Assembly: GCF_002563635.1 (NCBI RefSeq)
Contig: NZ_PDIZ01000001.1
Span: 1,488,001-1,552,000, forward strand
Reading direction: 5' to 3'
Origin: Bacillus sp. es.036
GTDB taxonomy: Bacteria > Bacillota > Bacilli > Bacillales > Guptibacillaceae
Length of the DNA stretch: 64,000 nucleotides
Below are positions 1 to 64,000 of the stretch, one piece after another. Both the position numbers and the translations under genes were made by a program. The notes under the pieces were generated by a model. That model was not told where the DNA came from and made no database searches. It saw nothing but the letters and a program-made list of their open reading frames with translations. Within the stretch, counting starts at the first letter, position 1, and the number at the start of each line of letters is the position of its first letter.

Positions 1-272
1 AAACAGAAAAAGCATTACTTGCGGGTACAGCATGCCTGAAAGCCTGTGCAGATGCAGGAGGATCCATTACAGGTGAGCATGGGGTTGGAATAGAGAAAAA
101 AGAAGAAATGCGATTTATTTTTAGCGATGAAGAACTTGAAGCTCAAACTTCCATCAGAGACGTATTTAATCCCAATAACTTATTGAATCAAGGAAAGCTT
201 TTCCCAACTCCAAGCAGATGTATGGATATTAAAAAGGTGGTCAATGAAACTTCACTTACAAAATCAACATAA
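1..272 (+). CDS. FAD-linked oxidase, GlcD-like C-terminus (partial)
   Basis: The window opens inside this gene. The frame starts at base 3 and ends at TAA 270-272. The visible 89 residues carry the GSITGEHGVG block, typical of the C-terminal domain of FAD-linked 2-hydroxyacid oxidases (GlcD / D-lactate dehydrogenase type), followed by the usual PNNLLNQGKLFP ending. Such enzymes oxidise glycolate or D-lactate to the 2-oxoacid. The next gene starts 13 bases after the stop, and a lactate/glycolate permease follows, so an operon for hydroxyacid use is likely. The FAD-binding half lies outside the window, so glycolate and D-lactate cannot be told apart. Confidence 0.85.
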   Translation, partial: TEKALLAGTACLKACADAGGSITGEHGVGIEKKEEMRFIFSDEELEAQTSIRDVFNPNNLLNQGKLFPTPSRCMDIKKVVNETSLTKST

Positions 273-285
273 AGGAGCTATTAAT

Positions 286-1071
286 ATGAAATTTGGTAGA
301 TTTAATTACAAGGATAAGATTCAATTTGGTGTAATCGAAAAGAATAATGTCACGGTAATTGAAGGAAACCCACTTACGAATTGGTCCTATACAAGTGAGA
401 AAGTCTCATTAGATGACATTGAGCTACTTGCTCCAATTGCACCAAAGAACATTATAGGAATTGGGGCGAACTACGTCGATAATAAACAATCACTCCCCAA
501 TCAAATCCCTGAGATGCCAGTGTTTTTCTTCAAGCCAGCAACCTCAGTGATTGGACCTAGTGAACAGGTGATCATTCCAGATCAACTACACGAAATAAAA
601 TTCGAGTCTGAACTTGCGGTAATAATTGGGAAAGAAGCGAAGAATATCGACAAAGAAAACGCACTTGACTACGTTTTTGGCTACACTGTCGGAAACGATG
701 TAACAGCACCTCAATTTTTCCATGAAAATGGTCACTGGACGCTTGGAAAATCTTTCGACACATTTACGCCGCTAGGACCCGTTATTGAAACAGAATTAGA
801 CCCTTATGACATTCACGTAACAGCAAAGGTAAACGGGGACTTGAAACAAAACAGTCCAACAGAGTGGATGATTGTTCCGATAAAAGAAATGATTGCTTAT
901 CTTTCAACGGTGATGACATTACATCCTGGTGACGTGATCCTTACAGGAAGTCCTACTGGAGCGCATTTTGTAAAAGACGAAGATACCGTTGAATGTTTTA
1001 TCGAAAAAATCGGTTCTCTAACGAATACGTTCAAGCATGCCTCTACTCGTGTTCACGTCTCCCACAAATAA
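286..1071 (+). CDS. fumarylacetoacetate hydrolase family protein
   Basis: 261 aa. The ATG at 286 is preferred over an upstream in-frame ATG (244) because AAAGGAG lies 9 bases before it and the upstream start would sit inside the preceding gene. FAH-family landmarks run in order: FFFKPATSVIGP, the acidic metal-ligand block FESELAVIIG, the aspartate in GYTVGNDVTA, LGKSFDTFTPLGP and GDVILTGSPTGA. The family includes acylpyruvate hydrolases and 2-hydroxyhepta-2,4-diene-1,7-dioate isomerases, working on small dicarbonyl acids with Mg or Mn. Its place between a GlcD-type oxidase and a permease suggests degradation of a hydroxy- or oxo-acid. The exact substrate is not readable. Confidence 0.85.
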   Translation: MKFGRFNYKDKIQFGVIEKNNVTVIEGNPLTNWSYTSEKVSLDDIELLAPIAPKNIIGIGANYVDNKQSLPNQIPEMPVFFFKPATSVIGPSEQVIIPDQLHEIKFESELAVIIGKEAKNIDKENALDYVFGYTVGNDVTAPQFFHENGHWTLGKSFDTFTPLGPVIETELDPYDIHVTAKVNGDLKQNSPTEWMIVPIKEMIAYLSTVMTLHPGDVILTGSPTGAHFVKDEDTVECFIEKIGSLTNTFKHASTRVHVSHK

Positions 1072-1224
1072 TCCTGGGAGTTCTTCTGGGTCGTGCTAAA
1101 ACTAGCTTAAGATTTGACTGTCTTCAAACAGATTACATACAACTATACGAAAATAGACAGAATCGATGAAAGAAAGGAGAAACAGGTTTCATTACCAACA
1201 AATATAACTATTGGAGGATGAGCA

Positions 1225-3012
1225 ATGAGTACAGGATTATTAGCAATTCTTTCGTTACTCCCGATTGCTGCAGTAGGAATTTTCCTTGTTGGGTTACGAT
1301 GGCCAGCAAGTAAAGCGATGCCAGTATCATACATCGTCGCAGTTGTACTAGCTCTATTCGTATGGAAAGTTCCGGGCGCTACTGTTGCCGCAGCATCGGT
1401 AAATGGGTTAGTTGTTGCCGCTACTTTGTTATATATCATCTTCGGAGCCATTTTACTCTTAAATACACTACAAGAAAGTGGTGGAATAAAAACGATTCGA
1501 GAGGGCTTTATTGGTATTTCACCTGACCGTCGCATTCAAGTCATCATCATTGCATGGTTATTTGGCTCATTTATTGAAGGATCTGCTGGTTTTGGTACCC
1601 CGGCAGCAGTAGCTGTGCCGCTTCTTGTCGGTCTCGGATTTCCTGCTATGGCTGCCGTTATTGCAGGTATGGTGATCCAAAGCACACCTGTTTCATTTGG
1701 TGCAGTTGGAACGCCAATTCTTGTCGGTGTTCAATCTGGTCTTACTGCTGACGCTAGCATCACGAACGATTTCCTTGCTCTTGTAACAATGGTAGGAGGG
1801 CGAGTCGCCATTCTTCATGCTATCGTAGGTACACTTATCCCTTTATTTGTTGTAGCACTTATGACTCGTTTCTTTGGTAAAAACAAATCATTTCGGGAAG
1901 GGATTAAAGTCTGGAAATTTGCTTTGTTTGCTGCTTTCGCTATGACGATTCCATACGTTATAGTCGCAAATGTCTTAGGTCCAGAATTCCCATCAATGAT
2001 AGGGGGGTTAGTTGGACTCGCTATTGTGGTCACAGCTGCGAAAAAAGGATTTCTCATGCCACCTGCAAATGAACAATGGGATTTTGATGATAAAGAAAAC
2101 TGGGATCCTTCCTGGTCAGGAAGCATTGAAATTAAAGATATTGCTCATAAAAGTGGACATATGTCGATGGTCCGCGCGTGGACACCATATATTCTAGTTG
2201 GTTTACTTCTTGTAGCAACCAGATTGAAAGCGCTACCATTAATCGATTGGTTTCAAGCTTGGACGGTTTCAATACCTAATATTTTTGGTACTCAGATTTC
2301 GTCAAGCTTTCAGCCGCTTTACTTACCAGGCACGATTTTTATACTTGTCTCACTAATCACTTTTGTCATTCATCAAATGAATACGACTGCTTATGTTCGA
2401 GCATGGAAACACTCTGGTAAAACGATGATCGCTGCTTCAACTGCACTCGTCTTTACTGTTCCTATGGTTCAAGTATTCTTGAATTCCGGTGGTGGAGGGG
2501 CAGGATTTGATAAAATGCCGCTAGAACTCGCTAACGGTGTTGCAGCTCTAACAGGAGATTTTTGGCCTCTTTTTGCTTCATTCATCGGTGGTATTGGCGC
2601 ATTTATTGCCGGTAGCAATACGGTCAGTAATATGATGTTTTCCCTATTCCAATATGATGTTGGAGCTCAAATAGGTGTAGATGCAACGTGGATTGTCGCT
2701 CTCCAAGCTGTAGGGGGCGCAGCAGGGAACATGATCTGTGTTCATAACGTAGTTGCTGCTTCTGCAGTCGTAGGACTAGTAGGTAAAGAAGGGGACGTTA
2801 TTCGAAAAACGCTTATCCCATTTGTTTATTATGCAACGATGGCTGGTGCACTCGGTTATTCAATTGTGTGGACTTCTGAAAAGGGAATATTTAATCTCGG
2901 AACGATACTCACCACCCTTATTGGAGCTGCAGCGATTTATATCATTGCAACGAATCACTCTAAAAGTACCGCTATTACCGTTGATAATAACCCTTATAAA
3001 TCCATTAAATAA
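1225..3012 (+). CDS. L-lactate/glycolate permease family transporter
   Basis: 595 aa integral membrane protein; ATG at 1225 after TTGGAGGATG. It has many hydrophobic segments and the signature [27 protein letters not shown] of the LldP/LutP/GlcA family (TC 2.A.14), plus the late [19 protein letters not shown] block. The family imports lactate or glycolate with protons. The co-directional GlcD-type oxidase upstream makes glycolate or D-lactate plausible. A charged hydrophilic loop near residues 270-310 ([15 protein letters not shown]) resembles the loop in the second copy at 6819. It ends at a strong shared terminator. Confidence 0.9.
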
Positions 3013-3016
3013 TCAA

Positions 3017-3050
3017 AAGCACCTGCCACATTACATGGCAGGTGCTTCTG
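3017..3050. terminator. bidirectional terminator between lactate permease and pbuX
   Basis: A 12-bp stem pairs AAGCACCTGCCA (3017-3028) with TGGCAGGTGCTT (3036-3047). It lies 5 bases after the permease stop and just before the convergent pbuX stop, so it can serve both strands. Confidence 0.85.
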
Positions 3051-3054
3051 TATA

Positions 3055-5014
<1,960 letters not shown>

Positions 5015-5049
5015 TGCAGAAAAAAGCATTTCTAGCACAGAAGTTTGCT

Positions 5050-5120
5050 CACTCATAGTCGGATCATTTACGGTGAACCGGTAGAAACTTGCAAGCCATA
5101 TTCTTGCGGTTATATGAGTG
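5050..5120 (-). promoter_or_regulatory. purine riboswitch aptamer (guanine/xanthine class)
   Basis: Read on the minus strand, the closing stem runs CACTCATATA...TATGAGTG. It has the conserved P2 hairpin (GCAAG...CTTGC), the core GTTTCTACCGG, the loop CCGTAAAT and the junction CCGACTATG. The base before TATG that sets specificity in this class is C, which fits guanine/hypoxanthine rather than adenine. It precedes xpt-pbuX, the known regulon position. Confidence 0.95.
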
Positions 5121-5146
5121 ATGATGTTCATAAGGTTATGAATGGT

Positions 5147-5176
5147 ATTATAAACCAACATCAAAATCGTTGTAAA
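5147..5176 (-). promoter_or_regulatory. promoter of the xpt-pbuX leader
   Basis: On the minus strand TATAAT (5147-5152) lies 18 bases downstream of TTTACA (5171-5176), about 27 bases before the aptamer. This resembles a SigA promoter. Confidence 0.6.
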
Positions 5177-5273
5177 GAAAAACTTAACAATACTAGATTG
5201 AGAACACATTTATGTTCGTGTTTTGCACAACTAATCTAAGTTAACTGCTAATTATTAGTATTCCATCCATTAG

Positions 5274-5303
5274 AAGGCCGGATTCATTGAATCCGGCCTT
5301 TGT
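5274..5303 (-). terminator. terminator after luciferase-like gene
   Basis: A perfect hairpin AAGGCCGGATTC/GAATCCGGCCTT lies just beyond the stop of the minus-strand gene at 5314. Confidence 0.75.
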
Positions 5304-5313
5304 TAGGTTTAAT

Positions 5314-6330
5314 TTAACCCTTCGTTATGTCAGAAAGAAGTTTGTAAGACTTCTTCCTTTTCTCGTGATCATAGATTGATGAAATAACCATCATTTCATC
5401 CGCTTGAGTCTCATCAAGGAACTCTTGCATTTTCTTTTCAACGGTTTCCGGTCCACCTACAATGGAAGTGGCGAGCTGTTGATGAAGAGCTGCTAATTCA
5501 TATTCACTAGCATTCAATTTCTCAACTGGCGGCTGCATGGGTGCTTCGTGATTGCGAATTAAGTTAAGGAACTGCTGTTGAAGCGTTGTAGCTAGGAAGT
5601 TAGCCTCTTCATCAGTATCTGCCACAATTACATTGACGCCTACCATTGCGTAAGGCTCATCCAATACTTTTGAAGGCTTAAAATGACTTCGATAAGTTTC
5701 TAAAGCACTAATTGTATTTTTTGGTGAGAAATGACTAGCGAATGAATAAGGTAGACCTAGTTCTCCAGCAAGCTGAGCACTATATAAACTTGATCCAAGT
5801 AGCCAAATTGGAATATCTAATCCTTCACCAGGAACGGCTCGAACAGGAGAAGTACCCTGACTTAATGTAGGATCGAAGTAAGATCGTAGTTCACCGAGTA
5901 GATCTGGGAAGTCCTGCCCCATTGATCCTTGTCCTCGTCTTAAAGCGAATGCAGTTCGCTGGTCAGTACCTGGGGCACGACCGAGACCTAGATCAATTCG
6001 GCCTGGGAAGAGTGATTCTAGTGTTCCAAATTGTTCCGCAATAACAAGTGGTGAATGATTCGGAAGCATAACGCCACCTGAACCGACGCGAAGAGTGGAC
6101 GTTCCTGCAGCCACATGTCCAATGACGACTGACGTAGCTGAACTTGCGATAAAGGGCATATTGTGATGTTCTGCAAGCCAAAAACGATTGTAGCCTAATT
6201 TTTCTACGTGCTGAGCTAAGTCTCGTGATCGGTGAAGAGCATCTGAAATCGCACCAATTTCTTTAACAGGCGCTAAATCTAGGACAGAATATGAAATATC
6301 TTTTAATTGTTTTTTCGTTTGGTTAGACAT
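5314..6330 (-). CDS. luciferase-like (LLM) flavin-dependent oxidoreductase
   Basis: 338 aa from the ATG at 6330, chosen because the family starts near the SYSVLDLAP motif and AGAAGATGAACGT precedes it; an in-frame ATG at 6387 would add 19 lysine-rich residues. The protein has the LLM-class core: [47 protein letters not shown] and [15 protein letters not shown]. It belongs to the group that includes Bacillus YceB/YwcH. The family uses reduced FMN supplied by a partner reductase. Substrate unknown. Monocistronic, with its own terminator. Confidence 0.85.
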
Positions 6331-6496
6331 ACGTTCATCTTCTTTCTTTTTAATAGATTTCTTACTTCTATAAAAACCCAATCCCAATTCTATCAGGGGC
6401 GTCTTGTAATAGAAAATAATCCGCTCATTAACACGTATGTCAAAGGCATTATCTGTACATACTAATTACTAGAATTGATTAGTAGGAGGGAAGAGG

Positions 6497-6754
6497 ATGG
6501 AAGATTCTCGTTATCGAATCATGTTTACCTATCGGATGAGAAGCGTTGGGTTTCTCTGTTTACATTGTTTTGATACGATTGAAAAACAAATCGTTACTGT
6601 ACCTGTTTATAGTGGTTATAATGGAGTGGAGATCCATCACGATTCCATGCAGCGGTTTCCAAAAGAATTACTTGAAACGCTTCGTAATGAAAAAGAGAAG
6701 ATTGACGATGGATTCTATTCCATACGAACCTGGGACGTTGAAAATCTTGGATAA
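6497..6754 (+). CDS. small hypothetical protein (85 aa)
   Basis: A strong ribosome site (AGGAGGGAAGAGG) precedes the ATG, and a terminator follows directly, so it is probably a real gene. The protein is soluble, mixed charged, with two cysteines near residues 20-23 (LCLHC). I do not recognise the family. It is divergent from the luciferase-like gene, with about 165 bases between starts. Confidence 0.6.
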   Translation: MEDSRYRIMFTYRMRSVGFLCLHCFDTIEKQIVTVPVYSGYNGVEIHHDSMQRFPKELLETLRNEKEKIDDGFYSIRTWDVENLG

Positions 6755-6762
6755 AAACAAAT

Positions 6763-6797
6763 GAGCCGATGTTGCATGCACTGCACCATCGGCTTTT
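6763..6797. terminator. bidirectional terminator
   Basis: AGCCGATG (6764-6771) pairs with CATCGGCT (6787-6794), flanked by A-rich and T-rich runs. It lies between the convergent 85-aa gene and the second lactate permease. Confidence 0.7.
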
Positions 6798-6818
6798 GTT
6801 TATTTTTAAGGCATCAAG

Positions 6819-8456
6819 TTAAAACACCATAATCGCAATCCATCCAAGTACTCCAGAAGCAACCGCATAAAACAACATAGGCCCCATCGTCATCCGAATA
6901 ATCGTTCCTTCTTTCCCGACCATTCCGACAACAGAAGCAGCTGCCACAACGTTTAAAACACAAATCATATTCCCTGCATTAGCACCTAATACTTGAAGTG
7001 AAAGGACAAGTTGTTCATTCATTTGAAGCTGATCCGCTACGCTAAATTGAAAGAGTGAGAACATCATATTGCTAAATGTCGCACTTCCAGAAATGAAGGA
7101 GCCGAGTGCACCGATAAACGGGGCAACAAGTGGCCAGGCATCGCCAACTGCGTTCGCTACAAGTGTCGCAAGCTCCATTGGCATGCTCAGGAGATTAGAA
7201 CCATTAATACCAGAATTGATAAAAATCCGAACCATAGGAACCGCTGTTCCAAGCGCAACGACTGTCCCAACCATTGTTTTTATTGATTCTATCATTGTAT
7301 TTTTCACAGCTGTTCGTGTCATTTTATGCAGAAAGATGGTAACGACGATAACAACGATGAAAATAGTTCCAGGTAAGTAAAAAGGTTCAAAAGAAGTACT
7401 GATCTCCGTTCCGAGAATGTCTTGCCAGCCTATCTTAACGGACCGGAGCCATCCTTTTATCGGAAGAAAATCTAACCTCGTAAGCACTAATAAAATCGCA
7501 ACGAGCAAATAAGGAATCCAGGCTACACCTAATGAAAGAGAATGGTGAGGCTTCAAGTTCGTTTGGTTTACATGGTTGAAATCCCAGGGCTCATCAGGAA
7601 GAAGAAAGCCTCTTTTGGCAGCTGGAATCACGATGGAAAGGCCAACAAGCCCACCAATAATAGAGGGGAATTCAGGTCCTAGAAAAGTAGCTACAATAAA
7701 AGCAGGTACGGTAAAGCTAAACCCAGCAAATAAGGCGAACTTCCATATAGAGAGCCCCTCTTTCCAAGAATGATTTTCACCGAAAAAGCGCGTTAACATC
7801 ATCACTAAGATTAAAGGAATTAACGTGCCGACAAAAAGGTCAATCATGACAGCACTTTGAGTAATGGCCTGAAGGTACTCTCCCATTGACTGACTACCAA
7901 TGGAAGTTGCTACTTGATCTGCAACGGCTGGTCCCTGTCGAAGCCCCTGATCTACACCAACGATAATAGGTGTTCCAACCGCTCCGAATGAAACAGGACT
8001 ACTATCTGCAATAAGCGCCATCGTAACGGCGGAAAGGGGAGGGAATCCAAGAGCAACTAGAAGCGGAGCACCAATTGCAGCTGGCGTACCAAACCCTGCT
8101 GCTCCTTCAATAAATGCACCAAACAACCAGGCAATAATAATGAGTTGAACCCGACGGTCCATCGATATGCCCATAAATCCCGCTCGAATCGCATCAATCG
8201 CTCCACTGTTTCGTAACGTATTTAAAAGCAGAATCGCTCCAAATACAATCCAAATAATCGATAAAGCAATGATCAGCCCTTCCAAAGAAGCTGCCACAAT
8301 TTGTATAACTGGTATTTTCCAAATGAAAAAAGCTACGACTGCAGTAAGTAGTAAACTTCCTGGCATGGCGGTAGTAGCCGGAAGGCGTAGTAGAACAAGC
8401 AAGATAAATACCGCAAGAATCGGCGTTAATGCCGCAAAAAGTTGGAGTCCATTCAT
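6819..8456 (-). CDS. L-lactate permease family transporter (second copy)
   Basis: 545 aa from the ATG at 8456 (AGGTGAG 5 bases upstream); a GTG three codons earlier is less well placed. Membrane protein of the LldP/LutP/GlcA family with [33 protein letters not shown] and [23 protein letters not shown]. It is a clear paralogue of 1225-3012 but has no oxidase genes beside it. Import of L-lactate is the usual role. Which of the two takes lactate and which takes glycolate cannot be read here. Confidence 0.9.
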
Positions 8457-8613
8457 TTTTCTCACCTTTTCTACGAGGTTAATGTGATCTCTTTCACATA
8501 TAGCTTATCTAAAATCACCTAAACATTAAGTGACAAACATCACACTTTAAAACAAACTGGGAAAAGAAAATCTGTTAAAATAGCTTTGAATCAATAATGA
8601 AGGAGCTGATATT

Positions 8614-8844
8614 ATGTTAAAAAAAGTCGATTACTTTTTCTATCCAGTTGACGTTACCCAGCCTACTGGGGCAGAAGTGACGTATTATTGGGAAATTAGC
8701 GTGGCGGAATACGAAGGAAAAATCTATGCGTATGCGAAGGCGGACGAATTTGGAAGAAAAATTCGCTGGCACCAAAGTGATCAGCCTGATAAAGAAAGTG
8801 CCCTTACAGTCATTCAAGAAAAATGTAAATCTCAAAGCAAGTAA
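8614..8844 (+). CDS. small hypothetical protein (76 aa)
   Basis: GAAGGAGCTGAT precedes the ATG and a strong terminator follows. The protein is short, acidic to neutral, without signal or membrane segment (VDYFFYPVDVTQPTG... early). I do not recognise a family. Convergent and divergent neighbours show it is a single-gene unit. Confidence 0.6.
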   Translation: MLKKVDYFFYPVDVTQPTGAEVTYYWEISVAEYEGKIYAYAKADEFGRKIRWHQSDQPDKESALTVIQEKCKSQSK

Positions 8845-8846
8845 GC

Positions 8847-8877
8847 AAAAAGCTAGCGAACTTTGCTAGCTTTTTTA
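8847..8877 (+). terminator. terminator after 76-aa gene
   Basis: AAGCTAGC...GCTAGCTT hairpin with a T6 run. Confidence 0.85.
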
Positions 8878-8975
8878 GCACATCGTAACCTATCCAGGTT
8901 GTTCATTTTGGCATGCGTTCGATACATTCAGGGTACGATGAAGAAAAATGGCCAACAAGATAGGATGACGAACGC

Positions 8976-9578
8976 ATGAACCAGAAAATCATAATCCTTA
9001 GCACACTTTTATTAGCGCATATTCTCTTGTTTTTAAGCTTTGTTCACTATCCAGAAACGTTTTGGCCTGTTTTTACTGTCACACTTGCGATTTTAATTTT
9101 CCTAAGTGTGAAAACAGGAACACTTTCGTTTCGAAAAATAACAATTAGCAACTGGTGTTATATCCTGATTAGTGCCATCTTGCTTTATGCGATTTCGTAT
9201 ATTGGAATAGAAGGAATCAAGTGGGTTTATCCCTCATTATTTGAAGACATGGAACGCTTTTACGATATTGTGGAACCAGTTAAAGCTTGGCATTTTATTA
9301 GTCTTATTCTAATCGTCATCCCAGGAGAAGAGATTTATTGGAGAGGGTATATCCAGCAACAATTAAAACGGTATAAAAAAGGAGACACCATTTTCATTGC
9401 AACCATTTTATATGCGACAGCCCATCTGTACTCAGATGCCTATTTATTAGTAGCAGCAGCAATAGGCGGCGGAATGGCGTGGGGATGGCTATATGAAAAA
9501 ACAAAAAATTTTTGGGTCCCACTCCTATCGCATATTCTTTTCGATCTTCTTATTCTCGTTTTTATTCCGCTACTTTAA
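8976..9578 (+). CDS. CPBP family intramembrane glutamic endopeptidase
   Basis: 200 aa with about six membrane segments. The CPBP (Abi/CAAX prenyl protease 2-like) motifs are present: PGEEIYWRG (EExxxR), ATAHLYS with the second-motif histidine, and HILFDLLI (HxxxD). In bacilli the family is tied to bacteriocin self-immunity, membrane-protein processing or unknown roles. No bacteriocin genes are next to it. The ribosome site before the ATG is weak (AGGATGACGAACGC). A terminator follows. Confidence 0.8.
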   Translation: MNQKIIILSTLLLAHILLFLSFVHYPETFWPVFTVTLAILIFLSVKTGTLSFRKITISNWCYILISAILLYAISYIGIEGIKWVYPSLFEDMERFYDIVEPVKAWHFISLILIVIPGEEIYWRGYIQQQLKRYKKGDTIFIATILYATAHLYSDAYLLVAAAIGGGMAWGWLYEKTKNFWVPLLSHILFDLLILVFIPLL

Positions 9579-9583
9579 GGAGC

Positions 9584-9622
9584 AAACGACTTTTCCTAAT
9601 GGGGAAGGTCGTTTTCTTTTTC
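9584..9622 (+). terminator. terminator after CPBP gene
   Basis: AAACGAC...GTCGTTT stem extended by TTTTCC/GGGGAA, then a T-rich tail. Confidence 0.75.
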
Positions 9623-9729
9623 ACTAATTCCTACAAATGATGTCACTATTCTAGACTAAGCGGTTGCGACTTGGTTATACTTCTAGTAGTATTAGAATGA
9701 ATGGCTAAGAATTGAAAAGAGGGTTATAA

Positions 9730-10797
9730 ATGAAAGAATCGATATACGGATTAACGTTTGATCAGCTAACTGAATGGTTGCTAGAACGTGGTCACAAAAA
9801 ATTCCGTGCCTCCCAAGTTTGGGATTGGCTCTATAAAAAACGTGTTAAAGAATTTTCTCAAATGAATAACGTAAATAAAGACTGTATCAAGCTTTTGGAA
9901 GAGAATTTTGCTATCCAGACATTAACTCAAGAAATCAAGCAGGAATCTTCTGACGGTACGATCAAGTTCTTGTTCAAACTCCAAGACGGAAACGTTATTG
10001 AAACGGTACTCATGCGTTTTCATTACGGTCAATCGGTCTGTGTGACGACACAAGTAGGTTGTAATATCGGTTGTTCCTTCTGTGCAAGTGGACTTCTTAA
10101 AAAGAGCCGTGACCTTACAAGTGGAGAAATTGTTGAGCAAATTATGAACGTTCAGCACGCCCTTGATGAAAAGGCTAATGAAGAACGCGTAAGTCACATT
10201 GTTATTATGGGAATTGGGGAACCATTTGATAACTACGATAATATGATGGACTTCCTTCATATCGTTAATTCTCAAAAAGGTCTTTGCATTGGCGCTCGCC
10301 ATATCACGGTTTCTACAAGTGGACTTGCGAAGCAAATTTACGATTTTGCGAATGAAGATTTACAAGTGAACCTTGCGATCTCACTTCACGCGCCTAATGA
10401 TGAGCTTCGAACCAAGATTATGAAAATCAATAAAGCTTATCCACTTGGAAAACTAATGCCTGCAATTGATTACTATCTTGAGAAAACCAACCGCAGAATT
10501 ACGTTCGAGTATATTATGTTGAGAGATGTTAATGATCACGTAGAAGAAGCGAAACAACTCGCCAATCTACTAGCTGATAAGCGCCATCTTTCATACGTAA
10601 ACTTGATTCCATACAACCCGGTTGATGATCACTCTTATCAGCGTAGTGAAAAAGAATCGATTCTTGCGTTCTATGATACGCTTAAGAAGAACGGCATTAA
10701 CTGCGTGATCCGTCATGAGAACGGGACAGACATTGATGCAGCTTGCGGTCAGCTTCGTAGTAAGCAAGTGAAGAAACTAGAAAACGCAGGAAAATAG
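9730..10797 (+). CDS. rlmN: 23S rRNA (adenine-2503-C2)-methyltransferase
   Basis: 355 aa radical-SAM enzyme that methylates C2 of A2503 in 23S rRNA and A37 in some tRNAs. The cluster-binding CxxxCxxC is C111-C115-C118 (CNIGCSFC). [16 protein letters not shown] and the C-terminal [11 protein letters not shown], which carries the second catalytic cysteine, are intact. Ribosome site AAGAGGG lies ahead of the ATG. It is monocistronic with its own terminator, not in the usual rsmB-prpC-prkC cluster, so a second rlmN elsewhere is possible. A Cfr-type resistance enzyme is less likely because the sequence is RlmN-like throughout. Confidence 0.9.
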
Positions 10798-10805
10798 CAC
10801 GAATG

Positions 10806-10841
10806 AAAAGACGCTCACCATAAATGGTGGCGTCTTTTTAT
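10806..10841 (+). terminator. terminator after rlmN
   Basis: AAAAGACGCTCACCA/TGGTGGCGTCTTTT with a TAAA loop and T-run. Confidence 0.85.
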
Positions 10842-10929
10842 ATGCAAAGGCAATCACACCAACCATTTTTTAATGCATACACTGAAAACAAGCTAGCTTG
10901 AGTTCAACTTGTAAGTAAGGAGACAAAAT

Positions 10930-11307
10930 ATGAAAGGGTTAATGATTGTTTTTAGTTTACTATGCATCTGGATTGGATCTGGACTATACACGGATTATCA
11001 ACGTGAAAGCCTACCTTTTGAGTTAATGGGGGAAGATACAAGCATAAAGTCTGGATATAACGATATTTATATTTTTAGAGAAAATAAACAAATTACTTCG
11101 CTTGAAGTGTTCGATCAAACTAGAGAACGGGTAAAAGTATATCAAATAGATGATTTAAAGGACCTATACCCATCAGCTTCTTATGTAAAAGGAGAAGTGA
11201 AAGAAGGAAAACTCTATCTTTTATACGATGAAGGCGGAAAAGTTGTTTCCAAAAGAGTTGTAGTTGGTGCCAGAGGATCTTTATCATTTATGCCTGAAAG
11301 AAAATAA
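10930..11307 (+). CDS. hypothetical membrane-anchored or secreted protein (125 aa)
   Basis: TAAGGAGAC precedes the ATG. Residues 3-20 form a hydrophobic signal or anchor segment (GLMIVFSLLCIWIGSGLY), followed by a soluble, lysine/glutamate-rich domain outside the cell. Family not recognised. A weak GCCAAT/ATTGGC hairpin (11324-11346) with a T-rich tail follows. Confidence 0.65.
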   Translation: MKGLMIVFSLLCIWIGSGLYTDYQRESLPFELMGEDTSIKSGYNDIYIFRENKQITSLEVFDQTRERVKVYQIDDLKDLYPSASYVKGEVKEGKLYLLYDEGGKVVSKRVVVGARGSLSFMPERK

Positions 11308-11435
11308 ATTTTCCTAACAAATCGCCAATTCGTTTTCAGGATTGGCTTTTCTTCTTATAAGAATTAAGTTGATCGGGTCATCACAACAGCAATACCTGTT
11401 ATAATGGCGTTACTATTGCATAGAGAGGGATTTAT

Positions 11436-12443
11436 ATGACAAAGAGCCTTACGAACTCTGAGAGAGATCAATTACTGCAAGATCTTACATTTGACCAACA
11501 ATCATATCTTATGAATACTCTTAAACGAGGTAAAAAAACAGCTTTTGCCAATGTGATTGCTCAAAGTAAAGGAAGAATGATTCCAAACGGAGCTACTGAT
11601 GAGGAAATTGGAATGTTGCTTGACGATTGGATACTAGACGATTATCTGGATGCAGGTGCTGTCTCAGAAGATCTAAAATGCGAATGTGGTCGTGCATTAC
11701 GCTATCAATACATTGTTCGACATGTAAAAACTGGTGAAGTGCGTCGTTTTGGGATTAACCATTTCGAAGAACACACTGGCTTACCAGGTACCATCGTAAA
11801 AGAAGTTGTACAAGGTTTTACAAAAATTGATTATGAGTTAGATGAACTCTTATTAAAAAAGCAAAACGGCTCGCCTACATATGATATCCCTGAAGGTTTG
11901 AAGCTACCAACCGATATTGAAGAGCCACTTTCCTTACAACTTCCGTTACTTGATCGACAAGAAAAACGGTTAAACAGTTTAATCAGGGGTTACCGTGAAG
12001 AAAAGGAAGCGTTACAGAGAGGTAGTAATACGTTAGAGGCTTTAGATATCCCAACACAGAAAAAAGAAGACTTGCAACCTAAAGAAACTTTATCTCAAGA
12101 TGAGTTACAAGGCTCTTTTGATTTGTTCGCTGACGAAGCGAAAGAACCTTTACCCGTTAACAACGTTGAGAAACCGAAAGAAACTTATTTTGTGGGAGAT
12201 CTTTCGTTTCCAACTCAGGAAGCGATAGACGGCTATATTCAACAAGGTACAGAGAGTGCGTTGATGATTTGCGAGCTCTTAATCAAAGAAGGAAAAGTTC
12301 AAGACAAACGCTACTCGACAAAGAAACCGAAAATTTACTATGCAGTTTGCACTTATCTCGATTCTTTTGTGTCTTCTGGATCCATGTCTGTTGAGCCGCT
12401 TGGACGTGAAGATCGCATCTATCGATTAAAAAGCGGACAATGA
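11436..12443 (+). CDS. DUF3895-like hypothetical protein
   Basis: 335 aa soluble protein. The N-terminal part (TFDQQSYLMNTLKRGKKTAFANVIAQSKG) and a possible metal-binding CxC pair (LKCECGRALRYQY, about residue 80) precede a low-complexity charged middle. The C-terminal 80 residues (AIDGYIQQGTESALMICELLIKEGKVQDKRYSTKKPKIYYAVCTYLDSFV) resemble the DUF3895 domain as I remember it. Function unknown. Ribosome site GAGAGGGATTT. Followed by the S-box leader of the next gene. Confidence 0.65.
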   Translation: MTKSLTNSERDQLLQDLTFDQQSYLMNTLKRGKKTAFANVIAQSKGRMIPNGATDEEIGMLLDDWILDDYLDAGAVSEDLKCECGRALRYQYIVRHVKTGEVRRFGINHFEEHTGLPGTIVKEVVQGFTKIDYELDELLLKKQNGSPTYDIPEGLKLPTDIEEPLSLQLPLLDRQEKRLNSLIRGYREEKEALQRGSNTLEALDIPTQKKEDLQPKETLSQDELQGSFDLFADEAKEPLPVNNVEKPKETYFVGDLSFPTQEAIDGYIQQGTESALMICELLIKEGKVQDKRYSTKKPKIYYAVCTYLDSFVSSGSMSVEPLGREDRIYRLKSGQ

Positions 12444-12474
12444 TCCTGACATTTCATAATTATCAGATAAAGCA

Positions 12475-12503
12475 TTGACATTTCAATATACCAGGTCTAT
12501 AAT
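12475..12503 (+). promoter_or_regulatory. SigA promoter of the S-box leader
   Basis: TTGACA (12475-12480), 17-base spacer, TATAAT (12498-12503): a consensus SigA promoter about 30 bases before the riboswitch. Confidence 0.9.
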
Positions 12504-12532
12504 TTCAAACATGTTCAAAAATTAAATCAATA

Positions 12533-12642
12533 CTCTTATCAAGAGTGGCGGAGGGAATAGGCCCTATGATGCCCGGCAACCTTTCAACTTCAGTTGAAGC
12601 TGGTGCCAAATCCTACAGATGATGTCATCTGGAAGATAAGAG
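12533..12642 (+). promoter_or_regulatory. SAM-I (S-box) riboswitch
   Basis: The closing helix is CTCTTATC (12533-12540) with GATAAGAG (12635-12642). Inside are the conserved S-box elements AGAGTGGCGGAGGGA, GGCCCTATGATGCCCGGCAACC and GGTGCCAAATCC. It sits in the leader of a homocysteine S-methyltransferase gene, a typical S-box target. SAM binding is expected to favour the downstream terminator. Confidence 0.97.
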
Positions 12643-12656
12643 GAGGATTCTGTTAG

Positions 12657-12698
12657 CAATCCCTCTTCTTATTTTTTAAGAAGAGGGATTTTTTATTT
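12657..12698 (+). terminator. S-box regulated terminator
   Basis: AATCCCTCTTCTT (12658-12670) pairs with AAGAAGAGGGATT (12678-12690), followed by T5. CCTCTTCTTAT can alternatively pair with the ATAAGAGGAGG at the aptamer 3' end, giving the antiterminator. Confidence 0.92.
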
Positions 12699-12723
12699 TA
12701 CAGAGAATAAGGAGCTGTTACAC

Positions 12724-13773
12724 ATGAAAAGAACACTTGAACAACGCCTGCAAGATGGCCCAGTCATTTGCGGGGAAGGTTATCTGTTTGAATTAGAACG
12801 ACGTGGTTATCTCCAAGCAGGATCATTCGTGCCAGAAGTTGCCCTAGATAATCCTGAAGCTCTTAAACAAACCTATCGAGATTATATGCTTGCAGGATCT
12901 GATGTCGTGCTAGCTTTTACGTATAATGGCCACAGAGAGAAAATGAGAATTATTGGAAAAGAAGACTTGCTAGAGCCGCTAAATCGACAAGCCATCCGCC
13001 TCGCTAAAGAGGTAGCGAAGGAACATCCTGAAGAAGAAGCACTTGTAGCAGGGAATATATCCAATACGAATCTATTTGATCCAGAAGATGAAAATAGTAA
13101 AGAACAAATACGGTCTATGTTCTCCGAGATGGTAAAATGGAGTAAAGAAGAAGGCGTTGATTTCATTAATGGGGAAACATTTTATTATTACGAAGAAGCG
13201 AAAATAGCCTTAGAAGAAATTCAAAAACAAGATCTTCCAGCAGTTATTACACTTGGACTTATGAGTGAAAACATTTTAAGAGACGGCTATACCGTTGAGG
13301 AAGCTTGCCGGTTGTTAGAAGAACATGGAGCGCTAGTTGTTGGAATGAACTGCTTTCGAGGACCTGCTACAATGCAGCCATACATCGAGAAAATTAGACA
13401 GTCTGTTACTGGATATGTTGGCGCACTTCCAATTCCTTATCGAACAACAGAAGAACATCCAACATTTTTTAACTTACCTGACGGCGGATGTGCCTGTACA
13501 TTGCCAACAGAGACAACCTTTCCAACATCTCTCGATCCACTTTATTGCAACCGTTATGAACTAGCAGAATGGGCAAAAGAAGCAAAAAGTGTCGGGGTAA
13601 ATTATTTTGGACTATGTTGTGGTGCTTCTCCAAGTATGTTGAGAGAAGTCGCTGAAACAGTAGGTAGAACAGCTGTGAATTCTATTTACTCTCCAAATAT
13701 GGAGAAACATTTTCTGTTTGGATCAGATGAATCGTTAAAGAAAAACAATACGGCTTATCGACAGAAGGCATAG
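12724..13773 (+). CDS. homocysteine S-methyltransferase family protein
   Basis: 349 aa. The zinc-binding cysteines of the family are in GMNCFRGP and in GLCCGASPSML. The N-terminal GEGYLFELERRGYL and the NGETFYYYEEA strand fit the TIM barrel shared by BHMT, MmuM and the MetH homocysteine domain. It should transfer a methyl group to homocysteine to form methionine. The donor (betaine, S-methylmethionine or other) is not readable; there is no cobalamin or methylfolate domain, so a BHMT/MmuM-type donor is likely. Regulation by the S-box riboswitch supports a methionine role. Ends at a terminator. Confidence 0.88.
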   Translation: MKRTLEQRLQDGPVICGEGYLFELERRGYLQAGSFVPEVALDNPEALKQTYRDYMLAGSDVVLAFTYNGHREKMRIIGKEDLLEPLNRQAIRLAKEVAKEHPEEEALVAGNISNTNLFDPEDENSKEQIRSMFSEMVKWSKEEGVDFINGETFYYYEEAKIALEEIQKQDLPAVITLGLMSENILRDGYTVEEACRLLEEHGALVVGMNCFRGPATMQPYIEKIRQSVTGYVGALPIPYRTTEEHPTFFNLPDGGCACTLPTETTFPTSLDPLYCNRYELAEWAKEAKSVGVNYFGLCCGASPSMLREVAETVGRTAVNSIYSPNMEKHFLFGSDESLKKNNTAYRQKA

Positions 13774-13781
13774 ATGATGAC

Positions 13782-13812
13782 AAAACGGAGCGGGAAACCT
13801 CTCCGTTTTTTA
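13782..13812 (+). terminator. terminator after homocysteine methyltransferase
   Basis: AAAACGGAG/CTCCGTTTT stem with T-run. Confidence 0.85.
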
Positions 13813-14148
13813 CTGCAAAAAGAATAGGCCTGTAACGTATTGGCAATAACGATAAAAAGAAAGTGAAAATGGAACCAATACAGATATGTCTGCATGTAAT
13901 AAAACATCAATACATTTTACGATTGATCCCGGCCCGATTTTTGTTATAAAAGCAGCTTTCCACAATGAAAAATCTTGCTTTTTATATCTTTAGCGTAAGA
14001 TTCATTTAAAAATAGTAGCTTCTTTTGTCAAAATGATCATATTCAGACATCAGTTGTGTTATTATTTTAAATGTGTTTGAATATGTGACACAACGAAACT
14101 CTAATGAAATCATAACAAAAAGAACTTGTTTTATAAGCGAGGTAGCCT
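13813..14148. other. 336-base gap before murB
   Basis: AT-rich non-coding sequence. No convincing promoter pair, riboswitch or ORF with a ribosome site was seen. It presumably holds the murB promoter. Confidence 0.4.
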
Positions 14149-15072
14149 ATGGATAATCAAAATGTAATAAATGAACTCCGCTCGATTTTGCCAGAAGCGG
14201 AATTGAAAATAAATGAGCCTTTAAATGCCCACACCTATACGAGGATGGGTGGGTGTGCAGATGTTCTTGTTTTTCCTAACACAATTGAAGATGCAAGAGC
14301 AGCCGTAGAATATGCTTATCAAAAGAAATATCCTTTAACGATACTAGGGAAAGGATCAAATGTAATCATTCAAGATGGTGGTATTCGCGGTATTGTCTTG
14401 AATCTGTCTTCTTTAAAATTGATTGATAAAAAAGACAAAAAAGTGATTGCTCAAGCAGGCGCTCGAATTATTGATGCATCTGAATTTGCGCGTGATGGAA
14501 AACTTAGCGGTCTTGAGTTTGCATGTGGTATACCAGGTTCTGTTGGTGGAGCTGTTTATATGAACGCAGGAGCATACGGTGGAGAGATAGCTGATTGTCT
14601 CGAAAGTGTTCTCGCTGTAACGAAAGAAGGAAAGTTAATTAAATTAACCGCTGATGAACTTGATTTATCTTATCGTCACAGTAACGTAGATGAAAAAGGT
14701 TTGCTTGTTTTAGAAGCAACCTTCGCTCTAAAAGATGGCGACTATAATGAAATCAAAGCGATCATGGATGACCTAACTGAGAAGCGCGAAACAAAACAGC
14801 CGCTAGAATATCCTTCTTGTGGTAGTGTATTCAAACGTCCTCCTGGACTATTCGCAGGTAAATTAATTCAGGACTCTGAGCTCCAAGGTACTCGAATCGG
14901 TGGGGCGGAAGTTTCTAAAAAGCATGCTGGATTTATTGTAAATATCGATAATGCTACTGCAACAGACTATTTGGATGTGATTCATCACGTTCAAAGAACA
15001 GTAAAAGAAAAATTTGATGTCGAGCTTGAACGTGAAGTACGCGTTATTGGCGAACCACCTGAGCAAGCATAA
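14149..15072 (+). CDS. murB: UDP-N-acetylenolpyruvoylglucosamine reductase
   Basis: 307 aa FAD enzyme that reduces UDP-GlcNAc-enolpyruvate to UDP-MurNAc with NADPH, an early peptidoglycan step in the cytoplasm. Landmarks: NTYTRMGG-type segment ([17 protein letters not shown]), [16 protein letters not shown], the FAD/active-site block [27 protein letters not shown], and SCGSVFKRP carrying the catalytic serine of the Gram-positive type. Ribosome site GCGAGGTAG. It is a single gene here rather than in the division cluster, as seen in many Bacillaceae. Confidence 0.95.
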
Positions 15073-15079
15073 AGAGAAG

Positions 15080-15112
15080 TCAGCCACTCAATTGAGCGGC
15101 TGTTTTTTTGTG
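15080..15112 (+). terminator. terminator after murB
   Basis: CAGCCACTCAATTGAGCGGCTG hairpin then T7. Confidence 0.85.
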
Positions 15113-15234
15113 ATTTATTTAAGATAGACAACTTTTGATCATACTGTGAACAAATAAAATCTGCACGATAAGTGCACAATTTCCAGATAAAGTAGTCTTT
15201 GATGGTAAATGAAACCAATCATAGGAGGGTATTC

Positions 15235-15828
15235 ATGAAAACAAAAAAAGTTATTTTAGGATTAGGATTATCACTATCACTTATTCTTTCAGCATGCGGA
15301 AACAATAACGAGGGAATAAACCAGGAGTCCGGAAACAATCAATCGACTTCTAACTCTTCAGCAAACTCCGAGAATCACATGGAAGAGATGGAACACTCCG
15401 GCTCTTCAGAAGTACCTGAAGGGTTAAAAAGGGCTGAAAATCCTACATATCCAGAAAGCAGTAAAGCAATCATTGAAACAGATCATATGAAAGGAATGAA
15501 AGGTGCAGAAGCCACGATCTCAGGAGCTTTTGAAACTACCTCATATGTTGTTTCCTATATGCCTACGAATGGTGGAGAACTTGTAGAGAATCACAAATGG
15601 GTGATCCACGAGGAACTTGATCAACCTGATAACGCGCCTTTAACACCCGGGACAGAAGTAACGCTTAATGCTTCCCATATGAAAGGGATGGAAGGAGCAA
15701 ATGCAACAATTGATTCAGCCAACCAAACTACTGTTTATATGATAGACTATATGCCGACAACTGGAGGCGAAGAGGTAACCAATCATAAATGGGTAACGGA
15801 AGATGAATTATCTCCTATTGAGCAATAA
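15235..15828 (+). CDS. DUF1541 (YdhK-like) lipoprotein
   Basis: 197 aa. The ATG at 15235 has AGGAGGG upstream; an upstream in-frame start at 15199 lacks one. Signal peptide with lipobox LSAC, so it is exported and lipid-anchored. A Ser/Asn/His/Met-rich linker (ENHMEEMEHSG) leads to two tandem DUF1541 repeats, each with HMKGMxGAxATI and YMPTxGGExVxNHKWV. The paired His/Met motifs suggest metal, probably copper, contact. Followed by an F510_1955-type lipoprotein and a cysteine-rich copper protein; the domain is often near copper genes. Function inferred, not shown. Confidence 0.85.
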   Translation: MKTKKVILGLGLSLSLILSACGNNNEGINQESGNNQSTSNSSANSENHMEEMEHSGSSEVPEGLKRAENPTYPESSKAIIETDHMKGMKGAEATISGAFETTSYVVSYMPTNGGELVENHKWVIHEELDQPDNAPLTPGTEVTLNASHMKGMEGANATIDSANQTTVYMIDYMPTTGGEEVTNHKWVTEDELSPIEQ

Positions 15829-15887
15829 AGTTTATAGACGCTGCGCAATAGCGAATGAATAAGACAACACATAAAGGATGAATTGTT

Positions 15888-16856
15888 TTGAAGAAACATT
15901 GGATAATAGTTTTGGGGGCACTGCTTCTCATTATTGCAGGATGTCAGGAAGAAAACTCAAAACCAGTAGAAAGCAATGATGAGGTAAAGGAAACCCAAAA
16001 GAAAGAAAAAGAAACGGCATCGTTATCAGAATCAAGCTTTTATAAACCGACTTCACGCAAGCAAATTAACCATGTTCATGGAATCGGGTATCCTGGCAAT
16101 CAACATGAATTATTCGTGGCGACTCATCTTGGACCGCTGATTTATCTTGATGGAACCTGGTATGAAGCTAAAGCAAACAACAATGACTATATGGGCTTCC
16201 AGGCCGCGTCTGATGGTTTTTATAGTAGTGGACACCCTGGCGAAGAATCAGATTTACCAAATCCGATTGGATTAATCAAAAGTACTGATCGAGGAAAGAC
16301 GCTAGAGCAGCTAGGTTTTCAAGGAGAATCCGATTTCCACTATTTAGCGGTAGGCTATGAAACGCACAGCATTTATGCTGTAAATCAACAGGAGAACAGC
16401 GAAATGGACATAGGGGTTTATTATAGTGAGGATGCAAGTGAATGGAATAAAGTACAACTAAAGGGCATTCCAGATCAAATTAATGGGATTTTTGCTCACC
16501 CTAGTGATGCTAACGTCGTAGCCATAACTTCGCCAAAGGGACTTTACCTTTCTGAAGATCAAGGAGAGTCGTTTACACCAATTACAGAGGGCAGCTCTAT
16601 CACCTCTATGGTTTTTCTTAAAGACCGTATCATCTTCGTCAAACAGGGAGCAGCTAGCCAACTTGTGTCCTTTAAGAACGGAGAAGAAACGCCCATTTCT
16701 ATGCCGAACAAAATAGAAAAGGCGATTGATTATCTCGCGGTGAATCCACAAAATGAAAATGAGATTTCTTTTCATACATCTGATGGTAGTCTCTATCAAA
16801 CAAAAGATGCCGGGGAATCTTGGGTCACTTTAATCGATCAGGGTAAAATAAACTAA
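15888..16856 (+). CDS. F510_1955-type lipoprotein (beta-propeller/BNR-like)
   Basis: 322 aa, starting at TTG 15888 with AAAGGATG ahead. Signal peptide with lipobox IIAGC. After a Lys/Glu-rich linker comes a repeat protein with INHVHGIGYPGNQHELFVATHLGPL, SGHPGEESDLPNPIGLIKSTDRGKT and several SxDxGxxW/F (Asp-box-like) turns (STDRGKTLEQL, SEDQGESFTP, TKDAGESWVTL). This matches the family labelled F510_1955 glycosylhydrolase, although its enzymatic role is unproven. It lies 59 bases after the DUF1541 gene, likely the same operon. Confidence 0.75.
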   Translation: MKKHWIIVLGALLLIIAGCQEENSKPVESNDEVKETQKKEKETASLSESSFYKPTSRKQINHVHGIGYPGNQHELFVATHLGPLIYLDGTWYEAKANNNDYMGFQAASDGFYSSGHPGEESDLPNPIGLIKSTDRGKTLEQLGFQGESDFHYLAVGYETHSIYAVNQQENSEMDIGVYYSEDASEWNKVQLKGIPDQINGIFAHPSDANVVAITSPKGLYLSEDQGESFTPITEGSSITSMVFLKDRIIFVKQGAASQLVSFKNGEETPISMPNKIEKAIDYLAVNPQNENEISFHTSDGSLYQTKDAGESWVTLIDQGKIN

Positions 16857-17027
16857 TTGCGCCCTCATGTCTCCTACTTAAACTTTCAACATTTCCCTCA
16901 AATTATCCAGAATTTGTGCAGAATTAATGAAATTTACATTTTAACAACTTTATTTCGTTTTCACGTTTATTATCAAGTAAATAGGAAAATATGACAGTGT
17001 ATTACATTATGAAGGAGGAATTTAATC

Positions 17028-17357
17028 ATGTCACACGAAAAGTACGGTTCAATGATTCAAACACTCCACGAATGTATGACGGCATGCAATCATTGCTATG
17101 ACGCTTGTTTAAAAGAAGAAGATGTAAAAATGATGGCTGAGTGTATTCGTTTGGACAGAGAATGTGCGGATATCTGTGGATTTCTTGAACAAGCCCTTGT
17201 GAGAGGAACCCCATTTGCCTCTGAACTTGCTCAAGCATGTGCTACCATTTGTGAGGCATGTGGAAATGAGTGTAAAAAGCATGATCACAAACATTGTCAG
17301 GATTGTGCAGAGTCATGTTTTAAATGTGCGGAAGAGTGTAAGAAATTAGCAGCATAA
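17028..17357 (+). CDS. four-helix bundle copper-binding protein (Csp3/DUF326-like)
   Basis: 109 aa, no signal peptide, so cytosolic. It has 16 cysteines at residues 16, 20, 23, 27, 39, 46, 50, 71, 75, 78, 82, 90, 93, 97, 100 and 104, mostly as CxxxC and CxxC spacings along helices, plus a HDHKHC segment. This is the pattern of copper-storage proteins of the Csp3 type, which bind many Cu(I) ions inside a four-helix bundle. A strong ribosome site AAGGAGG precedes the ATG. It lies between the lipoprotein pair and a two-component system. Confidence 0.88.
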   Translation: MSHEKYGSMIQTLHECMTACNHCYDACLKEEDVKMMAECIRLDRECADICGFLEQALVRGTPFASELAQACATICEACGNECKKHDHKHCQDCAESCFKCAEECKKLAA

Positions 17358-17445
17358 TTGTAGAATAAGTTAAGAAGTCTGTTGAATCATTAGCAGGCTT
17401 CTTTTTTTATTACCAATTTGTTCATCTTGAAACAAAGCAGACAAG

Positions 17446-17467
17446 CTGCACACTTTCTCGATATAAT
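17446..17467 (+). promoter_or_regulatory. putative promoter region of the two-component operon
   Basis: TATAAT at 17462-17467 lies about 33 bases before the histidine kinase start. No good -35 exists (AGACAA at 17 bases). CTGCACAC (17446-17453) sits in the spacer and resembles elements upstream of the copper genes. Confidence 0.4.
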
Positions 17468-17500
17468 GCTGATAGAATAACTGAAGATAAGGAGAGAGAA

Positions 17501-18886
17501 ATGAGGTTGAAGAGAAAAAGTAAATTAGCAACAAAATTAGGTCTGTTTTTTCTTACAAGCATCTTACTCCTTGAGGGGATTTTGTTTTTGGTACTATACT
17601 TCGGGTTTTTAAATGAGCGGATCATGGCTGAAACTGATGCCCTTTTAGCGCGGGGAAACAGTCATAGAGATGTCCTAGAAAAACATTTCGATCGTGAAAC
17701 AATGGAACACGTTGCGCTAATGGAATCTGAAGCTGAAACTCAAGTAATTATTACAGATGAAAGGAATAGTGTTCTCGTTCATTCGAATACTGTGACGTCT
17801 ATGATCAGAACAACCCTTTCCTCATCATCTCCTCTTCCAGTGTCAGGAGATATAGTGGAAGGCGATTGGGGAAATGAACCTTATGTTATGACCGGTTCTC
17901 CCATCGTCGTGAATGATGAGCTTGTCGGAAACGTCTACATGATCCTCGATACAAAAAGTATTCGCGAAGTACGCGATCATTTAACAACCCAATTTTTGAT
18001 CATTAGTGGACTCGCACTTTTCCTTACGGTTATGACCATTATTTATCTTTCTAGAATTATTACACGTCCCTTGATCGAGATGAAAGTAGCAACGCAACAA
18101 ATGAGCACAGGGGATCATGATGTCTCCTTAAAAGTCGATCGAAACGACGAATTAGGGGAACTAGCGAAAGGGATTCAAAGCTTATCAGATGATTTACTAC
18201 GATTAAAAAACGATCGCAGTGATTTTCTAGCGAACATCGCTCATGAATTAAGAACACCTTTAACTTATCTGAATGGTTACGCAGATATCGCTCAACGAGA
18301 AGAGTTATCTTCTACAGAGAGAAATACTTACCTTTCAATTATTAAAGAAGAATCAGAGAACTTAACTTCTCTCGTTCGAGATTTGTTTGATATGGCAAAA
18401 ATGGACCAACAAGGATTTGTGATTAATCGAGACGAAGTCGAATTGTGTTCGTTGATTCATCAGGTAAGAGAGAAAGTAAGCCCTGCTTTTGAGGATAAGG
18501 GGATTGATCTTATTGTGTCCTGTCAGAATAAAATCCTTCTCGATATTGATTCTACAAGGTTTTCTCAAGTGATTTTAAACCTTTTGGACAATGCTTTGCA
18601 TTATAGTGAGTCAGGAAAAACGGTACTTATCGAAGCTCATTCTTTTCAAAGCGACGTGATTGTTAGAGTAATTGATGAGGGAGAAGGGATTCCCGAGAAG
18701 GATTTGCCTTTCATTTTTGAACGTCTCTATCGGGTTGATAAGTCACGTTCAAGAAAGTATGGAGGTTCGGGACTCGGTCTTGCTATCGCTAAAGAAATTA
18801 TTGAGAAGCATGGAGGTAGTATAAAGGCGGAAAGTCAAAAAGGAAAAGGGACAACGATCACGATTGTTTTGTTAGGAGTTGAATAA
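17501..18886 (+). CDS. sensor histidine kinase
   Basis: 461 aa. Two membrane helices (about 13-37 and 164-184) enclose an extracytoplasmic sensor domain. Then come a HAMP linker, the H-box with phospho-accepting His248 (NIAHELRTPLTYL), the N-box NLLDNALHYS, the G1 box DEGEGIP and the G2 box GGSGLGLAIAKEI. Ribosome site AAGGAGAGAG. The partner regulator begins one base after its stop. The neighbouring copper-binding genes suggest a metal or envelope signal, but no metal motif is evident in the sensor region. Confidence 0.9.
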   Translation: MRLKRKSKLATKLGLFFLTSILLLEGILFLVLYFGFLNERIMAETDALLARGNSHRDVLEKHFDRETMEHVALMESEAETQVIITDERNSVLVHSNTVTSMIRTTLSSSSPLPVSGDIVEGDWGNEPYVMTGSPIVVNDELVGNVYMILDTKSIREVRDHLTTQFLIISGLALFLTVMTIIYLSRIITRPLIEMKVATQQMSTGDHDVSLKVDRNDELGELAKGIQSLSDDLLRLKNDRSDFLANIAHELRTPLTYLNGYADIAQREELSSTERNTYLSIIKEESENLTSLVRDLFDMAKMDQQGFVINRDEVELCSLIHQVREKVSPAFEDKGIDLIVSCQNKILLDIDSTRFSQVILNLLDNALHYSESGKTVLIEAHSFQSDVIVRVIDEGEGIPEKDLPFIFERLYRVDKSRSRKYGGSGLGLAIAKEIIEKHGGSIKAESQKGKGTTITIVLLGVE

Positions 18887-18887
18887 C

Positions 18888-19565
18888 GTGAAAAATGTGC
18901 TGATTGTAGACGATGAAGAGCGGATGGTAGAGCTAATCTCTCTTTATTTGAAACCACATGGGTACACCATTTATGAAGCATATACAGGCATAGAAGCACT
19001 ACATAGATTGACTGAATACAAAATAGATCTCGTTTTGTTAGATATAATGATGCCCGACATGGACGGCTTTGCAACGTGTGAAAAGATAAGAAATCAATCA
19101 GATGTACCCATCATAATGTTAACAGCAAGAGAACAAAATGAAGATATTGTTAAAGGATTCAAGTTAGGCGCAGATGATTACATCACAAAACCGTTTGACG
19201 AACGTGTTCTTCTTGCTAGAATGGAAGCTTTGGCTCGACGCGTAAAACAAGTCAATCAAAATCAAGTGGTCTTCAAAGGACTAACATGGGATGCAGACAA
19301 ACATCTCGTATCATATTATAGTGTGCCTATTCCTATGACTCCCATTGAATTTAAGTTGCTTGGCCTATTCTTAAAAAATCCCGAAAAAGTATTTAGCCGA
19401 GAACATCTGATCCAGCTGATTTGGGGATTTGAATCAAACACAGAAGGACGCACGATTGATTCACATATTCGAAATTTGCGTGATAAGTGTAGAGCGGTTA
19501 ACTTTACTATCGATGAGTTTTTGGTGACCATTTGGGGTGTAGGCTACAAATGGAAAAAATTCTAA
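18888..19565 (+). CDS. OmpR/PhoB-family response regulator
   Basis: 225 aa from the GTG at 18888 (AGGAG 9 bases upstream); a TTG at 18879 inside the kinase gene is less likely. Receiver domain with the acidic pair DDEE, phospho-Asp in LVLLDIMMPDMDG and Lys in ADDYITKPFD. The C-terminal winged helix has the usual LTPIEFKLL-type segment (MTPIEFKLLGLFLKNP) and RTIDSHIRNLRDK. It acts as a DNA-binding regulator phosphorylated by the upstream kinase. Confidence 0.92.
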   Translation: MKNVLIVDDEERMVELISLYLKPHGYTIYEAYTGIEALHRLTEYKIDLVLLDIMMPDMDGFATCEKIRNQSDVPIIMLTAREQNEDIVKGFKLGADDYITKPFDERVLLARMEALARRVKQVNQNQVVFKGLTWDADKHLVSYYSVPIPMTPIEFKLLGLFLKNPEKVFSREHLIQLIWGFESNTEGRTIDSHIRNLRDKCRAVNFTIDEFLVTIWGVGYKWKKF

Positions 19566-19774
19566 TTATCCTAACGCAAATAGTCAATTGTAGTTTGTTC
19601 ACATTTTCAGTATCAATGCTTTACATACAACAATAATTTTCAAATAGCATAGTGAAGTCCATTTGGAAAAACGAACCAGTATATTAGGTGAAAGTTGAAT
19701 TAAACTAATCAGTGTAGCTAATGACTAATGTTAGAAACACGTCTTTTAACTTTTACCTAAGGAAGTGACATGAA

Positions 19775-20071
19775 GTGAATTATAAAAAACGTAACACCCA
19801 AAAAGGAAAAGGCAAAACCGCTACGGTTATGGCATTAAGTGCTCTTGGTGGAGCGGCAGCCTATGCCCTTACCAATCGTATGCAAAACGGTTTTGGCGGC
19901 ATGCAGCAGCATTCACAGCAACATTCTTCACATCAGGCACAATCACATTCTCAACAGCCTCAACATCAACACCAGGATCCTGAATCCTTGAAGCAAATGG
20001 CATCTGCTCAAGGAATCGATAATGATGCGATCGCAGAATTCACAAATGCGATAAAAGACGATTTGCGATAA
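19775..20071 (+). CDS. small Gln/His-rich protein (98 aa)
   Basis: GTG start preceded by TAAGGAAGTGA. A basic N-terminus, a short hydrophobic stretch (VMALSALGGAAAYALT) that may be an anchor, then a low-complexity stretch rich in Gln, His and Ser (residues about 44-70), and an acidic C-terminus. A terminator follows. I do not recognise the family. The His/Gln-rich tract could bind metal, but that is only an inference. Confidence 0.55.
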   Translation: MNYKKRNTQKGKGKTATVMALSALGGAAAYALTNRMQNGFGGMQQHSQQHSSHQAQSHSQQPQHQHQDPESLKQMASAQGIDNDAIAEFTNAIKDDLR

Positions 20072-20074
20072 GTG

Positions 20075-20104
20075 AAGCACTCCCAAGTGGGGGTGCTTTT
20101 CTTT
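20075..20104 (+). terminator. terminator after Gln/His-rich gene
   Basis: AAGCACTCCC/GGGGTGCTTTT hairpin with T-run. Confidence 0.8.
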
Positions 20105-20123
20105 AACTAATAAAGCGACCTAA

Positions 20124-20270
20124 TCATCCTAGAAGAAACGATATATCCTCAAGGTGCTTTTCAAGTATGAGCACTTCTTTAAGAGACAATCCGTGATTGT
20201 AAGAATAGAAACATTTATGATTAAGAAAATGCATTTCTCGCATATTCTCTAAATAGTTGGCGTCGCCCAT
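20124..20270 (-). CDS. possible Spo0E-like small protein
   Basis: A 48-aa minus-strand ORF from the ATG at 20270. Upstream in-frame extensions run through the sigma-factor gene and are not credible beyond 20312. The peptide (LENMREMHF...NHGLSLKEVLILEKHLEDI) follows the helix-turn-helix outline of Spo0E-type aspartyl-phosphate phosphatases (R, then GLS..EVL, then ..LD). The signature SQxLD reads EKHLE here. The ribosome site is weak (GGAAAAAG). If real, it would modulate Spo0A phosphorylation, or be an inactive relative. It could also be chance. Confidence 0.35.
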   Translation of the reverse strand: MGDANYLENMREMHFLNHKCFYSYNHGLSLKEVLILEKHLEDISFLLG

Positions 20271-20326
20271 ATCTTTTTCCGAATCTGATCCGTTATAGCA
20301 GTGAGAGGACATAAGGAGTGATGTAG

Positions 20327-20983
20327 ATGCATACGGAGGTTGATAAAGAATATTGTAGCCAGAAACAATTGGAACACATGATGGCAAATCTTTATCGTTA
20401 TTGTTACCATCTGACCCAAAACAAGTGGGATGGTGAAGAAATTGCTCAGGAGACGATTTATAAAGCATTAAAACACTACCGGAATGAGAAGTGGAATAAT
20501 GCCCTTCTAAAAAAGATGGCCTATCATCAATGGATTGATCGCATTCGAAAGCGTAACAAAGAAGCGCTTTTTTCTGAAATTGACTTACAAGATGACGGAA
20601 TAACGGTAAATGAATGTTGCTCCGAATGGCTAGAAAAACTTTTAAAACAACTAACGCCAAAACAGTTTATTACTTTTGTATTGAAAGAAGCCTTTCAATA
20701 CAAAATATCCGAAATTGCCGTTCTTCTTAATATGTCAGATACCGGTGTCAAAGCATTGTTAAACAGAAGCCGCTTAAAAATGAAAAAGCGATCCGACACA
20801 GGGGTTGATTCCTTTTGGCCTGAATCCATCCAAGAATCGTTTCTACACACTACAGTTCATTCCATTCATATGCATGATCCAAGTGAGCTGATTAAAATGA
20901 TTCCAATTCTGCTCAATCCTAAGGTATCAACATTCAAAACAACGTATGCTTCACTTTCTAACGTCCTCTCACTAGCTGCATAA
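20327..20983 (+). CDS. ECF-like sigma-70 family RNA polymerase sigma factor
   Basis: 218 aa; AAGGAGTG precedes the ATG. The N-terminal half has the sigma region 2 pattern (LYRYCYHLTQNKWDGEEIAQETIYKALKHY, then HQWIDRIRKRNKEAL). The middle has a region 4 helix-turn-helix (LTPKQFITFVLKEAFQYKISEIAVLLNMSDTGVKALLNRSRLKM). A C-terminal tail of about 60 residues extends beyond region 4. No anti-sigma gene is adjacent. A clpP paralogue starts 25 bases after its stop, so the two are probably one operon. Confidence 0.85.
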   Translation: MHTEVDKEYCSQKQLEHMMANLYRYCYHLTQNKWDGEEIAQETIYKALKHYRNEKWNNALLKKMAYHQWIDRIRKRNKEALFSEIDLQDDGITVNECCSEWLEKLLKQLTPKQFITFVLKEAFQYKISEIAVLLNMSDTGVKALLNRSRLKMKKRSDTGVDSFWPESIQESFLHTTVHSIHMHDPSELIKMIPILLNPKVSTFKTTYASLSNVLSLAA

Positions 20984-21008
20984 TAAACGGGATTAGGGAG
21001 GAAATGTT

Positions 21009-21590
21009 GTGAATATACCTTATGTTATCGAACAATCTAGTCGTGGTGAGCGATCGTACGACATTTACTCAAGGTTGTTAAAAGATCGAATTATCATGGT
21101 TAGTGATGAAATTAACGACGCTATGGCAAACAGCATCGTGGCACAGCTATTATTTTTAGCAGCGGATGCTCCTGAGAAGGATATCTCACTCTATATTAAT
21201 AGCCCGGGTGGATCCACGTCAGCAGGATTTGCAATCTACGATACGATGCACTATATTGCGCCAGATGTGAAAACCATTTGTACTGGAATGGCTGCTTCGT
21301 TTGGAGCGATGTTGTTACTTGCAGGTACAAAAGGAAAACGATATGCCTTGCCAAACAGTGAAATCATGATACACCAGCCTTTAGGTGGAGCTCGAGGGCA
21401 AGCAACTGATTTAGAAATCTCTGCAAAACGTATTCTTAAACTAAGACAGCATATTAATCAAATTATCGCAGAAAAAACCAATCAATCACTTAATAAAGTC
21501 GCAGTAGATACGGATCGGGATTATTTTATGAGCGCTCAAGAAGCAAAAGAGTATGGGATTATCGACGAAATCATTCAAAAAGCAAAATAG
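21009..21590 (+). CDS. clpP: ATP-dependent Clp protease proteolytic subunit paralogue
   Basis: 193 aa, GTG start with AGGGAGGAAATG ahead. Serine peptidase S14 with an intact triad: Ser97 (GMAASFGA), His122 ([12 protein letters not shown]) and Asp171 (DTDRDYF). It differs from the housekeeping Bacillus ClpP in several places (for example [11 protein letters not shown] and an Arg after GGA), which suggests a second, specialised ClpP. It forms degradative chambers with Clp ATPases. It follows a sigma factor gene; ClpP is known to finish anti-sigma degradation in the SigW pathway, so a regulatory link is plausible but unproven. Confidence 0.88.
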
Positions 21591-21599
21591 ATGGACTAA

Positions 21600-21624
21600 A
21601 GGGACGGGAAACCGTTCCTTTTTC
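21600..21624 (+). terminator. terminator after clpP
   Basis: GGGACGG/CCGTTCC stem with GAAA-type loop, then T5. Confidence 0.75.
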
Positions 21625-21703
21625 AGTTCGCAAAAGGTCAACGAGTTTCTGTGTAGAATAGATAGATTGAATGTGTTCGTATTACGTGAAAAGGAGTGTG
21701 TAA

Positions 21704-22090
21704 ATGATCAGTCAAATCGGTCAAATTATGCTATACGTGGATAATCAGGATGAGGCATTGGCATTTTGGACAGAAAAGGTTGGATTTCATCATATTGCAG
21801 AGGAAAACAATAGCGGGGGAATGAGATGGATCGAGATAGCGCCAACTCTGGAAGGAGCAACAAGCATTGTCCTTCATGATAAAACGTTTATAGCGAAGAT
21901 GGAGCCTGAGCTTAATCTCGGAACACCATCCCTTATGTTTTACACGAACGATTTAGATCGTTTATACGAAAGTTTTCAAAGTCAAAAAATAACCGTTGGA
22001 GAAATTGTGTCGATGCCTTCAGGACGTGTTTTTAACTTTGCAGATCCTGAAGAACATTATTTTGCAGTAACGGAAAAGAACGAAGGATAA
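21704..22090 (+). CDS. VOC family (glyoxalase/extradiol dioxygenase fold) protein
   Basis: 128 aa, one VOC domain: IGQIMLYVDNQDEALAFWTEKVGF at the start and VFNFADPEEHYFAVTE at the end. The family covers metal-dependent lyases, isomerases and binding proteins, and the substrate cannot be read. AAAGGAGTG ribosome site. Monocistronic, flanked by terminators. Confidence 0.8.
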   Translation: MISQIGQIMLYVDNQDEALAFWTEKVGFHHIAEENNSGGMRWIEIAPTLEGATSIVLHDKTFIAKMEPELNLGTPSLMFYTNDLDRLYESFQSQKITVGEIVSMPSGRVFNFADPEEHYFAVTEKNEG

Positions 22091-22124
22091 AAAAGACTGA
22101 CTGTTTTTATTAAAGGTGTATCTG

Positions 22125-22158
22125 AACATCATCATTCATTTGATGATGTTTTTTTTCG
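22125..22158 (+). terminator. terminator after VOC gene
   Basis: AACATCATCA/TGATGATGTT hairpin followed by T8. Confidence 0.9.
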
Positions 22159-22214
22159 TTAAATCCATAACTAAAATGATGATTAAATCCCAGAATTTTT
22201 GAAAAATAACTAGA

Positions 22215-22239
22215 AATGAAGGTAATCATTCATTATAAT
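22215..22239 (+). promoter_or_regulatory. -10 element and inverted repeat before the RpiR operon
   Basis: TATAAT at 22234-22239 lies 42 bases before the regulator gene. Directly upstream an inverted repeat AATGA-N6-TCATT (22215-22230) occupies the promoter spacer region. That is a suitable place for an operator of the RpiR-type regulator encoded just downstream. Confidence 0.45.
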
Positions 22240-22281
22240 AAGTAAAAAGAAGTATTAACTTCATAAATGAAAGGAGCAGCT

Positions 22282-23136
22282 ATGAACCAGCTTTCCATTA
22301 ATCAAATGATCAAACAGCATTATCCTTCCCTATCTACCGGTCAAAAAAAAGTTGCAGAGTGGCTCACCCAAAATCATGAGGAAGGAGCATTGATAACCGC
22401 TTTTCAAATGGGAAGGAAAGTGGGAGTCAGTGAAACCACTGTCATTCGCTTCTCCTATGCACTTGGATTTAAAGGATATTCTGAAATGCAGGAATCCGTT
22501 CGAATGCATTGGTTAGGAAAAACTAGAACCAAACAAGTAGGAAATTCTTTAGATGTACAGGAAGTAACTGAACACACCCTTTTTAACGATATTGTGAAGG
22601 AAGAAACGGCTGTCCTACAGCAATTGTTAACCCAAATAGACAAAGACGAGATCTGGAAGGTGATTGATCGTCTCATTAAAGCAAAATCTGTTTACATTGC
22701 TGGCTTTGGAAGTTCGTACGGAGCAGCATACTGGCTGCATTATAATCTGAAGCAATTAAGGGAGGGGATTAGTCTTTCGAATTCAAGTGGCTTCTCACCT
22801 GAAGATCTTTGTGATCTCACTCAAGATTCTGTTGTCTTTCTGTTTTCATTCCCGCGTTATCGAAGAGAAGCGGTTGACCTTGCTACGTGGTCACAACAGC
22901 AACAGATCCCTGTCATCTCCATTACGAATCGGCAATTATCTCCCATAGGCTCGCTTTCAACACTTACCTTAACAACAGAGGAGAAGATGGAGTCAGGTCA
23001 CCACTCTATTTCCTCAGTAATTAGTCTTTTAGAAATGATCCTAAAAGGAATACACTTCAAAGACCGTGATCGTATTAGTCTTCGTCAACAAAAGTTAGAA
23101 CAGCTCTACAGTAAACAAAGCTGGTTTGTCGAATAA
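22282..23136 (+). CDS. MurR/RpiR family transcriptional regulator
   Basis: 284 aa from the ATG at 22282 (AAAGGAGC ahead); an ATG five codons earlier is too close to that site. N-terminal RpiR-type helix-turn-helix (YPSLSTGQKKVAEWL... GRKVGVSETTVIRFSYALGFKGYSEMQ). C-terminal SIS domain (VYIAGFGSSYGAAYWLHYNLKQL, FLFSFPRYRREAVDLA). SIS domains bind phosphosugars or related ligands. It leads the operon with YjiH, M20 hydrolase, GNAT and enolase-superfamily genes and probably controls it. Confidence 0.88.
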   Translation: MNQLSINQMIKQHYPSLSTGQKKVAEWLTQNHEEGALITAFQMGRKVGVSETTVIRFSYALGFKGYSEMQESVRMHWLGKTRTKQVGNSLDVQEVTEHTLFNDIVKEETAVLQQLLTQIDKDEIWKVIDRLIKAKSVYIAGFGSSYGAAYWLHYNLKQLREGISLSNSSGFSPEDLCDLTQDSVVFLFSFPRYRREAVDLATWSQQQQIPVISITNRQLSPIGSLSTLTLTTEEKMESGHHSISSVISLLEMILKGIHFKDRDRISLRQQKLEQLYSKQSWFVE

Positions 23137-23162
23137 CACGATAAGGAAAAGGTGGAATGTTT

Positions 23163-24542
23163 ATGAATGGATTGCCAAAACCAAATGAAAACATCAATGT
23201 AACTTCTTATGACACAAAGGATATTTTAACGTTTTTAATCCCATCCTTGATTGGAATTCTATTGTTTATTGTCCCTATTAAGCAGGATGGAGGAATCACC
23301 ATCCCTGTTGCGTTTTTGGCAGGATTAATCAATGATTCCATCGGTACTCTTATTCCAGCCATAACCGTTTTCATTATGGGTGCTTCGACAATCGGTTCGT
23401 TTATTGCTATAACAATGAATCCATCATTTATAACGAAAAGAACCGGTTTACATACTTTACTTCACGTAAGTCCTTTCTGGTTAATCGCTCGATTACTCGG
23501 AACAGTATTTGCCGGAATGACGCTTTTTAAACTAGGACCTGAAATGATTCACTCTGAAAACACTGGTGGACTTTTAATCTATGATTTAATTCCAATACTA
23601 TTTTCAACGTTTTTACTAGCGGGTCTATTACTGCCACTTCTTTTAAATTTCGGATTACTCGAGTTTTTTGGAGCACTGCTTATTAAAATCATGAGACCCC
23701 TCTTCACATTACCAGGTCGATCATCGCTTGATTGCCTTGCTTCATGGGTAGGTGACGGGACAATCGGTGTCCTTCTGACAACCAAACAATATGAAGAAGG
23801 ATATTACACAAAACGAGAAGCAGCTGTCATTGCGACTACTTTTTCAGTTGTTTCGATTACATTTACGATTGTCATTATTACTTATTTAAATTTAGAACAA
23901 TATTTTCTCCATTACTACGCAACAATCATTATTGCTGGTCTAGCAGCAGCTCTTATTATGCCACGCATACCGCCATTGTCTCGGAAATCAAACAATGGGT
24001 ATGAGCAAACAGAATTGAAGAAAGAAACAGGAATTCCAAAAAACATTTCATCAGCCAAGTGGGGATTTCAACAAGCTGTTTCAAAAGCTCAAAAGAACAA
24101 AGGACCGTTAAGCGTAGTAAAAGAAGGAACGCAAAACGTTTTAGATATGTGGTTAGGCGTGTTACCGATTGTCATGGCCATTGGTACGATCGCATTAATT
24201 ACGGCAGAATTCACTCCATTCTTTACTTATTTAGGAAAGCCTTTTGAACCTATTCTAACGCTAATGAACGTTCCTGAAGCAAGAGAAGCAGCGCAAACCA
24301 TGGTGGTTGGATTTGCCGATATGTTTCTACCTGCCGTGATTGGTAGCGGCATTGAAAGTGAATTAACTCGCTTTATCATCGCTTGTGTTTCGGTTACGCA
24401 ATTAATTTACATGTCAGAGATGGGTGGATTGCTTCTTGGTTCGAAACTTCCAATTAGCATTTTCGATTTGATCATTATTTTTCTCATTCGTACATGCATT
24501 ACCTTGCCGATCGTTGTTGGTATCGCACACGTAATCTTTTAA
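23163..24542 (+). CDS. YjiH family membrane protein (nucleoside-recognition/GATE domain)
   Basis: 459 aa from the ATG at 23163, 7 bases after GGTGG; an ATG at 23157 is too close. About 10-11 membrane segments, with the conserved LPGRSSLDCLASWVGDGTIGVLLTTKQYEEGYYTKREAAVIATTFSVVSI and MVVGFADMFLPAVIGSGIES blocks of YjiH proteins. Transport is presumed for the family but not established. Its place before the D-amino-acid genes suggests it moves an amino acid or N-acyl amino acid. A close paralogue is at 59801-61168. Confidence 0.8.
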   Translation: MNGLPKPNENINVTSYDTKDILTFLIPSLIGILLFIVPIKQDGGITIPVAFLAGLINDSIGTLIPAITVFIMGASTIGSFIAITMNPSFITKRTGLHTLLHVSPFWLIARLLGTVFAGMTLFKLGPEMIHSENTGGLLIYDLIPILFSTFLLAGLLLPLLLNFGLLEFFGALLIKIMRPLFTLPGRSSLDCLASWVGDGTIGVLLTTKQYEEGYYTKREAAVIATTFSVVSITFTIVIITYLNLEQYFLHYYATIIIAGLAAALIMPRIPPLSRKSNNGYEQTELKKETGIPKNISSAKWGFQQAVSKAQKNKGPLSVVKEGTQNVLDMWLGVLPIVMAIGTIALITAEFTPFFTYLGKPFEPILTLMNVPEAREAAQTMVVGFADMFLPAVIGSGIESELTRFIIACVSVTQLIYMSEMGGLLLGSKLPISIFDLIIIFLIRTCITLPIVVGIAHVIF

Positions 24543-24559
24543 TAGAAAGGAGCATTCTA

Positions 24560-25690
24560 GTGGAATTTGTAGATGAGCACCATGATGAAATATTAAAAAC
24601 CTATGAAGAACTACATGAACTAGCTGAAGCAAGCTGGCAAGAAGAAGAAACTTCTCGTTATATAAAGGAAAAGCTATCAGACGCAGGGTTTCATATTCAA
24701 ACATTTGAAGGACATTTCGGTTTCGTTGCAGAGTTTAATCGCAACAGTGCTCAAGTGATTGCGCTTCGTGCCGATATGGATGCATTAGTTCAAGAAGTGG
24801 AGGGCATTGTGAAGCCAAATCATTCATGTGGGCATGACGCGCATAGTACGATGGTGTTATTTGCTGCGCTCTCCCTTATCAAACAACCTATGAAGCACAC
24901 CATTCGTTTTCTTTTTCAACCAGCAGAAGAAACGGCTGAAGGGGCCTTAAAAATGATCGATGAACAGCCGCTGAAAGATGTCGTTTTTCTTGGAGGCATT
25001 CACTTACGTCCGGCGATGGAAATCCCTTTTGGAAAAGCCTCTCCTGTTATTTCTCATGGATCAACCACGAGTATAAAGGGATGGATTGAAGGTGTACCAT
25101 CTCACGCCGCGCGGCCAGAAAAGGGAAATAACCCACTCGAAGCAGCCGCGGCTATGATTCAAGCTCTAAAACAAATCCGATTAGACGTACCAGACGCTTA
25201 TTCGGTGAAAATCACTGAACTTCATGGTGGTGAAGCTTCCAATTCAATTCCATCGAAAGCGCGGTTCACACTTGATCTAAGGGCAAGATCCAACGAGACG
25301 ATGACACAACTTATTGAGCAAACGAATCACGTCATGACGAAAGTGGCCGAATTAACGGAAACAGAAATCACTTCCGCCACTGCCGAATTTTCTCCTGCAG
25401 CTGTGAAACATGAACATGCAATTGACCTTGCGACAAAAGCAATAAACGCCACTTTAGGTCGTGAAAATGTCGTAGCTGAATGCCCATCACCAGGAGCGGA
25501 AGATTTTCATTTCTATTCGTTGAAACACCCTTCAGTCGCTTCAACTATGATTGGACTCGGCTGTAACTTACTGCCTGGATTGCATCATCCGAACATGCAT
25601 TTTAATAAAGAAGCCTTAATGGATGGAACGAAGATTCTAATCCAATTACTTTTAGAAGCTGATCAACAGAACTGGCTAGAAAGAAGGTAG
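24560..25690 (+). CDS. M20 family amidohydrolase (probable N-succinyl/N-acyl-L-amino acid hydrolase)
   Basis: 376 aa from the GTG at 24560 (AAAGGAGC ahead); an upstream start at 24494 would lie inside the YjiH gene. Peptidase M20/aminoacylase layout: metal ligands in CGHDAH (90-95), PAEE (121-124), GIHLRP, and a dimerisation lid domain in the middle (GWIEGVPSHAARPEKGNNPLEAAAAMI). It would hydrolyse an N-acyl amino acid. In this operon the natural substrate is the N-succinyl-L-amino acid made by the racemase at 26494. The succinyl specificity is inferred from context. Confidence 0.85.
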   Translation: MEFVDEHHDEILKTYEELHELAEASWQEEETSRYIKEKLSDAGFHIQTFEGHFGFVAEFNRNSAQVIALRADMDALVQEVEGIVKPNHSCGHDAHSTMVLFAALSLIKQPMKHTIRFLFQPAEETAEGALKMIDEQPLKDVVFLGGIHLRPAMEIPFGKASPVISHGSTTSIKGWIEGVPSHAARPEKGNNPLEAAAAMIQALKQIRLDVPDAYSVKITELHGGEASNSIPSKARFTLDLRARSNETMTQLIEQTNHVMTKVAELTETEITSATAEFSPAAVKHEHAIDLATKAINATLGRENVVAECPSPGAEDFHFYSLKHPSVASTMIGLGCNLLPGLHHPNMHFNKEALMDGTKILIQLLLEADQQNWLERR

Positions 25691-25694
25691 CAAA

Positions 25695-26504
25695 ATGAAG
25701 ACACAACCACTTATGATTCGTACCCTTCATTCCGTGGAAGAACTTGAAGAAGTTAGACGTTTAGAAACAATTGTATGGAGCTTTGATGACTCAGTTCCCG
25801 TCAATCAAAGTATGGCAGTCGTGAAAAATGGCGGATTTATTTTAGGAGCCTTTTATGAAGATCAGCTCATCGCATTTCAATATAGTTTTCCAGGATTTGA
25901 TGGCAAGAAGGTTTATCTCGTTTCTCAAAGTTTAGGAATTCATCCTGATTTTCGTAAAAGAGGAATTGGCGAGAAATTAAAGATGGAACAAAGAAAAACA
26001 GCCGCCAATATGGGCTACGATTTCATAACATGGACTTACGATCCATTAGAAACGGTGAATGGATCGCTGAATTTAAATAAGCTAGGAGCCGTTGTAACGT
26101 CGTATCTTCCTAACGTGTATGGCCTAATGAATGATAACTTGAACGCCGGAATACCGACTGACCGCTTTTTAGTTGAGTGGCATACGAAGGACCATAAGGG
26201 CATGCGCGAGTTAGAACAAATCCTGCCTCATGCTCTGATCACGGGTGGTGATACTCGTTTTTACCATCCTGATAAAGTAGATCTTTCTATCACTGCTAAG
26301 AAAATGTATGTGCCTGTGCCTGGGAATTTTCAAGAAATTAAAAAAATGAATCTACCACTTGCAAAAGCGTGGAGGGAACAAACGGGAATCGTGTTTACCC
26401 ATTACCTTGAGCAGGGGTGGTATGTAACGGATTTAGTAAAAAGTGAAGGCAACACCAATTTATATTTATACCTCTTAGAAAAAGGTGAATCATATGAAAA
26501 TTAA
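25695..26504 (+). CDS. GNAT acyltransferase (probable D-amino acid N-succinyltransferase)
   Basis: 269 aa; ATG 5 bases after the M20 stop, with AGAAGGTAG. The GNAT acetyl-CoA-type loop is [25 protein letters not shown] (Q/RxxGxG/A variant). The protein fits the COG3375 group (larger predicted acyltransferases). In Geobacillus an equivalent gene next to the racemase encodes succinyl-CoA:D-amino acid N-succinyltransferase. The same order here supports that call. It overlaps the next gene by 11 bases. Confidence 0.78.
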
Positions 26505-27606
26505 TAGCATCATCCTAAGACACATAAAGATGGACCTTTTACACCCTTTTACGACAAGCGTTGGAACAGAGCGGGATAAAGATATCATTTTAGTTGAAGC
26601 CACAACGACGTCTGGACATTCAGGATGGGGAGAGTCGGTAGCCATAATGGAACCTATTTATAACGAAGAAACCGTTCAAACCAATTGGCATATGATGATC
26701 GATCATTTAATTCCACTGCTTTCTGATGAAAAAATTAACCATCCAGATGAAGTGTCAGAGCGTTTTAAGAAAATTCGCGGTAACTACAACGCAAAAGCAG
26801 CGATCGAATGTGCGATATGGGATCTTTATGCGAAGGTAAATCACATGCCACTTGCAAAAGCACTTGGTGGTGTAAAAAAGAACATAGAAGTCGGGGTCAG
26901 TGTAGGCATTCAATCTTCACAAGATAACATTTTAAAGCAAATTGAAGATTACGTAAAAGAGGGGTATAAGCGAATAAAAGTAAAAATCATGCCTGGTTGG
27001 GATGTTGAGATCATCAAACTAATACGCCATCACTTTCCATCCATTCCACTGATGGCAGATGCGAACTGTGCCTATACGTTACAGGACATTGACCATCTGA
27101 AGAAGCTCGATCAATTTGATTTAATGATGATTGAGCAACCGCTCGCACATGATGACATTATTGATCATGCGAAGCTACAGTCTCAACTAAACACACCTAT
27201 ATGCTTAGACGAGAGCATTCATAGTTTAGAAGATGCTAGAAAGGCGATTGAACTCGGCAGTTGTCAAATCATTAACCTTAAAGTAGGACGAGTCGGTGGA
27301 CTGACTGAATCTAAGAAAATTCATGATCTTTGCATGAAGCATAGTATCCCGATGTGGTGTGGAGGAATGCTTGAAGCTGGAATTGGACGAGCTCATAATA
27401 TTGCGATTACCTCATTAAGTAACTTTTCACTTCCTGGAGATACAGCTCCATCATCTCATTATTGGAAGCGAGATATCATTAAACCGGAAGTTGAAATGAT
27501 CAACGGGAACATTCACGTACCTGAGAAGCAAGGAATCGGATATGAACCTGATCGAGATTACATTGACAAATTGACGATTGTTCAGAAAACCATTGAGGTG
27601 AATTAG
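26494..27606 (+). CDS. N-succinylamino acid racemase / o-succinylbenzoate synthase family enzyme
   Basis: 370 aa from the ATG at 26494 (AAAAAGGTG ahead). Enolase superfamily, MLE subgroup: catalytic KxK at K162 and K164 (RIKVKI), metal ligands D189 (MADAN), E214 (MIEQP) and D239 (CLDES), second base K263 ([10 protein letters not shown]). These positions coincide closely with the known NSAR/OSBS enzymes. Neighbouring GNAT and M20 genes rather than men genes favour N-succinylamino acid racemisation over menaquinone synthesis. Dual OSBS activity remains possible. Confidence 0.85.
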
Positions 27607-27618
27607 TGAAGTGTAAAG

Positions 27619-27653
27619 AGAAGCCACTTACCTAGCGTGAGTGGCTTTTTTAT
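27619..27653 (+). terminator. terminator after racemase operon
   Basis: AAGCCACT/AGTGGCTT stem followed by T6. Confidence 0.85.
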
Positions 27654-27857
27654 GCTGAATGGTATTTGATGCTCATTGCCGAAAAAGAATATATCAAAAT
27701 ATAACAACCAAAGATGGCAATATACGTATAAAGAAGTGCATTTGAAGTTAAAAGTGTTCTTTTTACGGGGTTGAGAACACTTGTTCCCTTAACTGGATCA
27801 ATCGAATTTTTATTTGATAATACATCAATCATAACTGTAAATATTTATTGCACATTT

Positions 27858-27886
27858 TTGACAGCGTTTTCAATAAAAGGTATACT
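27858..27886 (+). promoter_or_regulatory. consensus SigA promoter
   Basis: TTGACA (27858-27863), exact 17-base spacer, TATACT (27881-27886). The predicted start is near 27893, only about 25 bases before a large hairpin. Confidence 0.85.
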
Positions 27887-27892
27887 TCTATA

Positions 27893-27982
27893 TAAAGTTA
27901 ATAGCTGTCATGAGAGCAAGAAGACACGTTACATTCTTTGAATGTTCATTCAAAGTAAATCTAATGTGTCTTCTTTTTTTAC
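27893..27982 (+). ncRNA. short structured transcript or leader attenuator
   Basis: Downstream of the promoter the RNA folds into one long hairpin. AAGAAGACAC (27918-27927) pairs with GTGTCTTCTT (27966-27975), the pairing continues through GTTA/TAAT, and an inner stem TTTGAAT/ATTCAAA (27937-27943 with 27948-27954) closes it. A T7 run follows. The result would be a stable RNA of about 90 nt. It may be an independent small RNA or an attenuator for the hydrolase gene at 28158. No known RNA family was recognised. Confidence 0.6.
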
Positions 27983-28157
27983 TCTTAAAGCATATTGTAA
28001 GTAATAATACGCGACATTCTTACCAGTATGGAGGTAATTCACAGTTAAGTAAGATAAGCAGATGTATCATTTTTACTGTTAATGGGTTCAAGTCTTAAAT
28101 GAGATTAATCGTTACGTAACATTATTCTTGTAAAATACTTAGCAACAGGGGGATAAG
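27983..28157 (+). other. leader region before hydrolase fusion gene
   Basis: Non-coding, AT-rich. It contains the 10-base palindrome GTTACGTAAC (about 28110-28119), a possible operator. The reading frame from 27910 across the hairpin lacks a ribosome site and is not called. Confidence 0.3.
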
Positions 28158-30173
28158 ATGAAAAACAAGAAAACGCTCATTTGGTTAGTGGTTGCTTTGG
28201 CGTTCATTTTGATTGGTAGTTATGTAGCTTCTCTATTTAACAGTTCGAGTGGACAGGTAGATGTTTCACGTATATACTTTGATACTCCAAGGGGAGAGCT
28301 TTCAGGTCTATTGTACAAACCTGATGGTGCTGACCAAACCCCAAGACCAACTCTCGTCACAACACACGGCTATCTTAACTCTGGGGAAATGCAGGATGCT
28401 CAATCAATTGAAATGTCTAAGAGAGGATATGTCGTTTTAGCTTTAGATCAATACGATCATGGACACTCAACAAACACAATGGAAAAACCTGTCCCGTTTT
28501 TCTCATTTTGGCCAAATGCGATTTATGATGCCGTGCAGTATATGTATGATCAGAAATTTGTTTTAAAAGATGAAAATGGTAACGGTATCATTGCTGCTTC
28601 AGGCCACTCAATGGGTGGATTTTCTACAACAAATGCGGTCATTTTAGATGAGAAAGATTTTGAGACAACAGGCATTAGAAAAATTTATAGCAATCTTACG
28701 ATGGGTTCTGATTATCAATGGGTACAGGCACTTGAAATGAGTGCTGAAGACATTAACAATGCCTATGGTCCAAGAACATCAGGTAAAATTGCTGCACAAT
28801 ATGATGAGTTCTTCTTTGATGCTGCAGCTACAGCGGCTGGGAAATCTGTCGTAAAGAAAAATTATGTAGGTACAGAAGAAGGTGCGGGATTCTTAGGAAA
28901 TCCAGATAATCCTGAGGTAGGGAAATTTTACGAAGTGAATGGCGGAAAACGTATCATTTACCAACCAAATGAAACCCACCCATGGAATCATTTTTCAAAA
29001 CAATCTACAGAAAACGCAGTAGACTTTTATGATGAAGCTTTTGCTGATTATGGTGACATTGTCACGATTGGTAAAGATGGTCAGACATGGATGTACAAAG
29101 AATGGTTTTCGTTTGTAGCCTTAATTGGTTTCTTTTTACTCTTTGGTCCAGTCATTTCACTATTATCAACATTACCTTTCTTTAACAGCATTTATACGAA
29201 AGTACCATCACCACTACCAGAACCAAAAACAAATGGCGCGAAACTAACAAGCTTCTTAATTATAATATTTGCTGGTTTGTTCCCAGCACTCTTTTTCCCT
29301 GCATTATATAGTGGGAATGTTGACGCAATGAGACTTTTAAGACAATTTAGTATGGTTGTTATCGCCGTTTCGGCTATCGTGTTAATTTACTCATTTGTTA
29401 AAAATTCCGAGCGTGGTGTTAAATCGATTTCGTTCATTATGCTTGGATTAGGGGTTATTCAATATATTTATTTAAGAAAACAAAACGATTTCCTTATGAC
29501 AACAGAGTACTTTGCTGCGCCAACAGTAAACCCAATTGCTTACTGGGCCATTAATGTAGCAATCGTGACATTGATGATCATGGTGTGTTACCACTTCGTT
29601 TCGAAAAAACCAGAAGGGGCAACGATTGAAAACTACAGTCTTAAGGTAAGCGTGAAAACAATTATTGCTTCACTTCTAACAGCAGGCGTAGCTATTGTGA
29701 TAGGTTATGCGGTACTTTATTTTGTTGATACTGTTTTCAAAACCGATTTCCGCCTCTGGACATTTGCTGTTAAAACATTTGAAAGTCAACATGTCATCGC
29801 AACTTTAAAATATGCACCACTTTTCTTAATCTACTACTTTATTGTAGGGCTCTCTGTGAATATGAATACGGCTAGCGCTAAATACGAGGGACTAAAAGGA
29901 TACGTGATAGCTGCACTACATTTTGTAGGCGGTCTCATTCTTTACCTAGGTTACCATTATGGATTGTTGTTTATCACAGGAACAGCTGGTTATCCTTCAG
30001 AATCACTTTCTTCAATCATTATGATTGCTCTTGTACCAGCACTGTTGATCGCTTCAATCTTCAATCGATACTTCTATCGAAAAACAGGTAATGTCTATGT
30101 AGGAGCCTTCCTAAATACGTTGTTAATCACTTTAATTACAATAGCAAATACAACGCTTTATTCCATCTTATAA
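28158..30173 (+). CDS. alpha/beta hydrolase fused to a multi-pass membrane domain
   Basis: 671 aa; AGGGGGATAAG ribosome site. One N-terminal membrane helix (8-26) is followed by an extracytoplasmic alpha/beta hydrolase domain (about 35-300): TTHGYLNSGE (oxyanion region), LDQYDHGHS, nucleophile elbow GHSMGG and a late ETHPWNHF carrying the candidate catalytic histidine. From about residue 315 to the end there are roughly 9-10 membrane segments. The arrangement suggests an esterase acting at the outer membrane face with an integral membrane partner domain. I know similar Firmicutes proteins only as predicted hydrolases. Substrate unknown. Confidence 0.75.
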   Translation: MKNKKTLIWLVVALAFILIGSYVASLFNSSSGQVDVSRIYFDTPRGELSGLLYKPDGADQTPRPTLVTTHGYLNSGEMQDAQSIEMSKRGYVVLALDQYDHGHSTNTMEKPVPFFSFWPNAIYDAVQYMYDQKFVLKDENGNGIIAASGHSMGGFSTTNAVILDEKDFETTGIRKIYSNLTMGSDYQWVQALEMSAEDINNAYGPRTSGKIAAQYDEFFFDAAATAAGKSVVKKNYVGTEEGAGFLGNPDNPEVGKFYEVNGGKRIIYQPNETHPWNHFSKQSTENAVDFYDEAFADYGDIVTIGKDGQTWMYKEWFSFVALIGFFLLFGPVISLLSTLPFFNSIYTKVPSPLPEPKTNGAKLTSFLIIIFAGLFPALFFPALYSGNVDAMRLLRQFSMVVIAVSAIVLIYSFVKNSERGVKSISFIMLGLGVIQYIYLRKQNDFLMTTEYFAAPTVNPIAYWAINVAIVTLMIMVCYHFVSKKPEGATIENYSLKVSVKTIIASLLTAGVAIVIGYAVLYFVDTVFKTDFRLWTFAVKTFESQHVIATLKYAPLFLIYYFIVGLSVNMNTASAKYEGLKGYVIAALHFVGGLILYLGYHYGLLFITGTAGYPSESLSSIIMIALVPALLIASIFNRYFYRKTGNVYVGAFLNTLLITLITIANTTLYSIL

Positions 30174-30193
30174 TTAATCGTCATAAGACCAGA

Positions 30194-30238
30194 CAAAACC
30201 AACCAAAGGACCTAAAGCCCTATGGTTGGTTTTATTTA
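30194..30238 (+). terminator. terminator after hydrolase fusion gene
   Basis: AAAACCAACCA/TGGTTGGTTTT stem with 16-base loop and T-rich tail. Confidence 0.8.
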
Positions 30239-30667
30239 TGTATGTGTAAAGAATAGATTTTTGGAAAAGTCATTAAATAAAGTGAACAAAAAGATGGTTC
30301 ATCAAGAATATAAAAATGGATAGAAACGATGAGATAGAAGAGAGGTAGCGGTTTTTTAGGATGTTTCTTTGATCCAAGGTGAACTAAATTCTAAAACAAA
30401 AAGTTCATTCTGAAACGAGCTTTTAATACCTAATAAAACATTTATTGGATAAAAGTGCTCAAAATCACCTCGGAGAACATTTGTTCGTATTGTGTAAATA
30501 AACTAATTTACAAAAGAGGTAAGGAAAGAAATTAAATGAAAAGCCACAAATAGATTCGTAAAGATCTAAGAGTGGCCTTATTAACTCGTTTACTAATATG
30601 AGATTGATTTTTTTTATAAATATCTCTTAGGAATTTTATATACTTTTTCCCCAACGGATACCATTTA
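30239..30667. other. 429-base gap between convergent genes
   Basis: AT-rich, no ORF with a ribosome site. A weak hairpin at 30541-30579 (GCCAC/GTGGC with inner AGAT/ATCT) may end the minus-strand haloperoxidase transcript. Nothing else was recognised. Confidence 0.4.
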
Positions 30668-32245
30668 TTAAATGGTGATAGTGGTACCATCAAACTTTGT
30701 AAGACAGAAGCCTTCGAATTGTTCGTTATACGTTTTTCTATAATCTCGTAAGATCCCGATAGCTACCTGTTCTCCAAGCTGTAAACTGTTAAGTCCTTCA
30801 CTGCTATAGTGTACACCTGCTCCGTCTCTTCCAAGGGCAACATTCATCGCTAATTTATTCAGTTCTCCACCAACTGTAAGGGGAGGTCCTTCATACGGAT
30901 CCAGTGAAAGACCATCACTGCTTGCCATAACAGGAGAAGGGATCACATAGGTTTCATCAAAGAAAGCCTTAAGCATCGTAACCATAGCGCCTATGAACGT
31001 ACCGTGTCCAGCAGGATAAGATGGATGAGTAGGACAACCTTCTTCATATGCTTGTGGGAGGAGATATGTGGCGTATTTTTCAAAAATTCGAGTTACTGCC
31101 TTTGATTTTAGTACATCTGGATGAATAGGATAATCAGCTGCCCCGATTAATTCATTATGAATACGTCCTCCAAATTGCTCCGGACGTAAACGGCGATGTA
31201 CGAGCCATTTCTGGAACCAGGCTGCTTCCAAACCCGGTCGGGCTGCTCTTGTCACAAAATCTAAGGCATGTGGTGCACCGAAGGTTGAAAATCCAAGCTG
31301 CGTATCGGAATTAAGGTAAGGATTATTCGAGTCCCATGCTTCCTCGCCAAAGCTGAGTAGAATGAGGCCTGCTGTCAATCCAGTCTCCACCGTAATATCC
31401 CGGTGAACGTATTCCGCTAAATCTCGTATATTTCTGATATAACGAGGAATAGGGTCAAATTCATTAAAAGTGGGTGGTGCAGAGCCATTTTGAACGGCCA
31501 ACCAATTCGGATAGGATATGAGATGATCATCATTCGGAATGGTCGTCTCGTATCGTTGGGCGACGGTATTCGAAACATATGGGACGTCTTTCCATAGGAA
31601 TTGTGAGATATATGGTCCCACCAAAGCACCTTGAATATCTCCACGGAATAACGTTTTTGATGTAACTTTTCCATCGATTTTCGGACCACGAAAATCAGAA
31701 AGGTTCGTTAAATCCTCGGCTGCTTCCATCGTTAAAGGGTCCGTATCATAATCAGTAAACGGAACATCCCTACAAAGAGCCAGCCAGTAAAGCTCCACCA
31801 TTTCACCTGCTGCTTCTGCGCTGCTGAAGGCTGGTGGAGGTGGGGTGACAAGCTGATGACTATCAGGTCCGGCCATTTCGTAAGCGTAAGCCGCTTGCGG
31901 ATTGACAAGCTTTCTTTCACCGCCTAGTGGAATCCTCTCGAAATCATCCGGGTTTCCTGATTTCAAAGCTTTTATATAGTCGTTATACGCATCTAAATCT
32001 ACCTCTCCAAGATCGTTATGCGGTAAAGCTTTTGAAAAACTGGCAATCTTGTTCGGATATCTTTTCTCATCACCATTACAAGTGAGAGACTACAAACGCA
32101 TTTTTTTGTGAAATTTACTTGCTTTTACTCGGATGATAAAGGCTTTCACACGTCTAGCCATAGGAGGAAGAGGGCCAATCTCACAGCTGAATTTCTTGAT
32201 AGGCCTCAAGCACCTATAAAAGAATGATTTTATTCTATTAAACAT
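30668..32245 (-). pseudogene. vanadium-dependent haloperoxidase (PAP2 superfamily) with in-frame amber codon
   Basis: A continuous frame of 525 codons runs from ATG 32243-32245 (AGTAGGAT upstream) to the stop at 30668, interrupted once by TAG at 32090-32092 (codon 52). Before the stop the peptide reads ...IGPLPPMARRVKAFIIRV..., after it TCNGDEKRYPNKIASFSK. Both fit the family N-terminus as I remember it, so the two parts belong together. The vanadate-binding residues are all present downstream: KWLVHRRLRPEQFGG, HPSYPAGHGT and GRDGAGVHYSSEG. Such enzymes oxidise halides with peroxide or act as related acid phosphatases. A TTG at 31966 could start a 432-aa product, but it has no ribosome site. 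Readthrough or sequencing error are alternatives. Confidence 0.75.
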
Positions 32246-32677
<432 letters not shown>

Positions 32678-33166
32678 TTATTCGATTTCTAAAATACGTG
32701 ATATTTCATCACTTAAATCAAAATGACTAATTAAATATGAATTAAATACTTTGTTATCATTATCATTTCTTGAAACGACCACATTGTTTTCATCTAACTT
32801 AATTCTAATTTCTTTTCCTGTCTTTAAATAAATAATGAAGTCTGCATCATCAACCTGAACTCGATGATTTGCTAATTGTGTTAAATCAGATCCATCAAGA
32901 TTGTTAACCCAATTGACAAGGTACGATTCATCTTCGTTTGATGTAATAATTTCTTCTTTTTGCTGTTCGCTTCTATGTACCTGTATTTCGTAAATATTCT
33001 GTTCATCGATCTTTTGATGCAAGCTGCTTTCAATGCTTGTGGCACTTGCAGTGTGCGCATATTTATCGTTTTTGTAGTCTATATAAACTTCAGCTGATTT
33101 TAGGTAACCAAATGCGAGAACAGAGAAAAGTAGGATGGTTAGAAGTCCTTTTGATGCTTTTTTCAT
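32678..33166 (-). CDS. hypothetical membrane-anchored protein (162 aa)
   Basis: ATG at 33166 with GCGGGTGAT ahead; an upstream in-frame start at 33199 adds only basic residues. A signal or anchor helix (GLLTILLFSVLAFGYL, about residues 7-22) is followed by an extracytoplasmic acidic domain with alternating strands (DADFIIYLKTGKEIRIKLDENNVVV). Family not recognised. Single gene with its own terminator. Confidence 0.65.
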   Translation of the reverse strand: MKKASKGLLTILLFSVLAFGYLKSAEVYIDYKNDKYAHTASATSIESSLHQKIDEQNIYEIQVHRSEQQKEEIITSNEDESYLVNWVNNLDGSDLTQLANHRVQVDDADFIIYLKTGKEIRIKLDENNVVVSRNDNDNKVFNSYLISHFDLSDEISRILEIE

Positions 33167-33454
33167 ACAAATCACCCGCTTTCCTTTTCCAGCTATCACT
33201 TAGGTGAAACCTCTTCTGCTTCACCTCTTTTATCATAACAAAATTTAAAAAGAATGCACTCAATTATGGGAGTTTTTTTATAATTTTCTTTTCACTTTTT
33301 CGTCTTTAATAGTACTATTGATTGATTTTCGAAATAACGATAACAGTTTAAAGGGGTAACCCATTATTTAGCGAATTAGTGTTATAGTCTCATAGAATCT
33401 TTACTTGTTACGTTCCTTTTATTTATCGACTGATCAAACGAAGGAGATATGCTC

Positions 33455-34003
33455 ATGCCGTTTTTTATTGCCGTCCTCCCTCCTCCTCAAGTTATGAACA
33501 AAATTCAATCTTTTCGGCAAAAGTGGGATTATACTGAAACCTCTCCACCTCATATAACGGTTAAAGCATCTAGCGGTCTTACAGCAACGGAAGATTGGGT
33601 TCCTACAATTGAACAGATTTGCCGAGGATTTCCCGCTTTTGAATTAAAGCTAGGCGCACCAGCTACATTTGGCACATCTGTATTATTTAATACGGTCTTA
33701 TGCAAAGAGATTATTACTCTTCATTTGTTGTTTGTAGATGCGATTAAACCATCTCTTCATGAACAAAAACAGCACTATGAAGTAACGGACTTTATCCCGC
33801 ATTTAACAATTTTACAAAAAAACAAACAAATGTCAGACGATCACTTCTTTAACATAAAGCAAGATGCCGAACACACCTTAGACGAGTTTGTACCATTTAT
33901 TGTTCCATCCGTTCATATTTTTTCAATGAATAAGTCTCATACATATACACCCGTACTTGAGTTACCTCTCCGCCCGTTAAAAAAAAGGAATTTTCTTATG
34001 TAA
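33455..34003 (+). CDS. 2'-5' RNA ligase / 2H phosphoesterase superfamily protein
   Basis: 182 aa from the ATG at 33455, 8 bases after AAGGAG; an ATG at 33449 is too close. The two HxT motifs that define the 2H fold are HITVK (PPHITVK) and HLTIL (FIPHLTIL). Relatives (LigT, YjcG) cleave or form 2',5' or 2',3'-cyclic RNA phosphates. The physiological substrate is unknown. It is followed by a bidirectional terminator. Confidence 0.85.
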   Translation: MPFFIAVLPPPQVMNKIQSFRQKWDYTETSPPHITVKASSGLTATEDWVPTIEQICRGFPAFELKLGAPATFGTSVLFNTVLCKEIITLHLLFVDAIKPSLHEQKQHYEVTDFIPHLTILQKNKQMSDDHFFNIKQDAEHTLDEFVPFIVPSVHIFSMNKSHTYTPVLELPLRPLKKRNFLM

Positions 34004-34010
34004 CTATATT

Positions 34011-34042
34011 TTAAACGCCCTGGAATTCCCAGGGCGTTTTAC
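34011..34042. terminator. bidirectional terminator
   Basis: AAACGCCCTGG/CCAGGGCGTTT with AATTC-type loop between convergent genes. Confidence 0.9.
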
Positions 34043-34046
34043 TTCG

Positions 34047-35222
34047 CTATTTTTTTGAATTTATCGCTTTTTCCAATCGTTCTAATCCCTCTTGTAACAC
34101 TGATCGCGGGCAAGCAATATTAATACGTTCAAATCCCTTCCCGCCTTCTCCAAAAATATAGCCTTCATCAAGTGCTAGCCTTGCTTCCCCTTGCACAAAC
34201 TGCTCAAGTTCCTCATGAGACATGTCAAGTTTATTAAAGTCTAACCAAACAAGATAAGTACCCTCAGGCTCAATCACATCGATTTGCGGAAGTCGCTCAT
34301 TTATAAATTTAGTAAGGTAGGAAAGATTACCTTGTAAGTACTCCATAAGTTCATCAAGCCATTCTTCCCCGTGGTTATAAGCCGCTTCTACTGCAGTGAT
34401 TCCAAATGGACTAGGAGCAAACAAACCTAATTTCCCCATATACGCGTTAAATTTCTCCCGCTTTTCTTCATCAGGGATAATAATTGTCGAAAGCTGCATG
34501 CCTGCTAGGTTAAATGTTTTGCTTGGTGCAATGCATGTAATCGTATTAGCTGCAATTTCATTTGAAAGAGATGAAATTAACGTATGCTGATACCCCTTAA
34601 AAATAAGATCAAAGTGAATATCATCAGAGACGATTAATACATTGTGAGCGAAACAAAGCTCAGCAAGCTTCATAAGTTCTTCTTTTCTCCAAACCCTTCC
34701 TACAGGATTATGAGGATTACAAAGAAGTAGCATCTTCACTTCCGGATCGGCAAGCTTCAGTTCGAGATCATGAAAATCCATCTCATATTTGCCGCTTCTT
34801 CTTACAAGTGGGTTATCAACTACTTCCCGCTCACTCTTCTCTACCATATCTCGAAACGGATAGTACACAGGAGACTGGATGACCACTTTCTCTCCCTTTT
34901 CCGTATACGTATTAACCGCTGCCGATAATGCAGGCACAACACCTGGTGTAAATACAATCCAATCCTGCTGAATTGACCAATTATGCCGTCTATTCAACCA
35001 ACCTTGAATCGCAGACTTTGTGTTTTCTGTTGGCATCGAGTAACCGAATATCCCATGCTGAATGCGTGTTGTGAGAGCATCAATGACGGGTTGTGGAGCT
35101 CGGAAATCCATATCCGCTACCCACATTGGCAAAAGATCTTCTTTTTCAAAAATGGCTTCAGTATGATCCCACTTTACTGAATGTGTATCAAATCGATTAA
35201 TTCGTTCGTCAAATACGTTCAT
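34047..35222 (-). CDS. PatB/MalY-type cystathionine beta-lyase (C-S lyase)
   Basis: 391 aa PLP enzyme, fold-type I aminotransferase. Landmarks: WVADMDFRAPQPVIDAL, FTPGVVPALS, LLCNPHNPVGRVW, VSDDIHFDLIFKGY and the PLP lysine in APSKTFNLAG. MalY/PatB enzymes split cystathionine or other cysteine conjugates into thiol, pyruvate and ammonia. The start at 35222 is 6 bases after GGAGG; the adjacent ATG (35225) is equally possible, and a TTG at 35243 is not. Confidence 0.9.
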   Translation of the reverse strand: MNVFDERINRFDTHSVKWDHTEAIFEKEDLLPMWVADMDFRAPQPVIDALTTRIQHGIFGYSMPTENTKSAIQGWLNRRHNWSIQQDWIVFTPGVVPALSAAVNTYTEKGEKVVIQSPVYYPFRDMVEKSEREVVDNPLVRRSGKYEMDFHDLELKLADPEVKMLLLCNPHNPVGRVWRKEELMKLAELCFAHNVLIVSDDIHFDLIFKGYQHTLISSLSNEIAANTITCIAPSKTFNLAGMQLSTIIIPDEEKREKFNAYMGKLGLFAPSPFGITAVEAAYNHGEEWLDELMEYLQGNLSYLTKFINERLPQIDVIEPEGTYLVWLDFNKLDMSHEELEQFVQGEARLALDEGYIFGEGGKGFERINIACPRSVLQEGLERLEKAINSKK

Positions 35223-35422
35223 CATGTGCCTCCAATTGTTCAATAGTCCATCTTTACTTTATCAAATCTTAACTTATCTGTCAGAGTTCTTGCTTATGCA
35301 TAATAGCTAAAACCCCTTTACCAAAGACAGCTAGCTACAGTGATGGTAAAATGAGAAGTAATCTTTAATTCCTTTTTTGAAAGAACGGATAATAGCTGAC
35401 CAATAAAGTGAGGGTTTACCTT

Positions 35423-36001
35423 ATGAATACACTTCACCATGCATTTTGGAGTTATTTCTTTTTCCGAAAGAAAAGCAGACGAACGATTAAATACATTGTC
35501 ATCGGTGGCATCGCACCTGATATTATTTATTATGTGATGTTTTTATACTTATTAATAGAACGTAGTATTCAAAAAATCATGAATCCCCAAATCAACCTCT
35601 CTGTGCATTATTTTATCCATGGCTTATTTGAACATCCTGTAGTTGTTGTACTCCGCCAATTAGGTCATTCGATTGTCATCTGGTTACTTGCCTTTATGCT
35701 ATTGATGATCGTTCATCGAGGCTTTAAGGTGACGCCTTTTTCTGGATTTGTGTGGGGATGGTTCTTGCATGTCATTGTTGATTTTTTCACACATGTAAGC
35801 GATGCTGTTCCGATTTTTTATCCGCTCAGTTATACGATTATTCCTGGAGTTGTCTCTTATTGGAACCGTGATTATTACGGTGCCGAGTTTAGTTTTACAC
35901 ATGGCCTGCTTCTCGTATCTACAATCATTTATCTTATCATGGACCGTCGACGAACTAGGAAAGCTTCAAAACAGGCTAAAAATAAAGAAATACAGTCATA
36001 A
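35423..36001 (+). CDS. predicted membrane-bound metal-dependent hydrolase (YdjM-like, distant)
   Basis: 192 aa from the ATG at 35423 (GAGGG 9 bases ahead). It has HHAFWSYFFFR near the start, GGIAPDI, HGLFEHP, and GWFLHVIVDFFTH in a membrane segment. This layout of His/Asp in membrane helices matches the YdjM/DUF457-type hydrolase group. Catalysis has not been shown for the group. Basic C-terminal tail. Confidence 0.55.
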   Translation: MNTLHHAFWSYFFFRKKSRRTIKYIVIGGIAPDIIYYVMFLYLLIERSIQKIMNPQINLSVHYFIHGLFEHPVVVVLRQLGHSIVIWLLAFMLLMIVHRGFKVTPFSGFVWGWFLHVIVDFFTHVSDAVPIFYPLSYTIIPGVVSYWNRDYYGAEFSFTHGLLLVSTIIYLIMDRRRTRKASKQAKNKEIQS

Positions 36002-36041
36002 AAAGGAGCAGGCGTTGTCTAAGCAGCCTGCTCCTTTTTCT
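36001..36041. terminator. bidirectional terminator
   Basis: AAAAGGAGCAGGC/GCCTGCTCCTTTT, 13-bp stem, between convergent genes. Confidence 0.9.
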
Positions 36042-36044
36042 TAT

Positions 36045-36695
36045 TTACCTAATGACGCGTTTTTCTTCCACTCTATTGCGAATTAAGATTGGTATAACTG
36101 ATAGTAAGATGAAGACGCCAACAGCGAGCGCAATAACTTTTGGATCACCTGATACAAGGCTGCTTCCTAAAAAGTTGTAAGCAAATGTGCCAGGTATAAT
36201 ACCAATTAGCGTACCGAAAAAGAATGAAGTAAACCGTATTTTAGATAAACCAGCAGAATAACTAATTAAATCAAAGTTAAATAGCGGAACGAACCGAAAA
36301 AATAGAACATAGAAAAATCCATTTTTCTCAAGCTGTTCTTGTAACTTTCGTCCTTTGCCCTGCCAATCTTTGTTGGCGATTGACTTTCCTAGTTTTCTAG
36401 CAACGATAAATGATAAAACCGCTCCTCCAGTTGCTCCGATTACGGTATATATTGTACCGAACATTGATCCAAACGCTAGTCCTCCCGCAATTGATAACAC
36501 GGACGCCGGAAAGAAAAGCAAGGGGCGTATCGTGTAAATAACCATGTAGACAATTGGAGCAAGTATACCGAATGATAAAATCCAATCTCTGATTTCTTCC
36601 ACTCTAAAATTAAGATAAGATCGGCTGAACCAAATTAAGATCACGATCGTTATTAGGATTAATCCCCATTTTAATACTCCCTTTTGACGCTTCAT
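36045..36695 (-). CDS. TVP38/TMEM64 family (VTT domain) membrane protein
   Basis: 216 aa, about 5-6 membrane segments. The VTT-domain signature is GGLAFGSMFGTIYTVIGATGGAVLSFIVARKLGKSIA and RFVPLFNFDLISYSAGLSKI. The superfamily (DedA, TVP38, TMEM41) is tied to lipid flipping or membrane homeostasis. Ribosome site GGATGGGGAG close to the ATG. Single gene. Confidence 0.88.
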   Translation of the reverse strand: MKRQKGVLKWGLILITIVILIWFSRSYLNFRVEEIRDWILSFGILAPIVYMVIYTIRPLLFFPASVLSIAGGLAFGSMFGTIYTVIGATGGAVLSFIVARKLGKSIANKDWQGKGRKLQEQLEKNGFFYVLFFRFVPLFNFDLISYSAGLSKIRFTSFFFGTLIGIIPGTFAYNFLGSSLVSGDPKVIALAVGVFILLSVIPILIRNRVEEKRVIR

Positions 36696-36799
36696 CTCCC
36701 CATCCTCTCTGTTGTATTCTTCTCATAAATAAAACATACATGAAAATGTTCAACAGGTCTGTAATATGGCTTACATTAGTAATAATAACAACCTATCCC

Positions 36800-37300
36800 T
36801 TATGAAATCATCACCTGGTTGTATAGCATAATAATGGTTAGGATAATGAGACAACTTGTTATGAAACCTTCTCCTTTCGAAGCGGTTTTCAAATAAAGTG
36901 GGAAGCGAACGCGAAGCGGAATAGGATAAAATAATTGAATACCTCTTACTGTCATGGCATCGAGCACAATATGACTTACAATCCCTACTAAAATACCAGT
37001 TTGAATAAGATGATCATATTCAAAGGTGAACGTTGACGTTAACCAATAAATAAGAATAATAAAAAGGATACTGTGTGTAATCGTTCGATGACCAAAAAAA
37101 CGGCTGATCCCTTTCGATAAGGCTCTAGCTCTTCTGCCTGTCCATGACCCTGGATGACAAATGTCTGGCAGAAGGCCACCGAAAAGACAGGCTCCATAGA
37201 AAACAATCAGCTCTGGTGCATCGAGCTTGTCTGTTATGTAGTAGCTTTGCGCGGCAACACCTAAGCAAATACCGCCAATCGCATGGGTTTTCCCCTCCAT
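36800..37300 (-). CDS. YdjM-like membrane-bound metal-dependent hydrolase
   Basis: 166 aa; GGAGGAATGAG precedes the ATG. Conserved MEGKTHAIGGICLG at the start (histidine ligand), GGLLPDICHPGSWTGRR, FGHRTITHS and SHIVLDAMTVRGIQLFYPI. These are the His/Asp motifs of the YdjM (DUF457) family, which is LexA-induced in Escherichia coli. A LexA-like box lies upstream at 37366-37379. Activity is not established for the family. Confidence 0.82.
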   Translation of the reverse strand: MEGKTHAIGGICLGVAAQSYYITDKLDAPELIVFYGACLFGGLLPDICHPGSWTGRRARALSKGISRFFGHRTITHSILFIILIYWLTSTFTFEYDHLIQTGILVGIVSHIVLDAMTVRGIQLFYPIPLRVRFPLYLKTASKGEGFITSCLIILTIIMLYNQVMIS

Positions 37301-37365
37301 CTCATTCCTCCTTCATCTGTGTTTTCTTGTTTGTTTGATTGGAAAGTGCCATTTTAGAGGGGTGG

Positions 37366-37397
37366 CAATCATATGTTCGCATACCAATTAGTATATC
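37366..37397 (-). promoter_or_regulatory. promoter -10 and LexA-like box before ydjM-like gene
   Basis: On the minus strand a TATACT (about 37392-37397) is followed by CGAACATATGATTG (37366-37379). That matches 12 of 14 positions of the Bacillus LexA/DinR box CGAACATATGTTCG. The box sits at the expected transcription start, where a repressor would block the promoter. Confidence 0.5.
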
Positions 37398-37421
37398 ACA
37401 AATTTCCTTGTTCATATATAA

Positions 37422-37449
37422 AGAAAACCCGCTTTTTAGGCGGGTTCTC
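37422..37449 (-). terminator. terminator after parC
   Basis: On the minus strand AACCCGC/GCGGGTT with T-rich exit. Confidence 0.8.
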
Positions 37450-37455
37450 TAGATT

Positions 37456-39882
37456 TTATATAGGCTTATGAACTTTCTTAATTTCCACTGCATCGCCCGT
37501 TTCACTCACGTCTACGACAAATGATCCGTTGCTATACCGATCATTTGGTCGATATGTTGCTGGATCTACCTCTATTGGTTCTCCCTTTTTCGTTCGAACC
37601 ATAATGAGATCTTGTTTTGTTACAGCTGCAGCTCCAATGACACGGTGAGGATTTGATTTCAGTTCACGTAACATCACAACACCGCGTTTTGCTCTCGTTG
37701 TAATTTCAAATTCACTTAGCTGCATTTTCTTCACAGCCCCTCGATGTGTGGCTAGGAATATGTCGTGCTTCGCAGTTGGTTCATAAATAATTCCGCTCAC
37801 GACGAAATCGTCATCTTTTAAGTTAATGCCTTTTACTCCGCTCGCCCGTTGACCAACTAGACTAATTTCTTCTTCTTTAAATCGGAGTCCATATCCAAAA
37901 TGTGTAGCAAGGAAAACTTCTTTACTTCCATTAGTGGAGTATACGTCTATCAACTCATCTTCTTTTTTCAACTTTAGCGCCATCAGTGGTTTAGAATACC
38001 GCTGTGCTTTGTATTGAGAAAGCTCTGTTTTCTTAATCATGCCCTGTTTCGTTACAAAGACTAGGTATTGATTTTCTTTAAACTCTTTAATTTCCATGGC
38101 TTCAATAATTCGCTCGTCAGACTCGATTGATACAATGTTAGCGACGTGCTGCCCAAGATCTTTCCATCTGATTTCAGGTAGCTCATGGACAGGCAAATAA
38201 AGATAGCTTCCTTTGTTCGTAAAGAGCAAGATGGTGTGAGTTGTATTACTATCAAATTGACGTAGAAGCGTATCGGTTTCCTTCATTCCAAAGTCTTTTC
38301 CGTTAGATGCTGCATATGAACGTGGACTTGTTCGCTTCACATAACCATCTTCTGTCACGGTTACAATCACGTCTTCAGAAGGAATCATCACTTCAAGATT
38401 CACTTTAATATCTTCAATTTCGTCTTCTAAAACGGTCATGCGATCATCCACGTATTTCTTGCGAATTTCAAGTAACTCTTTTTTAATGAGATTGACAAGC
38501 TTTTTCTCGCTACCGAGAATCGTTTCAAGCTTATTAATCAGCTGACTTAGCTCTTCCGATTCCTTTTGAAGCGTCGTAATATCGGTATTGGTCAAACGGT
38601 AAAGCTGTAAATTCACAATCGCTTCAGCCTGAGCATCTGTAAAGTCGTATTGCGCCATTAAATTGGTTTTAGCATCACGCTTATCTTTTGATGAACGAAT
38701 GGTGGCAATTACTTCATCCAAAATCGAAATCGCGCGAATTAAGCCTTCGACAACATGTTGACGATCTTTGGCACGTCTTAAATCATATTCAGATCGTCGA
38801 ATGACGACTTCCTTTTGATGCTCAATATAGGCCTTCAAGATTTGCTTTAAACCCATTTGCTTCGGTGTCTTGTTGTAGATCGCTACCATATTGTAGTTAT
38901 ACGTAATTTGAAGATCTGTTGCTTTATATAAATATTTTAAAATGCCGCTTGCATCGGCGTCTTTTTTTAACTCAATAACAAATCGAAGCCCCGTACGGTC
39001 CGTTTCGTCACGCACTTCTGAAATGCCTTCAATTTTGCGATCAACACGAAGTTCATCAATTTTCTTAACAAGGTTCGCTTTATTGATTTCATACGGGATT
39101 TCTGTCACAACAATTTGCTGACGTCCTCCACGTACTTCTTCAATTTCTGCCTTACCTCGTAAAATAAACTTGCCTTTACCAGTCTCAAATGCTTTCCGAA
39201 TGCCTTCTGTTCCCTGAGCGATTCCACCTGTTGGGAAATCAGGTCCTTTAATAACACCCATTAGCTCTTGTAGCGTAACGTCAGGGTTCTCCATTTGCAT
39301 AACGGCTGCATCAATGACCTCACCAAGGTTATGCGGGGGGATGTCTGTTGCATACCCTGCTGATATCCCAGTTGAGCCATTGACAAGCAAGTTAGGAAAG
39401 CGCGCAGGCAAAACGATCGGCTCGTTTTGTGTATCGTCAAAGTTAGGTGCAAATTCAACCGTATCTTTATCAATATCGCGAAGGAGTTCAGATGAAATGG
39501 CTGCTAAACGTGCTTCTGTATAACGCATGGCAGCCGGTGGATCTCCATCAACACTTCCGTTATTCCCATGCATCTCCACAAGAATGTTACGTACCTTCCA
39601 ATCCTGAGTCATTCGGACCATAGCGTCATACACGGATGTATCTCCATGTGGATGGTAGTTACCAATAACGTTACCAACCGTTTTCGCTGATTTCCGAAAC
39701 GGTTTTTCTGCTGTATTACCTTCATGATGCATTGCATAAAGAATCCGGCGTTGTACAGGCTTCAGACCGTCCCTTGCATCGGGCAGGGCACGGTCTTGAA
39801 TAATGTATTTACTATACCGCCCAAAAGCGTCACCAAGGACATCTTCAAGCGGTAGATCTAGAAATTTTTCTGCGTTAGCCAA
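37456..39882 (-). CDS. parC: DNA topoisomerase IV subunit A
   Basis: 808 aa. DNA breakage-reunion subunit; catalytic Tyr121 in [10 protein letters not shown]. The quinolone-determining region reads [12 protein letters not shown] (residues 77-88), so the usual Ser is Thr82 and the usual Glu is Asp86. The C-terminal beta-pinwheel repeats ([33 protein letters not shown]) are complete. It starts 2 bases after the parE stop, so it is the second gene of the parE-parC operon. It decatenates daughter chromosomes. Confidence 0.96.
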
Positions 39883-39884
39883 TG

Positions 39885-41855
39885 TTACGCCTCCTCTTCA
39901 ATAATGGAAATGTTTTCATTCTCGATGATATTTGTATCTTCATTTAATCCGAAGGCCACATTCGATTCAATCCATTGTCTACGCGGTTCGACTTTATCTC
40001 CCATAAGAACGGAAACGCGTCGTTCGGCACGAGCAATATCTTCAATCTTCACACGAATTAACGTGCGGCTTTCGGGATTCATCGTTGTTTCCCATAATTG
40101 ATCGGCGTTCATCTCACCAAGACCCTTATAGCGTTGAATCGTGTAGCCTTTCCCAACCTTTTTCATCGCTTTTTTCATACCTTCTTCATCCCATGCGTAC
40201 TCAACCACTTCTTTCTTTCCTTTTCCTTTACTAACTTTGTAAAGAGGTGGAAGCGCAAGAAAGACTTTTCCATGCTCCACAAGTTGTTTCATGTAGCGGT
40301 AGAAAAACGTTAATAGAAGCACCTGAATATGAGCGCCGTCAGTATCAGCATCGGTCATGATAATGACTTTGTCATAGTTTGCATCTTCAATATCAAAATC
40401 AGGACCAACTCCCGCTCCAATCGCATGAATAATGGTGTTAATCTCTTCGTTTTTAAAAATATCCTGCAACTTCGCTTTTTCTGTATTGATTACTTTTCCA
40501 CGTAGTGGAAGAATTGCCTGTGTTCGTCGATCGCGTCCTTGTTTTGCAGAACCACCAGCAGAATCACCCTCAACAAGGTACAGTTCATTTTTCTTCGGAT
40601 TCCGTGAAGTGGCGGGGGTAAGTTTACCGCTAAGAATGGTTTCTTTGCGTTTCCCTTTCTTACCCGATCGCGCATCTTCACGTGCTTTCCTTGCTGCTTC
40701 ACGTGCCTGGGCGGCTTTAATTGACTTTTTAATGAGCATCTCACTAATGGATGGATTCTCTTCTAGAAAATACGAAAATTGTCCGGAAACAATCGCATCA
40801 ATCGCTGACCGCGCTTCACTTGTCCCTAGTTTACTTTTCGTCTGACCTTCGAATTGAAGCAATTCTTCTGGAATACGGACAGAGACAATTGCTGTAAAGC
40901 CTTCTCGGATGTCATTTCCTTCAAGGTTCTTGTCCTTTTCTTTTAAAAGATTCACTTTCTTTGCGTAGTCATTGATCACACGTGTAATGGCCGTTTTCAT
41001 ACCTGACTCATGTGTCCCGCCATCTTTAGTTCGGACATTGTTTACAAAAGAAAGGACATTTTCTGAAAACCCGTCGTTGTATTGAAATGAAAAATCCAGT
41101 TCAATGCCGTTACTCTCTCCGGTAAACGTGACAACTGGATGAAGTGTTTCTTTATCTTCATTTAAATAGTCGATAAACGCTTCGATACCGGTTTCATAAT
41201 AGAAGACCTCTTTGCGGTCGTGACGCTTGTCATCTAGTTCAATTTTCAATCCCTTTAATAAAAACGCTGCTTCCCGCAGGCGTTCACTTAATGTATCGTA
41301 ATTATAATTTAATGTACTAAACATGATTGGATCCGGTTTAAAATGAATCGTCGTTCCCGTTTTGCGCGTTTTGCCGATATTTTCAAGGGTTGTTGCTGGT
41401 TTCCCGCCATTTTCAAAACGCTGTTTAAAGATAAAACCATCTCGATGAATCGTTACTTCTAACCATTCGGAAAGAGCATTAACGACCGAGGCCCCAACAC
41501 CGTGTAACCCACCGCTCGTTTTGTAGCCACCTTGTCCAAATTTACCACCTGCATGGAGGATGGTTAAAATGATTTCTGGAGTTGGTTTTCCTAGTTTATG
41601 CATACCAACAGGCATCCCACGACCATTGTCTTCGATGCTAACACTATTATCTTCATATAAGGTAACGTTGATTTCATCTCCATGGCCAGCAAGAGCTTCA
41701 TCAACTGAATTATCTACGATTTCATAAACAAGATGATGCAAGCCTCTTGAGTCAGTGCTCCCGATATACATTCCAGGGCGCTTTCTCACCGCTTCCAGTC
41801 CTTCTAGAACCTGGATTGAATCATCACTATATTCCTGCTTTTGTTTTGTTACCAT
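39885..41855 (-). CDS. parE: DNA topoisomerase IV subunit B
   Basis: 656 aa ATPase subunit. GHKL motifs are [26 protein letters not shown] and [15 protein letters not shown]. The TOPRIM part has [19 protein letters not shown] and [11 protein letters not shown]. First gene of parE-parC. The ribosome site upstream of the ATG is GAAAGGGGAAAA. Together with ParC it relaxes and unlinks DNA. Confidence 0.96.
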
Positions 41856-42157
41856 GTTTTTCCCCTTTCAACTTGCTGTATAGACTAGCCTACCATATGA
41901 GAACGGGTGTTTCTATCTTTTTTGTACCCAATCCGTTTTTTAAAGCATTGCCAGATCTGATTGTTTTTAATAGTCGGGTAGTCTTTTACAGCCTCTTACT
42001 GCGTTCGTTTCATTCATATGATCTCTGACTATCTTAACAAAAGGCAGGCACTCCCACCCATTTGTTAAGATAGAAACCCACTCATTCTTAACGTATTAAA
42101 AAATCCTGCACATTGGCAGGAGAGAAAAAAACATCGAACCGTATTGTACCTTAATGT
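41856..42157. other. 302-base gap upstream of parE
   Basis: Contains the parE promoter region on the minus strand and a hairpin CCTGC/GCAGG (42105-42120) with a T-run on the minus-strand exit side that probably terminates the 131-aa gene. A GAAC-like element near 41902 is too degenerate to call a LexA site. Confidence 0.45.
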
Positions 42158-42553
42158 TTATTCTTCATCAATTGTTTTCACGACATGCACGTTACCTTCT
42201 TCATAACCGAGTGTAACGATATGACCTTCTTCAACCGACTCCCAATCAGACTTATCGGCTAAATAAGGAGTTTTATTAACAATAAGATAATAATAAGGTT
42301 TTTCTACCGGCGCGTTTGTCGCCTCTACTGCATCTTCATTTGTTAATTCTTCATCATCTTCATTCATGTTCGTATCTGTTTTCTGGTCCACTTCTGCTGT
42401 TACTTGTGGTTTCTCATATCGAATTAGTTTTTCTTGAACCTCTCCAGTTTCATAAGCAAGGTTCTGATCTTGTCCATTTGCAAAGGCCGTGCTTATGGCA
42501 AGTACGAAACAAAGCAATAAAACAGACAGAATGGTTCCTCTTAGCATGTTCAT
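42158..42553 (-). CDS. hypothetical secreted protein (131 aa)
   Basis: ATG at 42553 (AAAGGAGC ahead). Cleavable signal peptide (MLRGTILSVLLLCFVLAISTAFA), an acidic Asp/Glu/Asn-rich middle (about 50-80), and a C-terminal domain KPYYYLIVNKTPYLADKSDWESVEEGHIVTLGYEEGNVHVVKTIDEE. Family not recognised. Single gene. Confidence 0.65.
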   Translation of the reverse strand: MNMLRGTILSVLLLCFVLAISTAFANGQDQNLAYETGEVQEKLIRYEKPQVTAEVDQKTDTNMNEDDEELTNEDAVEATNAPVEKPYYYLIVNKTPYLADKSDWESVEEGHIVTLGYEEGNVHVVKTIDEE

Positions 42554-42931
42554 ATAGAGGCTCCTTTCAACATACTTTCGCTCTAAGTTTACCATAAATT
42601 TTTTATAAAGTAGTACGTTTTCTAATATTCCACTGGATCGTTATGTTCTTAAGAAAGGAATTCAACTCATAAACGATTGGTAATTACTTACTCTATTCAA
42701 ACAAAGCAAACAGCATTCTCATAAATTCCCCGAACTGATTAAGTTAACTCTTTTTACTTTTTCGGTGTTAAATAAGCTGGAATTTACTAATTAAAACTTC
42801 TGTTACTTTGAAATATGATTGAATTAAGTTAACTTCGCTTAATTTAAGTTAACTAAAATAAAATATATGTTGACACAAATGACTTTTTCTTTTACGATTC
42901 TTTATAGTGATAATGAAAGCGAGGTTCAGTC
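42554..42931. other. 378-base divergent control region before bioY
   Basis: AT-rich. It holds three copies of AGTTAACT (42742-42749, 42827-42834, 42847-42854) and the bioY promoter. No ORF. Confidence 0.5.
42822..42898 (+). promoter_or_regulatory. bioY promoter and putative BirA operator
   Basis: Two AGTTAACT palindromes spaced 20 bases apart form the pattern GTTAAC-N14-GTTAAC, which resembles the Bacillus BirA (biotin repressor) operator halves. TTGACA (42870-42875), 17 bases and TACGAT (42893-42898) form the promoter just downstream. The operator is upstream of the -35 instead of overlapping it, which weakens the call. Confidence 0.45.
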
Positions 42932-43513
42932 ATGAGGAAGATGAAAACAATTGATTTAGTTTATGCAGGAATGTTTGCTGCATTAATGGCGGTAGGCGCA
43001 AATATTGCTCAATTTCTCGTAGTAGGCGGCGTACCCATTACTTTACAAACGTTCTTTGCGATTTTAGCAGGTTTATTATTAGGTAGTCGGCTTGGATCTA
43101 TTTCGATGATTGTCTACACGCTAGTTGGCCTTGCGGGTGCTCCGGTATTTGCTCAATTCACAGGTGGTCCCGGCGTTTTATTTAAACCAACATTTGGATT
43201 TATTCTATCTTATATTTTAGTAGCATATGTAGCAGGTAAAATTGTTGAATCAAAATCTAGACCCACTTTCATAACGTTTATGATTGCTAGTTTCACTGCA
43301 TTTATCTTGAATTATGTCCTTGGTACAAATTATATGTATTATGCGTATAAATTTTGGGCTGACGCTCCTGAAGGATTTACTTACGGTATGGCATGGTTAT
43401 GGATGCTGGCCCCGCTACCTAAAGATATCCTGTTATCCGTTGTAGCTGCCCTTATTTCACCTCGTATTTACGCTGCCGTTTCGAAAACATCCAAGCGTCC
43501 ACAGGTAGCTTAA
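42932..43513 (+). CDS. bioY: biotin transporter S component (ECF family)
   Basis: 193 aa, about six membrane segments. BioY signature: FLVVGGVPITLQTFFAILAGLLLGSRLGSISMIVYTLVGLAGAPVFAQFTGGPGVLFKPTFGFILSY, with the later KDILLSVVAALISPRI. It captures biotin; with the shared EcfA/EcfA'/EcfT module (not here) it imports it. GCGAGG precedes the ATG. Followed by a strong terminator. Candidate BirA sites upstream fit biotin control. Confidence 0.93.
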   Translation: MRKMKTIDLVYAGMFAALMAVGANIAQFLVVGGVPITLQTFFAILAGLLLGSRLGSISMIVYTLVGLAGAPVFAQFTGGPGVLFKPTFGFILSYILVAYVAGKIVESKSRPTFITFMIASFTAFILNYVLGTNYMYYAYKFWADAPEGFTYGMAWLWMLAPLPKDILLSVVAALISPRIYAAVSKTSKRPQVA

Positions 43514-43552
43514 CAAGTCATTCCTCTATTCCCAATAGATGAATATAAATGT

Positions 43553-43583
43553 ACCGCCGGTAATCTACCGGCGGCTTTTTTAT
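43553..43583. terminator. bidirectional terminator after bioY
   Basis: ACCGCCGGTA/TACCGGCGG stem followed by T6. Confidence 0.9.
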
Positions 43584-43590
43584 GGTTACC

Positions 43591-44766
43591 TTATTCATTA
43601 ACGGTTTGCTTTGACTTACCTGAATTTAAGAATAGTGATACGACAAACATCAATACAAGGAAAACAATGACAAGGCTGAATCCACCTTTTGCACCAAACG
43701 CTTCAGAAACAATACCGATGATATACCCCGCGATACCACCACCTATACCAGAAGCCACATAAATCAATCCTAGTGCTGTACCTGGATTTTTTGAAATAGT
43801 TGTTCCAAAAGCGGTTGCGGTTGGGAATAATGTTGAGAAAAACAGTCCCGCTCCTGCAAACAAGTACGGAACTTGATTTGCAAAAAAGAAGCTAATAGCA
43901 ACGATGATCACTGAACCTAATGAGAATGAAATCATAATTAAGCGTTCGTTGATTTTGTTGGCAAGATAAGCGACACTTAGTCGGCCAATCATAAAGAAAA
44001 CCGAAAATAGCGAAAGAATGGTAGCAACCATATCCGATTTTGCTTCATTTGAAATCCCTCCAAGTTCAAGAGATTTTAAATAGGGTGGAAAGAAGTTTGT
44101 GAATGAAACTTCAGCAGACACTTCGAAAATCAAGAAGAACATTAAAAAGATCATCTGCGCATCTTTTAACATAGGAATAAATGCTTTCAAATTGATTTTT
44201 TCCGCTTTTCCATCTGGGAATTTAACAGACGTTACATAGAAAATCACAAGTATGTTTAGAATAGCAATCGCAAGATAGAAATAGCGCCATGAAGCAAACT
44301 GGAACATGTAGTTTAGAATTTGAGGGAAAATGATCATACCAAGCCCATAAATACCCATTGCCAAATTAAACATTTGGTTTTGCTTCTCCGGATAAGCAGC
44401 GGGTACAATCGCGTTAGACGCAACGCCCAGCGCACCCAAACCAAATCCGATTAACATATAAAAACCTAGAAAGAAAGTGATGTTTGGCGCAAAGCCTGTC
44501 CCCGCAAAACCGAGTCCCATCACAATTGTGGCGAAGATCACCATTATTCTTAATCCTTTTTTGTCGGTTAAATAACCAAAGATTAAACTAGCGAGCGTAA
44601 ATCCAAGTTGAAAAATTAAAACAACGAGTCCAAATTGACTCATATCGAGACCGATATCTGTTTCAACTTTATCGAGCACAATTCCCTTTGTATTTGTTAC
44701 CCCACCTGACACGAACTGGGTAAACAACAAAATAATTAATGCATGAATACTTTTTCCTTTTGACAT
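43591..44766 (-). CDS. MFS transporter
   Basis: 391 aa, 12 predicted membrane segments, from the ATG at 44766 (GGAGG 8 bases ahead); the upstream TTG at 44781 overlaps the ribosome site. The MFS loop 2-3 motif is GYLTDKKGLRIMV. The N-terminus (GGVTNTKGIVLDKVETDIGLDMSQFGLVVLIFQLGFTLASLIFGYL) is like sugar or FucP-type carriers. Substrate unknown. Single gene. Confidence 0.8.
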   Translation of the reverse strand: MSKGKSIHALIILLFTQFVSGGVTNTKGIVLDKVETDIGLDMSQFGLVVLIFQLGFTLASLIFGYLTDKKGLRIMVIFATIVMGLGFAGTGFAPNITFFLGFYMLIGFGLGALGVASNAIVPAAYPEKQNQMFNLAMGIYGLGMIIFPQILNYMFQFASWRYFYLAIAILNILVIFYVTSVKFPDGKAEKINLKAFIPMLKDAQMIFLMFFLIFEVSAEVSFTNFFPPYLKSLELGGISNEAKSDMVATILSLFSVFFMIGRLSVAYLANKINERLIMISFSLGSVIIVAISFFFANQVPYLFAGAGLFFSTLFPTATAFGTTISKNPGTALGLIYVASGIGGGIAGYIIGIVSEAFGAKGGFSLVIVFLVLMFVVSLFLNSGKSKQTVNE

Positions 44767-44893
44767 TGCCTGAACCTCCAAAAATTAATCTATGACAGGG
44801 GTTTCCACGGGTATTCTGACTTAAAACTTGCAAATATTTTCCGACTTTTTTAGGTGAGCGTTTCCATCACCGCCATAAATGAGATAGCAAGCC

Positions 44894-44931
44894 ATAAAAA
44901 AAGTTGTAGAGGAAATTCCTCTACAACTTAC
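44894..44931 (-). terminator. terminator after Ca/Na exchanger gene
   Basis: AAGTTGTAGAGG/CCTCTACAACTT; the minus-strand exit is a T7 run. It overlaps the stop codon of the gene at 44928. Confidence 0.88.
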
Positions 44932-45917
44932 TTCATTGTATACACGGTGAATGTAGCGATAAAATAGATCACTACGATTAAGATCGATGGCAACATGTAA
45001 AAAAGGGTACTCCGTTTGTTCTTTCTTGTAATGCTATACAAAATAACGAGCACAACCACAATAGAAGAAACGGTTGTTATCACATTTGATGGACTCGCAT
45101 GCTGAAAAATATTCGTTTTAATGTAGATCGCATCCGTAAAGGAAAGTAGCATAATGTTAAATGCGTTACTTCCGAGAAGTGAACTTACCCCCATGCTATA
45201 GTTTCGTAGTTTCAACGCAGTCGCAACACTTACTGCATCAGGTAAAGAGGTACTTGCCCCAACAAGGAAAGACCCTACAAAAGATGCACCAAGCCCCGTG
45301 CTTTCTGCAATTCGATCGGCTGTCAATGTAAGAACTGTTCCTACGATCATGATGCCAAGAGCAGAAAGAATGAACATCGTAAGAACTCTTCGGTAAGAAA
45401 ATTCTCCGTATTTTTCGTTTTTTCGGCTTTTTCTTTTTACTTTTTCTTCTGTTTGTTTATTTATCCATTTCACACCAACAAAATATACAAGCACTAAGAT
45501 AACTGAGCTATATCCGATATGAAAAATACTTGCTGGAAGTGTGAGCGATAATCCAGCAACCACTATAAGCGTCATCACAATCACAAGATAAATATATAGT
45601 TTACTTCCTAGATCAGTTTGTCCCATAATCTGTTCACGACGATAAACCATGTCGAGGACAGCTAGAGCCAATAGGTTAAATAAGTTGCTCCCAAGTAAAT
45701 TACCAATAGCTAGATCTGGACTATCAATGGCAATTGCGGTTACACTCGAGGTTAATTCAGGCAGAGAGATTGCAGCACCAATAATTATTCCCATAAAAGC
45801 AGAAGATGTTTTCGTTTTTTCACTAATGGCGTCGCCGTACATAGCGAGGCGTGTTGCAACAAAATACGTTGCAATAGCGGCTAAGATAAATAGTAGAATG
45901 GTTAGATATATATTCAT
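44928..45917 (-). CDS. sodium/calcium exchanger family (CaCA) protein
   Basis: 329 aa from the ATG at 45917 (AAGGAG ahead). Ten or so membrane segments with the two inverted alpha-repeats: GAAISLPELTSSVTAI...GNLLGSNLFNLLAL and GASTSLPDAVSVATAL...SSLLGSNAFNIMLLS. A basic cytosolic loop (EEKVKRKSRKNEKYG) separates the halves, which is the canonical layout for cation/Ca antiporters. Cation specificity is not readable. Confidence 0.88.
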   Translation of the reverse strand: MNIYLTILLFILAAIATYFVATRLAMYGDAISEKTKTSSAFMGIIIGAAISLPELTSSVTAIAIDSPDLAIGNLLGSNLFNLLALAVLDMVYRREQIMGQTDLGSKLYIYLVIVMTLIVVAGLSLTLPASIFHIGYSSVILVLVYFVGVKWINKQTEEKVKRKSRKNEKYGEFSYRRVLTMFILSALGIMIVGTVLTLTADRIAESTGLGASFVGSFLVGASTSLPDAVSVATALKLRNYSMGVSSLLGSNAFNIMLLSFTDAIYIKTNIFQHASPSNVITTVSSIVVVLVILYSITRKNKRSTLFYMLPSILIVVIYFIATFTVYTMK

Positions 45918-46381
45918 TGACGTTCTCCTTCGAAAGTTCGTTATCACCTTCACCATTACCTTCGCTTCACAAAACTAAACTACTACTTTAAGAATGTATT
46001 AAAAATGTAATGGTTCAAAATTGTTGATTATTGATCATTAAGCAGCAAGAATTAAGATGTAAAACTCGATCTCCACCTTAGTTAAATCATTCATTTGCAG
46101 CCATTCTCTCCTTCATTCATATAAAAAAAACCCACTCAAATGATAAGTAGTTCAGTTTTGGAGTGCAAAAAGTGTAATTGCCTATCGATTTGAAGGTCGA
46201 TTTGATACTCTTTTTTCGTAGCTGTAACTTCAGGTGTCGAAACAAGTGTATTTAGCTACCAAAACGGGCTAGAATTCTAATAACGAAAAAGAACACAAAA
46301 ATAAAACAGAAGCCTAAACTTCCAGATAGTTACCCTTCAAGTATATAAAAACCCTCTGAAAACATTCAGAGGGTTAAACAA
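45918..46381. other. 464-base gap
   Basis: AT-rich, no ORF with a ribosome site. At its left end of the next gene lies a hairpin AACCCTCTGAA/TTCAGAGGGTT (46350-46375) that terminates the POT gene on the minus strand. Nothing else recognised. Confidence 0.5.
46343..46376 (-). terminator. terminator after POT transporter
   Basis: AACCCTCTGAA/TTCAGAGGGTT stem, minus-strand exit TTTTTATA. Confidence 0.88.
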
Positions 46382-47875
46382 TTATTTTACACCTTTCATC
46401 AATACCTGAATCTTAGGTGAAAGCAGGAATAGAGCAATACTCAATACGATTGCCATACCACCGATTGCCCCGAAGTACAGCGTTTCTGTTTCTGGTGTAT
46501 AGAAACGAACAAGTTGTGCATTCAACGCCTGTGCGGCAGCTGAAGCTAAGAACCAAAGACTCATCGTTTGAGCAGAGAAAGCTTTTGGAGCTAATTTGGT
46601 TGTGGCCGAAAGACCTACAGGTGATAAGCATAGTTCACCAAGTACAACAATCAAATAGCTAAGCACAAGCCATAATGGACTTACTAGTGAATCTTCTCCA
46701 CCGAAGTATGCAGGGAGTAGTATCACTAAGAATGATAAACCAGCAAACAATAGACCGAACGAAAACTTCTTCGGGATCGATGGCTGACGATGACCAAGTT
46801 TCATCCACATCCAAGCAAACACTGGGGCTAATAGAATGATAAATAACGGGTTTAACGATTGGAACCAAGCTGGAGATATACTGATTCCCATGAATTCCAG
46901 TTCAGTTCGCTTATCTGCGTAAACTGCAAGGATGGTTGAACCCTGTTCTTGAATTGCCCAGAACATAACCGCTGCAATAAATAATGGAATATAAGCGATG
47001 ACTCTGGAACGTTCCGTTTGTGTTGTTTTAGGACTATAATACATTACGGTAAAGTATATGGTTGGAACAACAATCCCGAAGATACCTACTAAATTAATAA
47101 ATACGTTTAATGTGAATAAGCCTGCAGGAATTGTAATACCTAAAATGATAGTAAGACCAACAACAACTAACCCTGCAATTAATCCATATTTCTTCTTCTC
47201 AGCTGGTCCAAGCGGGTTTGGTACATAAGTACCAGCAAGCCCAAGATTCTTTTTCTTTGTGATCAGGAATACAACAAGACCTATGAACATACCGACGGCC
47301 GCAACCGCAAATCCCCAATGGAATCCTTTTGTTTCCATAAGTTTACCCACGATTAGTGGAGCTATGAATGCACCAAGGTTGATACCCATATAGAAAATAC
47401 TGAAAGCTGCATCGCGACGCGTGTCACTTTCGCTGTACATTTCACCGACAACAGTGGAAACATTCGGTTTTAATAATCCTGTTCCGACAACGATCAATAC
47501 CATGGAAACAAAGAACATCGCTAAACTTCCTGGAAATGATAAAGCAATATGACCAAACATGATGAATATTCCACCGTAGAAGACGGCTTTAGACGTTCCG
47601 AATATTCTATCTGCCAACCAGCCTCCGATTACTCCGGACATATATACAAGTGAGCCATAAATCGACATGATGGCTAAAGCTGTGTTTTGCTCTAGACCCA
47701 GACCGCCTTTTGAAACCTCATAGTACATGTAGAATACGAGAATGGCGCGCATTCCATAATAGGAAAAGCGCTCCCAAAATTCCGTAAAGAATAAAGTGAA
47801 TAATCCCTTCGGATGTCCAAAGAACCCTTTTTGAGGCACGCTATCCACAATTTTCTGTTTATTCATTGATGACAT
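46382..47875 (-). CDS. POT/PTR family di-/tripeptide transporter
   Basis: 497 aa, 14 predicted membrane segments as in bacterial POT proteins. The proton-coupling motif ExxERFxYYG is present at the start (FTEFWERFSYYGMRAILVFY), with GGWLADRIFG and GTGLLKPNVSTVVGEMY. It takes up di- and tripeptides with protons. Ribosome site GGGAGGTAGTAAC. Single gene with its own terminator; DtpT-like. Confidence 0.92.
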   Translation of the reverse strand: MSSMNKQKIVDSVPQKGFFGHPKGLFTLFFTEFWERFSYYGMRAILVFYMYYEVSKGGLGLEQNTALAIMSIYGSLVYMSGVIGGWLADRIFGTSKAVFYGGIFIMFGHIALSFPGSLAMFFVSMVLIVVGTGLLKPNVSTVVGEMYSESDTRRDAAFSIFYMGINLGAFIAPLIVGKLMETKGFHWGFAVAAVGMFIGLVVFLITKKKNLGLAGTYVPNPLGPAEKKKYGLIAGLVVVGLTIILGITIPAGLFTLNVFINLVGIFGIVVPTIYFTVMYYSPKTTQTERSRVIAYIPLFIAAVMFWAIQEQGSTILAVYADKRTELEFMGISISPAWFQSLNPLFIILLAPVFAWMWMKLGHRQPSIPKKFSFGLLFAGLSFLVILLPAYFGGEDSLVSPLWLVLSYLIVVLGELCLSPVGLSATTKLAPKAFSAQTMSLWFLASAAAQALNAQLVRFYTPETETLYFGAIGGMAIVLSIALFLLSPKIQVLMKGVK

Positions 47876-48212
47876 GTTACTACCTCCCTTATTCCTTTAC
47901 TATAATATTTTAATATTTTAATAAAGTCAAAAAGAGTTTATAAATCGTCAATATAACTACTATTCGGTCTTATATTTCAAATATTTAATTATTTTAAAAT
48001 AATTAAAAAGTTACAGGGGTGTTAAATATGAACATAATAAAATAGCATGCCGTCCAATTTGAACGGCATGCTTATCAATATCCTTGTTCTTTCTCAAAAA
48101 ATGAGCAGAATTACATTCAAATAACTCTATAAATCATAGTCATCAAATATTCTCTTTGTTTTATTGGACGATTACTACTTTTCCAGCAGGTCTTAAAACA
48201 ACTTTTACATTA
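47876..48212. other. 337-base gap
   Basis: The left part holds the POT promoter (minus strand). The hairpin GCATGCCGT/ACGGCATGC (48045-48071) with a TATTTTATT exit on the minus strand probably ends the helicase transcript. A short open stretch on the minus strand ending at 48161 is not called. Confidence 0.5.
48036..48074 (-). terminator. terminator after nuclease-helicase gene
   Basis: GCATGCCGT (48045-48053) with ACGGCATGC (48063-48071), T/A-rich on the minus-strand exit. Confidence 0.65.
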
Positions 48213-50510
48213 TCATAGAAGAAACATAGAAGGCTCCTTTAAGACTTTGTAATGTTGCCATTCATAAGGTAGTAATTGGTGATATTGTTTTTCTAAATAG
48301 CGATTATCAACTAGGAGTAATAGACCATGATCCGATTCAGTACGAATGAGCCGTCCCCCTGCCTGGAGCACACGATTCATGCCAGGATATACGTACGTAT
48401 ACTCGAACCCATTTTTCCCATCTTGATCAAAATAGGTTTTCATTAATTGGCGTTCCGTATCAAAGTTTGGCAATCCAACCCCGACCACCACCACACCTGT
48501 TAAACGTTCGCCTTTTAAATCAATTCCCTCAGAAAAAATTCCACCTACTACAGCAAACCCTACTAAACTTGTCTCACGATCAGACGAAAACTCGCTTAAG
48601 AAACCTTCTCGTTCCTCTTCTGTCATGCCGCTTTTTTGTATCATCGTTTCTGTTTGAGCGGGAGCGGTAAATGCGCTATACACTTCTTCCATGTACCCAT
48701 ATGAAGGGAAAAAGAATAAGTAATTCCCCGGCTTCCTTTCAACAACATTTTCGAGAAGGGAAACAAGTGATGGCAACGTTCGTTCTCTGTCCCGGTATTT
48801 CGTGGAAAGGGGAGCGATCAATACTTCCGCATGCTCACGCGGAAATGGAGATGGAATTCGTACCGCATAATCCTCTTCTCTCCAACCGAGCATATTTTGA
48901 TAATATGAAAAAGGACTAAAAGTTGCTGAGAAAAAAACGTTCGCTCGAAATCCTTTCCTCATTTTTTGAAGCAGATTGGAAGGATCAAAACAAAAAAGCT
49001 TGATTTTCACCTCTAACTTTCCTGCCTCCACATAGGTAATAAAGCGTTCGTCGTAAAGCTTTGCAATCCGAATAAAGTTCTGCGCTAAAAAGTACGTTTC
49101 TAAAAGAAGCTCATCACTTCCTTGTTGTAGCAACTCTTTCTCACTTTCTTGTACAAACGTATCAAGTTGCACAATAAGTTCTTCATCCACTTCTGACAAA
49201 ACGAGAGATCCATTTTGAGTCGATTTCCGATAATCCAGGAACGTACGGTTAAGCTTAGCTGCAACATCCGAAATAGCGTTGTCATGATTTTTATAAGCGC
49301 GCTTCAAGTTTAGAAATGGGGATTTCGTTAATTCTGCTGAATACATTTCTCGCGCACGATCGACAAGATTATGTGCTTCATCAACTAGTACGGTCGTTTG
49401 CTTCTTTTGTTCATCAATTAACCTTTTTAGCGAAACGCGAGGATCATATAAATAATTATAATCACAAATAACCACGTCTGCTGTATAAGACAAATCAAGG
49501 GATAGTTCAAAAGGACATAATCGATGCTTCTCTGCATATTGTTCAATTACTCTTCGGGTAATACGCGTTTCATTGTTTAAAAGATCAAGCATTCCTTCGT
49601 TTATTCGATCGTAATATCCATCGGCGAATTCACAATAATCCTTTTGACAGATTGTTTTTTCTTTAAAACAGATTTTATCTCTTGCTGTAATGGTTACGGA
49701 AGAAGTGTGGAGGCCTTTCTCCTCCATAAGTTGAAAAGCTTCCTGTGCGGTTTCCCTCGTAATGGTTTTCGCGGTAAGGTAGAAAATCTTTTTACCAAAC
49801 CCTTCCCCCAATGCTTTCATAACAGGAAATAGCGTACTGATCGTTTTCCCAATCCCAGTCGGCGCCATCGCAAACAGCGTCGCTTCCTCCTGTACTGTTT
49901 TATAGACGCTTCCTGCTAACTTTCGCTGACCTTCTCTGTATGTATCGAAAGGAAACGAAAGAGCTTTACAGCTTTCGTTTCGCATCATAGTATGTTTCTG
50001 CTTCCACTTAGCAAACGGGGCATATTGCTCAATCATGCGCAGCATGAAAGCTCGTAGATCGCTTGCTGTTAGATCATGTTGGAATCGAATGATGTCATTT
50101 GATTCTGACTGAATATACGTTAATTGAATGGTAATCTGATCAAGGTTATATTTCTCAACAGCCATATACCCATAACATTTCGCTTGTGCCCAGTAAACGG
50201 GGTGTGTCTGTTCATTCACATCAGAGAGCGGGAGTGATGTCGATTTAATTTCATCAATCATATAGAGATCACCGTTCATTAGGAGACCATCGCACCGTCC
50301 TTCGATATGAAAGGTCATTTCTTCGTAATGGAACCTGGTATCAAACGGCACTTCCTTTTTATCCAATTCACCATACGTTTTTTGAACCATCTGATGAAGT
50401 CGCGTTCCTTCCGTCATAGTTGTCGCTGTTCGAAAACGATGATCAATACTTCCACTTCGTAATGCATACTCAACAAGTGGTCGTACTGACACATTAATGA
50501 TTTCATCCAT
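48213..50510 (-). CDS. DinG/XPD-like DNA helicase with N-terminal PD-(D/E)xK nuclease domain
   Basis: 765 aa. Residues about 1-180 look like a RecB/Cas4-type nuclease (EGRCDGLLMNGDLYMIDEIKST holds the D...ExK pattern). Then follow an SF2 XPD-family helicase: Walker A APTGIGKTIS, the four-cysteine Fe-S region (ICFKEKTICQKDYCEF ... LCPFEL), the DEAH box VDEAHN, and C-terminal motif VI-like QAGGRLIRTESD. This is the COG1199 layout of an iron-sulphur helicase acting on damaged or structured DNA, fused to its own nuclease. No Cas or defence genes are nearby. Weak ribosome site (AGGTGATAAG). Confidence 0.85.
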   Translation of the reverse strand: MDEIINVSVRPLVEYALRSGSIDHRFRTATTMTEGTRLHQMVQKTYGELDKKEVPFDTRFHYEEMTFHIEGRCDGLLMNGDLYMIDEIKSTSLPLSDVNEQTHPVYWAQAKCYGYMAVEKYNLDQITIQLTYIQSESNDIIRFQHDLTASDLRAFMLRMIEQYAPFAKWKQKHTMMRNESCKALSFPFDTYREGQRKLAGSVYKTVQEEATLFAMAPTGIGKTISTLFPVMKALGEGFGKKIFYLTAKTITRETAQEAFQLMEEKGLHTSSVTITARDKICFKEKTICQKDYCEFADGYYDRINEGMLDLLNNETRITRRVIEQYAEKHRLCPFELSLDLSYTADVVICDYNYLYDPRVSLKRLIDEQKKQTTVLVDEAHNLVDRAREMYSAELTKSPFLNLKRAYKNHDNAISDVAAKLNRTFLDYRKSTQNGSLVLSEVDEELIVQLDTFVQESEKELLQQGSDELLLETYFLAQNFIRIAKLYDERFITYVEAGKLEVKIKLFCFDPSNLLQKMRKGFRANVFFSATFSPFSYYQNMLGWREEDYAVRIPSPFPREHAEVLIAPLSTKYRDRERTLPSLVSLLENVVERKPGNYLFFFPSYGYMEEVYSAFTAPAQTETMIQKSGMTEEEREGFLSEFSSDRETSLVGFAVVGGIFSEGIDLKGERLTGVVVVGVGLPNFDTERQLMKTYFDQDGKNGFEYTYVYPGMNRVLQAGGRLIRTESDHGLLLLVDNRYLEKQYHQLLPYEWQHYKVLKEPSMFLL

Positions 50511-50521
50511 CTTATCACCTA

Positions 50522-51793
50522 TTATTTTCGTTTATGCACTTTCATTAAGAGACCACCTTTGATCCGTAGGGAAACAAGTGGCTCTGCTAGTACAGGGCGA
50601 TCGTGCAGTTTTTGAAGATGAAAGCTTTTTCCTATTGTTGAAAATATTAATTGAGCCTCATAAGTAGCGAATTGACTTCCGATACAGCTTCGAGGTCCTC
50701 CACCAAATGGGAAATAAGCAAATGGGGCATGCTTCTCTTTCATTCGGTATAGGGAAAACTGCTCCGGATTTTCAAAGAATGAGGGATTGCGATGCATAAC
50801 GTAGGGACTAATCAAAAACGATGACCCCGATTTAAATTGATACCCCATTAGTTCAACTGGTACAATCGCTTCTCTTAATATGACCCAGGCTGCAGGGTAG
50901 AGTCTTAACGTCTCTTTAAAAAACAGATGTGTAAGATCGTGTTGGTGAATACCTGATTCTCCTGCCTCTTTCCATTCCTTTAAAAGCTGCTGTTCAATTT
51001 CCTCATTTTTTGAAAGTTCATACCACATCCATGATAGCACGTTTGCAGTTGTTTCATGGCCAGCAATAAGCATTGTTAAGATTTGACTTCTCACTTCTTC
51101 GCTCGAAAGAGGAGATCCGTCAGTATAAGTTGATTCTTGAAGGAGTGAAAGTAAATGATCGCCTTTGGGTGTGTTTTGAATTAGCTGATCGGCCAGTTCA
51201 TTTAAGCGGTTATTTCCTAATTTGTATTGTTTGTTCCGCTTAGTAGGCACAAATTCTGGTGATGGGAAAGGGAGAAATAAGTCAGATGCAGATTTCTCGA
51301 TAATATGGGTCACTGCTGTGACAAGTTTGATACTTTCTTTCTTTGAGATATCTTGACCAAACATGGCTTTCATAATAATTCTTAGCGTTAACCTCATCAT
51401 TTCTGAGCTAATACAAATGACTTCTCCATCATCCCACCCATCGATAAACCGTTTTGTTTCTTCGAGGATGATTGAGATATATTGAGTCATTTTCTCTTTA
51501 TGAAAAGCAGGCATCATCATTTTTCGCTGCCGCGCATGCGTTTTGCCTTCTGAGGTTAATAGCCCCCGCCCAATCGTTTGGCTCAATAACGAAGCGGAGC
51601 TCCCTTTTTGAAAAGATTCTGCATTCATAACAAGGATTTGTTTAACTGCCTCAGGTTGATGCACGATAAAAGAAGAAGCACCGAGCTCTACGAAATCCGC
51701 TATATCACGGGTTTTTGATAAAAAACCTAATGGATCCTTACGAAAAGAGATATAATTCTTCAAACGTATACCAGATAACTTTTCAACACTCAC
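50522..51793 (-). CDS. cytochrome P450
   Basis: 423 aa from the GTG at 51793; a GTG four codons earlier is an alternative, both poorly supported by ribosome sites. P450 motifs: I-helix AGHETTANVL, K-helix ExxR in FKETLRLYP, and the haem loop FPFGGGPRSCIGSQFA with the cysteine ligand. The closest remembered relatives are CYP102/CYP4-like bacterial P450s without reductase fusion, so it depends on a separate redox partner. The stop lies 11 bases before the helicase start, so they may be cotranscribed. Substrate unknown. Confidence 0.9.
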   Translation of the reverse strand: MSVEKLSGIRLKNYISFRKDPLGFLSKTRDIADFVELGASSFIVHQPEAVKQILVMNAESFQKGSSASLLSQTIGRGLLTSEGKTHARQRKMMMPAFHKEKMTQYISIILEETKRFIDGWDDGEVICISSEMMRLTLRIIMKAMFGQDISKKESIKLVTAVTHIIEKSASDLFLPFPSPEFVPTKRNKQYKLGNNRLNELADQLIQNTPKGDHLLSLLQESTYTDGSPLSSEEVRSQILTMLIAGHETTANVLSWMWYELSKNEEIEQQLLKEWKEAGESGIHQHDLTHLFFKETLRLYPAAWVILREAIVPVELMGYQFKSGSSFLISPYVMHRNPSFFENPEQFSLYRMKEKHAPFAYFPFGGGPRSCIGSQFATYEAQLIFSTIGKSFHLQKLHDRPVLAEPLVSLRIKGGLLMKVHKRK

Positions 51794-51867
51794 GTAAACC
51801 ACCACTCACTATTTTTCTCTATTATAGAAAGAACTGGATAGTACTTGCAATTTATAAGAGGTTACGA

Positions 51868-51908
51868 TGCAAAAATGCTCTCGCTAATCAGCGAGAGCAT
51901 TTTTGCTT
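51868..51908. terminator. strong bidirectional terminator
   Basis: A perfect 16-bp stem GCAAAAATGCTCTCGC/GCGAGAGCATTTTTGC (51869-51884, 51891-51906) lies between the M29 aminopeptidase stop and the P450 start. Confidence 0.9.
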
Positions 51909-53148
51909 ATTTGACATTAATTGACCAGTTACCGTTTCGGAAAATCGCTTCCGTCGTCCCATCTGCTTTGACGCCGTCAATATTGAGTTCTCCAGAACCC
52001 ATCATAAAATCAACGTGCGTGATGCTGTTATTTACACCATGACCATCCAATGCATCATCATCCATATCAGCTCCGCCTTTAACACTACTCGGATAAGCTT
52101 TTCCAAGTGCTAAATGACAAGAAGCATTTTCGTCGTATAACGTATTAAAGAAAATAAGGCCTGATTGAGAGATAGGCGATTGGTGCGGAACGATCGCAAT
52201 CTCACCAAGTCTCCGCGAGCCATCATCCATGTTCAATAGATTTTCAAGCGTTTCATAGCCTTCTTCCGCTGAAAAATCCACAACTTTACCATCCTTAAAT
52301 GTTAATGAGAAGTTATTGATTAAGTTACCGCCATAACTTAATGGTTTCGTACTAGAAACCGTACCATTCACCCCATATTTATGTGGTAACGTAAAAACTT
52401 CTTCGGTTGGCATATTTGCATTAAATTCAATGCCCTGCTCAGAAATGGAAGATCCGCCTTTCCATATATGCCCTTCAGGTAGTTCAATTTCCAGATCAGT
52501 ACCAGGTGCCTTATAAGCAAGTTTCTTGTAGTTTCGATCATTCAGAACACCTCTTGCTTTAGCAAGAGTAGCGTTGTGATCATTCCAAGCTGCAATTGGA
52601 TCTGTTTGATCGACACGCGTAATGGTAAATATTTGGTTCCAAAGCTTTTCAACAGCATCCTCTTTTGATGATTCTGGGAAAATTTTCTTTGCCCATTCTC
52701 CATTCGGGATCGCAACGATGGACCATGTGATCTTGTCGTTCATCGTATACTTACGGAAATTTTTCATTGCTTCGCCACTCGCTTTATTTGAAGCAGAAAT
52801 GCGTGATGAAGCAATCCCTTTTAATAAATCAGGATTTGTGGAGCGAATTGAAAGAATAGCAGCGCCATCTTCAGCAAAGTGATCGTACATTTTCACACGC
52901 CATTCAGGGACATTTCCAAGCACATCTTGGGCGGCATTCTCATACCATAAACGGTCAAGATCGTCGTCACTCCAGTTAATATGTACAGTCTTCGCTCCTA
53001 TTTCGTAGGCTTTTTTTACAACGATTCGAGTAAATTCTGCACCTTCAATAGAGGAGTTAATTACAAGCATTTGATCTTTTTGTAAATTAACCCCTCTTTT
53101 AAGAGCAAGTTCAGCATACTTTTCTAACATGATTTGTTCTGGCAACAT
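51907..53148 (-). CDS. M29 family aminopeptidase
   Basis: 413 aa; AAGGAGG ahead of the ATG. It matches AmpS/PepS-type M29 metallopeptidases along its length: metal-ligand regions NMPTEEVFTLP, SAEEGYETL, NTLYDENASCHLALG and NNSITHVDFMMGS. These exopeptidases release N-terminal residues and work in the cytoplasm with Co or Zn. Single gene ending at a strong terminator. Confidence 0.93.
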   Translation of the reverse strand: MLPEQIMLEKYAELALKRGVNLQKDQMLVINSSIEGAEFTRIVVKKAYEIGAKTVHINWSDDDLDRLWYENAAQDVLGNVPEWRVKMYDHFAEDGAAILSIRSTNPDLLKGIASSRISASNKASGEAMKNFRKYTMNDKITWSIVAIPNGEWAKKIFPESSKEDAVEKLWNQIFTITRVDQTDPIAAWNDHNATLAKARGVLNDRNYKKLAYKAPGTDLEIELPEGHIWKGGSSISEQGIEFNANMPTEEVFTLPHKYGVNGTVSSTKPLSYGGNLINNFSLTFKDGKVVDFSAEEGYETLENLLNMDDGSRRLGEIAIVPHQSPISQSGLIFFNTLYDENASCHLALGKAYPSSVKGGADMDDDALDGHGVNNSITHVDFMMGSGELNIDGVKADGTTEAIFRNGNWSINVK

Positions 53149-53256
53149 AATTCCTCCTTCGAATCCTTACGATTACTTAAAATTTTAACAAAACAGACTC
53201 TTTCTGTCTTCTTAATCCTGATGATTAGTTTAAACTATTGGAAAGTAGTGTGAAAA

Positions 53257-53895
53257 ATGACAAATATGACGTTCAATGATGAATGTGTTTGCGATCATAC
53301 CATTACAGTATTTGGAGCGGGAGAAGTAAGTGCTGCACCCGATAGAGCGGTCGTTGTTACTGGAGTTACAACAACTTCAGAACAAGTAGCAGAAGCTCAA
53401 GAAGAAAACGCTGCTCTCATTTCCTCCATTGTATCGTCTCTTCATTCTCTCGGTATTCCATCAGAGAATATTCAAACAACCGATTATCGGATTGAAGAAA
53501 ACATACGCTATGAAAACAACGTGAAGATTTTTCTTGGTTACAAAGTAACGCATCTCCTTAAAGTATACGTCGAGCCAGTGAGCGATACTGGAGCGGCGAT
53601 CGATGCAGCAGTAGCCTCAGGAGCAAACGTAGTCTCGGATATTCGTTTTGAGTTAAAAGATCCAACGATCGCCTACCAAAAAGCTTTAGCCATTGCGATT
53701 AAAGATGCAAAGGAAAAAGCTAAAACAATTGCACACGCAATTAACATTGTCCTTCCACATTCACCACATCAAATTGTTGAGCTTAGTTCATTGTCGCCTT
53801 CCCCACGGATGTTTAGTGACGTTCAAGCAACTCAAATCCAAACAGGTCAATTAGTGATAACCGCTCAGTTAAAAATGAGTTATCTTCTTAAATAA
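53257..53895 (+). CDS. SIMPL domain protein (DUF541)
   Basis: 212 aa. The SIMPL fold starts at ITVFGAGEVSAAPDRAVVVTGVTT and continues through IQTTDYRIEENIRYENNVKIFLGYKVTHLLKV and a helical AYQKALAIAIKDAKEKAKTIA. No signal peptide, so cytosolic, unlike many family members. Function is unknown. The ribosome site is weak. Terminator follows. Confidence 0.85.
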   Translation: MTNMTFNDECVCDHTITVFGAGEVSAAPDRAVVVTGVTTTSEQVAEAQEENAALISSIVSSLHSLGIPSENIQTTDYRIEENIRYENNVKIFLGYKVTHLLKVYVEPVSDTGAAIDAAVASGANVVSDIRFELKDPTIAYQKALAIAIKDAKEKAKTIAHAINIVLPHSPHQIVELSSLSPSPRMFSDVQATQIQTGQLVITAQLKMSYLLK

Positions 53896-53922
53896 AAAAA
53901 GGGCGTTCTAAACGCCCTCATC
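53894..53922. terminator. bidirectional terminator
   Basis: GGGCGTT/AACGCCC with flanking A and T runs between convergent genes. Confidence 0.8.
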
Positions 53923-54336
53923 TTACTTCGTCATCGCATGTTCTACTTTAATGCAACGATCCATGATGACTTTAATATCATGTTTCTTTCCATATTCATA
54001 CGCTTCTTCATTCATCACGCCGAGTTGGGCCCAGAAAACATCCGCCCCAATTTCAACGGCATCTTTCATAATATCTGGAAGAAACTCACTTCGTCTAAAG
54101 ACGTTAACGATATCAACATGACCTTCAATTTCTTTAAGTGAATCTACCGCTTTTACTCCAAGCGCATCATCAATCGTTGGATTAACTGGGATAATGTCGT
54201 AACCAGCATCCATCATCGCCTGAGATACCATAAAAGAGGTACGATTAGGGTTGTTCGATAAACCTACAACAGCAATTCGCTTCTTCGTTTTTAGAATGTT
54301 ACCAATCTCTTCCCTTGATGGGTTTTGAATCGTCAT
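53923..54336 (-). CDS. CoA-binding domain protein (YccU-like)
   Basis: 137 aa. Rossmann CoA-binding domain: RIAVVGLSNNPNRTSFMVSQAMMDAGYDIIPVNPT, VDIVNVFRRSEFLPDIMKDAVEIGADVFWAQLGVMNEEA and the final VIMDRCIKVEH. Same type as succinyl-CoA synthetase alpha N-domain and the small YccU proteins. Role unknown. AAAGGGGCGAG ribosome site. Confidence 0.9.
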   Translation of the reverse strand: MTIQNPSREEIGNILKTKKRIAVVGLSNNPNRTSFMVSQAMMDAGYDIIPVNPTIDDALGVKAVDSLKEIEGHVDIVNVFRRSEFLPDIMKDAVEIGADVFWAQLGVMNEEAYEYGKKHDIKVIMDRCIKVEHAMTK

Positions 54337-54518
54337 TTACGCTCGCCCCTTTGTTTTTTTGTATAAGTCCATTATAAAAGATGTCCGACCACAGCAACAC
54401 TATTTCGCTCAAATGCGGAAATAGAACCATTCCTCTTATGATCAGCTAGGGGCACATAGGGGATATTTTGTCCTGCATCCTTGGCCTTTATGTAAGCTGA
54501 ACGAGGAGAAAGACTTTT

Positions 54519-54851
54519 TTAATTTTGAATTAACTTCTCCCATACTTTCTCAAATACTATAGCCTCTGGCTACGGTACATATGCACTTATTTGATGTTCC
54601 GCAAAATACTCCCCATCTCTTTCGATGCCCGTGTTGTGTTATCTAAAGAAAACAGGATATGGAAAATTTCTGTCTGGAAAACAGGCTTTATTTATTCGCC
54701 TCGCACCATATGATGAATTTCAGCCTCTTCAGCTCGGTAAAGATGAATTCGTTTCGTGGTCAATTAAAGCATGACGCAATTTACGATCTCATAATTTGAA
54801 CTTCTTTGGTAACTCTGAATGGATTTCCTTCAAAAAATCCTCTCGCGTCAT
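54519..54851 (-). pseudogene. decayed coding remnant, family not recognised
   Basis: On the minus strand, protein-like sequence is broken by two in-frame stops and at least one frameshift. One part (frame ending 54519) reads ...NKACFPDRNFPYPVFFR*HNTGIERDGEY... then AEHQISAYVP*PEAIVFEKVWEKLIQN. A second, in another frame just upstream, reads KRIHLYRAEEAEIHHMVRGE, preceded by DFLKEIHSELPKKFKL. The residue mix and long codon-like stretches point to a former gene rather than random DNA. I do not know the family. Confidence 0.45.
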
Positions 54852-54893
54852 ACTGATTTATTCCATTATTCCTAATGAGGATAGAGTCGCACA

Positions 54894-54995
54894 TCACTCA
54901 AGGGTTGCTTCTCCAACTATACCTTCTCTTGTAACAGACTTACTTTTCACATACCCTGATCGATTATAGGCTAAAACAGTAAATTCGCTAGTCAT
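54894..54995 (-). pseudogene. possible 33-codon remnant
   Basis: ATG at 54995 with AAGGAAAG ahead, ending TGA at 54894. The peptide SEFTVLAYNRSGYVKSKSVT resembles the edge strands of an Fn3-like domain. It is too short to be a complete domain and lies in a stretch of decayed sequence. Confidence 0.3.
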
Positions 54996-55108
54996 TCTTT
55001 CCTTCTACTCATAAAGTGAGCCACCAATCCCCGATAGCAATACGGTTGACATAGCATGGTAATTAGAAAGAAAATATTTAACAATCACATTTTTGGAGGT
55101 TGCAACGG

Positions 55109-55183
55109 ATGAATCCCTCATTTCCATTCCCTCCCGTTACCCAATCGCACCTTAAAACGATAGGTAGATCGAACAATAATTAG
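55109..55183 (+). CDS. candidate 24-aa small ORF
   Basis: ATG at 55109 has a good ribosome site (TTGGAGG, 9 bases ahead) and the ORF ends at TAG 55181-55183. The peptide begins MNPSFPFPPVTQSHLK. A TTGACA at 55048 could be a -35 but no -10 fits. It may be a tiny protein or the start of a lost gene. Confidence 0.3.
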   Translation: MNPSFPFPPVTQSHLKTIGRSNNN

Positions 55184-55232
55184 GTTTATTCTTTTTTTCA
55201 AAAAATGAGTCGTGTCACGAGAATAGTTTTGC

Positions 55233-55238
55233 TATAAT
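55233..55238 (+). promoter_or_regulatory. extended -10 promoter of attenuated MFS operon
   Basis: TGCTATAAT gives a consensus extended -10 (TATAAT 55233-55238). The -35 is weak, but a partial palindrome CGTGTCACG (55211-55219) lies there. Confidence 0.65.
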
Positions 55239-55269
55239 TTCTCTTAACTAATTGAAGGGAGAAGGTAAT

Positions 55270-55323
55270 ATGTTAAAAATTCTGGAGCTAATGTCAATAC
55301 ACAGGAGGGACGAATGGCTTTAA
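55270..55323 (+). CDS. 17-aa leader peptide of the MFS attenuator
   Basis: ATG 55270 follows GAAGGGAGAAGG and the ORF ends at TAA 55321-55323. The peptide is MLKILELMSIHRRDEWL. Codons 11-14 (His-Arg-Arg-Asp) form the 5' arm of the hairpin at 55301-55343. A second tiny ORF (Met-Ala-Leu-Met, 55313-55327) with its own AGGAGGG overlaps the end. The layout fits ribosome-stalling leaders that control drug-efflux and ribosome-protection genes. Confidence 0.6.
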   Translation: MLKILELMSIHRRDEWL

Positions 55324-55379
55324 TGTAAATGACTCCCTCCTGTCTTTCCATTATCAGAACTTACAATGAAAGTTGGAGG
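55301..55379 (+). promoter_or_regulatory. translational attenuator with two competing hairpins
   Basis: Structure A: ACAGGAGGGA (55301-55310) with TCCCTCCTGT (55334-55343), 10 perfect pairs. Structure B: CCTCC (55336-55340) with GGAGG (55375-55379, the MFS Shine-Dalgarno) plus CTTTC (55344-55348) with GAAAG (55368-55372). A and B share CCTCC, so they exclude each other: A frees the ribosome site, B hides it. No U-run follows A, which favours translational over transcriptional attenuation. Confidence 0.6.
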
Positions 55380-55382
55380 ATC

Positions 55383-56585
55383 ATGTCTTCATTATCAACA
55401 CGTAATCTGACCCTATTGTTCTGGGTACACTTTTTTGGAACGATTAGTTTCTTACAGCCCGTTTTAACCTTATTTTATATAAAAAATGGATTAAGTGAGG
55501 CAAACATTCTTGTTCTTTTAATATGCTGGAGCGGTGCTGTATTAATAGGAGAAATTCCAACAGGTGTTTTCGCAGATCGGTTTGGTGCTCGAGTGTCATT
55601 TCTAACAGGTTCCATTATTAAACTAAGTAGTATTGGTATCCTTTTACTTGCTAATAGCCTCGAAATGTTTATGCTATTTAGCGTTTTAAACGGATTATCG
55701 GTTACTTTTTTCTCCGGAGCGGACGAAGCGCTAATATACGAGTCATTAAAAAAAGATAATAAACAGCAAAAAATGGATGAAGCTATGGGCAAAATCCAAT
55801 CAGCAGGGTTTATCGCTATGATGATCGCTGTTCTGTTTGGCTCATTTTTTGCAAGAGACCTTGAACAAGAACAGTTTCAGCTGCTGATTCTATTAAGCAT
55901 GGTCTCCTATATCGTTGAATTCGTTCTTTTGCTCTTTATTCAGGAGCCTTCTGGTAAAGTGAGTATACCCGGAACTTCGATCGAAAATGTTTTGGAAGGT
56001 GTACGAGTGATAAAACAAGCACCGCGGCTTTTAGTTATGTTTTTGAACGTAACACTCGTCTTTATCCCAACAGTTGCGGTTTTTGAGAAATTTGACCAAC
56101 CTCTTATGATCGGTTCAGGACTTCCGGTATACTTTATCGGACCAGTTTACGCCGTAGGTGCTTTACTCGCATTCTTTTCTTCAAGAAGTATCGGTATGTT
56201 AAATAAAAATCTTTCTTATTCAGTTTTAATGTACACGTCCGGTCTTCTTTCCGCTTTCGGACTGTTGTTGGCTGCTCTATTTCAAAATCAGCTATGGATA
56301 ATTTTGTCCATGGTATTGTTTTTAAGGTGGGTTGGTGCTATTCGCTATCCGATCTATTCCAAGTTAAGCAACAACATCATTCCATCTCATGTAAGAGCGA
56401 CAACGATCTCACTCCTATCTATACTTGACTCGTTATTTGACCTAGTGATTTTTTTGTTATTAATTTCTTTTGCTGCGGAAGGTATTCAGGGTGTTTTATT
56501 TGGCGGAGCAGCGGTAGCCCTAATTGGATCATCACTTCCAATTCAGCAACGAGAGAAATTGCGCTCCAGCCCGATAAATCGGTAA
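55383..56585 (+). CDS. MFS efflux-type transporter
   Basis: 400 aa from the ATG at 55383, 3 bases after TTGGAGGA; the frame is open upstream to 55329 but through the attenuator. About 12 membrane segments. Loop 2-3 motif GVFADRFGARVSFLTG and motif C-like segments fit drug:H antiporters. The protein resembles Mef-like or uncharacterised Firmicutes drug pumps in outline. Its leader suggests induction by a ribosome-targeting compound. Substrate unproven. Confidence 0.8.
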   Translation: MSSLSTRNLTLLFWVHFFGTISFLQPVLTLFYIKNGLSEANILVLLICWSGAVLIGEIPTGVFADRFGARVSFLTGSIIKLSSIGILLLANSLEMFMLFSVLNGLSVTFFSGADEALIYESLKKDNKQQKMDEAMGKIQSAGFIAMMIAVLFGSFFARDLEQEQFQLLILLSMVSYIVEFVLLLFIQEPSGKVSIPGTSIENVLEGVRVIKQAPRLLVMFLNVTLVFIPTVAVFEKFDQPLMIGSGLPVYFIGPVYAVGALLAFFSSRSIGMLNKNLSYSVLMYTSGLLSAFGLLLAALFQNQLWIILSMVLFLRWVGAIRYPIYSKLSNNIIPSHVRATTISLLSILDSLFDLVIFLLLISFAAEGIQGVLFGGAAVALIGSSLPIQQREKLRSSPINR

Positions 56586-56810
56586 ATAAATTTCCAGAAT
56601 GGTTTGCAATTTAGAAGTGCCGGTGCTATTATATATTTAAACCATTTTACTATTAATATATTTAGGATTTAAATTAGCTGTAGCTTCGAAAGAGGGTAAC
56701 AAAGTTAAATCCTCTTCCAAAAGTTGCAGTTTTTTAATGTAAACGTATTACAATGGTAAATGGTGAATTTTAAATTATGTACGATGAGGTACATTAGGAG
56801 GCAATTTTTT

Positions 56811-57011
56811 ATGCAAAACGGTAAAGTAAAATGGTTCAACGCTGAAAAAGGTTTCGGTTTCATCGAAGTTGAAGGTGGAGACGACGTATTCGTACACTTC
56901 TCTGCAATCAACGGCGAAGGTTTCAAAACACTTGACGAAGGCCAAGAAGTTAACTTCGAAATCGTAGAAGGTAACCGCGGACCACAAGCAGCTAACGTAA
57001 CAAAAGCATAA
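56811..57011 (+). CDS. cold-shock protein, CspA family
   Basis: 66 aa single-strand nucleic-acid-binding beta-barrel. RNP1 is KGFGFI and RNP2 is VFVHF. The start at 56811 has TTAGGAGGC ahead; an upstream in-frame ATG (56760) is in the leader. The gene has a 50-plus-base AT-rich leader, common for csp genes. It acts as an RNA chaperone. A strong terminator follows. Confidence 0.95.
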
Positions 57012-57018
57012 ATCGCTT

Positions 57019-57060
57019 TACAAGCCCCCGACGAAACTTTCGTCAGGGGCTTGTTTATTT
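57019..57060. terminator. bidirectional terminator after csp
   Basis: CAAGCCCCCGACGAA/TTCGTCAGGGGCTTG (57021-57035, 57039-57053), with one mismatched pair, then T-rich. Confidence 0.9.
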
Positions 57061-57927
57061 ACTATAAATAACGAGTGTGGAACTCTTCCAAGTGTTCATA
57101 ACATCGGATAACGGTAGACATTGATAAGGATGAAACATCGTTTGTCCATTTTTGTTTAGCACGTGTGCTCCGCTAATAGCATAACAACCATGAACAGCTT
57201 GATTATTTTGAAACCACACAAGAACGTCCTGAGGCGTTACATGATTTCTTGCCTTAGCATGATAGCCATAGCTATTGAGTAAAGAAAGAAACTCCTTCTC
57301 TTTCACCCACGTTTTGGTATATGTTTGAGCGGCTTCCTTATCAAGATTCATTAAAGTAAACGAAAAGCAATTAGGTCCGTTACTACTGATAAACGTGTTA
57401 ATCAATTCGCTACTCCCCATCTCCTCACCAACTTTTAAAGAAGACGATGAAACGAAATTCCTTGAAATCATTTCTAACAATTTAAATCTGAATGATAGGG
57501 GTAACTGTCTCCAGCTCCACCCTTGAAATACAACGATTTTTTCTTTTTTATACATTAAACAACAATCATCCAAAATAGCTACAGTGGCTGGATCGGAATC
57601 GAGGGTCAGGAGATCTTTATACTTAAAATAATAACCTCTCCCGTATTCCACTTGTGATAGAAGAAGTTTTTGCTGTTTGTCCTTATCAAGCGATAAAAAT
57701 AACTCGTTTGAAACTTTAGCTATCCACTCGGCCTCATGGTGAACATTCCATGTTAGAAATGAAGTTCTCTCATCAAGACTTAACGTATCATATCCTTCTT
57801 TTCTAGAAATGACTTTAAATTCCCTAGGCTCCTGCTTAAAGAAAAAAAGATCATATCCCGGCACAAATCGTTTATCCCACATTTCTAAGACCCTACTCGA
57901 TAATCGGTTATTTTCTACCCATACCAC
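57055..57927 (-). CDS. hypothetical protein (290 aa)
   Basis: GTG start at 57927 with AAAGGAAG ahead. Soluble, no membrane segments. The C-terminal half (residues about 170-288) has a GNAT-like feel (ISGAHVLNKNGQTMFHPYQCLPLSDVMNTW), but no acyl-CoA loop can be pointed to. It lies 39 bases after the tandem GNAT gene on the same strand and is probably cotranscribed. Family not recognised. Confidence 0.6.
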   Translation of the reverse strand: MVWVENNRLSSRVLEMWDKRFVPGYDLFFFKQEPREFKVISRKEGYDTLSLDERTSFLTWNVHHEAEWIAKVSNELFLSLDKDKQQKLLLSQVEYGRGYYFKYKDLLTLDSDPATVAILDDCCLMYKKEKIVVFQGWSWRQLPLSFRFKLLEMISRNFVSSSSLKVGEEMGSSELINTFISSNGPNCFSFTLMNLDKEAAQTYTKTWVKEKEFLSLLNSYGYHAKARNHVTPQDVLVWFQNNQAVHGCYAISGAHVLNKNGQTMFHPYQCLPLSDVMNTWKSSTLVIYSK

Positions 57928-57966
57928 TTCGATTTCTTCCTTTCGCCTTTTGTTAATGCAAACTTT

Positions 57967-58980
57967 TCAATAAGATGAAAGCTTTTTATAAAGAACCAGC
58001 TCATCATGAATTGGAATGTCATGCTCTCCAATTAGCGGAATTTCAGGCTTTGCTTGTCGAGCCCGATCGACTGCCCCTTGAATAACTTCTTTTATCCGAT
58101 AGCCTTTTCGTTGATAGAAGTTTAAAGCACGCATATTATCATTTGTGGTAATCACTCTAATGAGCGGATATTGATATTCTACTGCGATTAACTCTACCAT
58201 CATAATTAATCGTGAGCCTATCCCCTGATTTTCTAAAACACTATCAAGAGAAATAATTTCAATAACACGATCGTGACGCTTAAATGTGACAGCGCCAATT
58301 ATTTTTCCGGTTGAACTGCAGGCTACAAATCCCTCTAATTCGTGAAGTTTGTATGTACCTGTCGAGATGACCATTTCTGAACTTCCCCACGATTCAGTAA
58401 AAAATTTTGTCACTTGTTTTTGATGCATACAAGAGAGCGGCTGAATTCGATATGTAGCAAATTCATTAACCATTAAGAAACAGTCATTCCACTTACCTTC
58501 GTGGTATTCATGATTCGGAAGAACACCTACCTTTGTAAACCCAACATGCTCATAACAGCGAATCGCTCTTTCATTCCATTTTTGTGGGTCCATTACAATC
58601 ATAGATCCTTTTAAAGTCGTTTCAATATAATAAACGACCGATTGAACGAGAATTTTCCCAATGCCTTGATTCCAATACGACGTTTCACCTATAAACTGAT
58701 CCATACCATAAGTGCTTGTAGGAAGTGTGATCCCATCAACCTCTATCATTAAATAAAATTGGATATAACCAATTGGAGTATTCTTAAACAGCACCAGGCA
58801 TCTTGTTTCATCGTCATCTAAAAAGAAATCTTCTAAAACTTTCTCGTACGTATACGGACGATCTTTTCCTTCGTAATAAGTTAATACCGCAGGATCTGTT
58901 AACCACTTTAAAAGGTATTTCCCATCTCCGTCTTTTAGATAACGGATGCTCACATCTCCATTTTTAATAATAGGATGCAT
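57967..58980 (-). CDS. tandem GNAT-domain acetyltransferase
   Basis: 337 aa. The N-domain (1-170) is AAC(6')-like: ISYWNQGIG-type loop (GETSYWNQGIGKILVQSVVYYI) and NERAIRCYEHVGF. The C-domain (175-337) is a second GNAT: LDSVLENQGIGSRLIMMVELIA and NDNMRALNFYQRKGYRIKEV. Both keep the QxxGxG acyl-CoA loop, so both may be active. Aminoglycoside acetylation is possible for the N-domain, but self-protein or small-amine substrates are equally likely. It seems to be the first gene of a two-gene unit with 57055-57927. Confidence 0.8.
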   Translation of the reverse strand: MHPIIKNGDVSIRYLKDGDGKYLLKWLTDPAVLTYYEGKDRPYTYEKVLEDFFLDDDETRCLVLFKNTPIGYIQFYLMIEVDGITLPTSTYGMDQFIGETSYWNQGIGKILVQSVVYYIETTLKGSMIVMDPQKWNERAIRCYEHVGFTKVGVLPNHEYHEGKWNDCFLMVNEFATYRIQPLSCMHQKQVTKFFTESWGSSEMVISTGTYKLHELEGFVACSSTGKIIGAVTFKRHDRVIEIISLDSVLENQGIGSRLIMMVELIAVEYQYPLIRVITTNDNMRALNFYQRKGYRIKEVIQGAVDRARQAKPEIPLIGEHDIPIHDELVLYKKLSSY

Positions 58981-59207
58981 TTAGATCCTCCTAACTGATT
59001 TATTCTTCTATAACTCCTTTTTACTTTATCGGAATAGCCTTACATAATATAAATGAAAGCTGGAAAAAATTTTTAGAAAAAAATGCACAATAATAGTAAT
59101 AATATTATCCTATTTCGGGTATACTAATAAGTTTAGGATGTATCAATGTGATCTTTAGTATGTTACACTAAGAGAAACTTATTAGAGATGGGATATGATA
59201 AATATAT

Positions 59208-59438
59208 ATGGGAAAATACATGATTGACCACCAAAAACAAATTGTCCATAGGACAGCTTACGCTGGTGATGAATGTCATTTACCCGATACTCCGATTAAA
59301 GACCGAACTGAAGCCAATCATGAACAAGAATTGCTTGTTTACTTAAGGCAAAAAGGATACAGTAAATGTGCCTCATGCTTTTTTGGCTCAACCTTTGAAG
59401 AATCTTATCAATTCGAGAATCCACATAGACACGCATAA
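59208..59438 (+). CDS. small hypothetical protein (76 aa)
   Basis: Short soluble protein with a CxxC near the C-terminus (YSKCASCFFGSTFEESYQFENPHRHA). The start is uncertain: ATG 59208 or 59220 (the latter is preceded by GGGAAAA). A strong terminator follows. Family not recognised. Confidence 0.55.
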   Translation: MGKYMIDHQKQIVHRTAYAGDECHLPDTPIKDRTEANHEQELLVYLRQKGYSKCASCFFGSTFEESYQFENPHRHA

Positions 59439-59800
59439 ATATGGATGATGATAAAATAAATGAGAATAAACTTATTCTAGAGGCAAGGATGCCACATCCT
59501 TGCCTCTTTTCTTTACTTATCAACCTTAACTAACAGAATAACAACTTGATGTGATTCGCTTCGATAATAGTCGGTTTGTTTACGATTGATAACTTTCCAT
59601 CTCTAATAACTTCTTTAATTGTTAGCGATTTCACGATATAATGCAATTGGTCGCTTTTTTCTGAACACTTTTTTTATTCAAGAGTTTGTATTTTCATGTT
59701 ACATAAAAGGAGTTGATATGTTATATTCATAACTATGTTTTTATAAAAATACGTTTAGTTTGATAGAAAATCCGTTGCGAAACGACAGAGGTGACACTAC
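59439..59800 (+). other. 362-base leader before second YjiH gene
   Basis: It begins with a terminator GAGGCAAGGAT/ATCCTTGCCTC (59480-59506) and then an AT-rich stretch with a TATAAT (about 59636) as the likely promoter of the YjiH gene. No RNA element recognised. Confidence 0.5.
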
Positions 59801-61168
59801 GTGAACAGTACTCATCAAAGAAAAGTAACTTCAGAAGGTTTATTAAAATTCATAATTCCATCTCTCATTGGTATTTTCTTATTCATGATTCCAATCCCCA
59901 ATGATGAAGGTGTTACCATTCCAATAGCGAAAATGGCTGGTTGGTTACAAGGCTTATTTGGAACAGCCATTCCTTTTTCTCTATCCGCTCTTATGACGAT
60001 CATTATTTCGATAACTGCTTTACTAAGTGCCTATGCAGTTATCACAAAACCTGATTGGATAACAAATCGTCCATTTCTCACAAGTCTTCTTCAAGTATCA
60101 TGGGTCTGGGTAATTGCTCGTGTTCTGGGCATGATTTTTGCCATCTTAACTCTTTATCAGGTTGGTCCTGAATGGATTTGGTCAGATGCCACTGGTGGTT
60201 TGTTATTAAATGATCTCATTCCTATTCTCTTTTCTGTATTTTTATTTGCAGGGCTCTTTTTGCCACTGCTCTTAAATTTCGGTCTGTTAGAATTTTGCGG
60301 TACGCTTCTTACAAAGATAATGAGACCGATCTTCACACTCCCTGGTCGCTCCTCGATTGATTGCCTTGCATCATGGATGGGCGATGGAACGATTGGCGTA
60401 TTATTAACAAGCAAACAGTATGAAGAAGGCTATTATACAAAACGGGAAGCAGCGGTTATTGGAACGACCTTCTCAGTTGTTTCGATTACGTTTAGTATTG
60501 TCGTACTTCAACAAATGAAGCTTGAGCAATATTTCATTCCCTACTATTTAACGATCGTACTAGCAGGCGTTGTAGCAGCGGTTATTATGCCAAGAATACC
60601 GCCTTTATCGCGTAAGCCAGATACTACTTATGAAACAGCGGCTGAAGCACCGGATGACACTATTCCAGAGGGGCACTCTCGTTTTCAATGGGGAGTCCTT
60701 CAAGCAACAAAGACTGCTGAAGATAATCGCGCTTCAAATGTCATTAAAGGCGGCGTTCAAAATGTGCTCGACATGTGGATGGGCGTAATCCCAATCGTAA
60801 TGGCTATTGGAACAGTTGCTTTAATTATTGCTGAAACAACGCCACTATTTAGTTACCTAGGTGCTCCATTCGTTCCGATTCTTAATTTAATGCAAGTACC
60901 AGAAGCAGCTGAAGCAGCTCAAACTATGGTAATTGGATTTGCAGATATGTTTTTACCAGCGATTATCGGTGCAGATATTGAAAGTGATTTAACCCGCTTT
61001 GTAATTGCCAGTCTTTCAGTTTCCCAGCTCATCTATATGTCTGAAGTTGGTGGTTTATTGCTAGGTTCTAAAGTACCTGTTCGATTTATTGATTTATTTA
61101 TTATTTTTCTAGAACGTACGATTATTTCACTACCAATAATTGTAGTCATGGCACATATTATTTTTTAA
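59801..61168 (+). CDS. YjiH family membrane protein (second copy)
   Basis: 455 aa, GTG start with AGAGGTG ahead. It is closely similar along its length to 23163-24542, with the same LPGRSSIDCLASWMGDGTIGVLLTSKQYEEGYYTKREAAVIGTTFSVVSI block and PRIPPLSRKPDTTY loop. It stands alone here, without the D-amino-acid genes. Probable transporter, substrate unknown; the duplication suggests distinct ligands or regulation. A terminator follows (AAAACCGGGACAAA/TTTGTTCCGGTTTT). Confidence 0.8.
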   Translation: MNSTHQRKVTSEGLLKFIIPSLIGIFLFMIPIPNDEGVTIPIAKMAGWLQGLFGTAIPFSLSALMTIIISITALLSAYAVITKPDWITNRPFLTSLLQVSWVWVIARVLGMIFAILTLYQVGPEWIWSDATGGLLLNDLIPILFSVFLFAGLFLPLLLNFGLLEFCGTLLTKIMRPIFTLPGRSSIDCLASWMGDGTIGVLLTSKQYEEGYYTKREAAVIGTTFSVVSITFSIVVLQQMKLEQYFIPYYLTIVLAGVVAAVIMPRIPPLSRKPDTTYETAAEAPDDTIPEGHSRFQWGVLQATKTAEDNRASNVIKGGVQNVLDMWMGVIPIVMAIGTVALIIAETTPLFSYLGAPFVPILNLMQVPEAAEAAQTMVIGFADMFLPAIIGADIESDLTRFVIASLSVSQLIYMSEVGGLLLGSKVPVRFIDLFIIFLERTIISLPIIVVMAHIIF

Positions 61169-61172
61169 CGAG

Positions 61173-61207
61173 AAAAACCGGGACAAATTTGTTCCGGTTT
61201 TTTCTTT
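61173..61207 (+). terminator. terminator after second YjiH
   Basis: AAACCGGGACAAA/TTTGTTCCGGTTT stem with T6. Confidence 0.85.
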
Positions 61208-61330
61208 TTTCTTTTGATTGCTTTATAGTTGTTTTAATTACAGTTTTTAAATTATTTTACATAAAGTACGGTATATGAAATTTTATAAAATATCAAAATA
61301 AAACAGCAGCAATTAAGCCGCTGTTTCGTT

Positions 61331-62269
61331 TTACTTATTAAAATTAATCACAATTTTTCCTTTTGCATGATGAGATTCGCTTAGCTCGTGTGCTTCTTGG
61401 ATGCCTTCTTGACTAAACGGGAAACGATGGCCAATCGTTGCTTTAATATGACCATTTTCCATCAAAGATGCGATCTCTTTCAACTGCTCTCCATTTGGCT
61501 CAAGCCATACATTCCCAGATCTCACGCCTTTTTCTTTTGCTTTCTCCTGATCAGGTTCACCAACGATTGAGACAAGGCGACCTCCACCACGCAAAACGTT
61601 AAAACTTTTTTCTTGTATGTCTCCTCCCATTGTATCAAGGACGACATCATACTCTTCTAATTCTTCCGAGAAATCATGCTCCCGATAATTAATGACTTTG
61701 TCAGCGCCAAGTGACTTTAAATATTCTTCATTTTTGCCACTGGCGGTAGTAGCCACATAGGCTCCTTTATACTTAGCAAGCTGAATGGCAAAGCTTCCTA
61801 CACCACCAGCACCAGCATGGATCAATACTTTTTCACCCTTTTGAATATCAGCAAAATCAATTAAACATTGCCACGCGGTTAATCCTACAAGTGGTACAGA
61901 TGCTGCTTCTTCATAAGAAATACGATCAGGAATATGGGCAAGCAAATGATCATCTACGACAACTTCCTCTGCATATGTACCATTTGCTGTTGTTGCCGGT
62001 CTGGCAAATACTCGGTCGCCTTCTTTGAATCCTTCAACCGATGAACCGACTTCTTTAATCACGCCAGCAATATCCCACCCAAGAATAATAGGAAAGTTAA
62101 AAGGAAGCATCTCTTTTAAATAACCTTCTCTTAATTTCCAATCAATCGGGTTAATTGAAGTTGCATAGCTCGTTACCACGACCTGATTTTTGTCCGGCGT
62201 TGGTGATGCCACCTCTTTTTCAACTAGCTCATCTTTACCGCCATATTGTTCGATTACAACTGCTTTCAT
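61331..62269 (-). CDS. NAD(P)-dependent quinone-oxidoreductase-like protein
   Basis: 312 aa medium-chain dehydrogenase/reductase without the catalytic zinc. N-terminal GroES-like fold (YATSINPIDWKLREGYL...FPIILGWDIAGVIKEVG). Rossmann motif is VLIHAGAGGVGSFAIQLAKYKGA, and VLDTMGGDIQEKSFNVLRGGGRLVSIVGEP follows. Such enzymes reduce quinones or enones. AAAGGAG before the ATG. The hairpin AACAGCAG/CGCTGTT at 61302-61326 serves as terminator. Confidence 0.9.
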   Translation of the reverse strand: MKAVVIEQYGGKDELVEKEVASPTPDKNQVVVTSYATSINPIDWKLREGYLKEMLPFNFPIILGWDIAGVIKEVGSSVEGFKEGDRVFARPATTANGTYAEEVVVDDHLLAHIPDRISYEEAASVPLVGLTAWQCLIDFADIQKGEKVLIHAGAGGVGSFAIQLAKYKGAYVATTASGKNEEYLKSLGADKVINYREHDFSEELEEYDVVLDTMGGDIQEKSFNVLRGGGRLVSIVGEPDQEKAKEKGVRSGNVWLEPNGEQLKEIASLMENGHIKATIGHRFPFSQEGIQEAHELSESHHAKGKIVINFNK

Positions 62270-62327
62270 AGTAGAAAACTCCTTTCAATCAATATCTCTC
62301 TACTATGTTCCCTTTCTTTCCTCTTTT

Positions 62328-63230
62328 CTAAACAGACGAACTGTCGATACGATCAAATTTAGATAAAGTAATCAAGTTTTGGACAGTTAGTATTCCCTGC
62401 CATTCTTTTTTAGCAATTTCCCAATGATTTTCAAATTGTCCCCATGTCCAGGTTGGTTCCCAGCTTCCATTCTCATGCTGATTTTCAATTAAATAATCTA
62501 AATTCACATTCAACTCCTGATTGAGTTCTTTAGCAAAGGGCGATTGCACAGAGTCCACCAGGAAAAGAGGCTGAACTCCATATTGATCCCATTTTTCTGG
62601 TCGATCCACAATGTATGATAATTTCTTTTCAATATTCTTGTGAATCTCTTGCTGGACTTCTGCGCCTGCTAGCCTTCCTAAGCGTAGATAACATTGCACC
62701 TCATGAATTTCATATTCATTTAATTGACTAAGATGATCCAGTACCATATTTAACGCCTCTTTTGTGACATGATGTTGCACGTTATAGTGGAGGAGATATC
62801 CAACGATCTCAGCGTCAGGATTAGCAGAATAGGAGGATTCCTTTTCAGATACATGCCACCACGGTGCATGCGGAACATCATTCACAAGATTAGGCACCGC
62901 CTGCCAACCTTTCCTATCCTCTCGAAAAGTTTCAAGGAAATACTTGGTACCGCTAACAATAAACGGATGGTGAGCGTTTACTCCAAGATGGCTGAGATAT
63001 TGAAATGCTACCGTTGTGGCTAAGGGAGATGATTCTTGCAAACGAAAATCAGGCTCAATATGATTCCCAAAACCACCATCTTCATTTCGGAAAGCTTCAA
63101 GTTCGTGAAGAACTCTCTCTTTGTCTCCATTCCCTCTCCAGTATGCGAAAAACTCCCGGTCGAGCGGTCTTGCATGTAGCGCTATAAATTCACTTGCTTT
63201 TTCATACTGTCCCTCTGATAAGGTTTTCAT
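62328..63230 (-). CDS. toroid-fold (squalene cyclase/prenyltransferase-like) protein
   Basis: 300 aa from the ATG at 63230, 9 bases after AAAGGA. Repeated helical segments with QW-like signatures: FRNEDGGFGNHIEPDFRLQESSPLATTVAFQYL, WGQFENHWEIAKKEWQGILTVQNL and NQHENGSWEPTWTW. This is the alpha/alpha toroid pattern of the squalene-cyclase/prenyltransferase clan. No catalytic DxDD was seen, so enzymatic cyclisation is doubtful. Function unknown. Confidence 0.7.
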   Translation of the reverse strand: MKTLSEGQYEKASEFIALHARPLDREFFAYWRGNGDKERVLHELEAFRNEDGGFGNHIEPDFRLQESSPLATTVAFQYLSHLGVNAHHPFIVSGTKYFLETFREDRKGWQAVPNLVNDVPHAPWWHVSEKESSYSANPDAEIVGYLLHYNVQHHVTKEALNMVLDHLSQLNEYEIHEVQCYLRLGRLAGAEVQQEIHKNIEKKLSYIVDRPEKWDQYGVQPLFLVDSVQSPFAKELNQELNVNLDYLIENQHENGSWEPTWTWGQFENHWEIAKKEWQGILTVQNLITLSKFDRIDSSSV

Positions 63231-63365
63231 ATTTATCATTCCTTTCAATCTTTTCCTCACTTAAGCTATTTCTCTACGATATTTTTATCTCCTGCCTTCT
63301 TGAAATTATGACACTAAATAAGTAGAGTAATAGAAAGAAAGCGATTTCGAAAAAGGAGGATGATT

Positions 63366-64000
63366 ATGAATATCATTATCATTGGAGCAGGTGCACTTGG
63401 TACATATTTTGGGTCCAGATGGATAGAAAGCGGTGCGAACGTGTCGTTTTTTGTACGTGAAGGAAGAAAAAAGCAAATAGAGCGTGAAGGATTACAGGTT
63501 ACAAGTGTCAAAGGTGACACAAGAATCTCATCTCCTCTACTTCTGACAAACCCTTCTCAAGCTTCTTCACCTGATTTAGTATTGTTGGGCGTAAAAGGAT
63601 ACCACCTTGGTGAAACGATTCCAGTACTTAAAGAGTTTGTAGCAAAAGGAGCAAAGGTACTACCCATTCTAAATGGTATTGAACATATTTCCATTCTAAA
63701 AGAAAAACTTGGGGAAGAAGCCGTTTTAGGTGGATTATCTTATATTATTGCAACACTTGATAACAGCGGGCATGTCCATCATACAAGCGAACTCCATGAA
63801 TTGATATTTGGTCCACTCCATCCATCACAAAAAGAAATTTGCGCAATATTAAAACAAATAAATGAACGTGCGAATTTCAACTCACAATTAACTTCTACCA
63901 TCGAAGAAGAGATGTGGAAAAAATATATGTTTATTTCAGCTATGTCTGGTATAACCACAGCTGGAGATATACATACAGGAACCATTCGAGCTATACCTGA
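63366..64000 (+). CDS. 2-dehydropantoate 2-reductase family protein (partial)
   Basis: The gene runs off the right edge after 211 codons. ATG 63366 has AAGGAGG ahead. N-terminal NADP Rossmann motif IIIGAGALGTYFGSRW, then VLLGVKGYHLGE and LPILNGIEHI (conserved Asn/Gly region), and WKKYMFISAMSGITT of the C-domain. Ketopantoate reductases make pantoate for CoA; many paralogues act on other 2-oxoacids, so panE is not assigned. It is divergent from the toroid-fold gene. Confidence 0.87.
   Translation, partial: MNIIIIGAGALGTYFGSRWIESGANVSFFVREGRKKQIEREGLQVTSVKGDTRISSPLLLTNPSQASSPDLVLLGVKGYHLGETIPVLKEFVAKGAKVLPILNGIEHISILKEKLGEEAVLGGLSYIIATLDNSGHVHHTSELHELIFGPLHPSQKEICAILKQINERANFNSQLTSTIEEEMWKKYMFISAMSGITTAGDIHTGTIRAIP

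Follow-up and report, generated by a model that had tools for sequence, protein, structure and literature searches.

A conserved leader ORF with two competing RNA pairings precedes an MFS transporter gene in Bacillota and may act as a translational attenuator of inverted sign

In the window (the whole 64,000-nt stretch of DNA analyzed), the gene of a likely efflux transporter of the major facilitator superfamily (MFS) is preceded by a leader ORF and by three RNA arms, of which the central one (B) can pair either with arm A, inside the leader ORF, or with arm C, which contains the Shine-Dalgarno site of the MFS gene (Table 1). This regulatory leader is real and widespread; its general kind, ribosome-mediated translational attenuation, is ordinary, while its proposed inverted logic and its breadth are unusual. 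On balance, we favor the reading of a translational attenuator similar to those of tet(K) and tet(L), in which translation of the leader would repress the pump and early stalling would induce it.

Table 1. Leader region and MFS gene: features and their positions within the window.
Feature	Positions	Strand	Basis or remark
Extended -10 promoter element (TG, C, TATAAT)	55230-55238	+	Sequence; TTTGNTATA in 13/13 genus upstreams (alignment)
Shine-Dalgarno region of the leader, GAAGGGAGAAGG	55254-55265	+	Anti-Shine-Dalgarno duplex score -11.2 kcal/mol
Leader ORF, 17 codons, MLKILELMSIHRRDEWL, GAAGGGAGAAGG ahead of it	55270-55323	+	Leaders of 15-18 codons in 13/13 genus MFS upstreams
Arm A (leader codons 11-14), partner of arm B	55301-55310	+	Sequence and pairing tests
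MALM mini-ORF	55314-55328	+	Judged incidental; ATG in 4/13 genus genomes, MALM in 2/13
Arm B, anti-Shine-Dalgarno-like	55334-55348	+	55334-55343 with A; 55336-55340 and 55344-55348 with C
Arm C, GAAAGTTGGAGG, contains the MFS Shine-Dalgarno site	55368-55379	+	GAAAGTTGGAGGA identical in 13/13 genus rows; pairs with B
MFS transporter gene, 400 aa, probable drug efflux	55383-56585	+	Pfam MFS_1, E 9.9e-22

The original prediction, made from the letters of the window, had described an extended -10 promoter, a 17-codon ORF with a ribosome site, a 10-bp hairpin with its 5' arm in codons 11-14, and an alternative pairing of the 3' arm with the MFS Shine-Dalgarno plus GAAAG, and all of these parts were found in place. 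The promoter element was absent from the list given by a generic promoter scan. The two sides of the A:B hairpin are 100% complementary over its 10 bp and lie 23 nt apart, and the B:C pairing consists of two 5-bp helices flanking a small internal loop, in which CCTCC of arm B faces GGAGG (55375-55379) and CTTTC faces GAAAG (55368-55372). Since the whole 154-nt stretch folds no more stably than shuffled sequences (z -0.43; 61 of 200 shuffles as stable), the case rests on conservation. Regarding the single pairings in the window, A:B was unusual with respect to shuffles (z -3.35) and B:C alone was not (z -1.06), while the two together were matched by none of 100 shuffles.

The window genome belongs to the Pseudalkalibacillus group, and its closest named orthologue among the best 80 of 96 loci, which constituted the named collection used here, was that of P. 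hwajinpoensis AmN0-1 (95% protein identity). The MFS gene was present in 13 of the 14 genus genomes searched, and the leader in all 13. Recurrent features across the genus were the promoter element, the ATG, the motif M-[LS]-[KN]-[IN]-L, arms A and B, and GAAAGTTGGAGGA before the gene. For A:B, 90.7% of cells in the genus alignment paired and the covariation score was reached by 6 of 500 shuffles; both-sided changes occurred in 2 of its 10 pairs, which was not above shuffles (211/500 reached the same). For B:C, 96.2% of cells paired with zero both-sided changes, and this pairing is conserved within the genus, not covarying. The RNAalifold consensus of the genus kept A:B and added a weak hairpin joining the gene's site to CUUUC (covariation term +0.3). 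The overlapping MALM frame, which had been put forward as a second leader, was rejected, as an ATG stands at that place in just four of the 13 genomes (MALM in the window genome and in G008, MTLM in G009 and MTLI in G004) and in none of the other nine. Arm A also serves as a ribosome site for MALM (55314-55331), and the MALM stop adjoins an ATG (55329) in frame with the MFS gene, giving an 18-residue extension; an ATG is found there in 7 of the 13 genus rows.

An RNA model built for the genus (R1) recovered the 13 genus leaders and one other from 397 genomes of the order. As this model recovered little outside the genus, orthologues were sought by protein, and 65 of the 397 genomes contained one of the MFS protein at E < 1e-40. 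The 106 upstream regions examined comprised 13 from the genus, 73 from the named collection and 20 further ones from the order; genus duplicates (L086-L092), order upstreams recurring in the named set, the partial G100, and L019 (with the same upstream as L109 and L110) were left out. A leader ORF with a strong ribosome site was found in 84 of these regions across Bacillota, one of them (L145) assigned by hand, and the remaining 22 were without leader. Leader-bearing taxa included Halobacillus, Sporolactobacillus, Rossellomorea, Virgibacillus, Peribacillus, Planococcus, Thalassobacillus and Ectobacillus. The anatomy was a poor fit for a few of these leaders (L154, L156, L158 and L163), and 77 of the 84 passed joint energy limits for A:B and B:C at the loosest setting. 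When 355 genes from the window and the 80 named loci were scanned, two passed two looser energy limits, both of them MFS leaders (the window's own and L143), in a scan that mainly gauges the rarity of such ORFs, since a qualifying leader ORF was present in just three of the 355 genes. No Rfam family (release 15) reached its gathering score over the leader, either in the window or in the 20 named loci (of 80) searched. In a tree of 73 proteins, from which the short L153 was excluded, the leader label (57 with, 16 without) required 6 changes vs. a shuffled mean of 14.8, and nine leaderless rows formed a single clade with a support of 100/100. An old leader, lost in few lineages, would fit this tree, the root of which is not fixed. 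In Virgibacillus chiguensis (L157) arms B and C were apparently kept and no leader ORF was found, possibly representing a decayed leader. A literature search, mainly of open-licence papers, gave no paper on this leader among the matches listed, which does not by itself establish absence in print.

In order to compare the pairings among leaders, arm B was taken in each of them to be the segment pairing best with the gene's ribosome site, and arm A the segment pairing best with B. Removal of near-identical B arms reduced the 84 leaders to 75 for the swap and shuffle tests, and to 74 for the ribosome-position folding, upstream-arm and T-run tests. Arm A lay within the leader ORF, or up to 6 nt beyond its stop, in 74/74 representatives, and A:B was predicted to be stronger than B:C in 83 of the 84 leaders (medians -21.8 vs. 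-16.0 kcal/mol). When arms were swapped between species, A:B decreased in strength (own -22.0 vs. swapped -15.8), own arms beating the swapped mean in 74/75 leaders both by row and by column; the same trend was observed for B:C (own -16.0 vs. swapped -13.3), with own arms better in 68/75 by row and 65/75 by column. Both pairings were jointly matched by at most 5% of shuffles in all 75 leaders, and in 72 of them by summed energy. The pair table, with pairs picked by energy in 67 of the 74 leaders (seven outliers left out), contained several kinds of base pair both between B and A (B positions -6 to +9) and between B and C (0 to +13); the loop-side flank of B varied along with A, and its 3' flank along with C. 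In a fixed-register test (70 of 74 leaders, four left out; kinship not removed), either A:B stretch was reached by none of 5000 permutations and the first part of B:C by 12, and the far B:C flank was unsupported (2540/5000). Among the controls of this test one was null (3205/5000), and one A:B stretch meant as a control was positive (5/5000). A MAFFT alignment of 59 diverse leaders put arm B in the wrong place and was set aside; scripts were used for the pair table and the swap tests. With regard to covariation among homologous leaders, proposed in advance as a check on both pairings, A:B appears well supported and B:C moderately supported by these comparisons, the latter lacking both-sided changes inside the genus.

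Because A:B frees arm C and B:C hides it, the sign of the switch was decided by the cost of opening the gene's site for each position of a ribosome on the leader, using a model in which a ribosome was parked at each leader codon and the RNA folded at equilibrium, kinetics being ignored. Across the 74 leaders, the median cost of opening the MFS site was 3.9 kcal/mol both in the free RNA and with the ribosome at codon 1; it fell to 2.6-2.9 for codons 3-7, then rose to 4.8 for codon 8 and to 7.4-8.8 for codons 9-16. The cost was higher for late than for early positions by >1 kcal/mol in 70/74 leaders, and higher for late positions than for the free RNA, by the same amount, in 65/74. The difference between codons 12 and 4 exceeded 1 kcal/mol in 69, 67 and 69 of the 74 leaders with three footprints (median 5.0), compared with a median of -0.01 in shuffled leaders, 57/444 of which were above 1; values of at least 5 kcal/mol were reached by 37/74 natural leaders vs. 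0/444 shuffles. Similarly, by pairing probability, the median open fraction of the site fell from 0.38-0.40 with a ribosome at codons 3-6 to 0.14-0.16 with one at codons 9-18, and the late fraction with respect to codons 1-3 was lower by >0.05 in 53 leaders and higher in three of the 74. Exceptions were G012, with no effect (-0.3, -0.0), and L163, with a reversed one (-1.0). For ermC and cat the expected sign is opening by the stalled ribosome, and the model reproduced it: the cost decreased from 6.0 in the free RNA to 1.2-1.9 at codons 8-16 for ermC, and from 16.3 to 2.0-2.6 at codons 4-6 for cat. In tet(K) the cost was 2.4 free and 6.2-7.2 at codons 8-13, and in tet(L) it was 1.5 in the free RNA, dropped to 1.1 at codons 5-7 and reached 4.1-4.5 at codons 9-13. 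A ribosome at the start codon gave the same median as the free RNA (3.9 each), the individual costs being 5.1 for the window, 5.7 for G009 and 3.8 for tet(L). By this prediction, a stall at the start codon would repress the gene less than late occupancy does, but would not open it the most.

It is in this direction that the original prediction of erm/cat-type control did not stand. A leader ORF and mutually exclusive pairings are widely conserved, as that prediction implied; however, with arm A covered by a ribosome the gene would be shut, since A then cannot hold B off C. Covering the second half of the leader, which had been expected to free the start, raised the cost of opening the site instead (high from codon 9 on, lowest at codons 3-7). 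The window's own copy showed a small difference (about 1.3-1.7 kcal/mol), vs. 6-7 in the near-identical leader of G009, and its site cost 4.4 to open even when the leader was free. By pairing probability the window showed no switch, the probability of an open site being 0.16-0.19 with the ribosome at codons 1-5, 0.16-0.18 with it at codons 9-16, and 0.07 in the free RNA. Its minimum-energy fold places the ribosome site in a local helix with the first codons of the MFS gene. Given this weak effect, the mechanism is argued from the family, not from the window copy alone.

Under the proposed mechanism, the strong ribosome site would keep the leader ORF steadily translated, and ribosomes in its second half would block the pairing of arm A, so that arm B would pair with C and the pump would not be made. 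If ribosomes stalled no later than about codon seven, or failed to load, arm A would be left free to form A:B, the stronger helix, thus releasing arm C and allowing translation of the pump. Likely inducers would be drugs halting ribosomes at or soon after initiation, e.g. tetracyclines, pleuromutilins and lincosamides, as drugs that act at initiation would prevent ribosomes from reaching the second half of the leader; the inducers of VmlR are described as acting at initiation (PMC9226507). What weakens the case for an inverted attenuator is that a start-codon ribosome equals free RNA in the model, and that the RNAalifold consensus partly hides the site despite A:B.

Among 81 distinct leaders, the peptide showed no clear stall motif beyond M-x-K and Ser9 (Lys at codon 3 in 70/81, Ser at codon 9 in 39/81), and no shared run of one amino acid's codons. 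A stall peptide was considered, as these two residues stand out, and rejected: codons 2-7 favor CAA, AAA, ACA, CTA and TTC, a choice that may reflect selection on the RNA. Codons 2-7 of these leaders are poor in G and end in A at a frequency of 0.60 vs. 0.24 in the MFS genes, suggesting that this stretch is kept unpaired. Compared with the usage of the MFS genes themselves, some A- and C-rich codons are strongly preferred there, with CTA for 31 of 73 Leu, CAA for 56 of 57 Gln and AAA for 90 of 93 Lys. A wider proposal, which we put forward tentatively and rate at somewhat short of an even chance, is that of a Bacillota-wide NOT-logic switch, in which leader translation would keep a chromosomal efflux pump off, and any drug or stress that halts ribosomes by about codon seven, or keeps them off the leader, would turn the pump on, largely whatever the peptide, with arm A mimicking the ribosome site of the pump. 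If this were true, many Bacillaceae and kin would hold a pump triggered by loss of leader translation, not by a peptide-specific stall, and several drug classes could act via one leader; it would also suggest that resistance-gene leaders split into two opposite logics, separable from sequence by ribosome-position folding.

The tet(K) and tet(L) systems resemble the present one in having a leader ORF, a strong ribosome site and a downstream MFS efflux gene. Their sign in the model, read from a single tet(K) and a single intact tet(L) record, is also the one found here: the site is cheap to open in the free RNA or with the ribosome around codons 4-7, and costly once the ribosome has moved beyond about codon 8. 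Differences were also found: the window protein has no clear homology to Tet(K) (BLASTP against a 295-aa Tet(K) stretch, E 0.033, 20% identity over 153 columns), and in tet(K) the automatic arm search chose weaker arms (-9.1 and -5.9 kcal/mol). The tet(L) leader peptide is reportedly involved in inducible expression, and 14 helices are predicted for Tet(K) and Tet(L), according to statements in PMC9387203. The tet(L) leader of an Enterococcus gallinarum plasmid (L169) contains an early in-frame stop, and an intact leader was found in another record. In the leader of B. subtilis anti-TRAP (rtpA), as in the mechanism proposed here, complete translation represses and an early stall derepresses, but it does so through the steric block of the terminating ribosome and Trp codons, without competing arms.

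We regard erm/cat-type attenuation, in which the MFS start would be exposed by a ribosome that a drug has stalled in the leader's second half, as quite unlikely. Although the leader ORF with its ribosome site and the mutually exclusive helices that bear on the gene's own site are all present, as in ermC and cat, Ser is frequent at codon 9 (39/81 distinct leaders), and the inverted effect predicted for the window itself is weak, the sign was opposite by >1 kcal/mol in 69/74 leaders in the same model in which both controls behaved as expected. Moreover, in the four-arm scheme of ermC the first arm lies upstream and pairs with the second, and this scheme was rejected for want of an upstream partner of arm A (median z 0.23; 5/74 leaders below -2). 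An origin of the conserved sequence without regulation, in which the anti-Shine-Dalgarno-like arm B would pair any purine-rich site by chance, agrees with a shared core that is largely CUCC and GGAG, able to pair any ribosome site, and with the window B:C alone falling inside the shuffle range (z -1.06); it is contradicted by the shuffle and swap tests and by the absence of the anatomy from every non-MFS gene among the 355 scanned, and we consider it highly improbable. Transcription attenuation, in which A:B or another hairpin would be an intrinsic terminator under leader translation, as in vmlR, is very unlikely as well. Six or more T in 8 nt were present near the foot of A:B in 11/74 leaders, but the window has at most three T in 8 there, its stretch 55100-55500 contains nothing resembling a terminator, and in most leaders arm B pairs close to the ribosome site of the gene; a terminator in the leader was rejected. 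The vmlR, bmrCD and msrD leaders share with the present one a uORF that senses ribosome inhibition; according to PMC9226507, VmlR is induced by initiation stalling and the three act through transcription attenuation, whereas no terminator was seen here.

The leader could also sense translation capacity or nutrient supply in general, and not antibiotics; the transporter, whose substrate may be a metabolite, would then be induced by whatever empties the leader of ribosomes. The sign in the model depends on leader occupancy alone, no peptide motif but M-x-K and Ser9 was found, early codon choice looks nucleotide-driven, and a uORF of S. meliloti is read as a monitor of ribosome availability in PMC12218461. 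We nevertheless find this reading unlikely, considering that the best solved match of the family profile is the efflux pump NorA, that tet(K) and tet(L) have the same sign, and that the leaders share no common run of one amino acid's codons. In that S. meliloti system (DUF1127), tetracycline relieves a repression that depends on uORF translation (PMC12218461), but the system acts on transcription, presumably by Rho. In E. coli toiL-topAI, PMC12121999 reports that tetracycline relieves a repression arising from uORF RNA pairing with the target site; unlike in the attenuator favored here, the uORF RNA itself masks the target, so a ribosome on the uORF frees the site directly.

The MFS protein is likely an efflux transporter. 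Its family profile matched solved structures weakly, with NorA as the best (E about 3e-4), and the single sequence gave nothing at E 0.01; NCBIfam matches (HP1165 family, TetA(P)) were far under their cut-offs, and a scan for defence families gave no match. In two genus genomes the MFS frame contains a stop and the leader is kept (L013/L016 in G011, L014/L015 in G006). Elsewhere in the window, Rfam matches were obtained for a purine riboswitch (5036-5137, - strand), a SAM riboswitch (12533-12642, + strand), and a cspA-type thermoregulator (56734-57056, + strand) over the cold-shock gene located directly 3' of the MFS gene.
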